A stretch of DNA of 36,615 nt from IMG/VR virus record IMGVR_UViG_3300038309_000043, positions 1 through 36,615 of that record. One strand, written 5' to 3'. The stretch is from a virus. Under the pieces are notes generated by a model. That model was given only the letters and a program-made list of their open reading frames with translations. It was not told the DNA's origin and ran no database searches. The position numbers and the translations under genes are program-made. This document shows positions 1 to 36,615 of the stretch, piece after piece (positions within the stretch are counted from its first letter, which is position 1; each line of letters begins with the position of its first letter).

Positions 1-1
1 G

Positions 2-301
2 TTGAATGCTCCAATAAGCAAGATCGCCCTTGAAAACCCGGTCGGCAGAATCAGCACCGCAATCAGGAAGCCGGATCAGAACATCCAGCCTTGGATGTTC
101 GGCGAAGATGCAAGCAAAAAAACCTGTTTATGGTTGAAAAACTTGCCGCTTCTGACACCGACCAAAATCATAAAAAAAGACAGGTATGCGAATCAAACCC
201 CATCCGGCCAAAACAACCTTGGCCCTTCCAAAGACAGATGGAAACTTCGGGCGATAACATACCAAGGCATTGCCGATGCAATGGCCGACCAGTGGGGATA
301 A
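2..301 (+). CDS. DNA cytosine methyltransferase-like protein, C-terminal end (partial)
   Basis: The reading frame is open at the left window edge and stops at 301, so this is only the last ~99 residues. The segments ALENPVGRIST, KPDQNIQPWMFGE, CLWLKNLPLLTPT and ITYQGIADAMADQWG are what I recall from the C-terminus of phage DNA (cytosine-5) methyltransferase-like proteins. Catalytic motifs would lie upstream, outside the window. Such enzymes can protect phage DNA from host restriction. Family assignment is from memory of these motifs, not from an alignment. Confidence 0.65.
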   Translation: MNAPISKIALENPVGRISTAIRKPDQNIQPWMFGEDASKKTCLWLKNLPLLTPTKIIKKDRYANQTPSGQNNLGPSKDRWKLRAITYQGIADAMADQWG

Positions 302-346
302 CAACACCCGCCCGGCGACGACAGGCCGAGCTTGAAAGGTAGGGCT

Positions 347-523
347 ATGATCGACTACGAAAAAAAACCAGGAAGGATCAGCGTCCTTTTATACTGGAAC
401 CTGTTCGGCCACATAGAAACAGACGGTGAAGTTAAATATGTCCCGAAGGGCTCAAGTGGCAACGGCAGGGTGTTTAAAAGCGTTGCACAATGCAAGCGCT
501 GGATCGAAACGGGGGAAGCATGA
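347..523 (+). CDS. small hypothetical protein (58 aa)
   Basis: I do not recognise it. The protein begins MIDYEKKPGRIS and is basic, with aromatic residues (LLYWNLFGHIE) and a C-terminal segment resembling a short surface domain (RVFKSVAQCKRWIE). I chose the ATG at 347 because AAAGGTAGGG lies just upstream; a TTG at 332 is in frame but has no such site. Its stop overlaps the next start (ATGA), so the two genes are probably translationally coupled in the early operon. Confidence 0.6.
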   Translation: MIDYEKKPGRISVLLYWNLFGHIETDGEVKYVPKGSSGNGRVFKSVAQCKRWIETGEA

Positions 524-672
524 AGATCAGACATGAAAGCAGATTCCGTCGCGCCATGCGGCGACTGGGCCGGTTTCTTGAATCCGACATGGCACTTTAT
601 GTCACAATCGCAATCGGCCTGTGCGCCGTCGCCTTTGCGGTGTATGCGCGTTTTATTGAACCGACATTTTAA
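520..672 (+). CDS. small single-pass membrane protein (50 aa)
   Basis: The protein has an arginine-rich N-terminus (KIRHESRFRRAMRRLGRF) followed by one hydrophobic helix at about residues 24-43 (MALYVTIAIGLCAVAFAVYA). The positive charges before the helix suggest N-in topology. The start ATG overlaps the preceding stop in ATGA and has GGGGGAAG upstream. Function is unknown; small membrane proteins are common in early phage operons. Confidence 0.6.
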   Translation: MKIRHESRFRRAMRRLGRFLESDMALYVTIAIGLCAVAFAVYARFIEPTF

Positions 673-685
673 GAAAGGGGAAAGC

Positions 686-1060
686 ATGGGAAAAGTATCA
701 GAATCAATTTATTCAGACGAAGATGTTGTTATCCCAATGGCAGATGTTCAACACATTGAGAAAAAATATCACACCTGCGACCTGACCAATGGAACAAAAA
801 AGGGCGATTTGCTTGGAGCGATTGTCGTTACAAAGCACACCCGGTGGGATATGGAGGCCGACTGTTGGGCTAACAATATTTGGTTGTCGGCTAAACAAGT
901 GTCTACGTTTTTAAGGGCTTGGTGCGAATATCGCTACGAACTTGAAAAAGACACTTGTGATGGCACAGGCCACGATGGTAGTGGAATCAACCTTAATCCC
1001 CTTGCCAGCATACAACTGTATGCCTGCGGCTTTGGTCGGTGCGGGCTGGGGAGGATGTGA
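686..1060 (+). CDS. hypothetical early protein (124 aa)
   Basis: Not recognised. The protein begins MGKVSESIYSDEDVV and has scattered cysteines and tryptophans (CDLTNGTKKGD; WDMEADCWANNIWLS) but no clear domain. The start has a strong ribosome site (AAAGGGGAAAGC) at 674-684. Its TGA stop shares a base with the next ATG (TGATG at 1058-1062), so it is coupled to the following gene. Confidence 0.6.
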   Translation: MGKVSESIYSDEDVVIPMADVQHIEKKYHTCDLTNGTKKGDLLGAIVVTKHTRWDMEADCWANNIWLSAKQVSTFLRAWCEYRYELEKDTCDGTGHDGSGINLNPLASIQLYACGFGRCGLGRM

Positions 1061-1416
1061 TGATAAAACTTGACCGAAACGAAATACTGGTTGACGAAGG
1101 GCTTCAGATTGTCCTTGTTTACGACGACACCGACGAAGCCCTTGAAGTTTACCGGGCAACCATTTTAGGCAAGGAATGCCCGAAGCCCATAGTTGACGCC
1201 CTGGTCGCACATTACAACGACTGCGACGGATCGGGCCAGTGGGTTTATGACCGCTGTTATGATAATGAGCAGGAACACGCCCGGAACGCCGCTGAATACG
1301 CGGCCGAATCAGCCGCCGAAGCAAGGGCCGAACAGCGTCAGCGCGAAATACAGTCAAGCCCCCTGTTCGAGCTTGGCGTGTCCCTGGGCCGTCTTTACCA
1401 GAACCTTCATTCCTGA
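1060..1416 (+). CDS. hypothetical acidic protein (118 aa)
   Basis: Not recognised. It starts at the TGATG junction with the upstream gene. The N-terminal half looks like a small alpha/beta domain (IKLDRNEILVDEGLQIVLVYDD). Residues ~78-98 are alanine- and glutamate-rich and predicted helical (NAAEYAAESAAEARAEQRQRE). It lies directly before the RecE-like exonuclease gene with an 11-base gap, so co-expression with the recombination module is likely. Confidence 0.6.
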   Translation: MIKLDRNEILVDEGLQIVLVYDDTDEALEVYRATILGKECPKPIVDALVAHYNDCDGSGQWVYDRCYDNEQEHARNAAEYAAESAAEARAEQRQREIQSSPLFELGVSLGRLYQNLHS

Positions 1417-1427
1417 AAGGGGGAATC

Positions 1428-2246
1428 ATGAAGCCCGGAATTTATAACGGCATACCGAACGAAGAATACCACCGCGGCCAGGACTGGCGCGACATGATGA
1501 ATGCATCATCCTTGAAACACTTGCGGCGGTCAGCGGCCCACTATCTCGCGGCAAAGGAAAACCCGATTGACCCGACACCGGCCATGATCCTTGGTTCGCT
1601 TGTCCATTGCGCGGTTCTGGAACCCGAACGCTTCGCCGCTGAAACGATCCTGCAACCCGAAAAGTTCGACAGGCGAACGAAAGCCGGGAAAGAAGCGGCG
1701 GCAGAATTTGAGGCAAGGGCAGAAGGCAAAACGGTCTTGACCGTAGATCAGGACGCAATCTGCACCGGCATAATCAACAGCTTGTTTTCAGGTAGACACG
1801 AAACTGCCCGCAAACTTCTTGAAGGCGGCAAGCCTGAAGTTTCTTTCGCATGGGAGGACGCCATGACCGGCCAGATGTCAAAATGCCGGGTTGACTGGTT
1901 ACGGTCGGACAATATCATGGTGGAGCTGAAAAGCACGGCAGACGCAAGCCACAAGGCATTCATGCGGCAATGTGCGAACCTTGACTATGACCTGTCGGCG
2001 GCATGGTATCGTGGCGGCGTAAAGGCCGTGACCGGGGAAAAGATGGACTATGTTTTTATCGTGGTGGAAACATCGGCACCGTTTGAAATTGCGGTTTATA
2101 CCCCGGACGACGCCTTCATCGAAAACGGCAAGGCAAAGATCAGGCAAGCCCTGGAAACCTACACGAAAGCCAAGGAAAGCGGCATTTTCGCCGGATACGC
2201 CGACGAAGTCACCGAACTGGAACTGCCGCCCTGGGCGTATGTTTAA
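1428..2246 (+). CDS. RecE-like PD-(D/E)XK exonuclease (DUF3799 type)
   Basis: Likely a 5'-3' double-strand DNA exonuclease that makes single-stranded tails for the RecT partner encoded at 2835. Visible features of the 272-residue protein: an N-terminal motif (GIYNGIPNEEYHRG) typical of the family, an early helix containing GSLVHCAVLEP with H60, then E137 (PEVSF), D156 (CRVDWLRSD) and the ELK triad at E166/K168, with a later Tyr/Gln region (Q181, Y188). This matches the PD-(D/E)XK order of phage RecE/YqaJ-like nucleases. GAAAGGGGGAATC precedes the ATG. Confidence 0.82.
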   Translation: MKPGIYNGIPNEEYHRGQDWRDMMNASSLKHLRRSAAHYLAAKENPIDPTPAMILGSLVHCAVLEPERFAAETILQPEKFDRRTKAGKEAAAEFEARAEGKTVLTVDQDAICTGIINSLFSGRHETARKLLEGGKPEVSFAWEDAMTGQMSKCRVDWLRSDNIMVELKSTADASHKAFMRQCANLDYDLSAAWYRGGVKAVTGEKMDYVFIVVETSAPFEIAVYTPDDAFIENGKAKIRQALETYTKAKESGIFAGYADEVTELELPPWAYV

Positions 2247-2270
2247 ACATCCAAAGAAAGGGGAAAGATT

Positions 2271-2807
2271 ATGGTTTTCTCGTTTACAGTAGACACAGAC
2301 CACATGAACGGCGAGTATGATTTTGAAGAAATTTTCAACGATGCACTCAAGGATGCTGTTTTTGAACGGTGCAAGGAAAAACTGACCGGCAAAGCTTTTG
2401 AGTCATTGTCGGCACTGACAGCAGACACGGTTGTTGCTCAAATCAAGCTGAAGATGGAAAACTTTTTGACAGAAGATATAGCCATATCTGACGGATGGGG
2501 CAAGCCGACATTTGTCGGAAGCATTGAAGACCTAATCAAGAAGCGGTTTGATGATGTTTTACTTCGAAGCGTTGACGGCAACGGCAAAACCATATCTGGT
2601 TGTACGTCTGCACAAAAAACATGGATCGAATGGAGGATAGAATCTATCCTTACAAAAGGACTTCAAGACCACATCGAAAACGCAAAGAAGAACATCCTTA
2701 ACACTGTTTGTCGGCAGATGAAAGACACGATTGCCGAATTTAAAGACAAGGCCATCAAGGATCAGGTTGATTCAGCCTTCGCCAGCATGTTGAAACAGGC
2801 CAAATAA
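2271..2807 (+). CDS. hypothetical protein between exonuclease and RecT (178 aa)
   Basis: Not recognised. The protein is mostly helical and charged, with an acidic N-terminal part (EYDFEEIFNDALKDAVFERC), a region with FLTEDIAISDGWGKPTF, and a lysine-rich helical C-terminus. AAAGGGGAAAG precedes the ATG. Its position between the two recombination genes suggests a role in recombination or single-strand handling, but no motif supports this directly. Confidence 0.6.
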   Translation: MVFSFTVDTDHMNGEYDFEEIFNDALKDAVFERCKEKLTGKAFESLSALTADTVVAQIKLKMENFLTEDIAISDGWGKPTFVGSIEDLIKKRFDDVLLRSVDGNGKTISGCTSAQKTWIEWRIESILTKGLQDHIENAKKNILNTVCRQMKDTIAEFKDKAIKDQVDSAFASMLKQAK

Positions 2808-2834
2808 TAATAAAAAAGGAAAGGAAACACCATC

Positions 2835-3740
2835 ATGACGAAAGACATTCAAAAAAGAACGCCGACGCCTGTTGAACGCCTGAAGTCGGCCCTTTCAGCC
2901 GACAGTGTGAAAGAACAGTTTTCGAACGCCCTTGCAGACAACGCGCCCATGTTTGTGGCGTCCCTGATCGACCTGTATGGCGGCGACAAGTACCTGCAAG
3001 AATGCGAACCCGGCGCCGTGATTATGGAGGCCCTGAAAGCCGCCACGCTCAAACTGCCGATCAATAAAAGTCTGGGCTTCGCCTATGTGATCCCGTACAA
3101 AAACAAAGGCAAACAGGAACCTCAGTTCCAGATCGGATACAAAGGATATATCCAGCTTGCCATGCGGACGGGCAAATATCGTTTCATCAACGCCGGGTCG
3201 GTTCTGGAGGGCGAAGTCAAAAAGCACGATAAGTTGTCCGGCGAATTGGAACTAGGCGAACCCATCGGCGACAAGGTGGTGGGATATTTCGCGTACCTGG
3301 AAACCATAAACGGCTTCAAGAAAACCCTTTACTGGACATCCGATCAAATGACGGCCCACGCCAAAAGGTTTTCGAAGTCCTTTTCCAAAGACTATTCGCC
3401 CTGGAAGTCCGACTTTGACTCTATGGCCCTGAAAACCATGCTCCGTGCGCTTCTTTCAAAATACGGCGTCATGTCCATTGAAATGAACACGGCTATTCAG
3501 TACGATTCAGCAGACGTCAAAACGGGCTTTTTTGAAAATGACCCCGGCGACGACAAGGCCAAGGCATTGACCGACAGAATAAAAAGCACCGGCAAGGGGC
3601 CAGATTCGACACAGGGCGCGCCCGAAGGCGGCCCCCAACCCACTTGCACCACAGTGGCCTGTGACGCCAATACGGAGGGAATCTGCCAGCATGGGTTCGT
3701 GCAGGGCGATGATGAGTGTGTGGCGTATCTTGATCAATAA
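2835..3740 (+). CDS. recT: RecT-family single-strand annealing protein
   Basis: RecT-type annealases coat single-stranded DNA and pair complementary strands for phage recombination. Signature stretches are present: ALAATLKLP-like EALKAATLKLPINKSLGFAY (residues ~65-84), QFQIGYKGYIQLAMRTGKY (~97-115), and SPWKSDFDSMALKTMLR near residue 190. The gene pairs with the upstream RecE-like exonuclease. At 301 residues it is somewhat longer than the ~270 of E. coli RecT. The extra C-terminal tail carries four cysteines plus a histidine (CTTVACDANTEGICQHG, later DDEC). AAGGAAACACC precedes the start. Confidence 0.9.
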   Translation: MTKDIQKRTPTPVERLKSALSADSVKEQFSNALADNAPMFVASLIDLYGGDKYLQECEPGAVIMEALKAATLKLPINKSLGFAYVIPYKNKGKQEPQFQIGYKGYIQLAMRTGKYRFINAGSVLEGEVKKHDKLSGELELGEPIGDKVVGYFAYLETINGFKKTLYWTSDQMTAHAKRFSKSFSKDYSPWKSDFDSMALKTMLRALLSKYGVMSIEMNTAIQYDSADVKTGFFENDPGDDKAKALTDRIKSTGKGPDSTQGAPEGGPQPTCTTVACDANTEGICQHGFVQGDDECVAYLDQ

Positions 3741-3820
3741 AACATGGATCAAAATCGAAAGAAAAGACGAAGGGTGAAGTTAACCCATAATTAATGGTCT
3801 TAAGATCGTGGAGAGGCACG

Positions 3821-4255
3821 ATGAAAGAGGGAATATTCCAGCGCAAGGGCAGCACACTGGTCCCGTTCGATGCGGAAACCCTTGAAGAGCTGAGGGAGTT
3901 TCACGAGAACCAGACGATTAGGTGCAAGCTGTACGGGGTCGAGAAGGACCGCTCATATATCCAGCTCAAGCTATACTGGCAGTGCTGCAAGCTGGTTGCG
4001 GCCAACAACGACGATCCTGAGTGGCAGACGAAGGATGCTGTTGACTTCCAGGTCCGTGTCGAGCTACGGTTCTACAAGCGGGACCGGATCAAGGTTATCG
4101 GCAATCAGGTTCTTTTTGAGCTTCGGTCAATATCATATAAGGAGCTGCCACACATTCAGGCATGTAATTATTTTGACAGGGCGCTGGATGTGATGAGCAA
4201 TAAGATAGGCGTCGATGTCAAGACGCTTACCAGAAACGCACAGGAGCAGGGATAA
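3821..4255 (+). CDS. DUF1367-like phage protein
   Basis: The 144-residue protein has the layout I recall for DUF1367 proteins, which sit in phage early/recombination regions: an N-terminal LVPFDAETLEELREFHENQ, a KLYWQCCKLVA helix, and a later LFELRSISYKELPHIQ segment. No enzymatic activity is established for that family as far as I know. The ATG at 3821 has GGAGAGG nine bases upstream and is preferred to the in-frame start at 3794. It lies 81 bases after recT. Confidence 0.5.
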   Translation: MKEGIFQRKGSTLVPFDAETLEELREFHENQTIRCKLYGVEKDRSYIQLKLYWQCCKLVAANNDDPEWQTKDAVDFQVRVELRFYKRDRIKVIGNQVLFELRSISYKELPHIQACNYFDRALDVMSNKIGVDVKTLTRNAQEQG

Positions 4256-4279
4256 CCAAACCCAAAAAGGAGAATGACC

Positions 4280-4654
4280 ATGAAAGAAGCATACGAAGCA
4301 GCATTAACAGAAATTCTCACGAGCGTTGTTCAGGCAAAAGATTTTATCGTAGCCCAGGTGCCGGATGTGGTTCAGCAGATCCTGGCATGGTATTCTACGT
4401 ATTATTTTATCATGTTCATTGTTGGGGTCCTGCTGATTTTCGGAATCGTAGCCCTGAACTATTATCAGTATAAACTTTGCAAAAAGAACTGGGATAAAAT
4501 TTCCGATGCAGGAGCGCAGCCGGGTTTTATGTTGAATTTATTTCAGCTTCTTTGGGGTATCCCACTTTCAGGGACACTTAACCTCCAATGGTTAAAGATA
4601 TGGATAGCTCCGAAGTTGTGGTTGATCGAATTTGCGGCTGGGCTGACAAAGTAA
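4280..4654 (+). CDS. hypothetical inner-membrane protein (124 aa)
   Basis: It has one clear transmembrane helix at about residues 42-64 (YYFIMFIVGVLLIFGIVALN) and a hydrophobic C-terminal third (NLFQLLWGIPLSG, WIAPKLWLIEFAAG) that could hold one or two more. The start at 4280 is preferred to the ATG at 4274, which lies almost on top of the AAAAAGGAG ribosome site. The stop overlaps the next start as TAATG. Function unknown. Confidence 0.65.
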   Translation: MKEAYEAALTEILTSVVQAKDFIVAQVPDVVQQILAWYSTYYFIMFIVGVLLIFGIVALNYYQYKLCKKNWDKISDAGAQPGFMLNLFQLLWGIPLSGTLNLQWLKIWIAPKLWLIEFAAGLTK

Positions 4655-4956
4655 TGCCACCCTACCCCAAAAGCCCCCGCGTCTCCCTGCCAGGATACCT
4701 GATCTGGCTACGCGATAAGCCCTGTGCTGCGTGCGGGAAGGTGCCTTGGGGTGATTACTTGAGCATAGCTGCTCATCAGAATGAGCCGGGCATGTCGGGC
4801 ACGGCATACAAGATTGACGACACCAAGACATTGCCGGTATGTAATGGTTGCCACGCAAAGGAGCATCGAGGCATTGACATCTGGAAGGGTAAGAATAAGG
4901 ATAAAATGATGCTGGATAATTTAACTGAGTTTTTACGTGGGAAAAAGATCAAATGA
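4654..4956 (+). CDS. HNH/zinc-finger phage nuclease-like protein (Ref/DUF968-like)
   Basis: The 100-residue protein carries paired metal-binding motifs: C24-x2-C27 (CAACGK), H41 (AAHQ), then C63-x2-C66-H67 and H71 (PVCNGCHAKEH). This is the arrangement of HNH/treble-clef proteins such as phage Ref or DUF968 recombination nucleases, often encoded beside recombination genes as here. The start ATG is at the TAATG junction with the membrane-protein gene; an upstream in-frame start at 4588 would force a 67-base overlap. The first His of a strict HNH is not obvious, so activity is uncertain. Confidence 0.6.
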   Translation: MPPYPKSPRVSLPGYLIWLRDKPCAACGKVPWGDYLSIAAHQNEPGMSGTAYKIDDTKTLPVCNGCHAKEHRGIDIWKGKNKDKMMLDNLTEFLRGKKIK

Positions 4957-4990
4957 ACCCACACTAAACCAAACCAGAAAGGAAACGATC

Positions 4991-5356
4991 ATGACAGACA
5001 CAGGAAAAAAGGCAGTAGAAAAAGAGTTCACGAAGGAATATGTCAAGTACTTTTTCACCGAAGAAGAACGCCGCGACCTGGCGACCGAGCTTGCACAAAA
5101 GGTGTCGGACCAGCAGATTGCCGAAGATGAAAAAAAGGCGATCATGTCAGACCTGAAAAGCAAGATTGACTCTTTGGCCGCGCAATCAAACAGCCTGGCA
5201 ACACGCCTGAACAGCGGGTATGAAATGCGGCACATAAAGTGCGAAGTCATAAAGGACTTCAAGAATGGCCGGGTCCAGCACATGCGAACCGACACTGGCG
5301 AAATTGTGCGTGACCGGAAAATGACAGACGAAGACCGGCAGTTGAAAGTCGTCTAG
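4991..5356 (+). CDS. hypothetical coiled-coil protein (121 aa)
   Basis: Not recognised. The highly charged helical protein runs from TDTGKKAVEKEFTKEY through a heptad-like segment (SDLKSKIDSLAAQSNSLATRL), then a short beta-like end (CEVIKDFKNGRVQHMRTD). The start at 4991 has AGAAAGGAAACGATC upstream; the in-frame ATG at 4937 overlaps the previous gene. It is the last gene before a strong terminator, so it closes the early recombination operon. Confidence 0.65.
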   Translation: MTDTGKKAVEKEFTKEYVKYFFTEEERRDLATELAQKVSDQQIAEDEKKAIMSDLKSKIDSLAAQSNSLATRLNSGYEMRHIKCEVIKDFKNGRVQHMRTDTGEIVRDRKMTDEDRQLKVV

Positions 5357-5375
5357 GGCAGAACAACCAAATCTT

Positions 5376-5429
5376 GCCCGGCTCCTGGCCCTTCCTTTTC
5401 CCCTTTCGTATTCCGGGGGCCGGGCTTTT
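5376..5429 (+). terminator. rho-independent terminator of the recombination operon
   Basis: GCCCGGC at 5376-5382 pairs with GCCGGGC at 5419-5425 and is followed by TTTT. It separates the recombination operon from the cassette region, implying that the cassettes need their own promoter or read-through. Confidence 0.75.
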
Positions 5430-5486
5430 AAAAGGTGCGGCGCATGTGAATAGTTATATAGAATCTATCTAATTTAATTGTTATGG
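5430..5486 (+). promoter_or_regulatory. left boundary of the cassette array, possible attI-like/promoter segment
   Basis: This AT-rich stretch after the terminator contains ATAGAaTCTAT at 5458-5468 and two GTTAT-containing sites, GTTATAT (5453-5459) and GTTATGG (5480-5486). The second is the probable insertion point: the 11 bases from 5480 pair with the R'' arm of the first attC (5632-5642). TATATA/TATCTA boxes could drive the cassettes, but I cannot define a convincing -35/-10 pair. Confidence 0.4.
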
Positions 5487-5492
5487 TGTCTT

Positions 5493-5711
5493 ATGGAAAT
5501 TAAACTTTTAAACAAAAACCACCACGGCTTGTTTTTCTCTGTTCATAGGTTTTGGAAAGGTGTTTATATCCATCTTCCATTTAAAAGCAAAACATATACG
5601 TTTAGACTTTTCCTGTTTGGCTTTGACTGGTGGCACCATAACAACCGCATTCACGCGGACCGGGCTAACCGTCCGGCTTCCGGTGAATGCCCAACAGCGC
5701 CCGGCCAGTGA
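5493..5711 (+). CDS. cassette 1 protein, small aromatic/basic hypothetical (72 aa)
   Basis: Not recognised. The body (MEIKLLNKNHHGLFFSVHRF to LFGFDWWHHN) is rich in aromatic and basic residues and predicted beta-strand. The last ~24 residues, from the second N of HHNN onward, are encoded by the attC1 site itself, as seen in many integron cassettes. The ATG is only 6 bases after GTTATGG with no clear ribosome site; a TTG at 5478 is the in-frame alternative but would lie outside the cassette. Expression is therefore uncertain. Confidence 0.5.
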   Translation: MEIKLLNKNHHGLFFSVHRFWKGVYIHLPFKSKTYTFRLFLFGFDWWHHNNRIHADRANRPASGECPTAPGQ

Positions 5712-5726
5712 TGCGGGGCGTTATAT
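5636..5726 (+). repeat. attC1 (integron-type recombination site)
   Basis: R'' CCATAAC at 5636-5642 and R' GTTATAT at 5720-5726. Between them, CCGCATTCAC (5645-5654) pairs with GTGATGCGG (5708-5716), leaving one T unpaired on the left arm. An inner stem pairs CCGGGC (5660-5665) with GCCCGG (5699-5704). R''/R' ends, imperfect arms with single extrahelical bases and a variable loop are the defining features of attC. Confidence 0.75.
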
Positions 5727-5748
5727 CGCAACTTAAAAGGAGGCAAAA

Positions 5749-5979
5749 ATGCAGGTAATGAGCCCGGAAGAAGAAGTAATTTTCAGTAAAATGTTTGAAA
5801 CCAAAGATCAAATGGAAGCGGCGAGGGAAAGCATGCAGGCCCAAGAGGAATTCAAGGATTGCACGTTTCACACATCCGCATTGCCCGTGGTGGGGGAGGT
5901 GGTTGAGATCAAAGGGTTGAGGTTTCGTTGCTCAAACGTATCCGTAAAAAAGGGGTATGTCGGCTTTCATATTCTTTAG
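5749..5979 (+). CDS. cassette 2 protein, hypothetical (76 aa)
   Basis: Not recognised. The N-terminal half is acidic and helical (SPEEEVIFSKMFETKDQMEAA), and the C-terminal half is predicted beta (VVGEVVEIKGLRFRCSNVSV, GYVGFHIL). AAAAGGAGGCAAAA gives an excellent ribosome site 23 bases after the attC1 cut, the usual cassette arrangement. The stop lies 4 bases before the start of the attC2 R'' arm. Cassette proteins are often strain-specific orphans, so lack of recognition is unsurprising. Confidence 0.65.
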   Translation: MQVMSPEEEVIFSKMFETKDQMEAARESMQAQEEFKDCTFHTSALPVVGEVVEIKGLRFRCSNVSVKKGYVGFHIL

Positions 5980-5983
5980 CGGC

Positions 5984-6043
5984 GTTGCGATATAACCAAC
6001 GGGTGGTTGGGACGCTCCGCGCCCCACACCCTTGGCGTTATAT
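5984..6043 (+). repeat. attC2 (integron-type recombination site, ~60 bp)
   Basis: The extended R'' arm GTTGCGATATAAC (5984-5996) and R' GTTATAT (6037-6043) flank arms CCAAcGGGTGgTtGGG and CCCCACACCCTTGG, which pair with single unpaired bases on the left arm. The R'' arm is a perfect 13-base complement of GTTATATCGCAAC at 5720-5732, the start of the same cassette. Positions 6000-6041 are identical to 6953-6994 in attC4. Confidence 0.85.
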
Positions 6044-6064
6044 TGCATGGCTTAAGGAGGAAGC

Positions 6065-6259
6065 ATGGAAGAATTAAAACCGTGTCCGTTTTGTGGAAGC
6101 GAAGCGAGGCTATGGCGTGATTATTATTTTAGCCCGATCTGTAAATTTTATAAAGTCGGATGCAAAAAAGGATGTGTATGGATGCCGCCGGCACAAAGTA
6201 AATCATTTACCACCAAAGACGCGGCGGTCAAAGCATGGAACCGCCGCCATGCAACCTAA
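6065..6259 (+). CDS. cassette 3: Lar-family restriction alleviation-like protein
   Basis: The 64-residue zinc-ribbon protein has the Lar-family pattern: LKPCPFCGSEA (C7, C10), VGCKKGC (C33, C37) and a C-terminal DAAVKAWNRR. The Rac-prophage Lar protein is known to relieve type I restriction by stimulating modification; many phage Lar-like proteins share only the fold. AAGGAGG precedes the ATG. The stop codon TAA sits inside the R'' arm of attC3. Together with the methyltransferase-like gene at the left edge it suggests an anti-restriction theme. Function is inferred from family. Confidence 0.75.
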   Translation: MEELKPCPFCGSEARLWRDYYFSPICKFYKVGCKKGCVWMPPAQSKSFTTKDAAVKAWNRRHAT

Positions 6260-6386
6260 CAACTCATTCGTGTGGGACTGGCGGGGCCGAAGCCCTTGCG
6301 GTGAAGGGTAATAATAATGGTCGGATGGAATCCGCACGTCTGGCTGAATAGACGCCACCGCCAGCCCCACATTTCAACCGTTATGC
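6254..6386 (+). repeat. attC3 (long integron-type recombination site, ~133 bp)
   Basis: R'' ACCTAAC (6254-6260, matching RYYYAAC) and R' GTTATGC (6380-6386, the R' form of Vibrio cholerae VCRs). TGTGGGACTGGCGG (6271-6284) pairs with CCGCCAGCCCCACA (6359-6372) with one mismatch. The outer arm GCCATGCAACCTAAC (6246-6260) matches 13 of 15 bases of the complement of this cassette's start at 6037-6051. The ~75-base loop holds small hairpins. Length is within the known attC range. Confidence 0.75.
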
Positions 6387-6403
6387 AGAAAAAGGAGGTA
6401 GTA

Positions 6404-6814
6404 ATGATTACAAACAAGTACGGAGTCAACCGAACGCTGTGGGCCAAAATGAGCGACACCGCTCAACTTATTTTTAATGACGTCTATGTGAATGTCTTGA
6501 ACCAAGACGGTATGATACATCCCGCAGCAGTTAAGCAGTCCGCCGAAGAATGGCAAACAGTTGCCCACAATGCTGCGTGTTATGCGGCTTGGGCATACGA
6601 TGAGCGAATGCCTAAATCTTGGCAGAAAGAACGGCATGAGGCCGTTATTGATGCATTTAAAAACGAAGCGGGGCGTTGGCATGCTCGGCTTTCAGCGGCG
6701 GATTTTAAGGATGGATCGGCTATCTATGAGTCAATGGCCAAAAAAACCAGAAAAGCTGCAATAAATGATTGTGAGTGTGCGGCGGCCCACCTTAATTGGG
6801 TGATTGTAGGTTAA
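6404..6814 (+). CDS. cassette 4 protein, hypothetical (136 aa)
   Basis: Not recognised. The protein is predominantly helical and alanine-rich (WQTVAHNAACYAAWAYDE, DCECAAAHLNWV) with many tryptophans and no membrane segment. The start at 6404 has AAAGGAGG upstream and lies 24 bases after the attC3 cut; the in-frame start at 6317 lies inside attC3 and is unlikely. Unlike cassettes 1-3, a 128-base structured stretch separates its stop from the clear attC. Confidence 0.65.
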   Translation: MITNKYGVNRTLWAKMSDTAQLIFNDVYVNVLNQDGMIHPAAVKQSAEEWQTVAHNAACYAAWAYDERMPKSWQKERHEAVIDAFKNEAGRWHARLSAADFKDGSAIYESMAKKTRKAAINDCECAAAHLNWVIVG

Positions 6815-6942
6815 CGACAAGTTTGCCGGTATCCGATGCCCGAAAGGCGTAGTAGGGCGGACAGTCATTGGGCCAGTTTTAAGGACTTTTACCCAGCCCA
6901 TGACTGTTTTCCCGTCGGTTACGCACCGGCAATTTAAACAAC
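6809..6942 (+). other. structured non-coding stretch, possible degenerate attC
   Basis: ACAGTCATtGGGC (6861-6873) pairs with GCCCATGACTGT (6896-6907), leaving one T unpaired. An outer TTTGCCGGT (near 6822) pairs with ACCGGCAA (6925-6932), and GTTAAC-GAC (6810-6818) can pair with GTC-GGTTAC (6914-6922). It could be a second attC (R'' GGTTAAC, R' GTTACGC), which would make 6919-6990 a gene-less mini-cassette, or a structured 3' UTR. The left arm has ~40 unpaired bases, which is atypical. Confidence 0.4.
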
Positions 6943-6996
6943 GCCTAACAACCGGGTGGTTGGGACGCTCCGCGCCCCACACCCTTGGCGTTATTG
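6943..6996 (+). repeat. attC4 (integron-type recombination site, ~54 bp)
   Basis: R'' GCCTAAC (6943-6949) and R' GTTATTG (6990-6996) enclose the same central stem as attC2; 42 bases (6953-6994) are identical to 6000-6041. The R'' agrees in 6 of 7 bases with the complement of GTTATGC, the start of cassette 4. Confidence 0.8.
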
Positions 6997-7011
6997 CAGG
7001 AAGGAGAACCC

Positions 7012-7581
7012 ATGAATAAAAAACTGCCAAAGCACCTTGGAATGACATACCGGGAATTCAAGGTGGGAACAATAAAAAAAACCATTTACATGATCACCCT
7101 GATCCTTTTGTCGGGTTGCGCCCATCTTGGCGACTGGAAAGTGAACGGCATCCCTTTGTCACGGTTCAAAGATGCCGGCCCAAAGGAATATTCTCAGCTT
7201 GCCGGAGGTGTCGGACTGTCGTTTCTGGCTCACTGGGCAGGCCATGTGGTTTGCCTCGAAAGTCAAGGCGCTGAGTGGCACCAGGACGGGCTTTCGGAGG
7301 TGTACACGGCCAAAGACCTTACAGAATCAGAAAACCGCTGGGTGGGCCGCTCAGGCTTTGTAGCGAAGCTTTTGGTAGGCACTGGACTGAAGCACACAAA
7401 ATGGGCCGATTCGTGGTGGGTGACGGGCTATCAGATCGGAACAGTGGCTGAGATTACAACGTACCCGGTTCTGTTCAATGGAGATGGTGATTTATACACA
7501 ATCCGAAACCACGGCGGCAATGCGGATCTTGAATATTTGTTTTATTCGGGCTGGGCGTTGTGGAACCTGGGGCCGTATTAA
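7012..7581 (+). CDS. lipoprotein, hypothetical (189 aa), downstream of the cassette array
   Basis: After a basic cytoplasmic start (KKLPKHLGMTYREFK), a hydrophobic helix ends in a lipobox LILLSGC (Cys ~36), so the mature part is probably periplasmic or outer-membrane anchored. The mature sequence (ESQGAEWHQDG, WADSWWVTGYQIGTVAEI, EYLFYSGWALWNL) is not a family I recognise. AGGAAGGAGAACCC precedes the start, 16 bases after the attC4 R'. I find no attC after it, so it is either the phage gene next to the insertion or a cassette that lost its attC. It converges with the late operon. Confidence 0.65.
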   Translation: MNKKLPKHLGMTYREFKVGTIKKTIYMITLILLSGCAHLGDWKVNGIPLSRFKDAGPKEYSQLAGGVGLSFLAHWAGHVVCLESQGAEWHQDGLSEVYTAKDLTESENRWVGRSGFVAKLLVGTGLKHTKWADSWWVTGYQIGTVAEITTYPVLFNGDGDLYTIRNHGGNADLEYLFYSGWALWNLGPY

Positions 7582-7728
7582 AGACTTAACCCGAAGTCCA
7601 TCCTGAAGTCGAATATTCGTCTACCGAAAAAACGCAACGTACCAGTGTATAGCCCATCACTTAAAACAGACATTGGAAATGATTTTGCGGTTGGAAACTC
7701 AGGGAATAACCCCCTCGATAGTATGGCC

Positions 7729-8154
7729 CTAAAATCCATTGACAAGTCCTTTCAGGAATCGCAGCACAGGGCTTCTCTCAGACAACGGCTTCTTGGCCGC
7801 CTTAATCATTGTCTTGTCTGCCGACCTTAGTGTTCTCATCCTGCTTTCCACTCGTCTTGCCTCACGCTCCATCAAGACCTTTGTTGCAGCCTCTTTCTCA
7901 ATAGCCTTGATTGCATTGCCCCTTGCCAGCATAGCGTGTTCAAGGTGTGTGTGTACGTCCTTGTCTCCGCACCCACAGGGGCAGGGTGTGGTGTAGTCTA
8001 CTCCACGTGCGACCTCTTCCATGATCTCATTGAACGCCATTTCAGCTATTGGCTCAGACAGGCCATTCTCCTTGCTCTTCAGCCATTCGTATGTTCCTGA
8101 AAGGGTTGCACCGTTCTTCGTGTATGGTTTGTATAATTTGTTGTAATTAAACAT
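7729..8154 (-). CDS. hypothetical protein with CPCGCG motif (141 aa)
   Basis: The last gene of the late operon. Residues ~57-70 contain a Cys/His cluster (PCPCGCGDKDVHTHLEH) that could bind a metal. The C-terminal half is a long basic helix (KAIEKEAATKVLMEREARR) ending in LRFLKGLVNGF. The start is coupled to the preceding gene by TAATG at 8152-8156. Family unknown. Confidence 0.6.
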   Translation of the reverse strand: MFNYNKLYKPYTKNGATLSGTYEWLKSKENGLSEPIAEMAFNEIMEEVARGVDYTTPCPCGCGDKDVHTHLEHAMLARGNAIKAIEKEAATKVLMEREARRVESRMRTLRSADKTMIKAAKKPLSERSPVLRFLKGLVNGF

Positions 8155-8705
8155 TATGCTAACCTCTTCCGTATTTTCTTGGTTGACGTTGAATAGTAGG
8201 CGGCCGCTACGGTATATAATGGTGTTGTGCCATCGTCATCGTAAAGGGTAGTGTTTCCGTTGGCCGTGGTTATCTCTTTCTGGTTCATGATTTCTTTGGT
8301 AAGAAGCGTGGCACCGCCGAAAGACAAGTCAAATTCAATATCACACTCAGCCAAATCAGCCGCACCGGAGATCGACACAATTAAAGAATTGCAAGAGGCA
8401 AACCGGGCATCGGCAAGCTGAATCTCGTACACGCCGGGGTGGTTCGTGGAGTCCACCTCTTTGAATCGGCACTTGGTAGCTGTCGGTGCCGCATACGTGC
8501 CGAGCGTGGCTATGGTTTCAATGGTGCCAGCCGCCTGTGTGTATGCCGTAGCCGTGGCCTCATCGTTCTGGATTGTGGATATAATCAGGCTTGCGGTATC
8601 GTAGGCAAGTCCGGTCTTTCCGGCTCCGGTTGCGACAGACGAGTCCATCAGCTTGACCCTGAAGATCACGCTTGTCGGGCTTGGCCCTAATTCGAGTTTA
8701 GCCAT
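8154..8705 (-). CDS. probable virion accessory protein (183 aa)
   Basis: The beta-rich, Ala/Thr/Ser-rich composition (LAYDTASLIISTIQND, HPGVYEIQLADARF, SLIVSISGAADLAECDIEF) resembles phage tail or baseplate-associated beta-sandwich domains, but I cannot name a family. It overlaps the upstream gene by 8 bases and has GAGAGGTATAA before the ATG. Placement after the ejection genes suggests a tail-side structural or receptor-binding accessory role. Confidence 0.55.
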   Translation of the reverse strand: MAKLELGPSPTSVIFRVKLMDSSVATGAGKTGLAYDTASLIISTIQNDEATATAYTQAAGTIETIATLGTYAAPTATKCRFKEVDSTNHPGVYEIQLADARFASCNSLIVSISGAADLAECDIEFDLSFGGATLLTKEIMNQKEITTANGNTTLYDDDGTTPLYTVAAAYYSTSTKKIRKRLA

Positions 8706-9468
8706 TTATACCTCTCATTCCATATAATTTGTTTCGTCCTGCCAAAAGAAACCAGCTCGGCAACACATTCACGGTTGTTACATCATTCGGATCAAAGCCA
8801 GATTCTACCGATGCCATGTTTCTTGTTGACCCGCCTGCTGTGGATACAAGAAGCAGGCCGGTGGCGGGGACGTCGGTAACGTGCTTATACCGCATCCCCG
8901 CCCATAAAGAATCGAACGTTTTGGTCCCGTTGAAATACAGAGCCAACCGGTCATAAGTTTCGGCCATTGTGTTTTTGATTGGGGATACGTACGTGTCCGT
9001 ACCGGCTAACGTAGCACCCGTACCTTCATACCCACTGCCTCCGATTAACACTCCCTGCAACGCACAATTGCCAGAGTTAATAATATAATCAAGCTCAAAG
9101 AAACAAAGTGCGTCTGCTTCGACGCCTGTGATGCCTGTCCTGCGCAATTGTGGGCGATTTGTATTGTCACCGGCGGTCGTTATAACGAAGGCAACTTTAT
9201 CAACGCTGTGAGCAAACGTGCCGGTGGCCCCGCCCCAATCGACTAGCACCCACGAGTCCACGTCAGCCGAAAAATCAAATGTATAATTTGTTTCGGACGC
9301 AAGGCCACCCCCCACGGCACTTGCATATGCAACGGCTTTTTTGCCTGTACTGGTCACAAATTCAAGCCACTTTCCAACGGCATCAGAGAAGTCCACGACC
9401 TCATCGAAAAACATGCACTCGCCGTCTTTGGTTGCTATGTGTAAATTTGAAACAGAGACAGCCGTCAT
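8698..9468 (-). CDS. probable tail/fibre-associated beta-sandwich protein (256 aa)
   Basis: A beta-rich protein; the segment TYDRLALYFNGTKTFDSLWAG resembles concanavalin/laminin-G-like jelly rolls found in phage fibres and carbohydrate-binding modules. The N-terminus (VSVSNLHIATKDGECMFFDEVVD) could be an attachment region. GAAGAGGTAAAC precedes the ATG. The adsorption role is inferred from composition and place in the operon only. Confidence 0.5.
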   Translation of the reverse strand: MTAVSVSNLHIATKDGECMFFDEVVDFSDAVGKWLEFVTSTGKKAVAYASAVGGGLASETNYTFDFSADVDSWVLVDWGGATGTFAHSVDKVAFVITTAGDNTNRPQLRRTGITGVEADALCFFELDYIINSGNCALQGVLIGGSGYEGTGATLAGTDTYVSPIKNTMAETYDRLALYFNGTKTFDSLWAGMRYKHVTDVPATGLLLVSTAGGSTRNMASVESGFDPNDVTTVNVLPSWFLLAGRNKLYGMRGING

Positions 9469-9470
9469 GT

Positions 9471-9788
9471 TTACCTCTTCGCCAATGGAAAATTCTCGTC
9501 AATAAATTCCTGCGGGGTCATGTATTCAATCGCATAAAACTTTGACCCACAGCCAAGCGTCACAGGGGCCACCGATGTGGTCAGCGTCTGCCATTTGCCG
9601 TCAATCCAGCCCTGTGCCTCTGCATGCCTGATTGCTTTGTCGCCCTTCACGATATATCCCACCGCAATCCTCACGGGCACATGCTCCCCTGCGGTCAGGG
9701 CGCAATAGACAGCCTCGTGTCTGCACACCCCGTCCCATGCAGGGGCGCAGGCGGTTAAAAGCAGGATTATGAGGATCAGTCGAATCAT
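9471..9788 (-). CDS. small lipoprotein in the lysis region (105 aa)
   Basis: A short signal peptide (MIRLILIILLLTAC) ends in a lipobox LLTAC, so Cys14 should be acylated; the mature part (~92 residues) has several cysteines. It overlaps the holin-like gene by ATGA. An outer-membrane spanin role (Rz1-like) would fit the position, but the mature domain is not proline-rich as in classical Rz1, so this is only a possibility. Confidence 0.55.
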   Translation of the reverse strand: MIRLILIILLLTACAPAWDGVCRHEAVYCALTAGEHVPVRIAVGYIVKGDKAIRHAEAQGWIDGKWQTLTTSVAPVTLGCGSKFYAIEYMTPQEFIDENFPLAKR

Positions 9789-10405
9789 TGTTTAAACATT
9801 CGAATGACCTGGTCTTTCAGGTCTTTTGCCCGGTCATAGAACCAGAATGAGACGGCCGTGACCGTAAGGTAAATAACTGTCTGCACCACCAGGGTGAAAA
9901 TGGTCTGGGCATATTTTGGCGTGATCGCCTCTCCGGAGGTGGTTAAAATTTTGTACGCCAGCACCGTGACCCATGTGGTGGCGCCGATGAGGTAGGTGGT
10001 CAGCATCGGCCGGACCACCTGCCGCCACAGGTCCACAAAGACGATGGCCAGGACGATCAGGACGGTGAAAAACCGGCCGACATACGGCACATCCTTAAGG
10101 TAGTTCAGGTATGCCTCGTTAAACAGCCTGGTGTCTGCGGATTTAAGGGCCTCGCCCATGCCGGTCACAATGGCCTCCTCGATCCGGCCGGCGGCCTGGA
10201 CCCGGTCCCGCTGAATATTGGCCTGGACTTCGGCAATATCCGCCTGGGACTGCAGGGTGACCATGGTTTCATCGTGGCGGAACTGTTCGGCCTGCTGTTT
10301 GACCTGGATTTCCTGCTGTTTTAAAGAAAACCAGGACTTGATTGCCGGGCCCACCAGGCCGGTGATCAGCCCGGCCACGCCTGATGTTAAAAAATCAGCG
10401 ATCAT
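9785..10405 (-). CDS. putative three-TM holin-like membrane protein
   Basis: The 206-residue protein has a soluble helical part (residues ~25-90, Gln/Glu-rich) and three transmembrane helices at about 110-127, 134-153 and 167-189, with a VVRP motif between the first two. This is reminiscent of the 3-TM holin families of phages and gene transfer agents. The ATG at 10405 forms an ATGA overlap with the stop of the DUF5675 gene; a longer in-frame extension to 10576 would overlap that gene extensively. Neighbours (DUF5675, lipoprotein) support a lysis module. Confidence 0.6.
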   Translation of the reverse strand: MIADFLTSGVAGLITGLVGPAIKSWFSLKQQEIQVKQQAEQFRHDETMVTLQSQADIAEVQANIQRDRVQAAGRIEEAIVTGMGEALKSADTRLFNEAYLNYLKDVPYVGRFFTVLIVLAIVFVDLWRQVVRPMLTTYLIGATTWVTVLAYKILTTSGEAITPKYAQTIFTLVVQTVIYLTVTAVSFWFYDRAKDLKDQVIRMFKQ

Positions 10406-10845
10406 GATGCCTGCCTTTCTCTGTCTATGCTTATGATATGCAGCATAAAATCCTCGCCCCCGGTGAATTCCATCCATTTGCGCAGGGTGGTCTTTGATGT
10501 GGCCACCGCCATCTGGCCGTAAATCTCGGCCGGGTCTTTGCCCATGATCACGCAGCCGTTGGAGTTGGACCGCCACCCCTTTTCCGTGTCACCGGCCCAG
10601 TTGCCGTAATGCGTCAAGATCCATGTTCGGCCGGCGACATCGGTGATGTGGTACACGATGCCGAACCGGGGCGATGCGTATGCCTTGCAGCGATATACCC
10701 CGTCCGGAATACAGGAGACGTCCGGCGCGTTGTTTTTCCAGGGCAGTTCAATGGTAAACGCGCGGAACCCGCTGGTGACCCAGAAGCCGGCCACACCCTG
10801 GCCGTCCGGGTCTTCTTTGTAGCGGATCAGGTAAACGTCCAGCAT
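10402..10845 (-). CDS. DUF5675 family protein, possible lysis-associated enzyme
   Basis: The 147-residue protein matches the DUF5675 pattern as I recall it: IELPWKNNAPDVSCIPDGVY (residues ~32-51), then THYGNWAGDTEKG (H79, G81, N82) and SNSNGCVIMG (C98). The ordered His and Cys recall L,D-transpeptidase-like folds, so a cell-wall role is plausible but not demonstrated. It sits in the lysis-like cluster. ATAAGGAT precedes the start. Confidence 0.65.
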   Translation of the reverse strand: MLDVYLIRYKEDPDGQGVAGFWVTSGFRAFTIELPWKNNAPDVSCIPDGVYRCKAYASPRFGIVYHITDVAGRTWILTHYGNWAGDTEKGWRSNSNGCVIMGKDPAEIYGQMAVATSKTTLRKWMEFTGGEDFMLHIISIDRERQAS

Positions 10846-10873
10846 GCGCGTTTATCCTTATGCCAGCGGCGAC

Positions 10874-11191
10874 CTACCGCCGCTCCCTTAAATAACGGTT
10901 TAACTCATCTATTTTGTCACCATTTGTTTTTGCAGCCTTTTCCTGCCGACTAAAACCATCTCTCACCATTTCCTGAAGCTGCATAGCAGAACACCGTAAA
11001 TCATCTTTTGAGGCGTAGTCTTTCGGGAAAGCCACCACCTGTAAAAGCATCCAACCGCCTATGGTCATGAAAATAGACAAAACAAGAACAACCGTCTTAC
11101 GCCACCACGCAGTAGATAGTTCAGCCAACCACTCCGGCATACGCTCGGACTGCGTTGCCGTAATCGTCATTTTGCTTTTGTCTTTTTTCAT
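10874..11191 (-). CDS. small membrane protein, possibly lysis-related (105 aa)
   Basis: A basic N-terminus is followed by one transmembrane helix at about residues 31-53 (KTVVLVLSIFMTIGGWMLLQVV) and a charged helical C-terminus (QEMVRDGFSRQEKAAKTNGDKI). The topology would suit a holin, antiholin or inner-membrane spanin. I chose the ATG at 11191, preceded by GGAGGGTGGC, over the in-frame start at 11251, which overlaps the upstream gene. No specific family is recognised. Confidence 0.6.
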   Translation of the reverse strand: MKKDKSKMTITATQSERMPEWLAELSTAWWRKTVVLVLSIFMTIGGWMLLQVVAFPKDYASKDDLRCSAMQLQEMVRDGFSRQEKAAKTNGDKIDELNRYLRERR

Positions 11192-11213
11192 GCCACCCTC
11201 CTGGCTGCTACGG

Positions 11214-11654
11214 TTACTGTAAAACAAGACGAATCGTAAATTCTGCCGCATTTGTCGCCTGGTTTGCTACACCTATAGTCAATGCACTCCGTACCAGAAT
11301 CTTGGCAGACACATCGTCAATAAGAGGATACACTGACTTTTTTGCCGTGGCATGGATAAGGGCAGCACCACCAGCGTTCAGTAAGTCTAACCCGTCAGAG
11401 TCCTTGACAGTTACGTCTGCTTCATCAGGAGCCGTACCGCCAGAAGTCGGGAACGCCTCAACCGCCCGCAGATACCTACCCTTGATAAGCTCGGTGTAGG
11501 TTATGCCAGACTGAGTTGAATCTGTGTCTGTGGTGATGTCCGTCATTGATCCGTCCGTGTGTGCCGTGATTACATAGGTCAGCGCAACCGTTTCGTTCCC
11601 GGCCTCAGAACTGTTCTTGTATGCTTCCCATGATGCTGTGTAGCTTGATGCCAT
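11214..11654 (-). CDS. putative virion protein (146 aa)
   Basis: A beta-rich protein without cysteines (SSYTASWEAYKNSSEAGNE; AVEAFPTSGGTAPDEADVTV; TNAAEFTIRLVLQ), similar in texture to small phage tail or fibre proteins; family not recognised. AAAGGAGAAACATC precedes the ATG. It lies between the large gp16-like ejection gene and the lysis group, a position where P22-like phages often carry variable genes. Confidence 0.5.
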   Translation of the reverse strand: MASSYTASWEAYKNSSEAGNETVALTYVITAHTDGSMTDITTDTDSTQSGITYTELIKGRYLRAVEAFPTSGGTAPDEADVTVKDSDGLDLLNAGGAALIHATAKKSVYPLIDDVSAKILVRSALTIGVANQATNAAEFTIRLVLQ

Positions 11655-11666
11655 GATGTTTCTCCT

Positions 11667-14600
11667 TTATTGTAATCTATTGGACAGCCGTTTTTGCGCT
11701 GGCGGCTTATATGATGTTGAAATATGCATACCAGAGCTTGACAATAATGCGCTTAATCCGTCTTCTTCTCCCTGTAAATACTTTATTAAATAGCCCATTT
11801 GAATTGGTTGCATTGATATAATCTGGTTGATAGTCATTGGAATGGCCTGATTCCAGAACTGTTCCTTGTCGTTATACCGAGACTTCTTGATGGTTCTTCC
11901 ACCAAACGGCCCCCCGGTTTCAATCCATTCCTTTAGCCCGGTGAATGGTCTGTCTGCATAATCAGATTGAGTACCAGCAGACATAGCTATCCTTGCAAGT
12001 GGTGACGCCTTCCCTTTTGCAAGCCTAGCAGGGTCTTGTAGTTTTAGTGGATCGGCAAAGTGGCCCACTATTGACGCAACCTTTTTATTTCCATCAATGT
12101 CTATCCCAAGTGCATCATAGGCTTTAGTTACATCAACGCTTGACCATCTTAATCGTCTCGCCGTATCCCAAGAAGCAAACTCTTGTTTATAAAAGTCTTT
12201 TGTATCGTCTACACCGTTAATGGCAAGCTGAGTTAGAACCGTTGATAACGCAGATTTTATAAGAATACCGCCCCAGAAGCCACGGTATACTCCATCCATA
12301 CCGGGAACCTCTGGCATTTCGTTTACCATTTTACCAATGAAGGCATTTGCGCCTGGAACCATTCCTGTGAATGTTCTAAAGTTTGATTCTGTCCAATCTG
12401 GAGCGAGAAGCAGAAGTTGTAATGCCTTTTGAATATCAGGGTTTCTGCCCATCCTTCTAAGGTGTAGCCCACCAAAATCTGCGTTAATAAGTGTAGCCGC
12501 CTGTTCTGCTATAACTTCTACATCTGGGGTCTTGCCCTTCTTGCTTGCCTGTTTCATTCTATGGGCAAACTCAGTGGAAAATGCCTCTGCCTTGAGCCCA
12601 GCAAAAAACTTTCTGAAAAGACTATTGGTGAAGTTTTCTCTTTTAAGTTTTGCGAACTCCATAGTCCTCGCTGTTTTGCTCAGGCCAAGGCCACGAACTA
12701 TGGTTTCTGTTGCGCCTCGCCTGTCACTCATAAGAGACTCGTTCCAATCCTGCATTTTGCCAAGTGTCAGACCATTTTTAACACCGAGAGTAATGATCTC
12801 GTTTTTCTCTTGTATTTTGGCAAGCCCCTTTTTATGCGCCTCTATCGGGCTTGCCATTTCTTTTATGCCTTTTATAACACCGACAACATCAAGGTTTTTA
12901 GCAGACGCAGCTACGCCATGATTCACCCCAAACGCCCACGACCTAACACCAGCATAGTGATGGAAAAAGCTAGACATGAGGGCGTAGCCTTTGATAGCCG
13001 CATTTAAGCGTAGCGCATTTTTAAAGCCCTTTGCCTCCCATACGCTACCAGCTGTTCTCGTCATAGAGTTAATCATGTCAGCTATACCCTCTGGTGCATA
13101 TAACCTATCACGCCCAAAAATTTCAGATGCCTCTATAACACTACCGTCTTTTGCCCTCATTTCTGGCGGCGAAAAAAACACCTCCCTACCATAGTTGTCT
13201 ATGGTCAACACACTACCTTCAGATGCTCTCTGAGCGTCTGCGGAAACTTTGCCCTTCCATACCCATGTTTTAAAAGCGTCAGCCTTTAGGGGTGCGTATC
13301 CGGCCTTCTGTTTGGTGGTGAACATCTTCGTGTCAAGGCCCATCTTCATAAAGCCCTTATTCGCCGCAATGGTTTGTATCTCTGTAGCTATAGCTTCGTA
13401 TGAGCTTGTGATACCCCTAACCTTTAAATTCATACCTTTCATAATACCATCTGCAACAGTCGGTAACGTCCTTTGAAGTTGGGATGTGCTGAATGTCTTA
13501 AACCCATATCTTGCATCACCCCTATTGCTGTTCTCAATATCCCAGATACGTCGAACATAATTCTCAACCGATGTTTTTAGTATGCCCTGTTCTTGTGCGA
13601 ACGTGGCGTTGTCGTTAAAGGCTTGGTCCATTCTGATGTCAACAAACTCCTTCTGTGCATCAGTAAGCGTTTCGGCCTTATCAAGAACCCGAAGGTTCTC
13701 TTGCGCTCTGATTTTTTTAGACCCTTTAGCAGACTTTATTTCATTATTAAGATACACCCTTAATTCTTGAGCCTTCTCTGGGCTTGTCTTAACAAAGTCA
13801 CGATAGAACAGCATTGCCATATCAAGGTCTTTAGATGCCAGAGATTGCTTAACTTGTTTTTCTGTAGAGAAGTAATTGAGCGGATTGTGTTTCCACTTTC
13901 TGCTAGACGGCCCAGCAAGCTCTTGTACCTCACGCTGCATAGCGTTTGTCTCAAGCGATACGAGGTGTTGCGCTACGTCTTTCTTGGTATGTATTTCATT
14001 CGAGAACCGCCTGTCTTCTTCAAGTGATTGTTTAGCTTGCTCTTTTGCTTGCTCGGGCGGTCTCTCCTTTGCTGTATCATCGTAGTACTTCGCCCTATCT
14101 GCTGGGTTTTCCACTTCGACTAAACTCTCGTTTGCAAGCTTGTTCGCATTACGCAAAACACGATCAAGGCCAACAGCATCCCTAGCCACCTCACGAATAC
14201 CCTTCGTTCCACGTCCACCCGCAGCGCCAAAGCCAGCCATTACACCAGCGCTCTTAGCTATCTCCTCTGGGCTACCACCCTCTGCGGCGGCTTGTGTTGC
14301 ACCAACGGAAGCAAGCGCAGTCGTCTTAAGTGGGCGAGTAAGTCCTTCTGTTGATCTTAAAATACCACCAAGTAGCGCACGCTCTACACCAGACTTAACC
14401 GCACCACCCACGCCATCGTTTGACAGTCCATGCAGGGTAGCCATTGGAACACCAAGCATAAATTCTGCCATGCCGGGAATAGCGCCTCCGACAAACTCAG
14501 ACGCTATCTTTTCTGAAAGACCAGCATGCTTTACTTTACTATCCCAATAGGCAGTATTTTTGGCATAGAATTTTGTGGCTTCCTCAAACATACCACCCTT

Positions 14601-14921
14601 CTCCATGCCTGTTTTTTCGCTTATGTAGTTTACAATATCGTCTATGTTTTGCGAAAACCCGCCAACGCCCTTATTAAAAGCAGACGCGGCACCCGCCCCT
14701 ATGTTTATCCATGGCTGCGTTATTCTTTCGAAAGCAGTAGCCTCTGGCTCTTCAACCACTGGTTGCTTCGGAGCCTTTGTATCTACTGCACCAACTGCTG
14801 GCAAGCCAAGATTTTCAAAAGAGTCTTTTGGCCTTGGGGGTTCCTTTGGCAAACCAATGGATTCAAAAGCGTCTGCGCTTTTAGTAACTGGTAGTCCTAA
14901 TTTTTCAAAGGCGTCTGCCAT
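11667..14921 (-). CDS. large ejection/internal virion protein (P22 gp16 position)
   Basis: At 1084 residues this is the longest gene. It begins with three near-repeats of a short motif (AFEKLGLPV, AFESIGLPK, SFENLGLPA) followed by a Gly/Ala-rich region (~residues 75-105 and 150-250) and a long helical body. Its position after gp7- and gp20-like genes matches P22 gp16, whose product is ejected into the host with the DNA and helps it cross the envelope; P22 gp16 is 609 residues, so this is much larger. I see no clear lytic transglycosylase motif. The start is coupled by TAATG to the previous gene. Confidence 0.65.
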   Translation of the reverse strand: MADAFEKLGLPVTKSADAFESIGLPKEPPRPKDSFENLGLPAVGAVDTKAPKQPVVEEPEATAFERITQPWINIGAGAASAFNKGVGGFSQNIDDIVNYISEKTGMEKGGMFEEATKFYAKNTAYWDSKVKHAGLSEKIASEFVGGAIPGMAEFMLGVPMATLHGLSNDGVGGAVKSGVERALLGGILRSTEGLTRPLKTTALASVGATQAAAEGGSPEEIAKSAGVMAGFGAAGGRGTKGIREVARDAVGLDRVLRNANKLANESLVEVENPADRAKYYDDTAKERPPEQAKEQAKQSLEEDRRFSNEIHTKKDVAQHLVSLETNAMQREVQELAGPSSRKWKHNPLNYFSTEKQVKQSLASKDLDMAMLFYRDFVKTSPEKAQELRVYLNNEIKSAKGSKKIRAQENLRVLDKAETLTDAQKEFVDIRMDQAFNDNATFAQEQGILKTSVENYVRRIWDIENSNRGDARYGFKTFSTSQLQRTLPTVADGIMKGMNLKVRGITSSYEAIATEIQTIAANKGFMKMGLDTKMFTTKQKAGYAPLKADAFKTWVWKGKVSADAQRASEGSVLTIDNYGREVFFSPPEMRAKDGSVIEASEIFGRDRLYAPEGIADMINSMTRTAGSVWEAKGFKNALRLNAAIKGYALMSSFFHHYAGVRSWAFGVNHGVAASAKNLDVVGVIKGIKEMASPIEAHKKGLAKIQEKNEIITLGVKNGLTLGKMQDWNESLMSDRRGATETIVRGLGLSKTARTMEFAKLKRENFTNSLFRKFFAGLKAEAFSTEFAHRMKQASKKGKTPDVEVIAEQAATLINADFGGLHLRRMGRNPDIQKALQLLLLAPDWTESNFRTFTGMVPGANAFIGKMVNEMPEVPGMDGVYRGFWGGILIKSALSTVLTQLAINGVDDTKDFYKQEFASWDTARRLRWSSVDVTKAYDALGIDIDGNKKVASIVGHFADPLKLQDPARLAKGKASPLARIAMSAGTQSDYADRPFTGLKEWIETGGPFGGRTIKKSRYNDKEQFWNQAIPMTINQIISMQPIQMGYLIKYLQGEEDGLSALLSSSGMHISTSYKPPAQKRLSNRLQ

Positions 14922-15769
14922 TATTTACCACCGGCCTGTCCCAATGGGTTAACTATAGTTTCTATCATATCATCGAAGAATCCCTTGTAGCCAAGCCTCC
15001 TATAAAGCTCATCCACAGACTTTTCAAAAGAGATCCCTTTTTCCTCAGCAAATGCTCGTACATCTTTCATGGTTATTTGTTTGCCGTCTGGTGTTTTTGG
15101 TAATTGCACCTTTTCCGCTTGACCAGCACCAGGATTAAATCTATAGAAAGAATCACCATCGGCTATGGCGTTATATTGATTAATTGTTGGCTGTGCTGTT
15201 GCCGGGTCTTTGCCTTTATCGCCAAGCAGGGTAAACTCAGCATCTGCAACGTCTTTTGCAAGCATACGGTCTGGCTTGTTCTCCTTGTCCTTGTCTGATT
15301 TATCCACAGATACTTCCTTCAAACCATATAACTGTATGGCTTTTGCCCCCAACATCCTGGGGTCTTCTCCGGCGGCAATCCCTCGTGCCATGAAATCGCT
15401 TGCTAAACCAACGTTCTTCGGTGAGCCAGATATTTTGGTGCCGCCCAAGTCGAGCGTTGCTGTTTTTCCTGTATCGTCACCCGAATAATCAAGTTTTAAG
15501 CCAAATTCCTTGACCATAGCACTCGCAAGTTTCGGGTCGTTCGGGGCAACATCCATCGCTGTTTTTATGGCATTGAATTTAAGCGTAGCCGATTTAATAC
15601 CGTTGTCGAATTTAAGTTGATCTGCCTCCGCCTTCATCTTGTCTTTTTCTGCATCAAGCGCAGACTTATATTGCTTCAGCTTTGCAAACTCCCTGATCTT
15701 GTCGGAGAAATCGAACTGTTGCGTTGCGCTCTCTCTTGCTCGTTGATGAATACCTAAGTAATCCGGCAT
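14921..15769 (-). CDS. putative DNA ejection protein (P22 gp20 position)
   Basis: The 282-residue, Lys/Asp-rich, largely helical protein contains a coiled segment (LKQYKSALDAEKDKMKAEADQL) at ~31-52, later DKSDKDKENKPDRMLAKDVA. Its location between the gp7-like and gp16-like genes, and the helical soluble character, fit P22 gp20. Sequence identity to gp20 cannot be judged here. TAGGAGAGC precedes the ATG. Confidence 0.55.
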   Translation of the reverse strand: MPDYLGIHQRARESATQQFDFSDKIREFAKLKQYKSALDAEKDKMKAEADQLKFDNGIKSATLKFNAIKTAMDVAPNDPKLASAMVKEFGLKLDYSGDDTGKTATLDLGGTKISGSPKNVGLASDFMARGIAAGEDPRMLGAKAIQLYGLKEVSVDKSDKDKENKPDRMLAKDVADAEFTLLGDKGKDPATAQPTINQYNAIADGDSFYRFNPGAGQAEKVQLPKTPDGKQITMKDVRAFAEEKGISFEKSVDELYRRLGYKGFFDDMIETIVNPLGQAGGK

Positions 15770-15778
15770 TTTGCTCTC

Positions 15779-17023
15779 CTATTTAAAAAGACCCATTGTG
15801 TCGTACATGCCATACGTTAAGGCTGTGTTGCCAAGGCCGGTAAGTCCAGACACAAGCGGGTTCACCTGTCCGGCCTGTGCCGAAGCAAGTGCAGCACCAG
15901 TGTTGCTTTGCAGGTTGCCAATGTTTGACGCAGTATTAGCTCCTATGTTTCCGGTCTGGGCCGCTGAGTTCTGACCAAGGTTAGCAAGAAATTGAGCGTT
16001 GCTGGTTTTGGCGTTGTATGTATCCCATCCGGCGTTGTACTTATCGACACCAGCGGTGTATTCAGCAAGCGCCTGTTGGTACAGTCTGTTGTATGCGTTG
16101 TTAAATTCGTTGCTTGCGTAGTCCTGGCCATACCTGGTTAGGGCTTTTTGGTATCCACCACCACCCAACGTTCCTCTTGCTGAAGCAGACATATCCTGCG
16201 CCCTTATCCCCTCTGCAAGTCGCTCCTGGTAGCCAGGAAGGGTTTTGTATATTTCCGCTACACCCTCAAGCGTGGGAAGGTTTAAGCCCTCTAAATCAGC
16301 CGGTGTCGGCGTAGTAATCGGGTTTGGCGTGAATTGGCTTGGCGTTGCTTGACCGCCCGTTGCACCACCTTGACCGCCAAAACCTTGGACATAGGCATCA
16401 TAAGCCCCTTTTAGCGCATTGTCTCTATCAGAGAACATATTAACATATTCTGTATATGTTTGCGGATTAACCCTTCCTGTTGCGTTTTGTGTTAAGTTAT
16501 TATTCACAACCCACTTCGCATAATCAAGTGGTTCTGTTGGGGGTTGACCAAAAGAAAACTGTGAAATAATATTGTTTGCAGCAGGACTCACCCCCTGCTG
16601 GTCAGTGGTAAAGGGGGAATACTGTTGTGGCCCAACCCCACCAACCCACCACGTGTAATCGTTTGGAACAGACGTAGACGGAAGGTTTACATCACCACCA
16701 TACTGCTTGACCCACTCGTCATATGCGAGAGGTTTACCGGCAGTTGCTGGTAGTGGCATCGTGGTAGACGGAAATCCGGTGGCGCTATACATCGGATTGT
16801 TCGGCTGAAGATCAGCAATGGCCTGATAACCAGCCATGGTGTACGGGTTCAATCTATCTGCCGTCTGATTGTACATATCCATCTGTGTTTGCTGTGCGGC
16901 CTGATTCGCAGCCGCTTGCGTGTTGGCTGCAGAACTAATGGCAGAATTTTGCTGGCTTCCACCGATTAAACCACCAACCGTACTAAGAGCTGCACCGCCA
17001 AGTATAGCACCGCCGATTCCCAT
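15779..17023 (-). CDS. putative DNA transfer/ejection protein (P22 gp7 position)
   Basis: The 414-residue protein opens with a glycine-rich hydrophobic segment (MGIGGAILGGAALSTVGGLIGG) followed by an Ala/Gln/Asn-rich helix (SSAANTQAAANQAAQQTQ). That start is typical of phage DNA-transfer proteins that insert in membranes. The middle is Pro/Thr/Asn-rich and low in charge, and the C-terminus is again Ala/Asn/Gly-rich. It is longer than P22 gp7 (229 aa). AGGAGGAAGAATAATG gives both a ribosome site and TAATG coupling. Confidence 0.65.
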   Translation of the reverse strand: MGIGGAILGGAALSTVGGLIGGSQQNSAISSAANTQAAANQAAQQTQMDMYNQTADRLNPYTMAGYQAIADLQPNNPMYSATGFPSTTMPLPATAGKPLAYDEWVKQYGGDVNLPSTSVPNDYTWWVGGVGPQQYSPFTTDQQGVSPAANNIISQFSFGQPPTEPLDYAKWVVNNNLTQNATGRVNPQTYTEYVNMFSDRDNALKGAYDAYVQGFGGQGGATGGQATPSQFTPNPITTPTPADLEGLNLPTLEGVAEIYKTLPGYQERLAEGIRAQDMSASARGTLGGGGYQKALTRYGQDYASNEFNNAYNRLYQQALAEYTAGVDKYNAGWDTYNAKTSNAQFLANLGQNSAAQTGNIGANTASNIGNLQSNTGAALASAQAGQVNPLVSGLTGLGNTALTYGMYDTMGLFK

Positions 17024-17511
17024 TATTCTTCCTCCTGCTTATGCTTAACGTCTTTCATAAAATCTTGTTTCGTAAGCCCGTATATTGTTTGATCCAGTAG
17101 AGCACCGTCACGCAATAAACTCTTTGTCAAAACACCCTCAACAACAAAACCCATAGACTCCGTGAACCTGCATACGTTTTTAAACGTGCTGGAAACATGG
17201 GCATAAACCTTCATGCAATCAGTGTTGTTAAAAACCCACAACAATGCATCACGTGCAGACTTTTTAGACACAGCACGATCTCTCTTTATTACGTTTGCGT
17301 GTACACTGAAAAGAACACAGCTATCAGCCACAAACACAAATGCGCTTCCTTGCGTTGGCGATAATATTATGGTGTTTGGCTTTATTACTAGTTCGGAACC
17401 AAGTTTATAGCGGAAGGAATCTGGCGTAAAGTCGTCCTTAATAAACGGCCATATTGATTCATGCCCGAACAAAGCGTTAAGCCTTGGTATGTCTTTGGCT
17501 GTGCAAAGCAT
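17023..17511 (-). CDS. P22 gp14-like head assembly protein (DUF2824, GNAT-like)
   Basis: The 162-residue protein has a GNAT-like C-terminal half: an AFVFVADSCVLFSVH strand, DALLWVFNNTDCMKVYAHV, then FTESMGFVVEGVL and a terminal YGLTKQDF, matching DUF2824 as I recall it, the family of P22 gp14. P22 gp14 lies immediately before gp7, as here. I chose the ATG at 17511 because it forms TAATG with the preceding stop; a GTG at 17544 would add 11 residues. Acetyltransferase activity should not be assumed. Confidence 0.7.
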   Translation of the reverse strand: MLCTAKDIPRLNALFGHESIWPFIKDDFTPDSFRYKLGSELVIKPNTIILSPTQGSAFVFVADSCVLFSVHANVIKRDRAVSKKSARDALLWVFNNTDCMKVYAHVSSTFKNVCRFTESMGFVVEGVLTKSLLRDGALLDQTIYGLTKQDFMKDVKHKQEEE

Positions 17512-18431
17512 TATGCCGTCAAAAAATATCCATGTGTTCGCCACGTGAGACTTGAAGCGGACCCGGACGTTATTGTCAGTTTATAATCAAACTGCCTGGA
17601 GGCGTCCAAAAAAATCTCGCAATATTCACCAGACCGAACGTTTTCCAGGGTGCCGGCCTGGTTATCGTTGATAAACAGCTTGTTTATGTCACGCTCACCT
17701 GCCTCGTCGGTAATTGTTATCAAAAGCTGTGTGGTTCCGTTGCCATATGCCACTGCATAACCAAAAATAATCGCAGACGGCGGGGCTGTTGCGGTTCCTG
17801 TCTCTGCAACGCCCGATGTCAATGAGCTGTCGTTGACATCAAGAACCGGACTAGACCACAGCACACGATCCCGGACAACAGTGAACCCACTAATATTACT
17901 GCTACTATCAGTAAAGACAACAAAGTTTCCGCGAACAATACCGTACCAACTGTATGCTGAATCTCTATTGTCCGCTGTTGCAGATGTGTCGAACTGGAAA
18001 TCAATCGTACCGTTAGCCTTTCCAATAGCGTGAGAATAATACATTGTATCAGATGAAAGAGACACACCAGAAGCACGACCACCAGCGTCTGTTCCAGCCG
18101 ACCATGTAGCGTCAATCTGCTTTGTCATAGCCGTAGCAAGATTGAATATTTTATAGCTTGTACCGTTTGTGAGAAGATAGGAACCGGCAGGAAACGTAAT
18201 GTCGTGGTCTGCGTCGGTTGCGTTTGACGGGGCTGGCTTGCTATACATAAGGCTTACAAGCGCAGATGAATCGTTTGTGTTTCCGACTATGGCCCTCCAC
18301 ACCGCCGTAAACCATGCTCTCCATAAAGAGGTGGTAACACTAGCCCCCTGCTCTCCACGGCCACCAGAATCGCTCTGGTTTGGCCTGAGTTGTAATATAT
18401 TTGACTGATTAGGTGGCTGTGCTAATGTCAT
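17511..18431 (-). CDS. tail-tip/virion structural protein (P22 gp26 position)
   Basis: The 306-residue protein is beta-rich with many Ser/Thr/Asp. A short N-terminal region (NILQLRPNQSDSGGRGEQG) leads into TSLWRAWFTAVWRAIVG, then regular strands to the end. It holds the place of the P22 tail-needle gene gp26 between gp10 and gp14 but lacks an obvious long trimeric coiled coil, so it is more likely a different tail-tip, fibre or adaptor protein. Confidence 0.5.
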   Translation of the reverse strand: MTLAQPPNQSNILQLRPNQSDSGGRGEQGASVTTSLWRAWFTAVWRAIVGNTNDSSALVSLMYSKPAPSNATDADHDITFPAGSYLLTNGTSYKIFNLATAMTKQIDATWSAGTDAGGRASGVSLSSDTMYYSHAIGKANGTIDFQFDTSATADNRDSAYSWYGIVRGNFVVFTDSSSNISGFTVVRDRVLWSSPVLDVNDSSLTSGVAETGTATAPPSAIIFGYAVAYGNGTTQLLITITDEAGERDINKLFINDNQAGTLENVRSGEYCEIFLDASRQFDYKLTITSGSASSLTWRTHGYFLTA

Positions 18432-19801
18432 TCTATGTACCCGCCGTAAAGCTGTAATTCATAGATATTGCTGCTTGTGAATTTAAAGATCCTGTTCTTG
18501 CTGCTTCCAAGTCTGTGTGTCCGCAGTTGTGCTCCAACTCCCGTAGATAATCCAAGTGGCATTGATCTTGCAGTAGACCATGTTGTGCCCATGTCATCAG
18601 ACCACGCCACGCTCAGTGTCGGGTTTACCGTGGTTGACCCTACCGCCTCTTTAGCCCACACCTCAAGGCTCCCCATGAACATTGTTTCTCTGTTTGCATC
18701 AAGCACTTGTGTTTGGACTTCCCTGTATTGGGCGGCCTTCGTTCCATCACCAGCCTGCTCGTATGAATACGTATCACTAATAAGACCAACCGAACCGGAG
18801 GCGTTAAGTCCACAAATGTTTTTGATACAAAAAACGGCTGGGTGGTTTGTCGCACCATCTGTCCCGCTCATATATTTTGACCATAAACCTGTTTTTGTGT
18901 TTAGCGCATACGAAAACCCGGATGTTGGAAAAGACATAACATAAAATCGTGCGTTTTCGACAGCCATATACCAACCAATAACATCGGACGTTGTTGCATC
19001 GTCAATAATATTTTCTAGCGCCGGTGATGAAACAATCTCTGTGTCATATCCAACAATCCTTCTCACATCACCAACACTTGACAAAAAATACAATTCGTCA
19101 CCACACACACAGACAGAGCGCCCAGAAGCACAGCCAATATCAAAAACACCTCCTGGTATTCTCTCAAACGGAAAGTCTGGATTTCCTGTGTTTTCATAAA
19201 CTTCGTATGATTCGTTTCCGAAAACAAACAAGTTTCTGTGGAACGAAACAATATTTTCTATAACATCTGGTTTATACTCAGCGTCTTCAAAATCAAGTGC
19301 GCTCCAAGATGTAGGGTCATTTAGTGCGGAAATGTAAAAGGCGTTGTATTTTGGCGCTGTGGTTGTTACTGGTGCATTAACAACAGCAATAAAATATCCA
19401 TCCTGATAAGCAACCGGCCCAACATTACCACCTAAAAAACTAGACAAATCAACACTACCACTCGCACCACCAACGGAATAATAGTAAACATAGTCATTAT
19501 ATTGTGTCGCAATTACATAATCATTACCAGCAGCCATAAACGCCAAAGATGTGCTTGATGCCGTAAAAGAAGAAACAGCAGAAGTTAGTGTGCCGCTAAC
19601 ATAACGGTATAAATCGTCATTGATTAAAAAAAAGTAAAAATTTTGAAGCTGTGTGGCACACCTAACAGTACCCGTACCCTCTGAATCTTTTATTGAATAC
19701 CCTGGAAGATTGCGCATGCCTGGCTTACCGTTACCCGTGTCTGCGTCCCAATACATATTTACGGGTATTGCTGCTGGTTGCGTAAAATCTAACGGTATCA
19801 T
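18428..19801 (-). CDS. P22 gp10-like packaged DNA stabilisation/tail hub protein
   Basis: The 457-residue, strand-rich protein is close in size to P22 gp10 (472 aa). Recognisable segments include the RNLPGYSIKDSEGTGTVR N-terminal region, NDPTSWSALDFEDAEYKPD, NIVSFHRNLFVFGNESYEVYENTG and RIPGGVFDIGCASGRSV, which I associate with the Phage_stabilise family. Gp10 forms the hexameric tail hub below the gp4 ring and helps retain packaged DNA. It overlaps both neighbours by 4 bases. Confidence 0.82.
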   Translation of the reverse strand: MIPLDFTQPAAIPVNMYWDADTGNGKPGMRNLPGYSIKDSEGTGTVRCATQLQNFYFFLINDDLYRYVSGTLTSAVSSFTASSTSLAFMAAGNDYVIATQYNDYVYYYSVGGASGSVDLSSFLGGNVGPVAYQDGYFIAVVNAPVTTTAPKYNAFYISALNDPTSWSALDFEDAEYKPDVIENIVSFHRNLFVFGNESYEVYENTGNPDFPFERIPGGVFDIGCASGRSVCVCGDELYFLSSVGDVRRIVGYDTEIVSSPALENIIDDATTSDVIGWYMAVENARFYVMSFPTSGFSYALNTKTGLWSKYMSGTDGATNHPAVFCIKNICGLNASGSVGLISDTYSYEQAGDGTKAAQYREVQTQVLDANRETMFMGSLEVWAKEAVGSTTVNPTLSVAWSDDMGTTWSTARSMPLGLSTGVGAQLRTHRLGSSKNRIFKFTSSNIYELQLYGGYIE

Positions 19802-20724
19802 GCTGGCCTCATAAATACAGGTGCATAGCTCTTGTCGAATTTTCGTAGTGCAGAAAAAGACTCAGCGGCTATTGATGTCACAATCTGTGATGGTGTGGCC
19901 TTAAACTTTGGGGCCACGAACATGGCAAGGTTGTATGTAATCGGTACGAACCATTCCTGTGGGAAATCAGGGGTTACGTCTGAGCTATCAAAATCGTCAA
20001 ATTGTACTTTGGCTGTCATAACCAGCCAGTTCTTTACATCTCCGCAAGCATCAGACACATAGAGTTTACCGTTGGCAAGCAGGGGTTCGTAGAATACTCG
20101 ATACGCCTCGCCAGTGGTCGTCTTGTCGGGAAGCTCGAAATAGTCTTTCCTTGTCACCAAGTCCAATGGTATCTCTGAATCGCCATCGCCATAGTGCAGT
20201 CTTGGGTTACTTATAGACAGCGGACGGGCTGTTTTGGTGGTGTAGGTATAGACATGGTTGTCTACCGCCACAGAGTCCGTCAGAGCGTCATCCAGGGCTA
20301 TTGTGTATGAAGAGGGTGTACCGTCTATGGTTGTCCATTGCAGGGTGCCATCATCAAGCTCAATGCCGATGTAGTCTCCGTCCGTAATTCCCGTAATTGA
20401 ATCCACAACAATAGAGGTCGCCGCTGCTGCCGCCGCAGTCTTGATCTCGGTTTTAACGTATGAAGATGTGGCGTGATCCCCTGTCAAGCCAATGTCGTAT
20501 TCATAACCACCGTAGGACTGGAACACGGCAATCTCTTGATACTTCCACAGGCCAACCCCGATAGATGCCCAAAACTTCGTCATGTTTTCAAGGGTCACGG
20601 CGCATGTGGTGTAGTCGGCTGTTGCGATTGTCTCACCAGCGGCGTACACACCAAGAAGCTCAAGCGCCTCTGCAATGATCGTGTCCCTGGTCATGCTTAC
20701 ATCTGTGCTTCCAGATAGTGTCAT
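19798..20724 (-). CDS. P22 gp4-like head completion / tail accessory factor
   Basis: The N-terminus has the DTIIAEALELLGV helix and a later TLENMTKFWASIGVGLW segment characteristic of gp4/TTPA-type adaptors that sit under the portal. A ~100-residue beta insertion (TAAAAAATSIVVDSITGI to DNHVYTYTT) precedes the conserved RPLSISNPRLHYGDGDSEIPL and VTRKDYFELPDK region. At 308 residues it is longer than P22 gp4 (166), which the insertion explains. It directly precedes the gp10-like gene, as in P22. Confidence 0.75.
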   Translation of the reverse strand: MTLSGSTDVSMTRDTIIAEALELLGVYAAGETIATADYTTCAVTLENMTKFWASIGVGLWKYQEIAVFQSYGGYEYDIGLTGDHATSSYVKTEIKTAAAAAATSIVVDSITGITDGDYIGIELDDGTLQWTTIDGTPSSYTIALDDALTDSVAVDNHVYTYTTKTARPLSISNPRLHYGDGDSEIPLDLVTRKDYFELPDKTTTGEAYRVFYEPLLANGKLYVSDACGDVKNWLVMTAKVQFDDFDSSDVTPDFPQEWFVPITYNLAMFVAPKFKATPSQIVTSIAAESFSALRKFDKSYAPVFMRPA

Positions 20725-20727
20725 AGC

Positions 20728-21156
20728 TTACCTATTCTCTGGTTGTCCCGGCCCAAAAACCTTTTTCCGGCCACGGTCGTCAATGTCCCAGTCCTCTTTT
20801 CGCCAGCCGTGTTTATTAATCTCTTTCGGATGGTTGATCTTAAACCCTGCCGATACGTCTACCCATTGGCCGCTTATGAAACTGTCCTTTGAGGATGTCT
20901 TGTAAATGTTGTATGTATCGCCGTTGTCCCAAGTCACACCACTTACAGTAACCGTATCTTCCGTTGCCGCCGTGACGGTTCCGTTTGTTCCAAGTGTTTC
21001 GTTCTCTGCGTATAGCTCAAGGTCAGGATCAACACCTAATGACCTGAAATTCTTTCCCCTATCGAACAGCACAGTTGCAGAGTCAGCACCCTTGTGTGTG
21101 CCTGTGCTTAACGCTTCACTGTCGTAATGGAGCTCTTTTGCGGCTACTTTAGGCAT
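20728..21156 (-). CDS. putative head/tail-joining region protein (142 aa)
   Basis: Not recognised as a named family. The small beta-rich core (GTVTAATEDTVTVSGVTWDNGDTYNIYK) looks like a KOW/OB-type or Ig-like fold, and the tail is charged (KEINKHGWRKEDWDIDDRGRKK). It starts just downstream of a terminator and has no strong ribosome site, so it may be expressed at lower level than the coat genes. Confidence 0.5.
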   Translation of the reverse strand: MPKVAAKELHYDSEALSTGTHKGADSATVLFDRGKNFRSLGVDPDLELYAENETLGTNGTVTAATEDTVTVSGVTWDNGDTYNIYKTSSKDSFISGQWVDVSAGFKINHPKEINKHGWRKEDWDIDDRGRKKVFGPGQPENR

Positions 21157-21166
21157 GTCCGGCCTT

Positions 21167-21192
21167 AAAAAATGGGGGGATTTTCACCCCCC
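21167..21192 (-). terminator. terminator after the beta-helix virion gene
   Basis: Read on the minus strand: GGGGGG, loop TGAAAAT, CCCCCC, then ATTTTTT. The hairpin lies 7 bases after the stop at 21199. Confidence 0.85.
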
Positions 21193-21198
21193 TGGTTG

Positions 21199-22176
21199 TT
21201 AAGCAGCAATTTCTTCAGAAACACCGTCAGTGGTCTGTGCAGTTCCGCTCGAAACGTAAATGTTCAGATTTGCACCAGCAATGGCCGTGATGTTCACACC
21301 TGCTGGGTTAATCAGCATAACATCTCCTTGCGTCTGAGCAGCGGCAAAGTTCACAGCGTCCGCAACGGTTCCTGCGGCAAGAACACAGTTCCAGAAAATA
21401 CAGTTCTTGAAAACAAGGGATCGCTCTACGTCTGTTGCACCAGTACCATAAACATGGCAGACATCGGCATGAGCAGCCTTAGTCAGAAACCGGCAGTCTT
21501 CAAACCAACCATCCCGGCAAACCTTACCAGTAACCTGCTCTCTGGCAAGCATTACACACGGACATTCTTTACCGCTTGCGCCCCTTGTATTCACAAGAGA
21601 ACCAAACGTACAACCGTAGAACTGAGAACTATCACCGTTCATCAACACTTCGGCTGTCAGGTCTGTGGTCAAAAGGGCCGACTTGTAAAACTCACAGTTC
21701 ATATACCGTGTATATTCACCGGCTTCGGCAACCGTGTAAAGATTTGTTGCCAGGGTGTTGCTGTTGGAAAACTTGATGCCAGTGAACGTATTCCGTACAC
21801 CAGTATTCAACAGCGTGGCAATGTCTGTTGCAGCAGTTGTTACACCAAGGGTCACTCTCGCACCAGCGCCGTAACCCGCACCAGGCGGGGGGCCGTTCAA
21901 GCCGAACGTATGAACCCGGTTCTTGCTCAGGGTAATCATTTCGGTTTCGACAATCTCAGAATCGCCGTCAATGAACACAAAGTCGTTGTTGTTGGAAGTA
22001 CAAAGTGCATACGCCCGACTCAGTTTCTTGAGTGCGGTAGCAGGAGTTTTGCCATCGTTGTCATCGCTACCGTTTCGGTAATCAACAAAATACACGTTAC
22101 CGAAAGTGGGCGGCACGCCACCGAAAACAGGTATTCCGAAACTCGAAACACCGTTGGGAAAACTTGTCCAAGTCAT
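21199..22176 (-). CDS. beta-helix (pectate-lyase-like) virion protein next to coat gene
   Basis: The 325-residue protein has an N-terminal VYFVDYRNGSDDNDGKTPATAL motif followed by turns typical of right-handed parallel beta-helices (NTFTGIKFSNSN, YMNCEFYKS, FYGCTFGSL, FEDCRFLTKA, FKNCIFWNC). Such repeats form trimeric spikes or decoration proteins, sometimes polysaccharide-degrading. Its place directly after the coat gene, with its own terminator and a strong ribosome site (AAAGGAGAG), suggests high expression and a head-decoration role rather than a tailspike. No catalytic residues can be assigned. Confidence 0.65.
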   Translation of the reverse strand: MTWTSFPNGVSSFGIPVFGGVPPTFGNVYFVDYRNGSDDNDGKTPATALKKLSRAYALCTSNNNDFVFIDGDSEIVETEMITLSKNRVHTFGLNGPPPGAGYGAGARVTLGVTTAATDIATLLNTGVRNTFTGIKFSNSNTLATNLYTVAEAGEYTRYMNCEFYKSALLTTDLTAEVLMNGDSSQFYGCTFGSLVNTRGASGKECPCVMLAREQVTGKVCRDGWFEDCRFLTKAAHADVCHVYGTGATDVERSLVFKNCIFWNCVLAAGTVADAVNFAAAQTQGDVMLINPAGVNITAIAGANLNIYVSSGTAQTTDGVSEEIAA

Positions 22177-22252
22177 TTTACTCTCCTTTCTTGGAACACC
22201 CTATCTGCTTCAATAGGCTGCCCGGTGGACTCACACCACCGCTTACCCGTTT

Positions 22253-22279
22253 TAAAATAGGGGGGATTTTACTCCCCCC
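22253..22279 (-). terminator. terminator after the coat protein gene
   Basis: On the minus strand GGGGGG (22279-22274) pairs with CCCCCC (22265-22260) across AGTAAAAT, followed by TATTTTAAAA. A second GGTGG/CCACC hairpin lies at about 22224-22240. Both lie between the coat and beta-helix genes. Confidence 0.8.
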
Positions 22280-22286
22280 TTAATTA

Positions 22287-23210
22287 TCAAGCTGGTATGA
22301 CAAAATAGAAATTGCCTTCATCGGCGATCTCAGCGCTACACCTCTGGTCAACCTTAACCTTAATGTCGCCAGTCATGAAGTCCTTGTCTCTGGCGAAACG
22401 GGTTTTGCGGTTCCAGAAGAAAACAATACCCCTGCCCTCGGTCTGAAGAATCCAGCTATCAGCATCGGTCATGTGACGCCATACTTTGAGCTGAATGTTC
22501 CGGCCAGAAGCGGCATAGGCAGAAATAGCACGGTTGCCAGTGTCGGGGCGGTCGGTAGACTTCAGGATTTCGGTGGCCTTCTGCTCATACTGAGGAGGCA
22601 CCCACAGGTTCTTAACCTTCTTCATAATCCTATGCTGACGATGATTGTACTGGTTCTCTGCGGCAATCAGGTTCGCCCAGAAGGTCGTGTAGGTCAGGTC
22701 AGAGTTGGTGGCGTAGTTCGAGTAGGTCGAGCCGTCCAACCGGGGATGATCTGTCGCAGCAAAAGCCTTGCTGAATCGCGTGGTGTGATAGGTCGTGGCT
22801 GTAGCGTTGTTGAAGAACTTCGCCATGTCGGTTTCAATGGTCTCTTCAGCGGCCGCGCCAAGGTCGTAGAACAGTTCCTTCAAAGAACCCTCACTACCAC
22901 CAGAAAGTTCGTACAGGTTATCATCAATGGCCTCTTCGGTGATCTGAACAGCCAGCGCCTTTACCTGATGAACCCAGCTCTGTTTCGGGCCAGCAATCTG
23001 TGTGTCAAAAGTTACCGGCGCACCTTCACCCTTAACACGAAGGGTGTCTAGTCCAGATCGGATAACATCTTCTTCCTTGGCCTTCTTGGACGTCTTAACC
23101 GTTACAAGTTCCGGCCACATGGACTGCGTCCGTTTGTTCTCGTAGCTGTCAATAGCAAGCATAAACAGGCCAGGAACATATTCATTGTTGAATCTTGATC
23201 GTGTATACAT
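22287..23210 (-). CDS. major capsid (coat) protein
   Basis: The 307-residue protein matches the pattern of phage coat proteins with an HK97-type fold: RFNNEYVPGLFMLAIDSYEN at the N-terminus, QSWVHQVKALAVQITEEAIDDNLYE (long spine-helix region, ~77-101), LGAAAEETIETDMAKFFNNA, and DADSWILQTEGRGIVFFWNRK near the C-terminus. It has a strong ribosome site (AAAGGAGATAATC) and is followed by a terminator, as expected for the most abundant virion protein. It sits in the P22 coat position after scaffold-type genes. Confidence 0.8.
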   Translation of the reverse strand: MYTRSRFNNEYVPGLFMLAIDSYENKRTQSMWPELVTVKTSKKAKEEDVIRSGLDTLRVKGEGAPVTFDTQIAGPKQSWVHQVKALAVQITEEAIDDNLYELSGGSEGSLKELFYDLGAAAEETIETDMAKFFNNATATTYHTTRFSKAFAATDHPRLDGSTYSNYATNSDLTYTTFWANLIAAENQYNHRQHRIMKKVKNLWVPPQYEQKATEILKSTDRPDTGNRAISAYAASGRNIQLKVWRHMTDADSWILQTEGRGIVFFWNRKTRFARDKDFMTGDIKVKVDQRCSAEIADEGNFYFVIPA

Positions 23211-23228
23211 TGATTATCTCCTTTCCTG

Positions 23229-23843
23229 TTATGCGCCGGCCTTGGTGGCACCGTAGAAATGCTCGTTGGCTACAACAATCCAGCGGGCGTAGTGGTTGGT
23301 GTCGTCAGCCGGGGTGTCATCCTCGTGGGGCTTAATAAGGCGGAACTGAAGGGCTTCAGTGTTGGCAGCACTATCAGAATCAAGCTCCATAGTGCCAACA
23401 CCAGTGTTGGTGTTGCCAGCGCAAAGAGTGGCGGCAATCAGATCAATGTTGAATCCGATTTCAGACACATCAATAGCGTTGGTTTCGCCATCTTCCTGTG
23501 CAATAAACATCTGCTGGGGGTGATCGGCCACAAGAACATATCCCGCAATCGTACCATTACCAGCTTCTGCGGCAGCGATATAAGATGCGGGGTTCATTTT
23601 TTCGTCAAAAACGGCAAGAACCGTACCAAGAATCTGAGCGTCACCGTCAGGCACACTCCCATCCTCGATAGCGGCCAGATAGCCGATGGGGGTACTTACC
23701 CCTGTCCCACCGTGAACCACAATGTCAAAGTGGTTTACGTTAATTGTCGGTGCAGTGATAACAGCGTACAGGTTGGCCCGAAGAACCTCACCGTAGGGCT
23801 TAAACCCAAACGCAGCATCGACCGAAGAAAAATCTCTACCCAT
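23229..23843 (-). CDS. putative capsid decoration/head protein (204 aa)
   Basis: The acidic, beta-rich, Ala/Gly/Asp-rich protein has no cysteine cluster (NHFDIVVHGGTGVSTPIGYL, GYVLVADHPQQMFIAQEDGE). Its position between scaffold-region genes and coat and its composition resemble phage head decoration proteins or capsid cofactors. AAGGAGACTCGACA precedes the ATG. Family not recognised. Confidence 0.5.
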   Translation of the reverse strand: MGRDFSSVDAAFGFKPYGEVLRANLYAVITAPTINVNHFDIVVHGGTGVSTPIGYLAAIEDGSVPDGDAQILGTVLAVFDEKMNPASYIAAAEAGNGTIAGYVLVADHPQQMFIAQEDGETNAIDVSEIGFNIDLIAATLCAGNTNTGVGTMELDSDSAANTEALQFRLIKPHEDDTPADDTNHYARWIVVANEHFYGATKAGA

Positions 23844-23858
23844 TGTCGAGTCTCCTTA

Positions 23859-24509
23859 TTACTCGACAATCAGATCTCCATCCGAAGAATCGTCTCTACT
23901 ATCTTCGTACTGTACAACGTCTCCCGATCCGATTTTATGCTCTGGCCCGCTGAACGCATTAACGCCCTCTGAAGCTCTCCGTAGCGCCATATTCTCTGGC
24001 GAATCAGAGTTTTCCTTGGCTTCTGTGATTCTGTTTCGTGCGTTCTTTTCAATCATGTGGCGATCCCACGGCCTGAACAATAAAACCTGATCTAGCCTGG
24101 TGACACAACCGATGATGGAGTCAACATACTTCGCAAGGAACGGGGTTGTAAGCCTCGTACACAGCTTCCATTGCGTTACAGGGTGCCCACCCTTGGTAAG
24201 TTCGTCAATCCGCTTGTCGGTCTTCTCACACCAGCGAAAAGCATATTTCTTCTCTACCTGTTTCTTCCATGCCTCTGGAAAGTTTGCTTTCAAATCCAGG
24301 GGAGTAACCATAAGGGAGAAGTCGTTTACGTCTCCCTCGTTTATGGGTGCCCAATCTGCTGTTTCAGCAGTTGCCCGATTAACAAGCGCCTGCTGTTCAG
24401 GTGTCAACGTATTTGTGACCTGATTGTCTTTGGTTATTGTTTCTTTGGTTTCTTTGGTTTCCATGTTTGCCTTTCTCGTATATTTCTTACGGGGTTTTTG
24501 TCCTGACAT
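23859..24509 (-). CDS. hypothetical head-region protein (216 aa)
   Basis: A basic, Thr/Lys/Glu-rich disordered N-terminus (~residues 1-35) is followed by a conserved-looking core (LVNRATAETADWAPI, SLMVTPLDLKANFPEAWKKQ, YAFRWCEKTDKRIDEL) and an acidic C-terminus (DSRDDSSDGDLIVE). The texture recalls small phage head or scaffold accessory proteins. Coupled to the upstream gene: its ribosome site overlaps that gene's end. Family unknown. Confidence 0.5.
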   Translation of the reverse strand: MSGQKPRKKYTRKANMETKETKETITKDNQVTNTLTPEQQALVNRATAETADWAPINEGDVNDFSLMVTPLDLKANFPEAWKKQVEKKYAFRWCEKTDKRIDELTKGGHPVTQWKLCTRLTTPFLAKYVDSIIGCVTRLDQVLLFRPWDRHMIEKNARNRITEAKENSDSPENMALRRASEGVNAFSGPEHKIGSGDVVQYEDSRDDSSDGDLIVE

Positions 24510-24510
24510 A

Positions 24511-25398
24511 TTAACCTTCCTTTGCGCCGAGAAGTTTAGCGTATCGCTTTAACTGCTCCGGTGTTTTAAGCCCAAGCGATTTTGCTGTCTCCATCTGCTC
24601 CTGTGTTAATGATGCCGGTTTACCTGCGTCTGAGCTTCCAGATTTCGCCGGTTTTGCTGCGGCGATGCCCTTCTTTCTAGATGCCTCGTTTTTATCTTTC
24701 AAGTCTTTCGAATGTAGCTCTTCAGCCTCTTTTTTAGCCAACTCACGAATCTCCCTTATGGTGTCAGGAAAGTTCTTCAGTAGTAACATGCCCAAGGCCG
24801 CTTCCTGCGCCATTGGGTGTCCATCAAGGTGCGCCCACTCTACAACCGCCTGTATGCTGTTGTTAAGGGGTGTTCCATCGTCAAGCGCATCTGGGTAAAG
24901 TGACTTTATGTGGGCCGCTGTTTCCTCCTTCTTCCTCTTGATGTCCATGCTCTTTTCTGCTGCTTCCTGAGCATCCACCTTGCCCTGCTTGCTCATTTCC
25001 TCCATGACCTGAAATACAATCTCAGGATCGTCTTGATGCTCCTTGAGGATATTGAGAAGCTGGTGCTTTGTGAGAGGTGTTTCTTTTGGCTCTGCCTTTT
25101 CTTCTTTTTTCCTTAATGAATATCCAAGTCGGTTGATCTCTTTCTGGGCTTTCGCAAGCTCCTGTTCCAACTCGGTAATCTTACTAACTGTTTCTTCTTC
25201 TTCCTCCTCGATTTCATCGGGTTCTTCTTCTGCTGGCGTTTCTTCGCCGGGTTCCTCGGTTGCAATTTCTGGCGTGTCGCCTTCGTCTATGTCTGCCATA
25301 AACACAGCGTCACCGATTACCGAGCTGTCAATGTCTGTCCCAACTTCTCCTCGCTGGCATTTCATCTTTGCGATGATATACCGAATAAATCCTTTCAT
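24511..25398 (-). CDS. scaffolding-like coiled-coil protein
   Basis: The 295-residue protein has a very acidic stretch (~residues 35-70), a heptad coiled coil (KITELEQELAKAQKEINRLG, ~73-92), further charged helices, and a C-terminal basic/helical end (TAKSLGLKTPEQLKRYAKLLG). Acidity, coiled coil and basic C-terminus are typical of scaffolding proteins that bind coat through a C-terminal helix; P22 gp8 (303 aa) occupies this position between portal and coat. AGAAGGAGAGAAG precedes the ATG. Confidence 0.65.
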   Translation of the reverse strand: MKGFIRYIIAKMKCQRGEVGTDIDSSVIGDAVFMADIDEGDTPEIATEEPGEETPAEEEPDEIEEEEEETVSKITELEQELAKAQKEINRLGYSLRKKEEKAEPKETPLTKHQLLNILKEHQDDPEIVFQVMEEMSKQGKVDAQEAAEKSMDIKRKKEETAAHIKSLYPDALDDGTPLNNSIQAVVEWAHLDGHPMAQEAALGMLLLKNFPDTIREIRELAKKEAEELHSKDLKDKNEASRKKGIAAAKPAKSGSSDAGKPASLTQEQMETAKSLGLKTPEQLKRYAKLLGAKEG

Positions 25399-25426
25399 CT
25401 TCTCTCCTTCTTCAAGGGTGTAAAAT

Positions 25427-25466
25427 AAAAAAGCCGCTACAGGGTTTTATCCCCATAACGGCTTTT
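25427..25466 (-). terminator. rho-independent terminator between portal block and scaffold gene
   Basis: On the minus strand AAAAGCCG...CGGCTTTTTT with an inner GGGATAAAACCC-type hairpin. The T-run lies on the downstream side for leftward transcription; the A-run on the other side makes it partly bidirectional. Confidence 0.8.
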
Positions 25467-25591
25467 CGGTAACTCCGGCAGAACCGGGTTCGGTTTAGAG
25501 GCCGATACTTCTTAGGTCAATTTTACTTGTCCGTGCTTATATATTTTCCCAACATTCCCTTCGTTAAAATGAATTTCAATGCTGCCTGTGA
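25427..25591 (-). ncRNA. candidate ~165-nt small RNA or attenuated leader
   Basis: The segment between a good minus-strand promoter (25597-25625) and a strong terminator (25427-25466) has no convincing gene; a 10-codon frame beginning MLGKYIST lies within it. It contains hairpin-forming GAACCcGGTTC and CCGG-TTCTG-CCGG around 25475-25492. It could be an independent small RNA or a leader whose terminator controls scaffold/coat expression. No known RNA family is recognised. Confidence 0.4.
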
Positions 25592-25596
25592 ATTTA

Positions 25597-25625
25597 TTTG
25601 TAGCCAAGCTTAATAGAAAAGTCAA
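25597..25625 (-). promoter_or_regulatory. sigma70-type promoter upstream of scaffold/coat block
   Basis: Minus strand TTGACT (25625-25620), 17-base spacer, TACAAA (25602-25597). It lies in the intergenic region after the 95-aa gene. Confidence 0.6.
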
Positions 25626-25650
25626 CAAAATTCTTACCTTGGACTCAGAT

Positions 25651-25938
25651 TTATCCATGCAAGCTGTCCCTTATCAGCATTTGGGTTATTGTGTTGATAT
25701 CCTCGTCAAGCTGTAAGCGTAGAATCTCTTGTGTTTTCGTGTCCTTAGTCAGTGTTTCCGGCAGTTTAAGAAACAGGTTAATCATTTCCAACTTGCCCTG
25801 AAGCTTCGGCAAGTCCAATGCTCCCTTGGTTGTGATCTGCGAAGCAACGGTTTTAATGTTATGAGCCACCGCTTTAATCTGACGCTTGCGGTATTCTGTA
25901 AACTCATCGCTTCTCAGGAAACTATTCCAATCGGTCAT
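25651..25938 (-). CDS. small helical head-assembly-region protein (95 aa)
   Basis: Not recognised. The all-helical protein (FTEYRKRQIKAVAHNIKTVA; LQGKLEMINLFLKLPETL) is coupled to the portal gene by an ATGA overlap at 25935-25938. Small helical genes at this position in podoviruses are often head assembly or portal-associated factors. It is the last gene before the terminator-bearing gap. Confidence 0.55.
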   Translation of the reverse strand: MTDWNSFLRSDEFTEYRKRQIKAVAHNIKTVASQITTKGALDLPKLQGKLEMINLFLKLPETLTKDTKTQEILRLQLDEDINTITQMLIRDSLHG

Positions 25939-27962
25939 TGTGGCTGCCCCTGTATCGGTGGTGCTCCCTGCTGTGCCTTCGCCTGTGCCTCTTGCTGTGC
26001 AGCCATCTGTGCGGCCTGTTGTAGAGCTTGCTGGACAACTTGATCCGCCCCGGGTATGCTCATAATCATTTTAACCATGCCACGAATATTGGGATGCACC
26101 CATTCTTGTATGTCTGTATGACCGTAAGCCTTAACAAGCTCTTCTGAGTTTTTGACCGGATTAATGTTGGGGTCTTGTGCAGTTAAGGCGTAAAAGGTTT
26201 CCTTCTCTTTACGTTCAATCAGTTTGTTAGCAAGGTCTGTTGATCCTGTAAGTCTAAACTTTACTTTACGGGTCATTAGCCTTCGGCTTATCTCGACCTG
26301 CTGGCCATTCCACAAAAAGGTTTTATCGAGAGGCATGTATTGATAATACATATCGTATACTGTTCTGATAATATTAACAAAATCGTGCCTTACACTCAAT
26401 GACTGATAGTTGTGCTTGATGTTTCCCTCTTGGATAACTGCCATTGTTTCTGTCGCTGTCGTGTCTTTGCTTCCAGATCGGCCCACCTGAAGATCTCCAA
26501 TTGAAATAAGCCTCTCCCAGAAAGACACCCACAGGTCGATCCATTTTAAAATCTGGTCGGGGTTTATAGAGAATCGTGGGAAATAAATTGAGTCTGGACT
26601 TGTGGAGTCAACCTTAATGCCCTTGCCAGCCGCAAGTTGTATTCCTTCCGTGTAGTTCTGTAAGCCGGATGCCTCTGTAAACAAGAACCACGGAATCATT
26701 GTGACCTCTGCAACGTTGATAGCCGTGTTGAATGTTTTTGTGGCACCCTCCTGAATCGACTTAATCTTCCCGTAAATAGACGTTCCATAGCTCTTTTTCT
26801 GCTGAGGGAACAGTCTGGCCCTTGTAATCAGGTGACGGTTTGTGAAGCTCAACTCAATCAACGGTATCACACGAAGCAAAATCTCAGAGTCCTTTGCGAT
26901 CTGAACCACAAAACGCTGTTCCGTAAAGTCATAAGTCTCCTTGTCGTCTTCCTGGTCGTCCTTGCGTGGAATGTATGAAACATAACACTCGTAGCAAGGT
27001 ATTGTTTTCTTTGCATTAACCTCAACACCAACGAGCTTTTGTGACGGCGTTTGGTCTTCTTCTGGAATACCCGGTTCACCCTCTTCGCCACACAACCACG
27101 GCCCTATATTTTCCTGGATAAATCCAGCTTTTGTTTGTGAATCCCTGATGAGTTCGGCGTAGGTGGGTCTGATTTTTCTAAATATAGGTGAGGACTCCAT
27201 GTCGTCAACGTCATCAGGGATTAACACATCTGTAAATGGGAGTATTTCGACTTTCCCTCCCTCAAAAACAACACTTGTTTTATCGTCATACAACGGTTCA
27301 CCGGACTCGGCATCAACCACAACGCCACCAATAGCAGGGGGTGTCATGTCCATTACCTGCTGTTCAGCAAACGCCATAATCTCCTGCGCTGCTTCCGGGT
27401 TCTTCTGTGCCGCCTGCTGTGCCTGCATTGCAATTTCAGCTATCTGCGGCTTCATTCGCTCCATAACGTCTTCAACAAACACAAACTCTCGCCTGGTCTC
27501 TTCCTTCAAAGAGTATTCTGGAATTACAAAAACAGTCCCTTCCCGCAAAAGCTGATTGACGAAGTTTCCGGCGAAGTTCTCAATCTCAACAACATCCTCA
27601 AGCTCTTGATTAAAGAACGTCTCAATAACCTCCTCTTGATCTGATTTTGGCTGGTCGTTCTCAGGCTCAATTCTGACATACGGCTTTTTACCAACAAGAC
27701 TGGACGCTATGCGTGGCTCCAGGTTGTCGCAACTAATCGTGAGAAGCGGAAGCACAGAAGAGCTTGCACCCTCCCACGGCTCTGTAGCTGGTGATTCAAC
27801 CTGATTGTAAACCTCGTTTGACTTCTTAATGTCTTCAATGGTCTGCTTCCTGTAGGGGCTTTCCTCGATCTGGCCTATGGTCTCAAGGCAATACTCTACA
27901 AGTTGCTTGTACCCTTTATTGGCCTCGTCTTTTGATGGTGCGTTTATCAGGTTTTTATTCAT
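25935..27962 (-). CDS. portal protein (P22 gp1-like)
   Basis: The dodecameric vertex channel for DNA packaging. Size (675 aa) is close to P22 portal (725). The N-terminal WEGASSSVLPLLTISCDNLEPR and SLVGKKPYVRIEPEN, the middle VNQLLREGTVFVIPEYSL, and later EGATKTFNTAINVAEVTMIPWFL and GRSGSKDTTATETMAVIQEGN are typical of large podovirus portals. The C-terminus is Ala/Gln-rich helix, like the barrel of P22 portal. It follows the terminase gene in the expected order and overlaps the upstream gene by 8 bases. Confidence 0.85.
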   Translation of the reverse strand: MNKNLINAPSKDEANKGYKQLVEYCLETIGQIEESPYRKQTIEDIKKSNEVYNQVESPATEPWEGASSSVLPLLTISCDNLEPRIASSLVGKKPYVRIEPENDQPKSDQEEVIETFFNQELEDVVEIENFAGNFVNQLLREGTVFVIPEYSLKEETRREFVFVEDVMERMKPQIAEIAMQAQQAAQKNPEAAQEIMAFAEQQVMDMTPPAIGGVVVDAESGEPLYDDKTSVVFEGGKVEILPFTDVLIPDDVDDMESSPIFRKIRPTYAELIRDSQTKAGFIQENIGPWLCGEEGEPGIPEEDQTPSQKLVGVEVNAKKTIPCYECYVSYIPRKDDQEDDKETYDFTEQRFVVQIAKDSEILLRVIPLIELSFTNRHLITRARLFPQQKKSYGTSIYGKIKSIQEGATKTFNTAINVAEVTMIPWFLFTEASGLQNYTEGIQLAAGKGIKVDSTSPDSIYFPRFSINPDQILKWIDLWVSFWERLISIGDLQVGRSGSKDTTATETMAVIQEGNIKHNYQSLSVRHDFVNIIRTVYDMYYQYMPLDKTFLWNGQQVEISRRLMTRKVKFRLTGSTDLANKLIERKEKETFYALTAQDPNINPVKNSEELVKAYGHTDIQEWVHPNIRGMVKMIMSIPGADQVVQQALQQAAQMAAQQEAQAKAQQGAPPIQGQPQ

Positions 27963-28194
27963 TCTTTTTTAGCTCCAAGTATTTAGGGAAACTGTAGTGA
28001 TTCTTTACCTGTAGCATTTCAGCCTTTGATGCACCACCAGAGGTGTCAGGCGCTGTCAACGAAAAGGCCCACTTGCCACCACGCAGCACACGCCATCCGT
28101 AGGTAGATTGGTACTCACTCCAAAGGTCTTTGATCTGGCCTAGTGTGTAGGTAACCGCTTCTACCGTTTCTTTGGTTGCCTGTTTAGTTGCCAT
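27955..28194 (-). CDS. small hypothetical protein (79 aa)
   Basis: Not recognised. The N-terminus is helical (TKQATKETVEAVTYTLGQIK), followed by WSEYQSTYGWRVLRGGKWAFSL and a short basic end. GGAGGATATTA precedes the ATG, and it overlaps its upstream neighbour by 11 bases and portal by 8, so it is part of a tightly packed terminase-portal operon. Confidence 0.6.
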   Translation of the reverse strand: MATKQATKETVEAVTYTLGQIKDLWSEYQSTYGWRVLRGGKWAFSLTAPDTSGGASKAEMLQVKNHYSFPKYLELKKNE

Positions 28195-28447
28195 TAATAT
28201 CCTCCAAGTCTTTTATGCTTTTACTGACCAACGAGTCCACTACCCCGGCAACACGTTCTGAGCTTTCAGTGTCAATGCCTTGCGATTTAAAGCGATCTAG
28301 CAACACATCTTTAATCGTAAAGTTTTCTTCAACACCACCGTGATCTTTACAGCAAGCGTAAAAAGCCATAGAATACGCCTGAATAGCAAGAACAAATGTA
28401 GCGTCTATAATAACAGGCATGTCCTCTGGTTTAAATTCTTCCATCAT
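28184..28447 (-). CDS. small hypothetical protein (87 aa)
   Basis: A helical acidic protein (FKPEDMPVIIDATFVLAIQAYSM; FTIKDVLLDRFKSQGI) with no known family. Two consecutive ATGs (28447, 28444) follow GCGAGGGT; either could start. It lies in the small-gene cluster between the large terminase and portal. Confidence 0.6.
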   Translation of the reverse strand: MMEEFKPEDMPVIIDATFVLAIQAYSMAFYACCKDHGGVEENFTIKDVLLDRFKSQGIDTESSERVAGVVDSLVSKSIKDLEDINGN

Positions 28448-28456
28448 ACCCTCGCA

Positions 28457-28627
28457 TTATGCGTAATATCCATAGTCTATAAGTTTCTTGTCGGCCCAAT
28501 ACCACTCGTCTGGGAGCAATCCCTTCGCCCTTTTCCTATAATTGTTAAGCACGAGAACCCATAGAAATACCACCACCGGGAACCTGTAAATGTCCTTTAA
28601 TGTGAACGGCTTATATTTCATTAGCAT
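28457..28627 (-). CDS. micro membrane-associated protein (56 aa)
   Basis: A short frame starting 2 bases after the terminase stop. Product begins MLMKYKPFTLKDIYRF, has a hydrophobic helix at ~17-28 (PVVVFLWVLVL) and ends LPDEWYWADKKLIDYGYYA. CGAGGGTGTAATT supplies a weak ribosome site. The gap is otherwise unexplained and the frame fills it almost exactly, which supports it as a gene. Function unknown. Confidence 0.5.
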   Translation of the reverse strand: MLMKYKPFTLKDIYRFPVVVFLWVLVLNNYRKRAKGLLPDEWYWADKKLIDYGYYA

Positions 28628-28629
28628 AA

Positions 28630-30444
28630 TTACACCCTCGCATAAAATTCCATATAACCGCCTTCTTGCTGCTTCGCTCTATCCGTGATGTTCGTAAAGC
28701 CATAAGTCCTTCCACGATCCCTTGACTTCTCGCTTTCCTTAATCTTTGGCGCTATCAACTGGAACATCTGCGTAGCCATGCACGCCGTGTCAACCCTGTC
28801 ATCATGACAACCTGAAGCAGCGTTATATGTCCCGTTCTCCTCGATGAACGTCCGCATTTCCGAGACTGTCTGCTTACACTGTATATGGATCAAACCATCC
28901 CTTGTCCATTTATAAAGACTGGCTACCATAACAGGCTTTGTCTTTGGATTGGTTGACCATCCAGGCTCACCGGGCTTGTGTTCGTACATGGGGTACTTTT
29001 TACGCTTCAGGTCGGCAATCACTGTATAGCCATGTTGTAGCAGCTCCACACAGGCTATAGCCATATTGAACAGCTTACCTGCCATTTCAGCAATATCGGC
29101 AATCAAATCATACTCGATATGGCCGTGCCACTGCGCCACTTGCTTGCCTGATACATAGTCGTAAATGTCAATACAGGTCGGGTCAGGGTCTTTCTTCTCC
29201 CTCTTCTTGCGCTCGTTCTTGCCACCACCTGAGTCAATACACATAAAGTATTGCCTATCTACACCAGGTCTCTCCCATAAGCTGAATTTGCCGTGCTTAT
29301 TCCGCTTAATCCTGACCTTGCCGGCTTCCTCGAACAAATCCCCTACTGCTATAGGCTCACTACACTCTGCTTCTATCTGATCACATAGCTCTTTAGGATA
29401 GTAGTTAGAGCCGGAGGACAGGAACGCTTCTTCGACAGTGGCCGGGTAATTCTGCCGGAATTTATCCACAGACCCACGGCAATCATTATCAATCATCCAC
29501 TGCCGCCAATATAACTGCTCCATGGTGAGGTTTAGCGTGCGCTGTAGCTTTATGGAGTCCGATTCAATCCATTGGTTTTCGTTTGAGTCGAACACCTTTT
29601 CATTGATCTTCTTTTTAAATGCTTCCTTCTGCTCTGCCGTCTCAAATGGCATTGTGTACCCTTCGACCACAAACCAGGGGATAAACACCAGTACCCACTC
29701 TGTGTCTGGATTGCTCCATGCGTAGGTGACACCATCTACTTGATAATAGGGAAACTTGCCCTCTGCGTATGTAGCGAACACATCCTCTTGAAACGTGTTG
29801 CCGAAACCCTGGGCTGTGGACTCCCTGAATATCTCCGTATCAACAGAATTATCCTTTGGCACACAGGCGAACAGGGAGGTTAGAAGCTCATCGGGATCAC
29901 CCTGCCATTGGGCTTCTTCTGAGATATGGAGATAATGGATACCCTGAGACTTACCAGCATGTACGTTCCGGGCTGTAGCTACTTTGTACTCTGATTTAAG
30001 CCCACGTTTCTTTGACCCTGCCGGCGTGTCGAATATAAGCTCTTTGGCGTTGGTGGCCCTTGTAGACGGTTTGGCATCACCCAGCCTGTTCTGCTCATGA
30101 AATAGCTGGGCCATACGGTAGAGGGTTTGGGTTGCGTCATCCTCATGGGCGATAATAAAAGCGTTTCGGTTGCTGTTGAGTGACGTTCTCCAATAGTACC
30201 TACCCTCCACGTATGTGCTGCCACCGTATCGGCGTGCCTTCAGGTTGATGATCCTAACCTTGCCTGTTGCTGCTTTTTGCTTTTCTGCTACATTGTGGAG
30301 GATTTGCTGGGGTTTACGGAGGTTTAACGGAACTACCTTAGCAACGTTGTGATCCCTGACACATAAACACTTACTGGCATACTCGGTAAAATTCTCCCGA
30401 TAGCGCCGGATCGTGTCAATGGTGTGCTGGTTAGCTGTTGCCAC
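28630..30444 (-). CDS. terminase large subunit
   Basis: The 604-residue packaging ATPase/nuclease. Visible motifs: Walker A-like LKARRYGGST (68-77), Walker B IHYLHISEEA (169-178, with tandem Glu), C-terminal nuclease acids CID (D404) and CHDDRVDTACM (D548, D549). The arrangement matches TerL proteins, which translocate DNA into the prohead through the portal and cut it. The start is GTG at 30444 with AAGGGCTAAC upstream. It is followed in order by portal, scaffold-like and coat genes. Confidence 0.9.
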   Translation of the reverse strand: MATANQHTIDTIRRYRENFTEYASKCLCVRDHNVAKVVPLNLRKPQQILHNVAEKQKAATGKVRIINLKARRYGGSTYVEGRYYWRTSLNSNRNAFIIAHEDDATQTLYRMAQLFHEQNRLGDAKPSTRATNAKELIFDTPAGSKKRGLKSEYKVATARNVHAGKSQGIHYLHISEEAQWQGDPDELLTSLFACVPKDNSVDTEIFRESTAQGFGNTFQEDVFATYAEGKFPYYQVDGVTYAWSNPDTEWVLVFIPWFVVEGYTMPFETAEQKEAFKKKINEKVFDSNENQWIESDSIKLQRTLNLTMEQLYWRQWMIDNDCRGSVDKFRQNYPATVEEAFLSSGSNYYPKELCDQIEAECSEPIAVGDLFEEAGKVRIKRNKHGKFSLWERPGVDRQYFMCIDSGGGKNERKKREKKDPDPTCIDIYDYVSGKQVAQWHGHIEYDLIADIAEMAGKLFNMAIACVELLQHGYTVIADLKRKKYPMYEHKPGEPGWSTNPKTKPVMVASLYKWTRDGLIHIQCKQTVSEMRTFIEENGTYNAASGCHDDRVDTACMATQMFQLIAPKIKESEKSRDRGRTYGFTNITDRAKQQEGGYMEFYARV

Positions 30445-30446
30445 AG

Positions 30447-30659
30447 TTAGCCCTTGTTTTTCTTTTTGCGTTCTTTTTCGATACGCTTTCTTTCTGCTTC
30501 CAGGCGTTTGCGTTCCTTCTCCGCCCTGTCCTGATCTTTGGTCACCGGTACGTATGCCTCTTTCAGCATGTCAGACACCTGCGGAGATACACCGCCTTGA
30601 TTAAGATACCCGCCAGAATATACAGACCCGCTTTTCTTTTGTTTCTTTTTCTCTGCCAT
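30447..30659 (-). CDS. small lysine-rich helical protein (70 aa)
   Basis: The highly basic protein has KKKQKKSG at the N-terminus and a C-terminal charged helix (AEKERKRLEAERKRIEKERK), probably a single alpha-helix or coiled coil. TATAGGAGGATAA is an excellent ribosome site. It precedes the large terminase gene by 2 bases. DNA binding or terminase accessory function would fit but nothing proves it. Confidence 0.6.
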   Translation of the reverse strand: MAEKKKQKKSGSVYSGGYLNQGGVSPQVSDMLKEAYVPVTKDQDRAEKERKRLEAERKRIEKERKKKNKG

Positions 30660-30672
30660 TTATCCTCCTATA

Positions 30673-30697
30673 TGATACACATGATACACTTGTGAGT
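30673..30697 (-). repeat. GTGTATCA repeat element, copy 1
   Basis: On the minus strand GACTCACAAGTGTATCATG followed by GTGTATCAT, immediately upstream of the ribosome site of the 70-aa gene. Each TATCAT resembles a -10 box. Confidence 0.5.
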
Positions 30698-30746
30698 CGC
30701 CTGTGCTGCTTTCTGGGACGCATGATGGACTACATGGCACACCACT

Positions 30747-30923
30747 CTATAGCCCATATCCCATTGTTTTGCGCCGCCTGTTGATCACCCTAGCCGGTTT
30801 GGTTGCCTGCTCGATTGCCCGCACCAGGTCTGCCTTGACCATGTAAGACGCGCCCTTGATGCTGTAATCTCGTGCTATGGCCCGTAGCTCTGTCACTGTG
30901 TGATCTGATAGGGGTTTATCCAT
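30747..30923 (-). CDS. SAP/Rho-N-like small protein (58 aa)
   Basis: Residues ~6-40 (LSDHTVTELRAIARDYSIKGASYMVKADLVRAIEQA) have the helix-turn-helix-like spacing of Rho N-terminal or SAP domains, which bind nucleic acid; the tail is basic (INRRRKTMGYG). It could be a small DNA-binding accessory of packaging. The ATG at 30923 lacks a strong ribosome site but overlaps the end of the 34-codon frame upstream, suggesting coupling. Confidence 0.6.
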   Translation of the reverse strand: MDKPLSDHTVTELRAIARDYSIKGASYMVKADLVRAIEQATKPARVINRRRKTMGYGL

Positions 30924-31020
30924 GCGACACCACCAGGAGGGCAACCAATGCCACTGTGACGGCAATCAGGACTATATTGACTGCCCACGCCAGCAGTTTG
31001 CGTCTTGTGCTTCGTTTCAT
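30916..31020 (-). CDS. micro membrane protein (34 aa)
   Basis: A 34-residue frame: basic start (KRSTRRKLLAW) and one hydrophobic helix (VNIVLIAVTVALVALLVV) to near its end. The stop overlaps the SAP-like gene. The ribosome site is weak, so this is a candidate rather than a firm gene. Location directly after the terminase small subunit and a GTGTATCA repeat. Confidence 0.4.
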   Translation of the reverse strand: MKRSTRRKLLAWAVNIVLIAVTVALVALLVVSHG

Positions 31021-31050
31021 GTCTCAATGTGTCTCATAATTAAACCCAAT

Positions 31051-31079
31051 ATGATACACTCTCACGATACACTTGTGTC
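31051..31079 (-). repeat. GTGTATCA repeat element, copy 2
   Basis: On the minus strand GTGAGACACAAGTGTATCGTG, then AGAGTGTATCAT, located between the terminase small-subunit gene and the next start. It shares CACAAGTGTATC with copy 1. Confidence 0.5.
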
Positions 31080-31472
31080 TCACTCTCCCTCAATCTCCTG
31101 GATGATGTCGTCAATGGATTTGATGTTATGATCAATCGTGGTCTTTTCTGACCAGCCCTCAAGCCGCTGATAAAACAGCTTAATTGCAGCAGGATCACCA
31201 GATTTAGCCTTGTTTTGTAGGGCCTTGTCGATCTCCATCGCTGCTCTTGCAATGCGCTGTCGCCTCAATACTAGCGCCTCAGATTCTATAATGTCTAGTT
31301 CATGCCCGGTAAACGTATCATACAGAGTTGATCTTGCTATGTTCAAAATGTCGCAATATTCTGTACGGTTAGGGATTTCATTTTCTGGATTTCCGAGGTA
31401 TTCTAGGAGGCGTTCATGGTGTCTCATTTTAGCTGTTATTTTTGGGACACTTTTGGATCGTTTGGTTGCCAT
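31080..31472 (-). CDS. probable terminase small subunit
   Basis: The 130-residue basic protein is the first gene of the late operon and has TKRSKSVPKITAKMRHHERLL at the N-terminus, a helix-turn-helix-like NRTEYCDILNIARSTLYDTF (~34-53) and helical C-terminus with ALQNKAKSGDPAAIKLFYQRLEGW, a segment common in small terminases (GDPAAIKLFL-type). It would recognise phage DNA and recruit the large subunit. I chose ATG 31472 (AAAGGTGTATCAC upstream) rather than 31481. Confidence 0.75.
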   Translation of the reverse strand: MATKRSKSVPKITAKMRHHERLLEYLGNPENEIPNRTEYCDILNIARSTLYDTFTGHELDIIESEALVLRRQRIARAAMEIDKALQNKAKSGDPAAIKLFYQRLEGWSEKTTIDHNIKSIDDIIQEIEGE

Positions 31473-31514
31473 GTGATACACCTTTTTTGGGGATTATGTT
31501 TCATGGGTGTGGTT

Positions 31515-31543
31515 ATGATACAGAATTGTATTTTATGTGTCAA
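31515..31543 (-). promoter_or_regulatory. late operon promoter (TTGACA-17-TATCAT)
   Basis: Minus strand TTGACA (31543-31538), 17-base spacer, TATCAT (31520-31515), about 45 bases before the terminase small-subunit start. The -10 region includes the TGTATCAT word repeated downstream. Confidence 0.75.
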
Positions 31544-31831
31544 GAAAAAAATGAATGATGTTTGTGGCCTGGTGGGATTTTACAACCTGCACTGATTTTG
31601 GTAGTGGTAGTTACATGCACCCCGTTGTCGGTGATTATGTGGCCCGGTGGCTATGTGGTTGCCGTTGCCTATGTGATATATCGCGTTATGCTGTTGCATC
31701 CAACAGCGCGTTTATCTGGTACTCATGGCCGGGTTTGCCATGACGAACAGCGTCCGGGGTGATTGACGCCACATAGACTCATGGCCCACACATATATTGA
31801 TATAATGGCAGAGTCAAGGGGTTTTTTGTAG

Positions 31832-31956
31832 TGCCGTAAATTGTCACTTTTGCCGTAAATTGTAACCACCGTAACCCACCTACTGGCCGGCGTTTGCTGG
31901 TTGCATTGTTGTGGTTGCCTAATTTTAGTGGGTTTGCTATTGCCGTAGATTGTCAC
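31832..31956 (+). repeat. three direct 16-bp repeats (operator or iteron-like)
   Basis: TGCCGTAAATTGTCAC at 31832-31847, TGCCGTAAATTGTAAC at 31851-31866 and TGCCGTAGATTGTCAC at 31941-31956. Copies 1 and 2 are 19 bases apart, copy 3 lies 90 bases further. They are candidate binding sites for a phage regulator or replication initiator. Confidence 0.6.
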
Positions 31957-32058
31957 AAAATACGGGTTTTTATCGGTGGTTTGCAGCCTGTTTTAAGCCC
32001 CATGATAATTTTTATCGCTTGCAATATCGCACACTTACAAACAAAACAACAAATCTTT

Positions 32059-32088
32059 TTGGCGTTGGCACGGGGTTTGCTCTATGTT
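32059..32088 (+). promoter_or_regulatory. possible rightward promoter of the small-gene operon
   Basis: TTGGCG (32059-32064), 18-base spacer, TATGTT (32083-32088), about 45 bases before the first ATG. A moderate match to sigma70. Confidence 0.35.
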
Positions 32089-32133
32089 ATGGCATGGCAG
32101 CAAACACAAACACAAAACGAACGGAGAAAAATC

Positions 32134-32421
32134 ATGACAAAATTAAACCATGAATTTTTTACAGAGGCCGAATTTAAAACGAATAAACCGGTTGGTCCGA
32201 GAGGATTTTGTTGCCCTGACGGAACGGAGGTTTGGTTTTATTACGCAAACAACCTCGGACGGGGAACAAATAACGTCACAGCGATACATGTTACACAGGG
32301 AAACGACAGATACGATTTCGCATATGTGCGAAAAGCCGAAAATGCTGGAATTGTCATTAAAAAAACGAGGTTTTCTGCGTGGGCCGGAAAACTGAGCAGG
32401 TATATTACAATATTTAAATAA
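32134..32421 (+). CDS. hypothetical protein (95 aa)
   Basis: Not recognised. A small beta-rich protein (GFCCPDGTEVWFYYANNLGRG; VTAIHVTQGNDRYDFAYVRK) with a basic C-terminus (KKTRFSAWAGKLSRYITIFK). CGGAGAAAAATC precedes ATG 32134, which is preferred to far-upstream in-frame starts in the regulatory region. First gene of the rightward operon. Confidence 0.6.
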   Translation: MTKLNHEFFTEAEFKTNKPVGPRGFCCPDGTEVWFYYANNLGRGTNNVTAIHVTQGNDRYDFAYVRKAENAGIVIKKTRFSAWAGKLSRYITIFK

Positions 32422-32474
32422 CCACCCATCCCGGCGCTTGCACAGGCCGGGCATAAATTAAGGAACCACACCAA

Positions 32475-32642
32475 ATGGTCATGAACCGCAAACCCACACG
32501 GCAGGAAGTGCTTGACAATCCCAGCACGCACGACCTCACAAAACAAATTCTGAGCATGGCTGAAGGCAAAGACAAGCAAGAGACGTATTATGATATTTTA
32601 CTGGCCCTAGAAGTCATAAAGGCCGAAGCAAAAACCAACTAA
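32475..32642 (+). CDS. small hypothetical protein (55 aa)
   Basis: A short frame beginning MVMNRKPTRQEVLDNPSTHD with a helical remainder (LTKQILSMAEGKDKQETYYD, then LALEVIKAEAKTN). TAAGGAACC lies 11 bases before the ATG; a second ATG at 32481 is possible. It fits between two genes without overlap and resembles small acidic helical early phage proteins. Preceded by a CCCGGC...GCCGGG hairpin (32430-32451). Confidence 0.55.
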   Translation: MVMNRKPTRQEVLDNPSTHDLTKQILSMAEGKDKQETYYDILLALEVIKAEAKTN

Positions 32643-32657
32643 ATAAGGGGATACACT

Positions 32658-33425
32658 ATGACAAGAAGAGAAAGGCTTGAGCGGAAGGTAGAAAAGCGGC
32701 TTGAATGGGCAGACAGCAGGAAAGCTAAGGCAGAAGCGGCCCACAGGACAAGCGACAGGCTTGTGGAGCACATCCCCTTTGGTCAGCCCATACTTGTGGG
32801 CCATCACAGCGAAAGAGGCCACAGAAGGACGCTGGAACGATCTCAAAACCTCATGTTTAAAATGGTTGAACACAACGCAATGGCAGACCACCACAAAAGC
32901 ACGGCAGCCGGGTTGATTTGTGCGCTTGACAAGTCCATCTTTTCAGATGATGCCGACGCTATCGAAGCCATTGAAGAACGCATTAAAAAGCGGGAAGCAC
33001 AGCGGGAGCGAAACAACGCAATTAACAAAATTATCAGAAAGAAACCCAAAAACGAAGCAACACCCGAAAAAATCAAAGCCCTTGAAGCCCTTGGAATGTC
33101 TGAGGGTATAGCCATTAAACTGTTTGAGCCTGACTTTTGCGGCCGGATCGGTATCCCTGCGTATGTCAACCAAAACCTGGGCGGGAACATCAGCACAGAC
33201 CGAAAGCGCCTAGAGCAATTAAAAAGAGCGGCTGAAATTCGAGCCAAGGCAGAGGAAACGGAAAGCGGGATATTGATTGAAAAGTCGAACGGATACGCAT
33301 ATATCACGTTCACAGAAAAGCCCGAATATGATATACGGGCAGCACTGAAAGCCGCCGGATTCCGTTGGAACAAAGCTTCATGGGTTGGCCCAGCCGACAG
33401 CGTGCCGGATTGCATCGAAGCCTAA
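32658..33425 (+). CDS. DUF3560 domain protein
   Basis: The N-terminal ~110 residues carry the DUF3560 signature: charged repeats of RLERKVEKRLEWADSRKAKAEAAH, then HIPFGQPILVGHHSERGHRR and LMFKMVEHNAMADHHKSTAAGL. The family is common on plasmids and phages, function unknown. The rest is helical and charged, with a separate C-terminal domain (ILIEKSNGYAYITFTEKPEY, AALKAAGFRWNKASWVGP) resembling the module in other DUF3560 proteins that follows the core. AAGGGGATACACT precedes the ATG. Confidence 0.75.
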   Translation: MTRRERLERKVEKRLEWADSRKAKAEAAHRTSDRLVEHIPFGQPILVGHHSERGHRRTLERSQNLMFKMVEHNAMADHHKSTAAGLICALDKSIFSDDADAIEAIEERIKKREAQRERNNAINKIIRKKPKNEATPEKIKALEALGMSEGIAIKLFEPDFCGRIGIPAYVNQNLGGNISTDRKRLEQLKRAAEIRAKAEETESGILIEKSNGYAYITFTEKPEYDIRAALKAAGFRWNKASWVGPADSVPDCIEA

Positions 33426-33433
33426 ACTAAACC

Positions 33434-33457
33434 CGGCCCGGTCTGTTAGACGGGCCG
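33434..33457 (+). other. strong intergenic hairpin
   Basis: CGGCCCG(G)TCT-GTT-AGACGGGCCG forms a 10-bp stem with one bulged G and a three-base loop. No T-run follows, and the ribosome site of the next gene begins right after it, so an RNA-processing or translation-modulating role is as likely as termination. Confidence 0.55.
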
Positions 33458-33472
33458 TGGGAGGAATGAAAC

Positions 33473-33676
33473 ATGATATATTATACACCAGAAACAATTT
33501 ATCAGGGATTTGAGATTATCAAAAACAGCATACCAACACAATCAAGGTTTGTCTTGTGTACAGACACAGAGGCTGAAATTATGGAATGGCTGGAAGAAGA
33601 ACCGGGCAGGGAATACAAAAACATTTTACATAATTTTACATGCAAAAGCTCAAAGAAGTATTCATACGAATATTAA
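33473..33676 (+). CDS. hypothetical protein (67 aa)
   Basis: Not recognised. A mixed alpha/beta small protein (MIYYTPETIYQGFEIIKNSI; RFVLCTDTEAEIMEWLEEEP) with Tyr/Lys-rich end. GGGAGGAATGAAAC precedes the start. Its TAA stop lies within an attC-like R'' arm (33669-33677). Confidence 0.6.
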   Translation: MIYYTPETIYQGFEIIKNSIPTQSRFVLCTDTEAEIMEWLEEEPGREYKNILHNFTCKSSKKYSYEY

Positions 33677-33727
33677 CCCCTGACCCTGCCCATGAGAGAT
33701 CGTGGGCAGTAGTGAGGCGTTAATATT
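33669..33727 (+). repeat. attC-like inverted repeat (59 bp), outside the main array
   Basis: AATATTAAC (33669-33677) is perfectly complementary to GTTAATATT (33719-33727), and CTGCCCA (33686-33692) pairs with TGGGCAG (33703-33709). The stop codon upstream is inside the left arm, and the right arm is followed by a leader with AAAGGAGG and a start, as in the array. R'' does not fit RYYYAAC and cassette-circle complementarity is not visible, so this may be an ordinary hairpin. Confidence 0.4.
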
Positions 33728-33749
33728 AACAATAAACAAAGGAGGCACC

Positions 33750-33830
33750 ATGAAAGAGTTTTTTTACACAACCCTATCCCTGGCCCTGATGGTGGCCTTG
33801 TCCCTGTTTACCTTGGCAATAACGCCATAA
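33750..33830 (+). CDS. micro membrane protein (26 aa)
   Basis: A 26-codon frame giving MKEFFYTTLSLALMVALSLF and a short end; nearly all hydrophobic helix. An excellent ribosome site (AAAGGAGGCACC) directly precedes the ATG, which is the main reason to call it. Function unknown. Confidence 0.5.
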   Translation: MKEFFYTTLSLALMVALSLFTLAITP

Positions 33831-33851
33831 ACCACTATTGGGGGTGACAAA

Positions 33852-34028
33852 ATGAAATACGCAAAAGTAAAACACGATGAATACAAAACCAACGGCCAGA
33901 AACGGAAACACCAGGGGGCAACGGTTAAAAAATACCGGGCAGCCCTGAAACGACACAAGGCCAGATTTGTGGAAATTGTTTTCAGTCAGACAAATGGTGA
34001 ACCGTGTAGCTTATTCCTATTACAGTAG
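33852..34028 (+). CDS. small basic protein (58 aa)
   Basis: A lysine/arginine/histidine-rich protein (MKYAKVKHDEYKTNGQKRK; KKYRAALKRHKARFVEIVF) that could bind nucleic acid. GGGGGTGACAAA lies just upstream of the ATG. No family recognised. Follows the 26-codon gene by 21 bases in the same operon. Confidence 0.5.
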   Translation: MKYAKVKHDEYKTNGQKRKHQGATVKKYRAALKRHKARFVEIVFSQTNGEPCSLFLLQ

Positions 34029-34090
34029 CCATGAAACAACTAGGTAGGTTAGGCCCGGCGAAACGATTGCAAAAAAAGAGAGGTGATGAA

Positions 34091-34252
34091 ATGTCAGACA
34101 CCGCAAACAAATCCGACACCGAAAAACTTTTGACCCTGGCCGATACGATCAGCCGGGAGATATACGGGGACCCGGAAGCGTGGCAAGCGATCCCGTGGCC
34201 TGAGTTTGTCCGGGATGTTGAAAGTAGCCTTGCGCTGGCCCGGACGGTATGA
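34091..34252 (+). CDS. small acidic helical protein (53 aa)
   Basis: The product (MSDTANKSDTEKLLTLADTI; PEAWQAIPWPEFVRDVESSL) is acidic and helical. I favour ATG 34091 with AGAGAGGTGATGAA upstream; an in-frame ATG at 34031 would add 20 basic residues and has no ribosome site. Family unknown. Confidence 0.5.
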   Translation: MSDTANKSDTEKLLTLADTISREIYGDPEAWQAIPWPEFVRDVESSLALARTV

Positions 34253-34289
34253 GACATGAAACAACTTGATATGAAAGGGGATTGAAGTT

Positions 34290-34475
34290 ATGGCAATACA
34301 ACTTAGAACAAGAAAAACAGGGCCTGGTTTTGTTGGGTTTGTCGTGTGTATAATCAACAAACAAAGATTGTGGTCAGAAACAACCGGCATTGTTCGAGTG
34401 ACCCGTGAAGACGCACGAAAAGACGCTGCGTGGTTGAGAGACCAGCAACTCAAGGCGCAGGCGTTGATGGATTAG
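34290..34475 (+). CDS. small basic hypothetical protein (61 aa)
   Basis: A short beta-hairpin-like first half (IQLRTRKTGPGFVGFVVCII) and a helical second half with TREDARKDAAWLRDQQLKAQ. GAAAGGGGATTGAAGTT precedes the ATG. This two-part form is common in small phage early genes, but I do not recognise the family. Confidence 0.6.
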   Translation: MAIQLRTRKTGPGFVGFVVCIINKQRLWSETTGIVRVTREDARKDAAWLRDQQLKAQALMD

Positions 34476-34511
34476 TTGAAAAAAATCCTACACGAAATGA
34501 AAGGATGTCTA

Positions 34512-34691
34512 GTGGAAAGAAAACATTTATTTACGGCTAAAAGTGGTAGCGGGTGGTGTACCTCAATTTCGATAAAAACAGACGGCAGAATAGAAATGAA
34601 CGCTGGAAGCGGTGCCATTGTAACATTGTCGATCAAAGACATTAGAAAGATTGTCCGGGAATACAACAGAGAAAAAAACATGAAAGGCTAG
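34512..34691 (+). CDS. small hypothetical protein (59 aa)
   Basis: A strand-rich protein (KHLFTAKSGSGWCTSISIKT; GRIEMNAGSGAIVTLS) with a basic helical end (IRKIVREYNREKN). I chose GTG 34512 with AAAGGA seven bases upstream; ATG 34497 and TTG 34476 are in-frame alternatives without ribosome sites. Function unknown. Confidence 0.5.
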   Translation: MERKHLFTAKSGSGWCTSISIKTDGRIEMNAGSGAIVTLSIKDIRKIVREYNREKNMKG

Positions 34692-34695
34692 GCTT

Positions 34696-34767
34696 ATGGA
34701 GCAAATAACGGTCAATCTGATAGTGCTTGCGCTGGTGGTGGTGGCGTTGGCGTACAAGAAACTTTAA
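34696..34767 (+). CDS. micro membrane protein (23 aa)
   Basis: MEQITVNLIVLALVVVALAY then a basic end: a minimal single-helix membrane peptide, the last frame before the terminator. The start is 4 bases after the previous stop; AAAGGCTAGGC may serve as ribosome site. Small size keeps confidence low. Confidence 0.4.
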   Translation: MEQITVNLIVLALVVVALAYKKL

Positions 34768-34785
34768 CGTACACAATAAATGAAA

Positions 34786-34819
34786 GGGGGCCGGTCGATG
34801 AAACCGTGCCCCTTTTTTT
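34786..34819 (+). terminator. terminator of the rightward small-gene operon
   Basis: GGGGGCCGGT, loop CGATGAA, ACCGTGCCCC followed by seven T. It lies between converging operons, and the A-rich left flank may let it act in both directions. Confidence 0.8.
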
Positions 34820-34820
34820 A

Positions 34821-35063
34821 TTATTCGTCTACAACTGTAATTTTAAATCTTGGTATTGACAGATGCCGATGGTAAAACTCAAACGCCCTTAAAATTACTT
34901 CTTTTGTATCTTCTACCGCGCTTTCCCTTGGGTTAGTGTCCCATGTTTTAAGCGTCCAGTGGTTATGATCGCCAATCTTTACGTTTAACGCCCATTCCTT
35001 ACCAGCTTTTTTAAAAGTGTTCGGGCGTTCAATGACACTAAAAGCAACTGTCGTTTCTATCAT
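34821..35063 (-). CDS. hypothetical protein (80 aa)
   Basis: Not recognised. A small alpha/beta protein (TTVAFSVIERPNTFKKAGKE; HNHWTLKTWDTNPRESAV; ILRAFEFYHRHLSIPRFKIT). AAAAAAGGGGGATTCATC gives a good ribosome site. The last gene of the leftward right-end group; its stop abuts the shared terminator. Confidence 0.6.
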   Translation of the reverse strand: MIETTVAFSVIERPNTFKKAGKEWALNVKIGDHNHWTLKTWDTNPRESAVEDTKEVILRAFEFYHRHLSIPRFKITVVDE

Positions 35064-35155
35064 GATGAATCCCCCTTTTTTGCGTGTTACGCTTCGCCAT
35101 TTGCGTTTTAAGCGTGTTTTGAGGTGAAAGGCATATCATACTATGGGTTAGTGGT

Positions 35156-35593
35156 TTATGCCGTTATACAGCCCTCAAAAAGTTTGTTTTTAAGTGTAAT
35201 ATACAAACCCTCTTGATACCCAGGTTCGGCCCATGACCTGAAACAGATCGCAGTCACTTGCGTATCATCTTTCCAAAAGATACCGTTCATAACGTCCTCA
35301 ACGGCCTTGGATATGTTTGTGCCGTCCGGCTTTTGCAGGTAGTCCATAGGGGCGGACGGTTTCAGCTTGTCGCTATTTCGACCCGAGCCGTAGTGACTGA
35401 GTGGCCTCTGAAATACCGCATTGACAATCAATGAAGCCGGGCCTTCCGGTGGGTTTTTTCGGTTTTTTGGTAGCCGCCATGGTTTGCCTGTATCAAGCCT
35501 GGCATGTTTTGTCAAGTATTTTGTGCGGTTTTGGTCTTTTACAGCACCTTGGCTTGAATAGCCCCCGGTGAATATCCGAGCGATTCGCATATC
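35156..35593 (-). CDS. RusA-like Holliday junction resolvase
   Basis: The C-terminal half matches RusA-family crossover junction endonucleases: LKPSAPMDYLQKPDGTN, then KAVEDVMNGIFWKDDTQV (acids near D89, D99, D108, D109 from the chosen start). RusA proteins resolve recombination and replication junctions. One oddity: the family's KPD-x-DN motif reads KPDGTN, so the second catalytic-region Asp is Thr. The start is uncertain; ATG 35593 overlaps the upstream gene by 55 bases and lacks a ribosome site, and the frame remains open further upstream. Confidence 0.7.
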   Translation of the reverse strand, partial: DMRIARIFTGGYSSQGAVKDQNRTKYLTKHARLDTGKPWRLPKNRKNPPEGPASLIVNAVFQRPLSHYGSGRNSDKLKPSAPMDYLQKPDGTNISKAVEDVMNGIFWKDDTQVTAICFRSWAEPGYQEGLYITLKNKLFEGCITA

Positions 35594-35763
35594 CACGGAA
35601 ACGACCCAACGGAGTACCCCTTGGTATTCCGAAGCCATGCCCTTGCGTTCCTGCGGTTCTTTTCCACGATCCGGCTGGCTGTTGTGTCTTTGGTTGCCAC
35701 CGGCGCGTTCATATCCTCTACTGCCTGGGCTATTACAGCGGCCCATAAGTCTCTTTCGTTCAC
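35539..35763 (-). CDS. small phage protein with PWICESLG motif (74 aa)
   Basis: A helical protein (NERDLWAAVIAQAVEDMNAP; RNARAWLRNT) ending FPWICESLGYSPGAIQAKVL, reminiscent of small phage proteins with a WVCE-LG-DP C-terminal motif of unknown function. I chose GTG 35763 because AAAAGGGGGTAGAC precedes it; ATG 35811 upstream has none. It overlaps the RusA-like gene. Confidence 0.6.
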   Translation of the reverse strand: MNERDLWAAVIAQAVEDMNAPVATKDTTASRIVEKNRRNARAWLRNTKGYSVGSFPWICESLGYSPGAIQAKVL

Positions 35764-35845
35764 GTCTACCCCCTTTTCTTGACCGCCTATGACGGCATGC
35801 CCTTCGTGCATATCGGGTCTGTCGCTATCGGTTCGGATGTTTCTT

Positions 35846-36103
35846 TCATTGGCTTATACTCCTGTTTTCAGTGGATTTAACGGGACTATAAAGGCGATGG
35901 TCTTCGGCTACGTTTACCAGTATACATTTATAACCGCGAGGAAACAACCAGTCGTTAACACGATTCCAAAAAATATCCCCATCCTGCGTTTGTTCCCAAA
36001 AATTAGGCATATCACATATGTCTATTTCAAGAATCGAACAAACACAAGCGCGAAAACAGTCACCTAAATTTTTAGAAAAAATCGTTTGTTGTACTGGTTT
36101 CAC
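35846..36103 (-). CDS. papain-like cysteine peptidase-fold phage protein, short (85 aa)
   Basis: The N-terminal KPVQQTIFSKNLGDCFRACVCSILEID followed by PNFWEQ resembles phage and plasmid proteins of the papain-like/C39 peptidase fold, with the Cys of GDCFRAC in the nucleophile place. Those proteins are usually about twice as long and have a later HAV...HDPH-type His region that is absent here, so this copy may be truncated. The start GTG at 36103 overlaps the HNH stop (GTGA). Confidence 0.55.
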   Translation of the reverse strand: MKPVQQTIFSKNLGDCFRACVCSILEIDICDMPNFWEQTQDGDIFWNRVNDWLFPRGYKCILVNVAEDHRLYSPVKSTENRSISQ

Positions 36104-36426
36104 CCCACCACCTCCACCTCTATTTCGGTTCTCTGGTGTTCCTTGTCGTGGCATTCCCTACAAAGCGTTTCAAGGCCGTCCGGGTGGCATAGAATATGCT
36201 CATAAACTGCGTCAATAACGGCTTCCCAATTCACAATCAACTCCTTGTGGTGAACCTGGACGGCAAACTCTTTACCCTTGGCCTTACTCTGCTTCCTTCC
36301 GCAACACTGGCAGGTATAGTTGTCCCGCTTGATTGCAGCTGCCCTCTCCCTTGACCTGAGCCACACTTGCCGGATAGCCGCCCTTACCTTTGACCGTGGA
36401 GTTTGTATCGGGTTCTTTTTACCCAT
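36100..36426 (-). CDS. HNH endonuclease
   Basis: A 108-residue HNH protein: C39/C42 (CQCCGRK), HH at 59-60 (VQVHHKE), Asn ~66, then C89/C92 and H93/H97 (LCRECHDKEH). This is the zinc-containing HNH core. Phage HNH enzymes in this position nick DNA in packaging or act as free-standing nucleases; being far from the terminase here, its role is open. The ATG at 36426 is coupled to the upstream partial gene by TGATG. Confidence 0.8.
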   Translation of the reverse strand: MGKKNPIQTPRSKVRAAIRQVWLRSRERAAAIKRDNYTCQCCGRKQSKAKGKEFAVQVHHKELIVNWEAVIDAVYEHILCHPDGLETLCRECHDKEHQRTEIEVEVVG

Positions 36427-36615
36427 CACACCCCCTTTGACCAGACGTTCCCCGGTAGTGTTAGAAGCCTTATCCCGTATTTTAATATTTTTATTTTCAT
36501 AGCGTAAGTAGCAGCGTGAGCAGCGCGAGCAGCGTGAGCAGCAGCGTAAGCAGCAGCGTGAGCAGCAGCGTCAGCAGCAGCGTCAGCAGCGTAAGCAGCA
36601 GCGTAAGCAGCAGCG
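36426..36615 (-). CDS. partial protein with Ala-rich AAAX repeats (C-terminal end)
   Basis: The frame is open at the right window edge. About 38 residues of Ala-Ala-Ala-X repeats (X = Tyr, Asp, His, Arg) are followed by a short tail (MKIKILKYGIRLLTLPG) and a TGA overlapping the next ATG. Similar AAY/AAD/AAR-type repeats occur near the ends of many hypothetical phage proteins. The DNA is a low-complexity AGCAGCGTNAGC repeat, so the contig may also end here for assembly reasons. Confidence 0.55.
   Translation of the reverse strand, partial: AAAYAAAYAADAAADAAAHAAAYAAAHAARAAHAATYAMKIKILKYGIRLLTLPGNVWSKGV

Follow-up and report, generated by a model that had tools for sequence, protein, structure and literature searches.

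Known Phage-Borne Cassette Arrays

The screening of 10,705 phage genomes by Qi et al. (2023) retrieved three complete integrons, one In0, and 17 CALINs (PMC9892861); the known cases are few, that is, the 21 phages with integron parts reported in that work. Five out of the six phage attC sites tested by the same authors recombined into attI1 with IntI1, at rates like those of the bacterial control; moreover, they noted that methyltransferase cassettes in phages could counter host restriction (PMC9892861). Phages have already been proposed as cassette carriers (PMC9892861), and the array described in the present work is a further clear example.

We analyzed a stretch of viral DNA of 36,615 bases (hereafter, the window), which corresponds to the entire IMG/VR record IMGVR_UViG_3300038309_000043, classed as “linear”; the contig is metagenomic and possibly incomplete. 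With a probability of about 0.9, the region between positions 5480 and 6996 is a phage-borne integron cassette array without an integrase (a CALIN), carried by a podovirus. Similarly to the array of Tetrasphaera phage TJE1 (HQ225832) and to the other CALINs of Qi et al., it consists of attC sites and short cassettes in the same orientation with no integrase; the TJE1 array also adjoins a terminator, and its sites get similar scores with the scanner used here. Furthermore, both sets include probable anti-restriction cassettes, i.e., methyltransferases in the phages of Qi et al. and a lar gene in the present array. The differences concern the phage, which is a podovirus without a close relative, the cassettes, and the attC types. 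The structure of the attC sites, the presence of one (mostly unknown) gene per cassette, and the short leader with a strong ribosome-binding site are shared with bacterial CALINs and sedentary chromosomal integrons, from which the array differs in its location in a phage, in the integrase and attI not having been found, and in the mixture of attC types. Particular to this array are the Lar cassette and the location between the terminator of the early operon and an orphan gene.

Genomic Context of the Array

The original prediction placed the array inside a P22-like phage genome with no visible integron integrase. Concerning the genome, profile matches revealed podovirus genes on both sides of the array, which is thus embedded in phage-type DNA. 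On the left, profile searches identified a rightward early operon coding for a RecE-like/DUF3799 nuclease, RecT, and a DUF968 protein; on the right, past the orphan gene located at 7012–7581, they identified a convergent leftward late operon, whose products are the terminase, a portal/adaptor, an adaptor, the major head protein, Hc3, and DNA-ejection proteins. The head and tail module of podoviruses is represented by TerS, TerL, the adaptor, Hc3, and DNA ejection, with profile matches denoting a remote similarity. The label “P22-like” holds for this tail module and does not extend to close kinship, the terminase sharing less than 30% identity with that of any phage in the collection. As for the integrase, neither the TIGR02249 nor the PF00589 (tyrosine recombinase) profile matched anywhere in the record, in agreement with the prediction. 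The locus is not a complete integron, as intI is absent by profile and no attI was recognized by eye upstream of position 5480; the segment 5426–5480 bears a short AT-rich resemblance to an attI, and we do not claim this identity. The search on Rfam did not retrieve any match, and no tRNA was found by the tRNA search.

Two further features lie close to the other end of the record. The sequence 35156–35746 codes for a RusA-like Holliday junction resolvase (phrog_140, E = 7.9e-14), and an ORF at 36426–36615 is truncated by the end of the contig; it translates into an alanine-rich AAAYAAAYAADAAAD repeat, a possible reason for the assembly stopping at position 36,615.

Immediately 5′ of the array, on the plus strand, a stem of 13 bp followed by TTTT (5375–5425) resembles an intrinsic terminator (−28.5 kcal/mol for 5371–5445 in a fold with RNA parameters). 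A simple terminator scan omits it because of its long loop; this terminator-like element appears to close the rightward early operon. It is followed by the left boundary of the array (5426–5480, plus strand), an AT-rich sequence of 55 bases whose last base is the G of the first G/TTA, the slash marking the crossover point; no attC is present upstream of it. We infer that this segment is a candidate secondary insertion site or, as a guess, a candidate promoter; the promoter scan retrieved no promoter-like match in it. The right flank (6991–7581, plus strand) is composed of the leader TTATTGCAGGAAGGAGAACCC and the orphan gene 7012–7581, coding for 189 amino acids. If the cassettes were removed, the left flank, ending in AATTG, would continue directly into TTATTGCAGGAAGGAGAACCC and the orphan gene; the insertion probably interrupted the leader of the latter. 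The product of this gene carries a lipoprotein-like LSGC motif; the profile search assigned it to no family and tblastn did not retrieve any match in phages, a weak tblastn match (27%) being located on a Persicobacter replicon.

Organization of the Cassettes

As predicted, the region 5480–6996 harbors four cassettes on the same (plus) strand, each with one ORF and each ending in an attC-like site. The G/TTA crossover cores are located at positions 5480, 5720, 6037, 6380, and 6990, and the TAAC cores of the R″ boxes at 5639, 5993, 6257, and 6946; the resulting cassettes are 240, 317, 343, and 610 bases long. A CALIN is recognized by two or more attC sites lying a few kb apart at most, with no integrase nearby; here, the four sites lie within 1.4 kb.

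Cassette 1 (5481–5720, 240 bp) carries an ORF (5493–5711, 72 aa) that extends through most of its own attC, whereas cassettes 2, 3, and 4 open with a short leader bearing the strong ribosome-binding site AGGAGG. Cassette 2 (5721–6037, 317 bp) embeds the ORF 5749–5979 (76 aa), and cassette 3 (6038–6380, 343 bp) the ORF 6065–6259 (64 aa), whose stop codon falls inside R″ and whose product matched the Lar family profile. Cassette 4 (6381–6990, 610 bp) contains the ORF 6404–6814 (136 aa). The products of cassettes 1, 2, and 4 have no family; for those of cassettes 1 and 4, neither the profile search nor tblastn in phages and plasmids retrieved any match. The structure predictions were of low confidence, with a mean pLDDT of 52 for the product of cassette 4 and 64 for that of cassette 2. 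The 3′ part of cassette 4 includes, 5′ of its attC, a further large stem-loop (about 6823–6933) of the form TTTGCCGGT...ACCGGCAA with a nested stem; it might be what remains of an earlier attC, now without its R′ box, in a fused cassette, and the support for this is too thin for us to claim it.

The attC Sites

An attC site is defined as a palindrome of about 57–141 bp enclosed by two inverse core boxes, R″ (RYYYAAC) and R′ (GTTRRRY) (PMC3053210). The four sites, all on the plus strand, are attC1 (5636–5726, 91 bp; R″ CCATAAC, R′ GTTATAT), attC2 (5990–6043, 54 bp; R″ ATATAAC, R′ GTTATAT), attC3 (6254–6386, 133 bp; R″ ACCTAAC, R′ GTTATGC), and attC4 (6943–6996, 54 bp; R″ GCCTAAC, R′ GTTATTG). 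The TAAC...GTTA motif is present in all four, the 54 bp of attC2 and attC4 being slightly below the reported range, and the R′ boxes follow the strict GTTRRRY consensus solely in their first four bases; the GTTATGC box also occurs in the known array of phage TJE1. Moreover, attC2 and attC4 share an identical core of 41 bases, which adjoins two different genes and is present in two copies in the record.

In an unbiased scan of the whole window, the scanner considered pairs of YAAC...GTTR motifs 40–150 bases apart whose 7-base boxes pair at five or more positions, and scored how well the inner arms pair. The first three ranks on the plus strand were occupied by attC3 (46), attC1 (46), and attC2 (43), followed by a hairpin at 33674/33719 (39) and, in the fifth position, by attC4 (37). 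The maximum reached in 60 dinucleotide-preserving shuffles of the window was 42, with a mean of about 0.45 matches scoring 37 or more per shuffled window. According to these data, attC1, attC2, and attC3 are individually beyond chance, and attC4, taken alone, is not significant and lies within chance; the latter was accepted because its core is identical to that of attC2. The scan of both strands of 31 other viral loci (143.6 kb) retrieved a single site at 41 and none above. As for the positive controls, the known attC sites of plasmid resistance cassettes mostly scored 42–53, some long ones being lower, and those of published phages scored 50, 39, and 36 (TJE1) and 34–44 (Vibrio phage p16).

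Circular cassettes have their R″ paired with their own first bases. This pairing represents the strongest test for the cassette nature of these elements, terminators and processing hairpins having no reason for it. The comparison of each R″ region with the start of its own cassette revealed a complementary run of nine bases in cassette 1, a run of 13 bases in cassette 2, and 13 complementary positions out of 15 in cassette 3; in all three cases, the own start was the best of the five. The complementarity is absent from cassette 4; summed over the four cassettes, it has a P of about 5e-6 against random GTTA/TAAC pairs from the window. This is what is expected of circularized cassettes.

The bottom strands of the four sites fold better than their shuffles, with z values of −2.2, −3.7, −2.2, and −4.0 for attC1 to attC4, respectively. 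Single unpaired bases on one side of the arms had been proposed for all the sites; we observed them in attC1, attC2, and attC4, where the surplus is mainly on the L″ side, resembling the reference site of aadA1. In the case of attC3, the extrahelical bases did not resolve, its minimum-energy fold having an L stem of 14 bp with the R boxes unpaired.

The covariance-model check suggested in the original prediction was carried out with a small, independent home-made model, built from ten plasmid attC sites, the long ones being trimmed in the loop, and gave weak support, limited to attC2. The top match in the window was the bottom strand of attC2 (16.5 bits, E = 0.049), and attC4 obtained 9.3 bits (E = 2.9, not significant); attC1 and attC3 were absent at E ≤ 10 from the output of this ten-sequence model, which is insensitive to long sites. 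Indeed, the full-length arr-3 site, present in trimmed form in the training set, obtained just 10.1 bits; hence, the silence of the model on long sites carries little weight.

A further hairpin (33665–33730) is very stable (bottom strand, z = −7.6), is delimited by TATTAAC...GTTAATA ends, and scored 39 in the scan; the same home-made model assigned it 9.1 bits, which is not significant. The stop codon of the ORF 33473–33676 lies in its first box, and a ribosome-binding site and a new ORF follow it. On the basis of these sequence features, it is a candidate for a solitary attC of this phage. Just 5′ of the ORF starting at 33473, the loop formed by the GC-rich palindrome CGGCCCGGTCTGTTAGACGGGCCG (33432–33460) contains a GTTAGAC motif; a terminator with an inverted GTTRRRY was described by Qi et al. 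at the edge of the TJE1 array (PMC9892861).

The Lar Cassette

The product of cassette 3 matched PF14354 over its whole length (E = 4.7e-11, 43.2 bits with a cut-off of 28.6) and phrog_599 (E = 6.4e-12); with TIGR03655 it obtained 38.0 bits, slightly under the narrower cut-off of 39.6. The profile matches thus identify it as a predicted Lar-family restriction-alleviation protein of 64 residues, similar over its entire length to the Lar proteins of the Rac prophage type (PF14354), and probably a blocker of bacterial DNA-cutting defences. In the Rac prophage, Lar alleviates type I restriction. In contrast with cassette 3, where the gene sits beside an attC, none of the 31 other viral loci harboring Lar relatives has a significant attC site within about 2.5 kb, which indicates that lar is not usually a cassette gene. 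In a limited search of the open-access literature, no report of lar in an attC gene cassette was found.

Search for a Donor and for Related Phages

The exact attC core (26 and 25 bases) did not retrieve any match in IMG/VR or in 84,980 prokaryote genomes (GTDB), and the same was true of a degenerate L/R-box pattern in IMG/VR and the GTDB genomes. A slightly degenerate core matched once, within the tail gene of a phage contig unrelated to the present one, and the scanner indicated a chance match. A VCR query had no match in the phage collection, though Vibrio phage p16 harbors Vibrio attC sites; since this query missed them, negative DNA searches for attC say little. Probing IMG/VR with the orphan gene at 7012, the terminase, or the ORF of cassette 4 retrieved no relative, and RecT retrieved two distant contigs with a different gene order and no significant attC-like sites. 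Neither a close relative nor a relative with the same locus or an empty site was found in these searches.

Origin of the Array

The way in which the cassettes reached the phage can be depicted as follows. The phage DNA would have been inside an integron-bearing host, whose IntI would act on the folded bottom strands of the attC sites in circular cassettes; these would be inserted at a G/TT point within the leader that precedes the orphan phage gene, where the early operon ends, with a first attC × secondary site reaction followed by attC × attC reactions. Cassettes entering at sites other than attI and attC, termed “attG”, have been described in works cited in PMC12901181 and PMC11023631. The phage would then keep the cassettes as cargo; the array may share a single upstream promoter, and cassettes 2–4 have their own strong ribosome-binding sites. 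Lastly, the Lar protein of cassette 3 would attenuate type I restriction by the next host, and any IntI-bearing host could re-excise or add cassettes.

Entry mediated by an integrase, as against uptake of the array as a block, is the route towards which we lean. According to the latter possibility, which we regard as rather doubtful, a real array was acquired from a host chromosomal integron through homologous or illegitimate recombination, with no integrase acting on the phage. Qi et al. raised this explanation for several phage CALINs (PMC9892861), and it agrees with the single attC type shared by cassettes 2 and 4, as in a chromosomal array, and with the composition of the DNA, where GC content and skew are continuous across the array and base composition shows no step at either junction. 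Nevertheless, both ends of the array fall at G/TTA crossover points, as an integrase-mediated insertion would leave them; moreover, no attC precedes the left end, the right end is followed by a ribosome-binding site and a gene, and three different attC sizes are mixed in the same array.

Starting from integrase-mediated entry, one might also imagine that the lineage maintains, in the interval separating the early-operon terminator from the orphan gene, a dedicated landing site, swapping counter-defence genes such as lar via host integrons, which we consider improbable. If this were true, the phage would own a swappable anti-defence module served by an enzyme that it does not carry, and the attC-like hairpin at 33671–33725 would be a second such site.

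The possibility that the palindromes are ordinary hairpins (weak terminators or processing sites) of a normal early operon, resembling attC by chance, is very improbable. Small phage genes on the same strand with intervening hairpins are common, the top strand folds too, and attC4 alone falls within chance; yet three sites outscore the 60 shuffles and the 143.6 kb of other viral DNA, and R″ finds its complement at the beginning of its own cassette, 150–270 bases away, which a terminator does not need. Furthermore, no T-runs follow the attC stems, and an identical core is found beside two unrelated genes. Finally, a chimeric assembly of a phage and a bacterial CALIN, conceivable for a metagenomic contig classed as “linear”, is hardly credible, as the phage genes on both sides would require two separate misjoins, both at G/TTA, GC content and skew are continuous, and one of the cassettes encodes a phage-type protein.

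Returning to an integrase-free cassette array carried by a podovirus, a phage whose cassettes have functional attC sites could transfer integron genes among bacteria lacking plasmid exchange with one another, and could acquire counter-defence genes from the cassette store of its host. In the present case, a cassette is linked to a recognizable anti-restriction gene, so that an advantage to the phage is easily proposed and readily testable.
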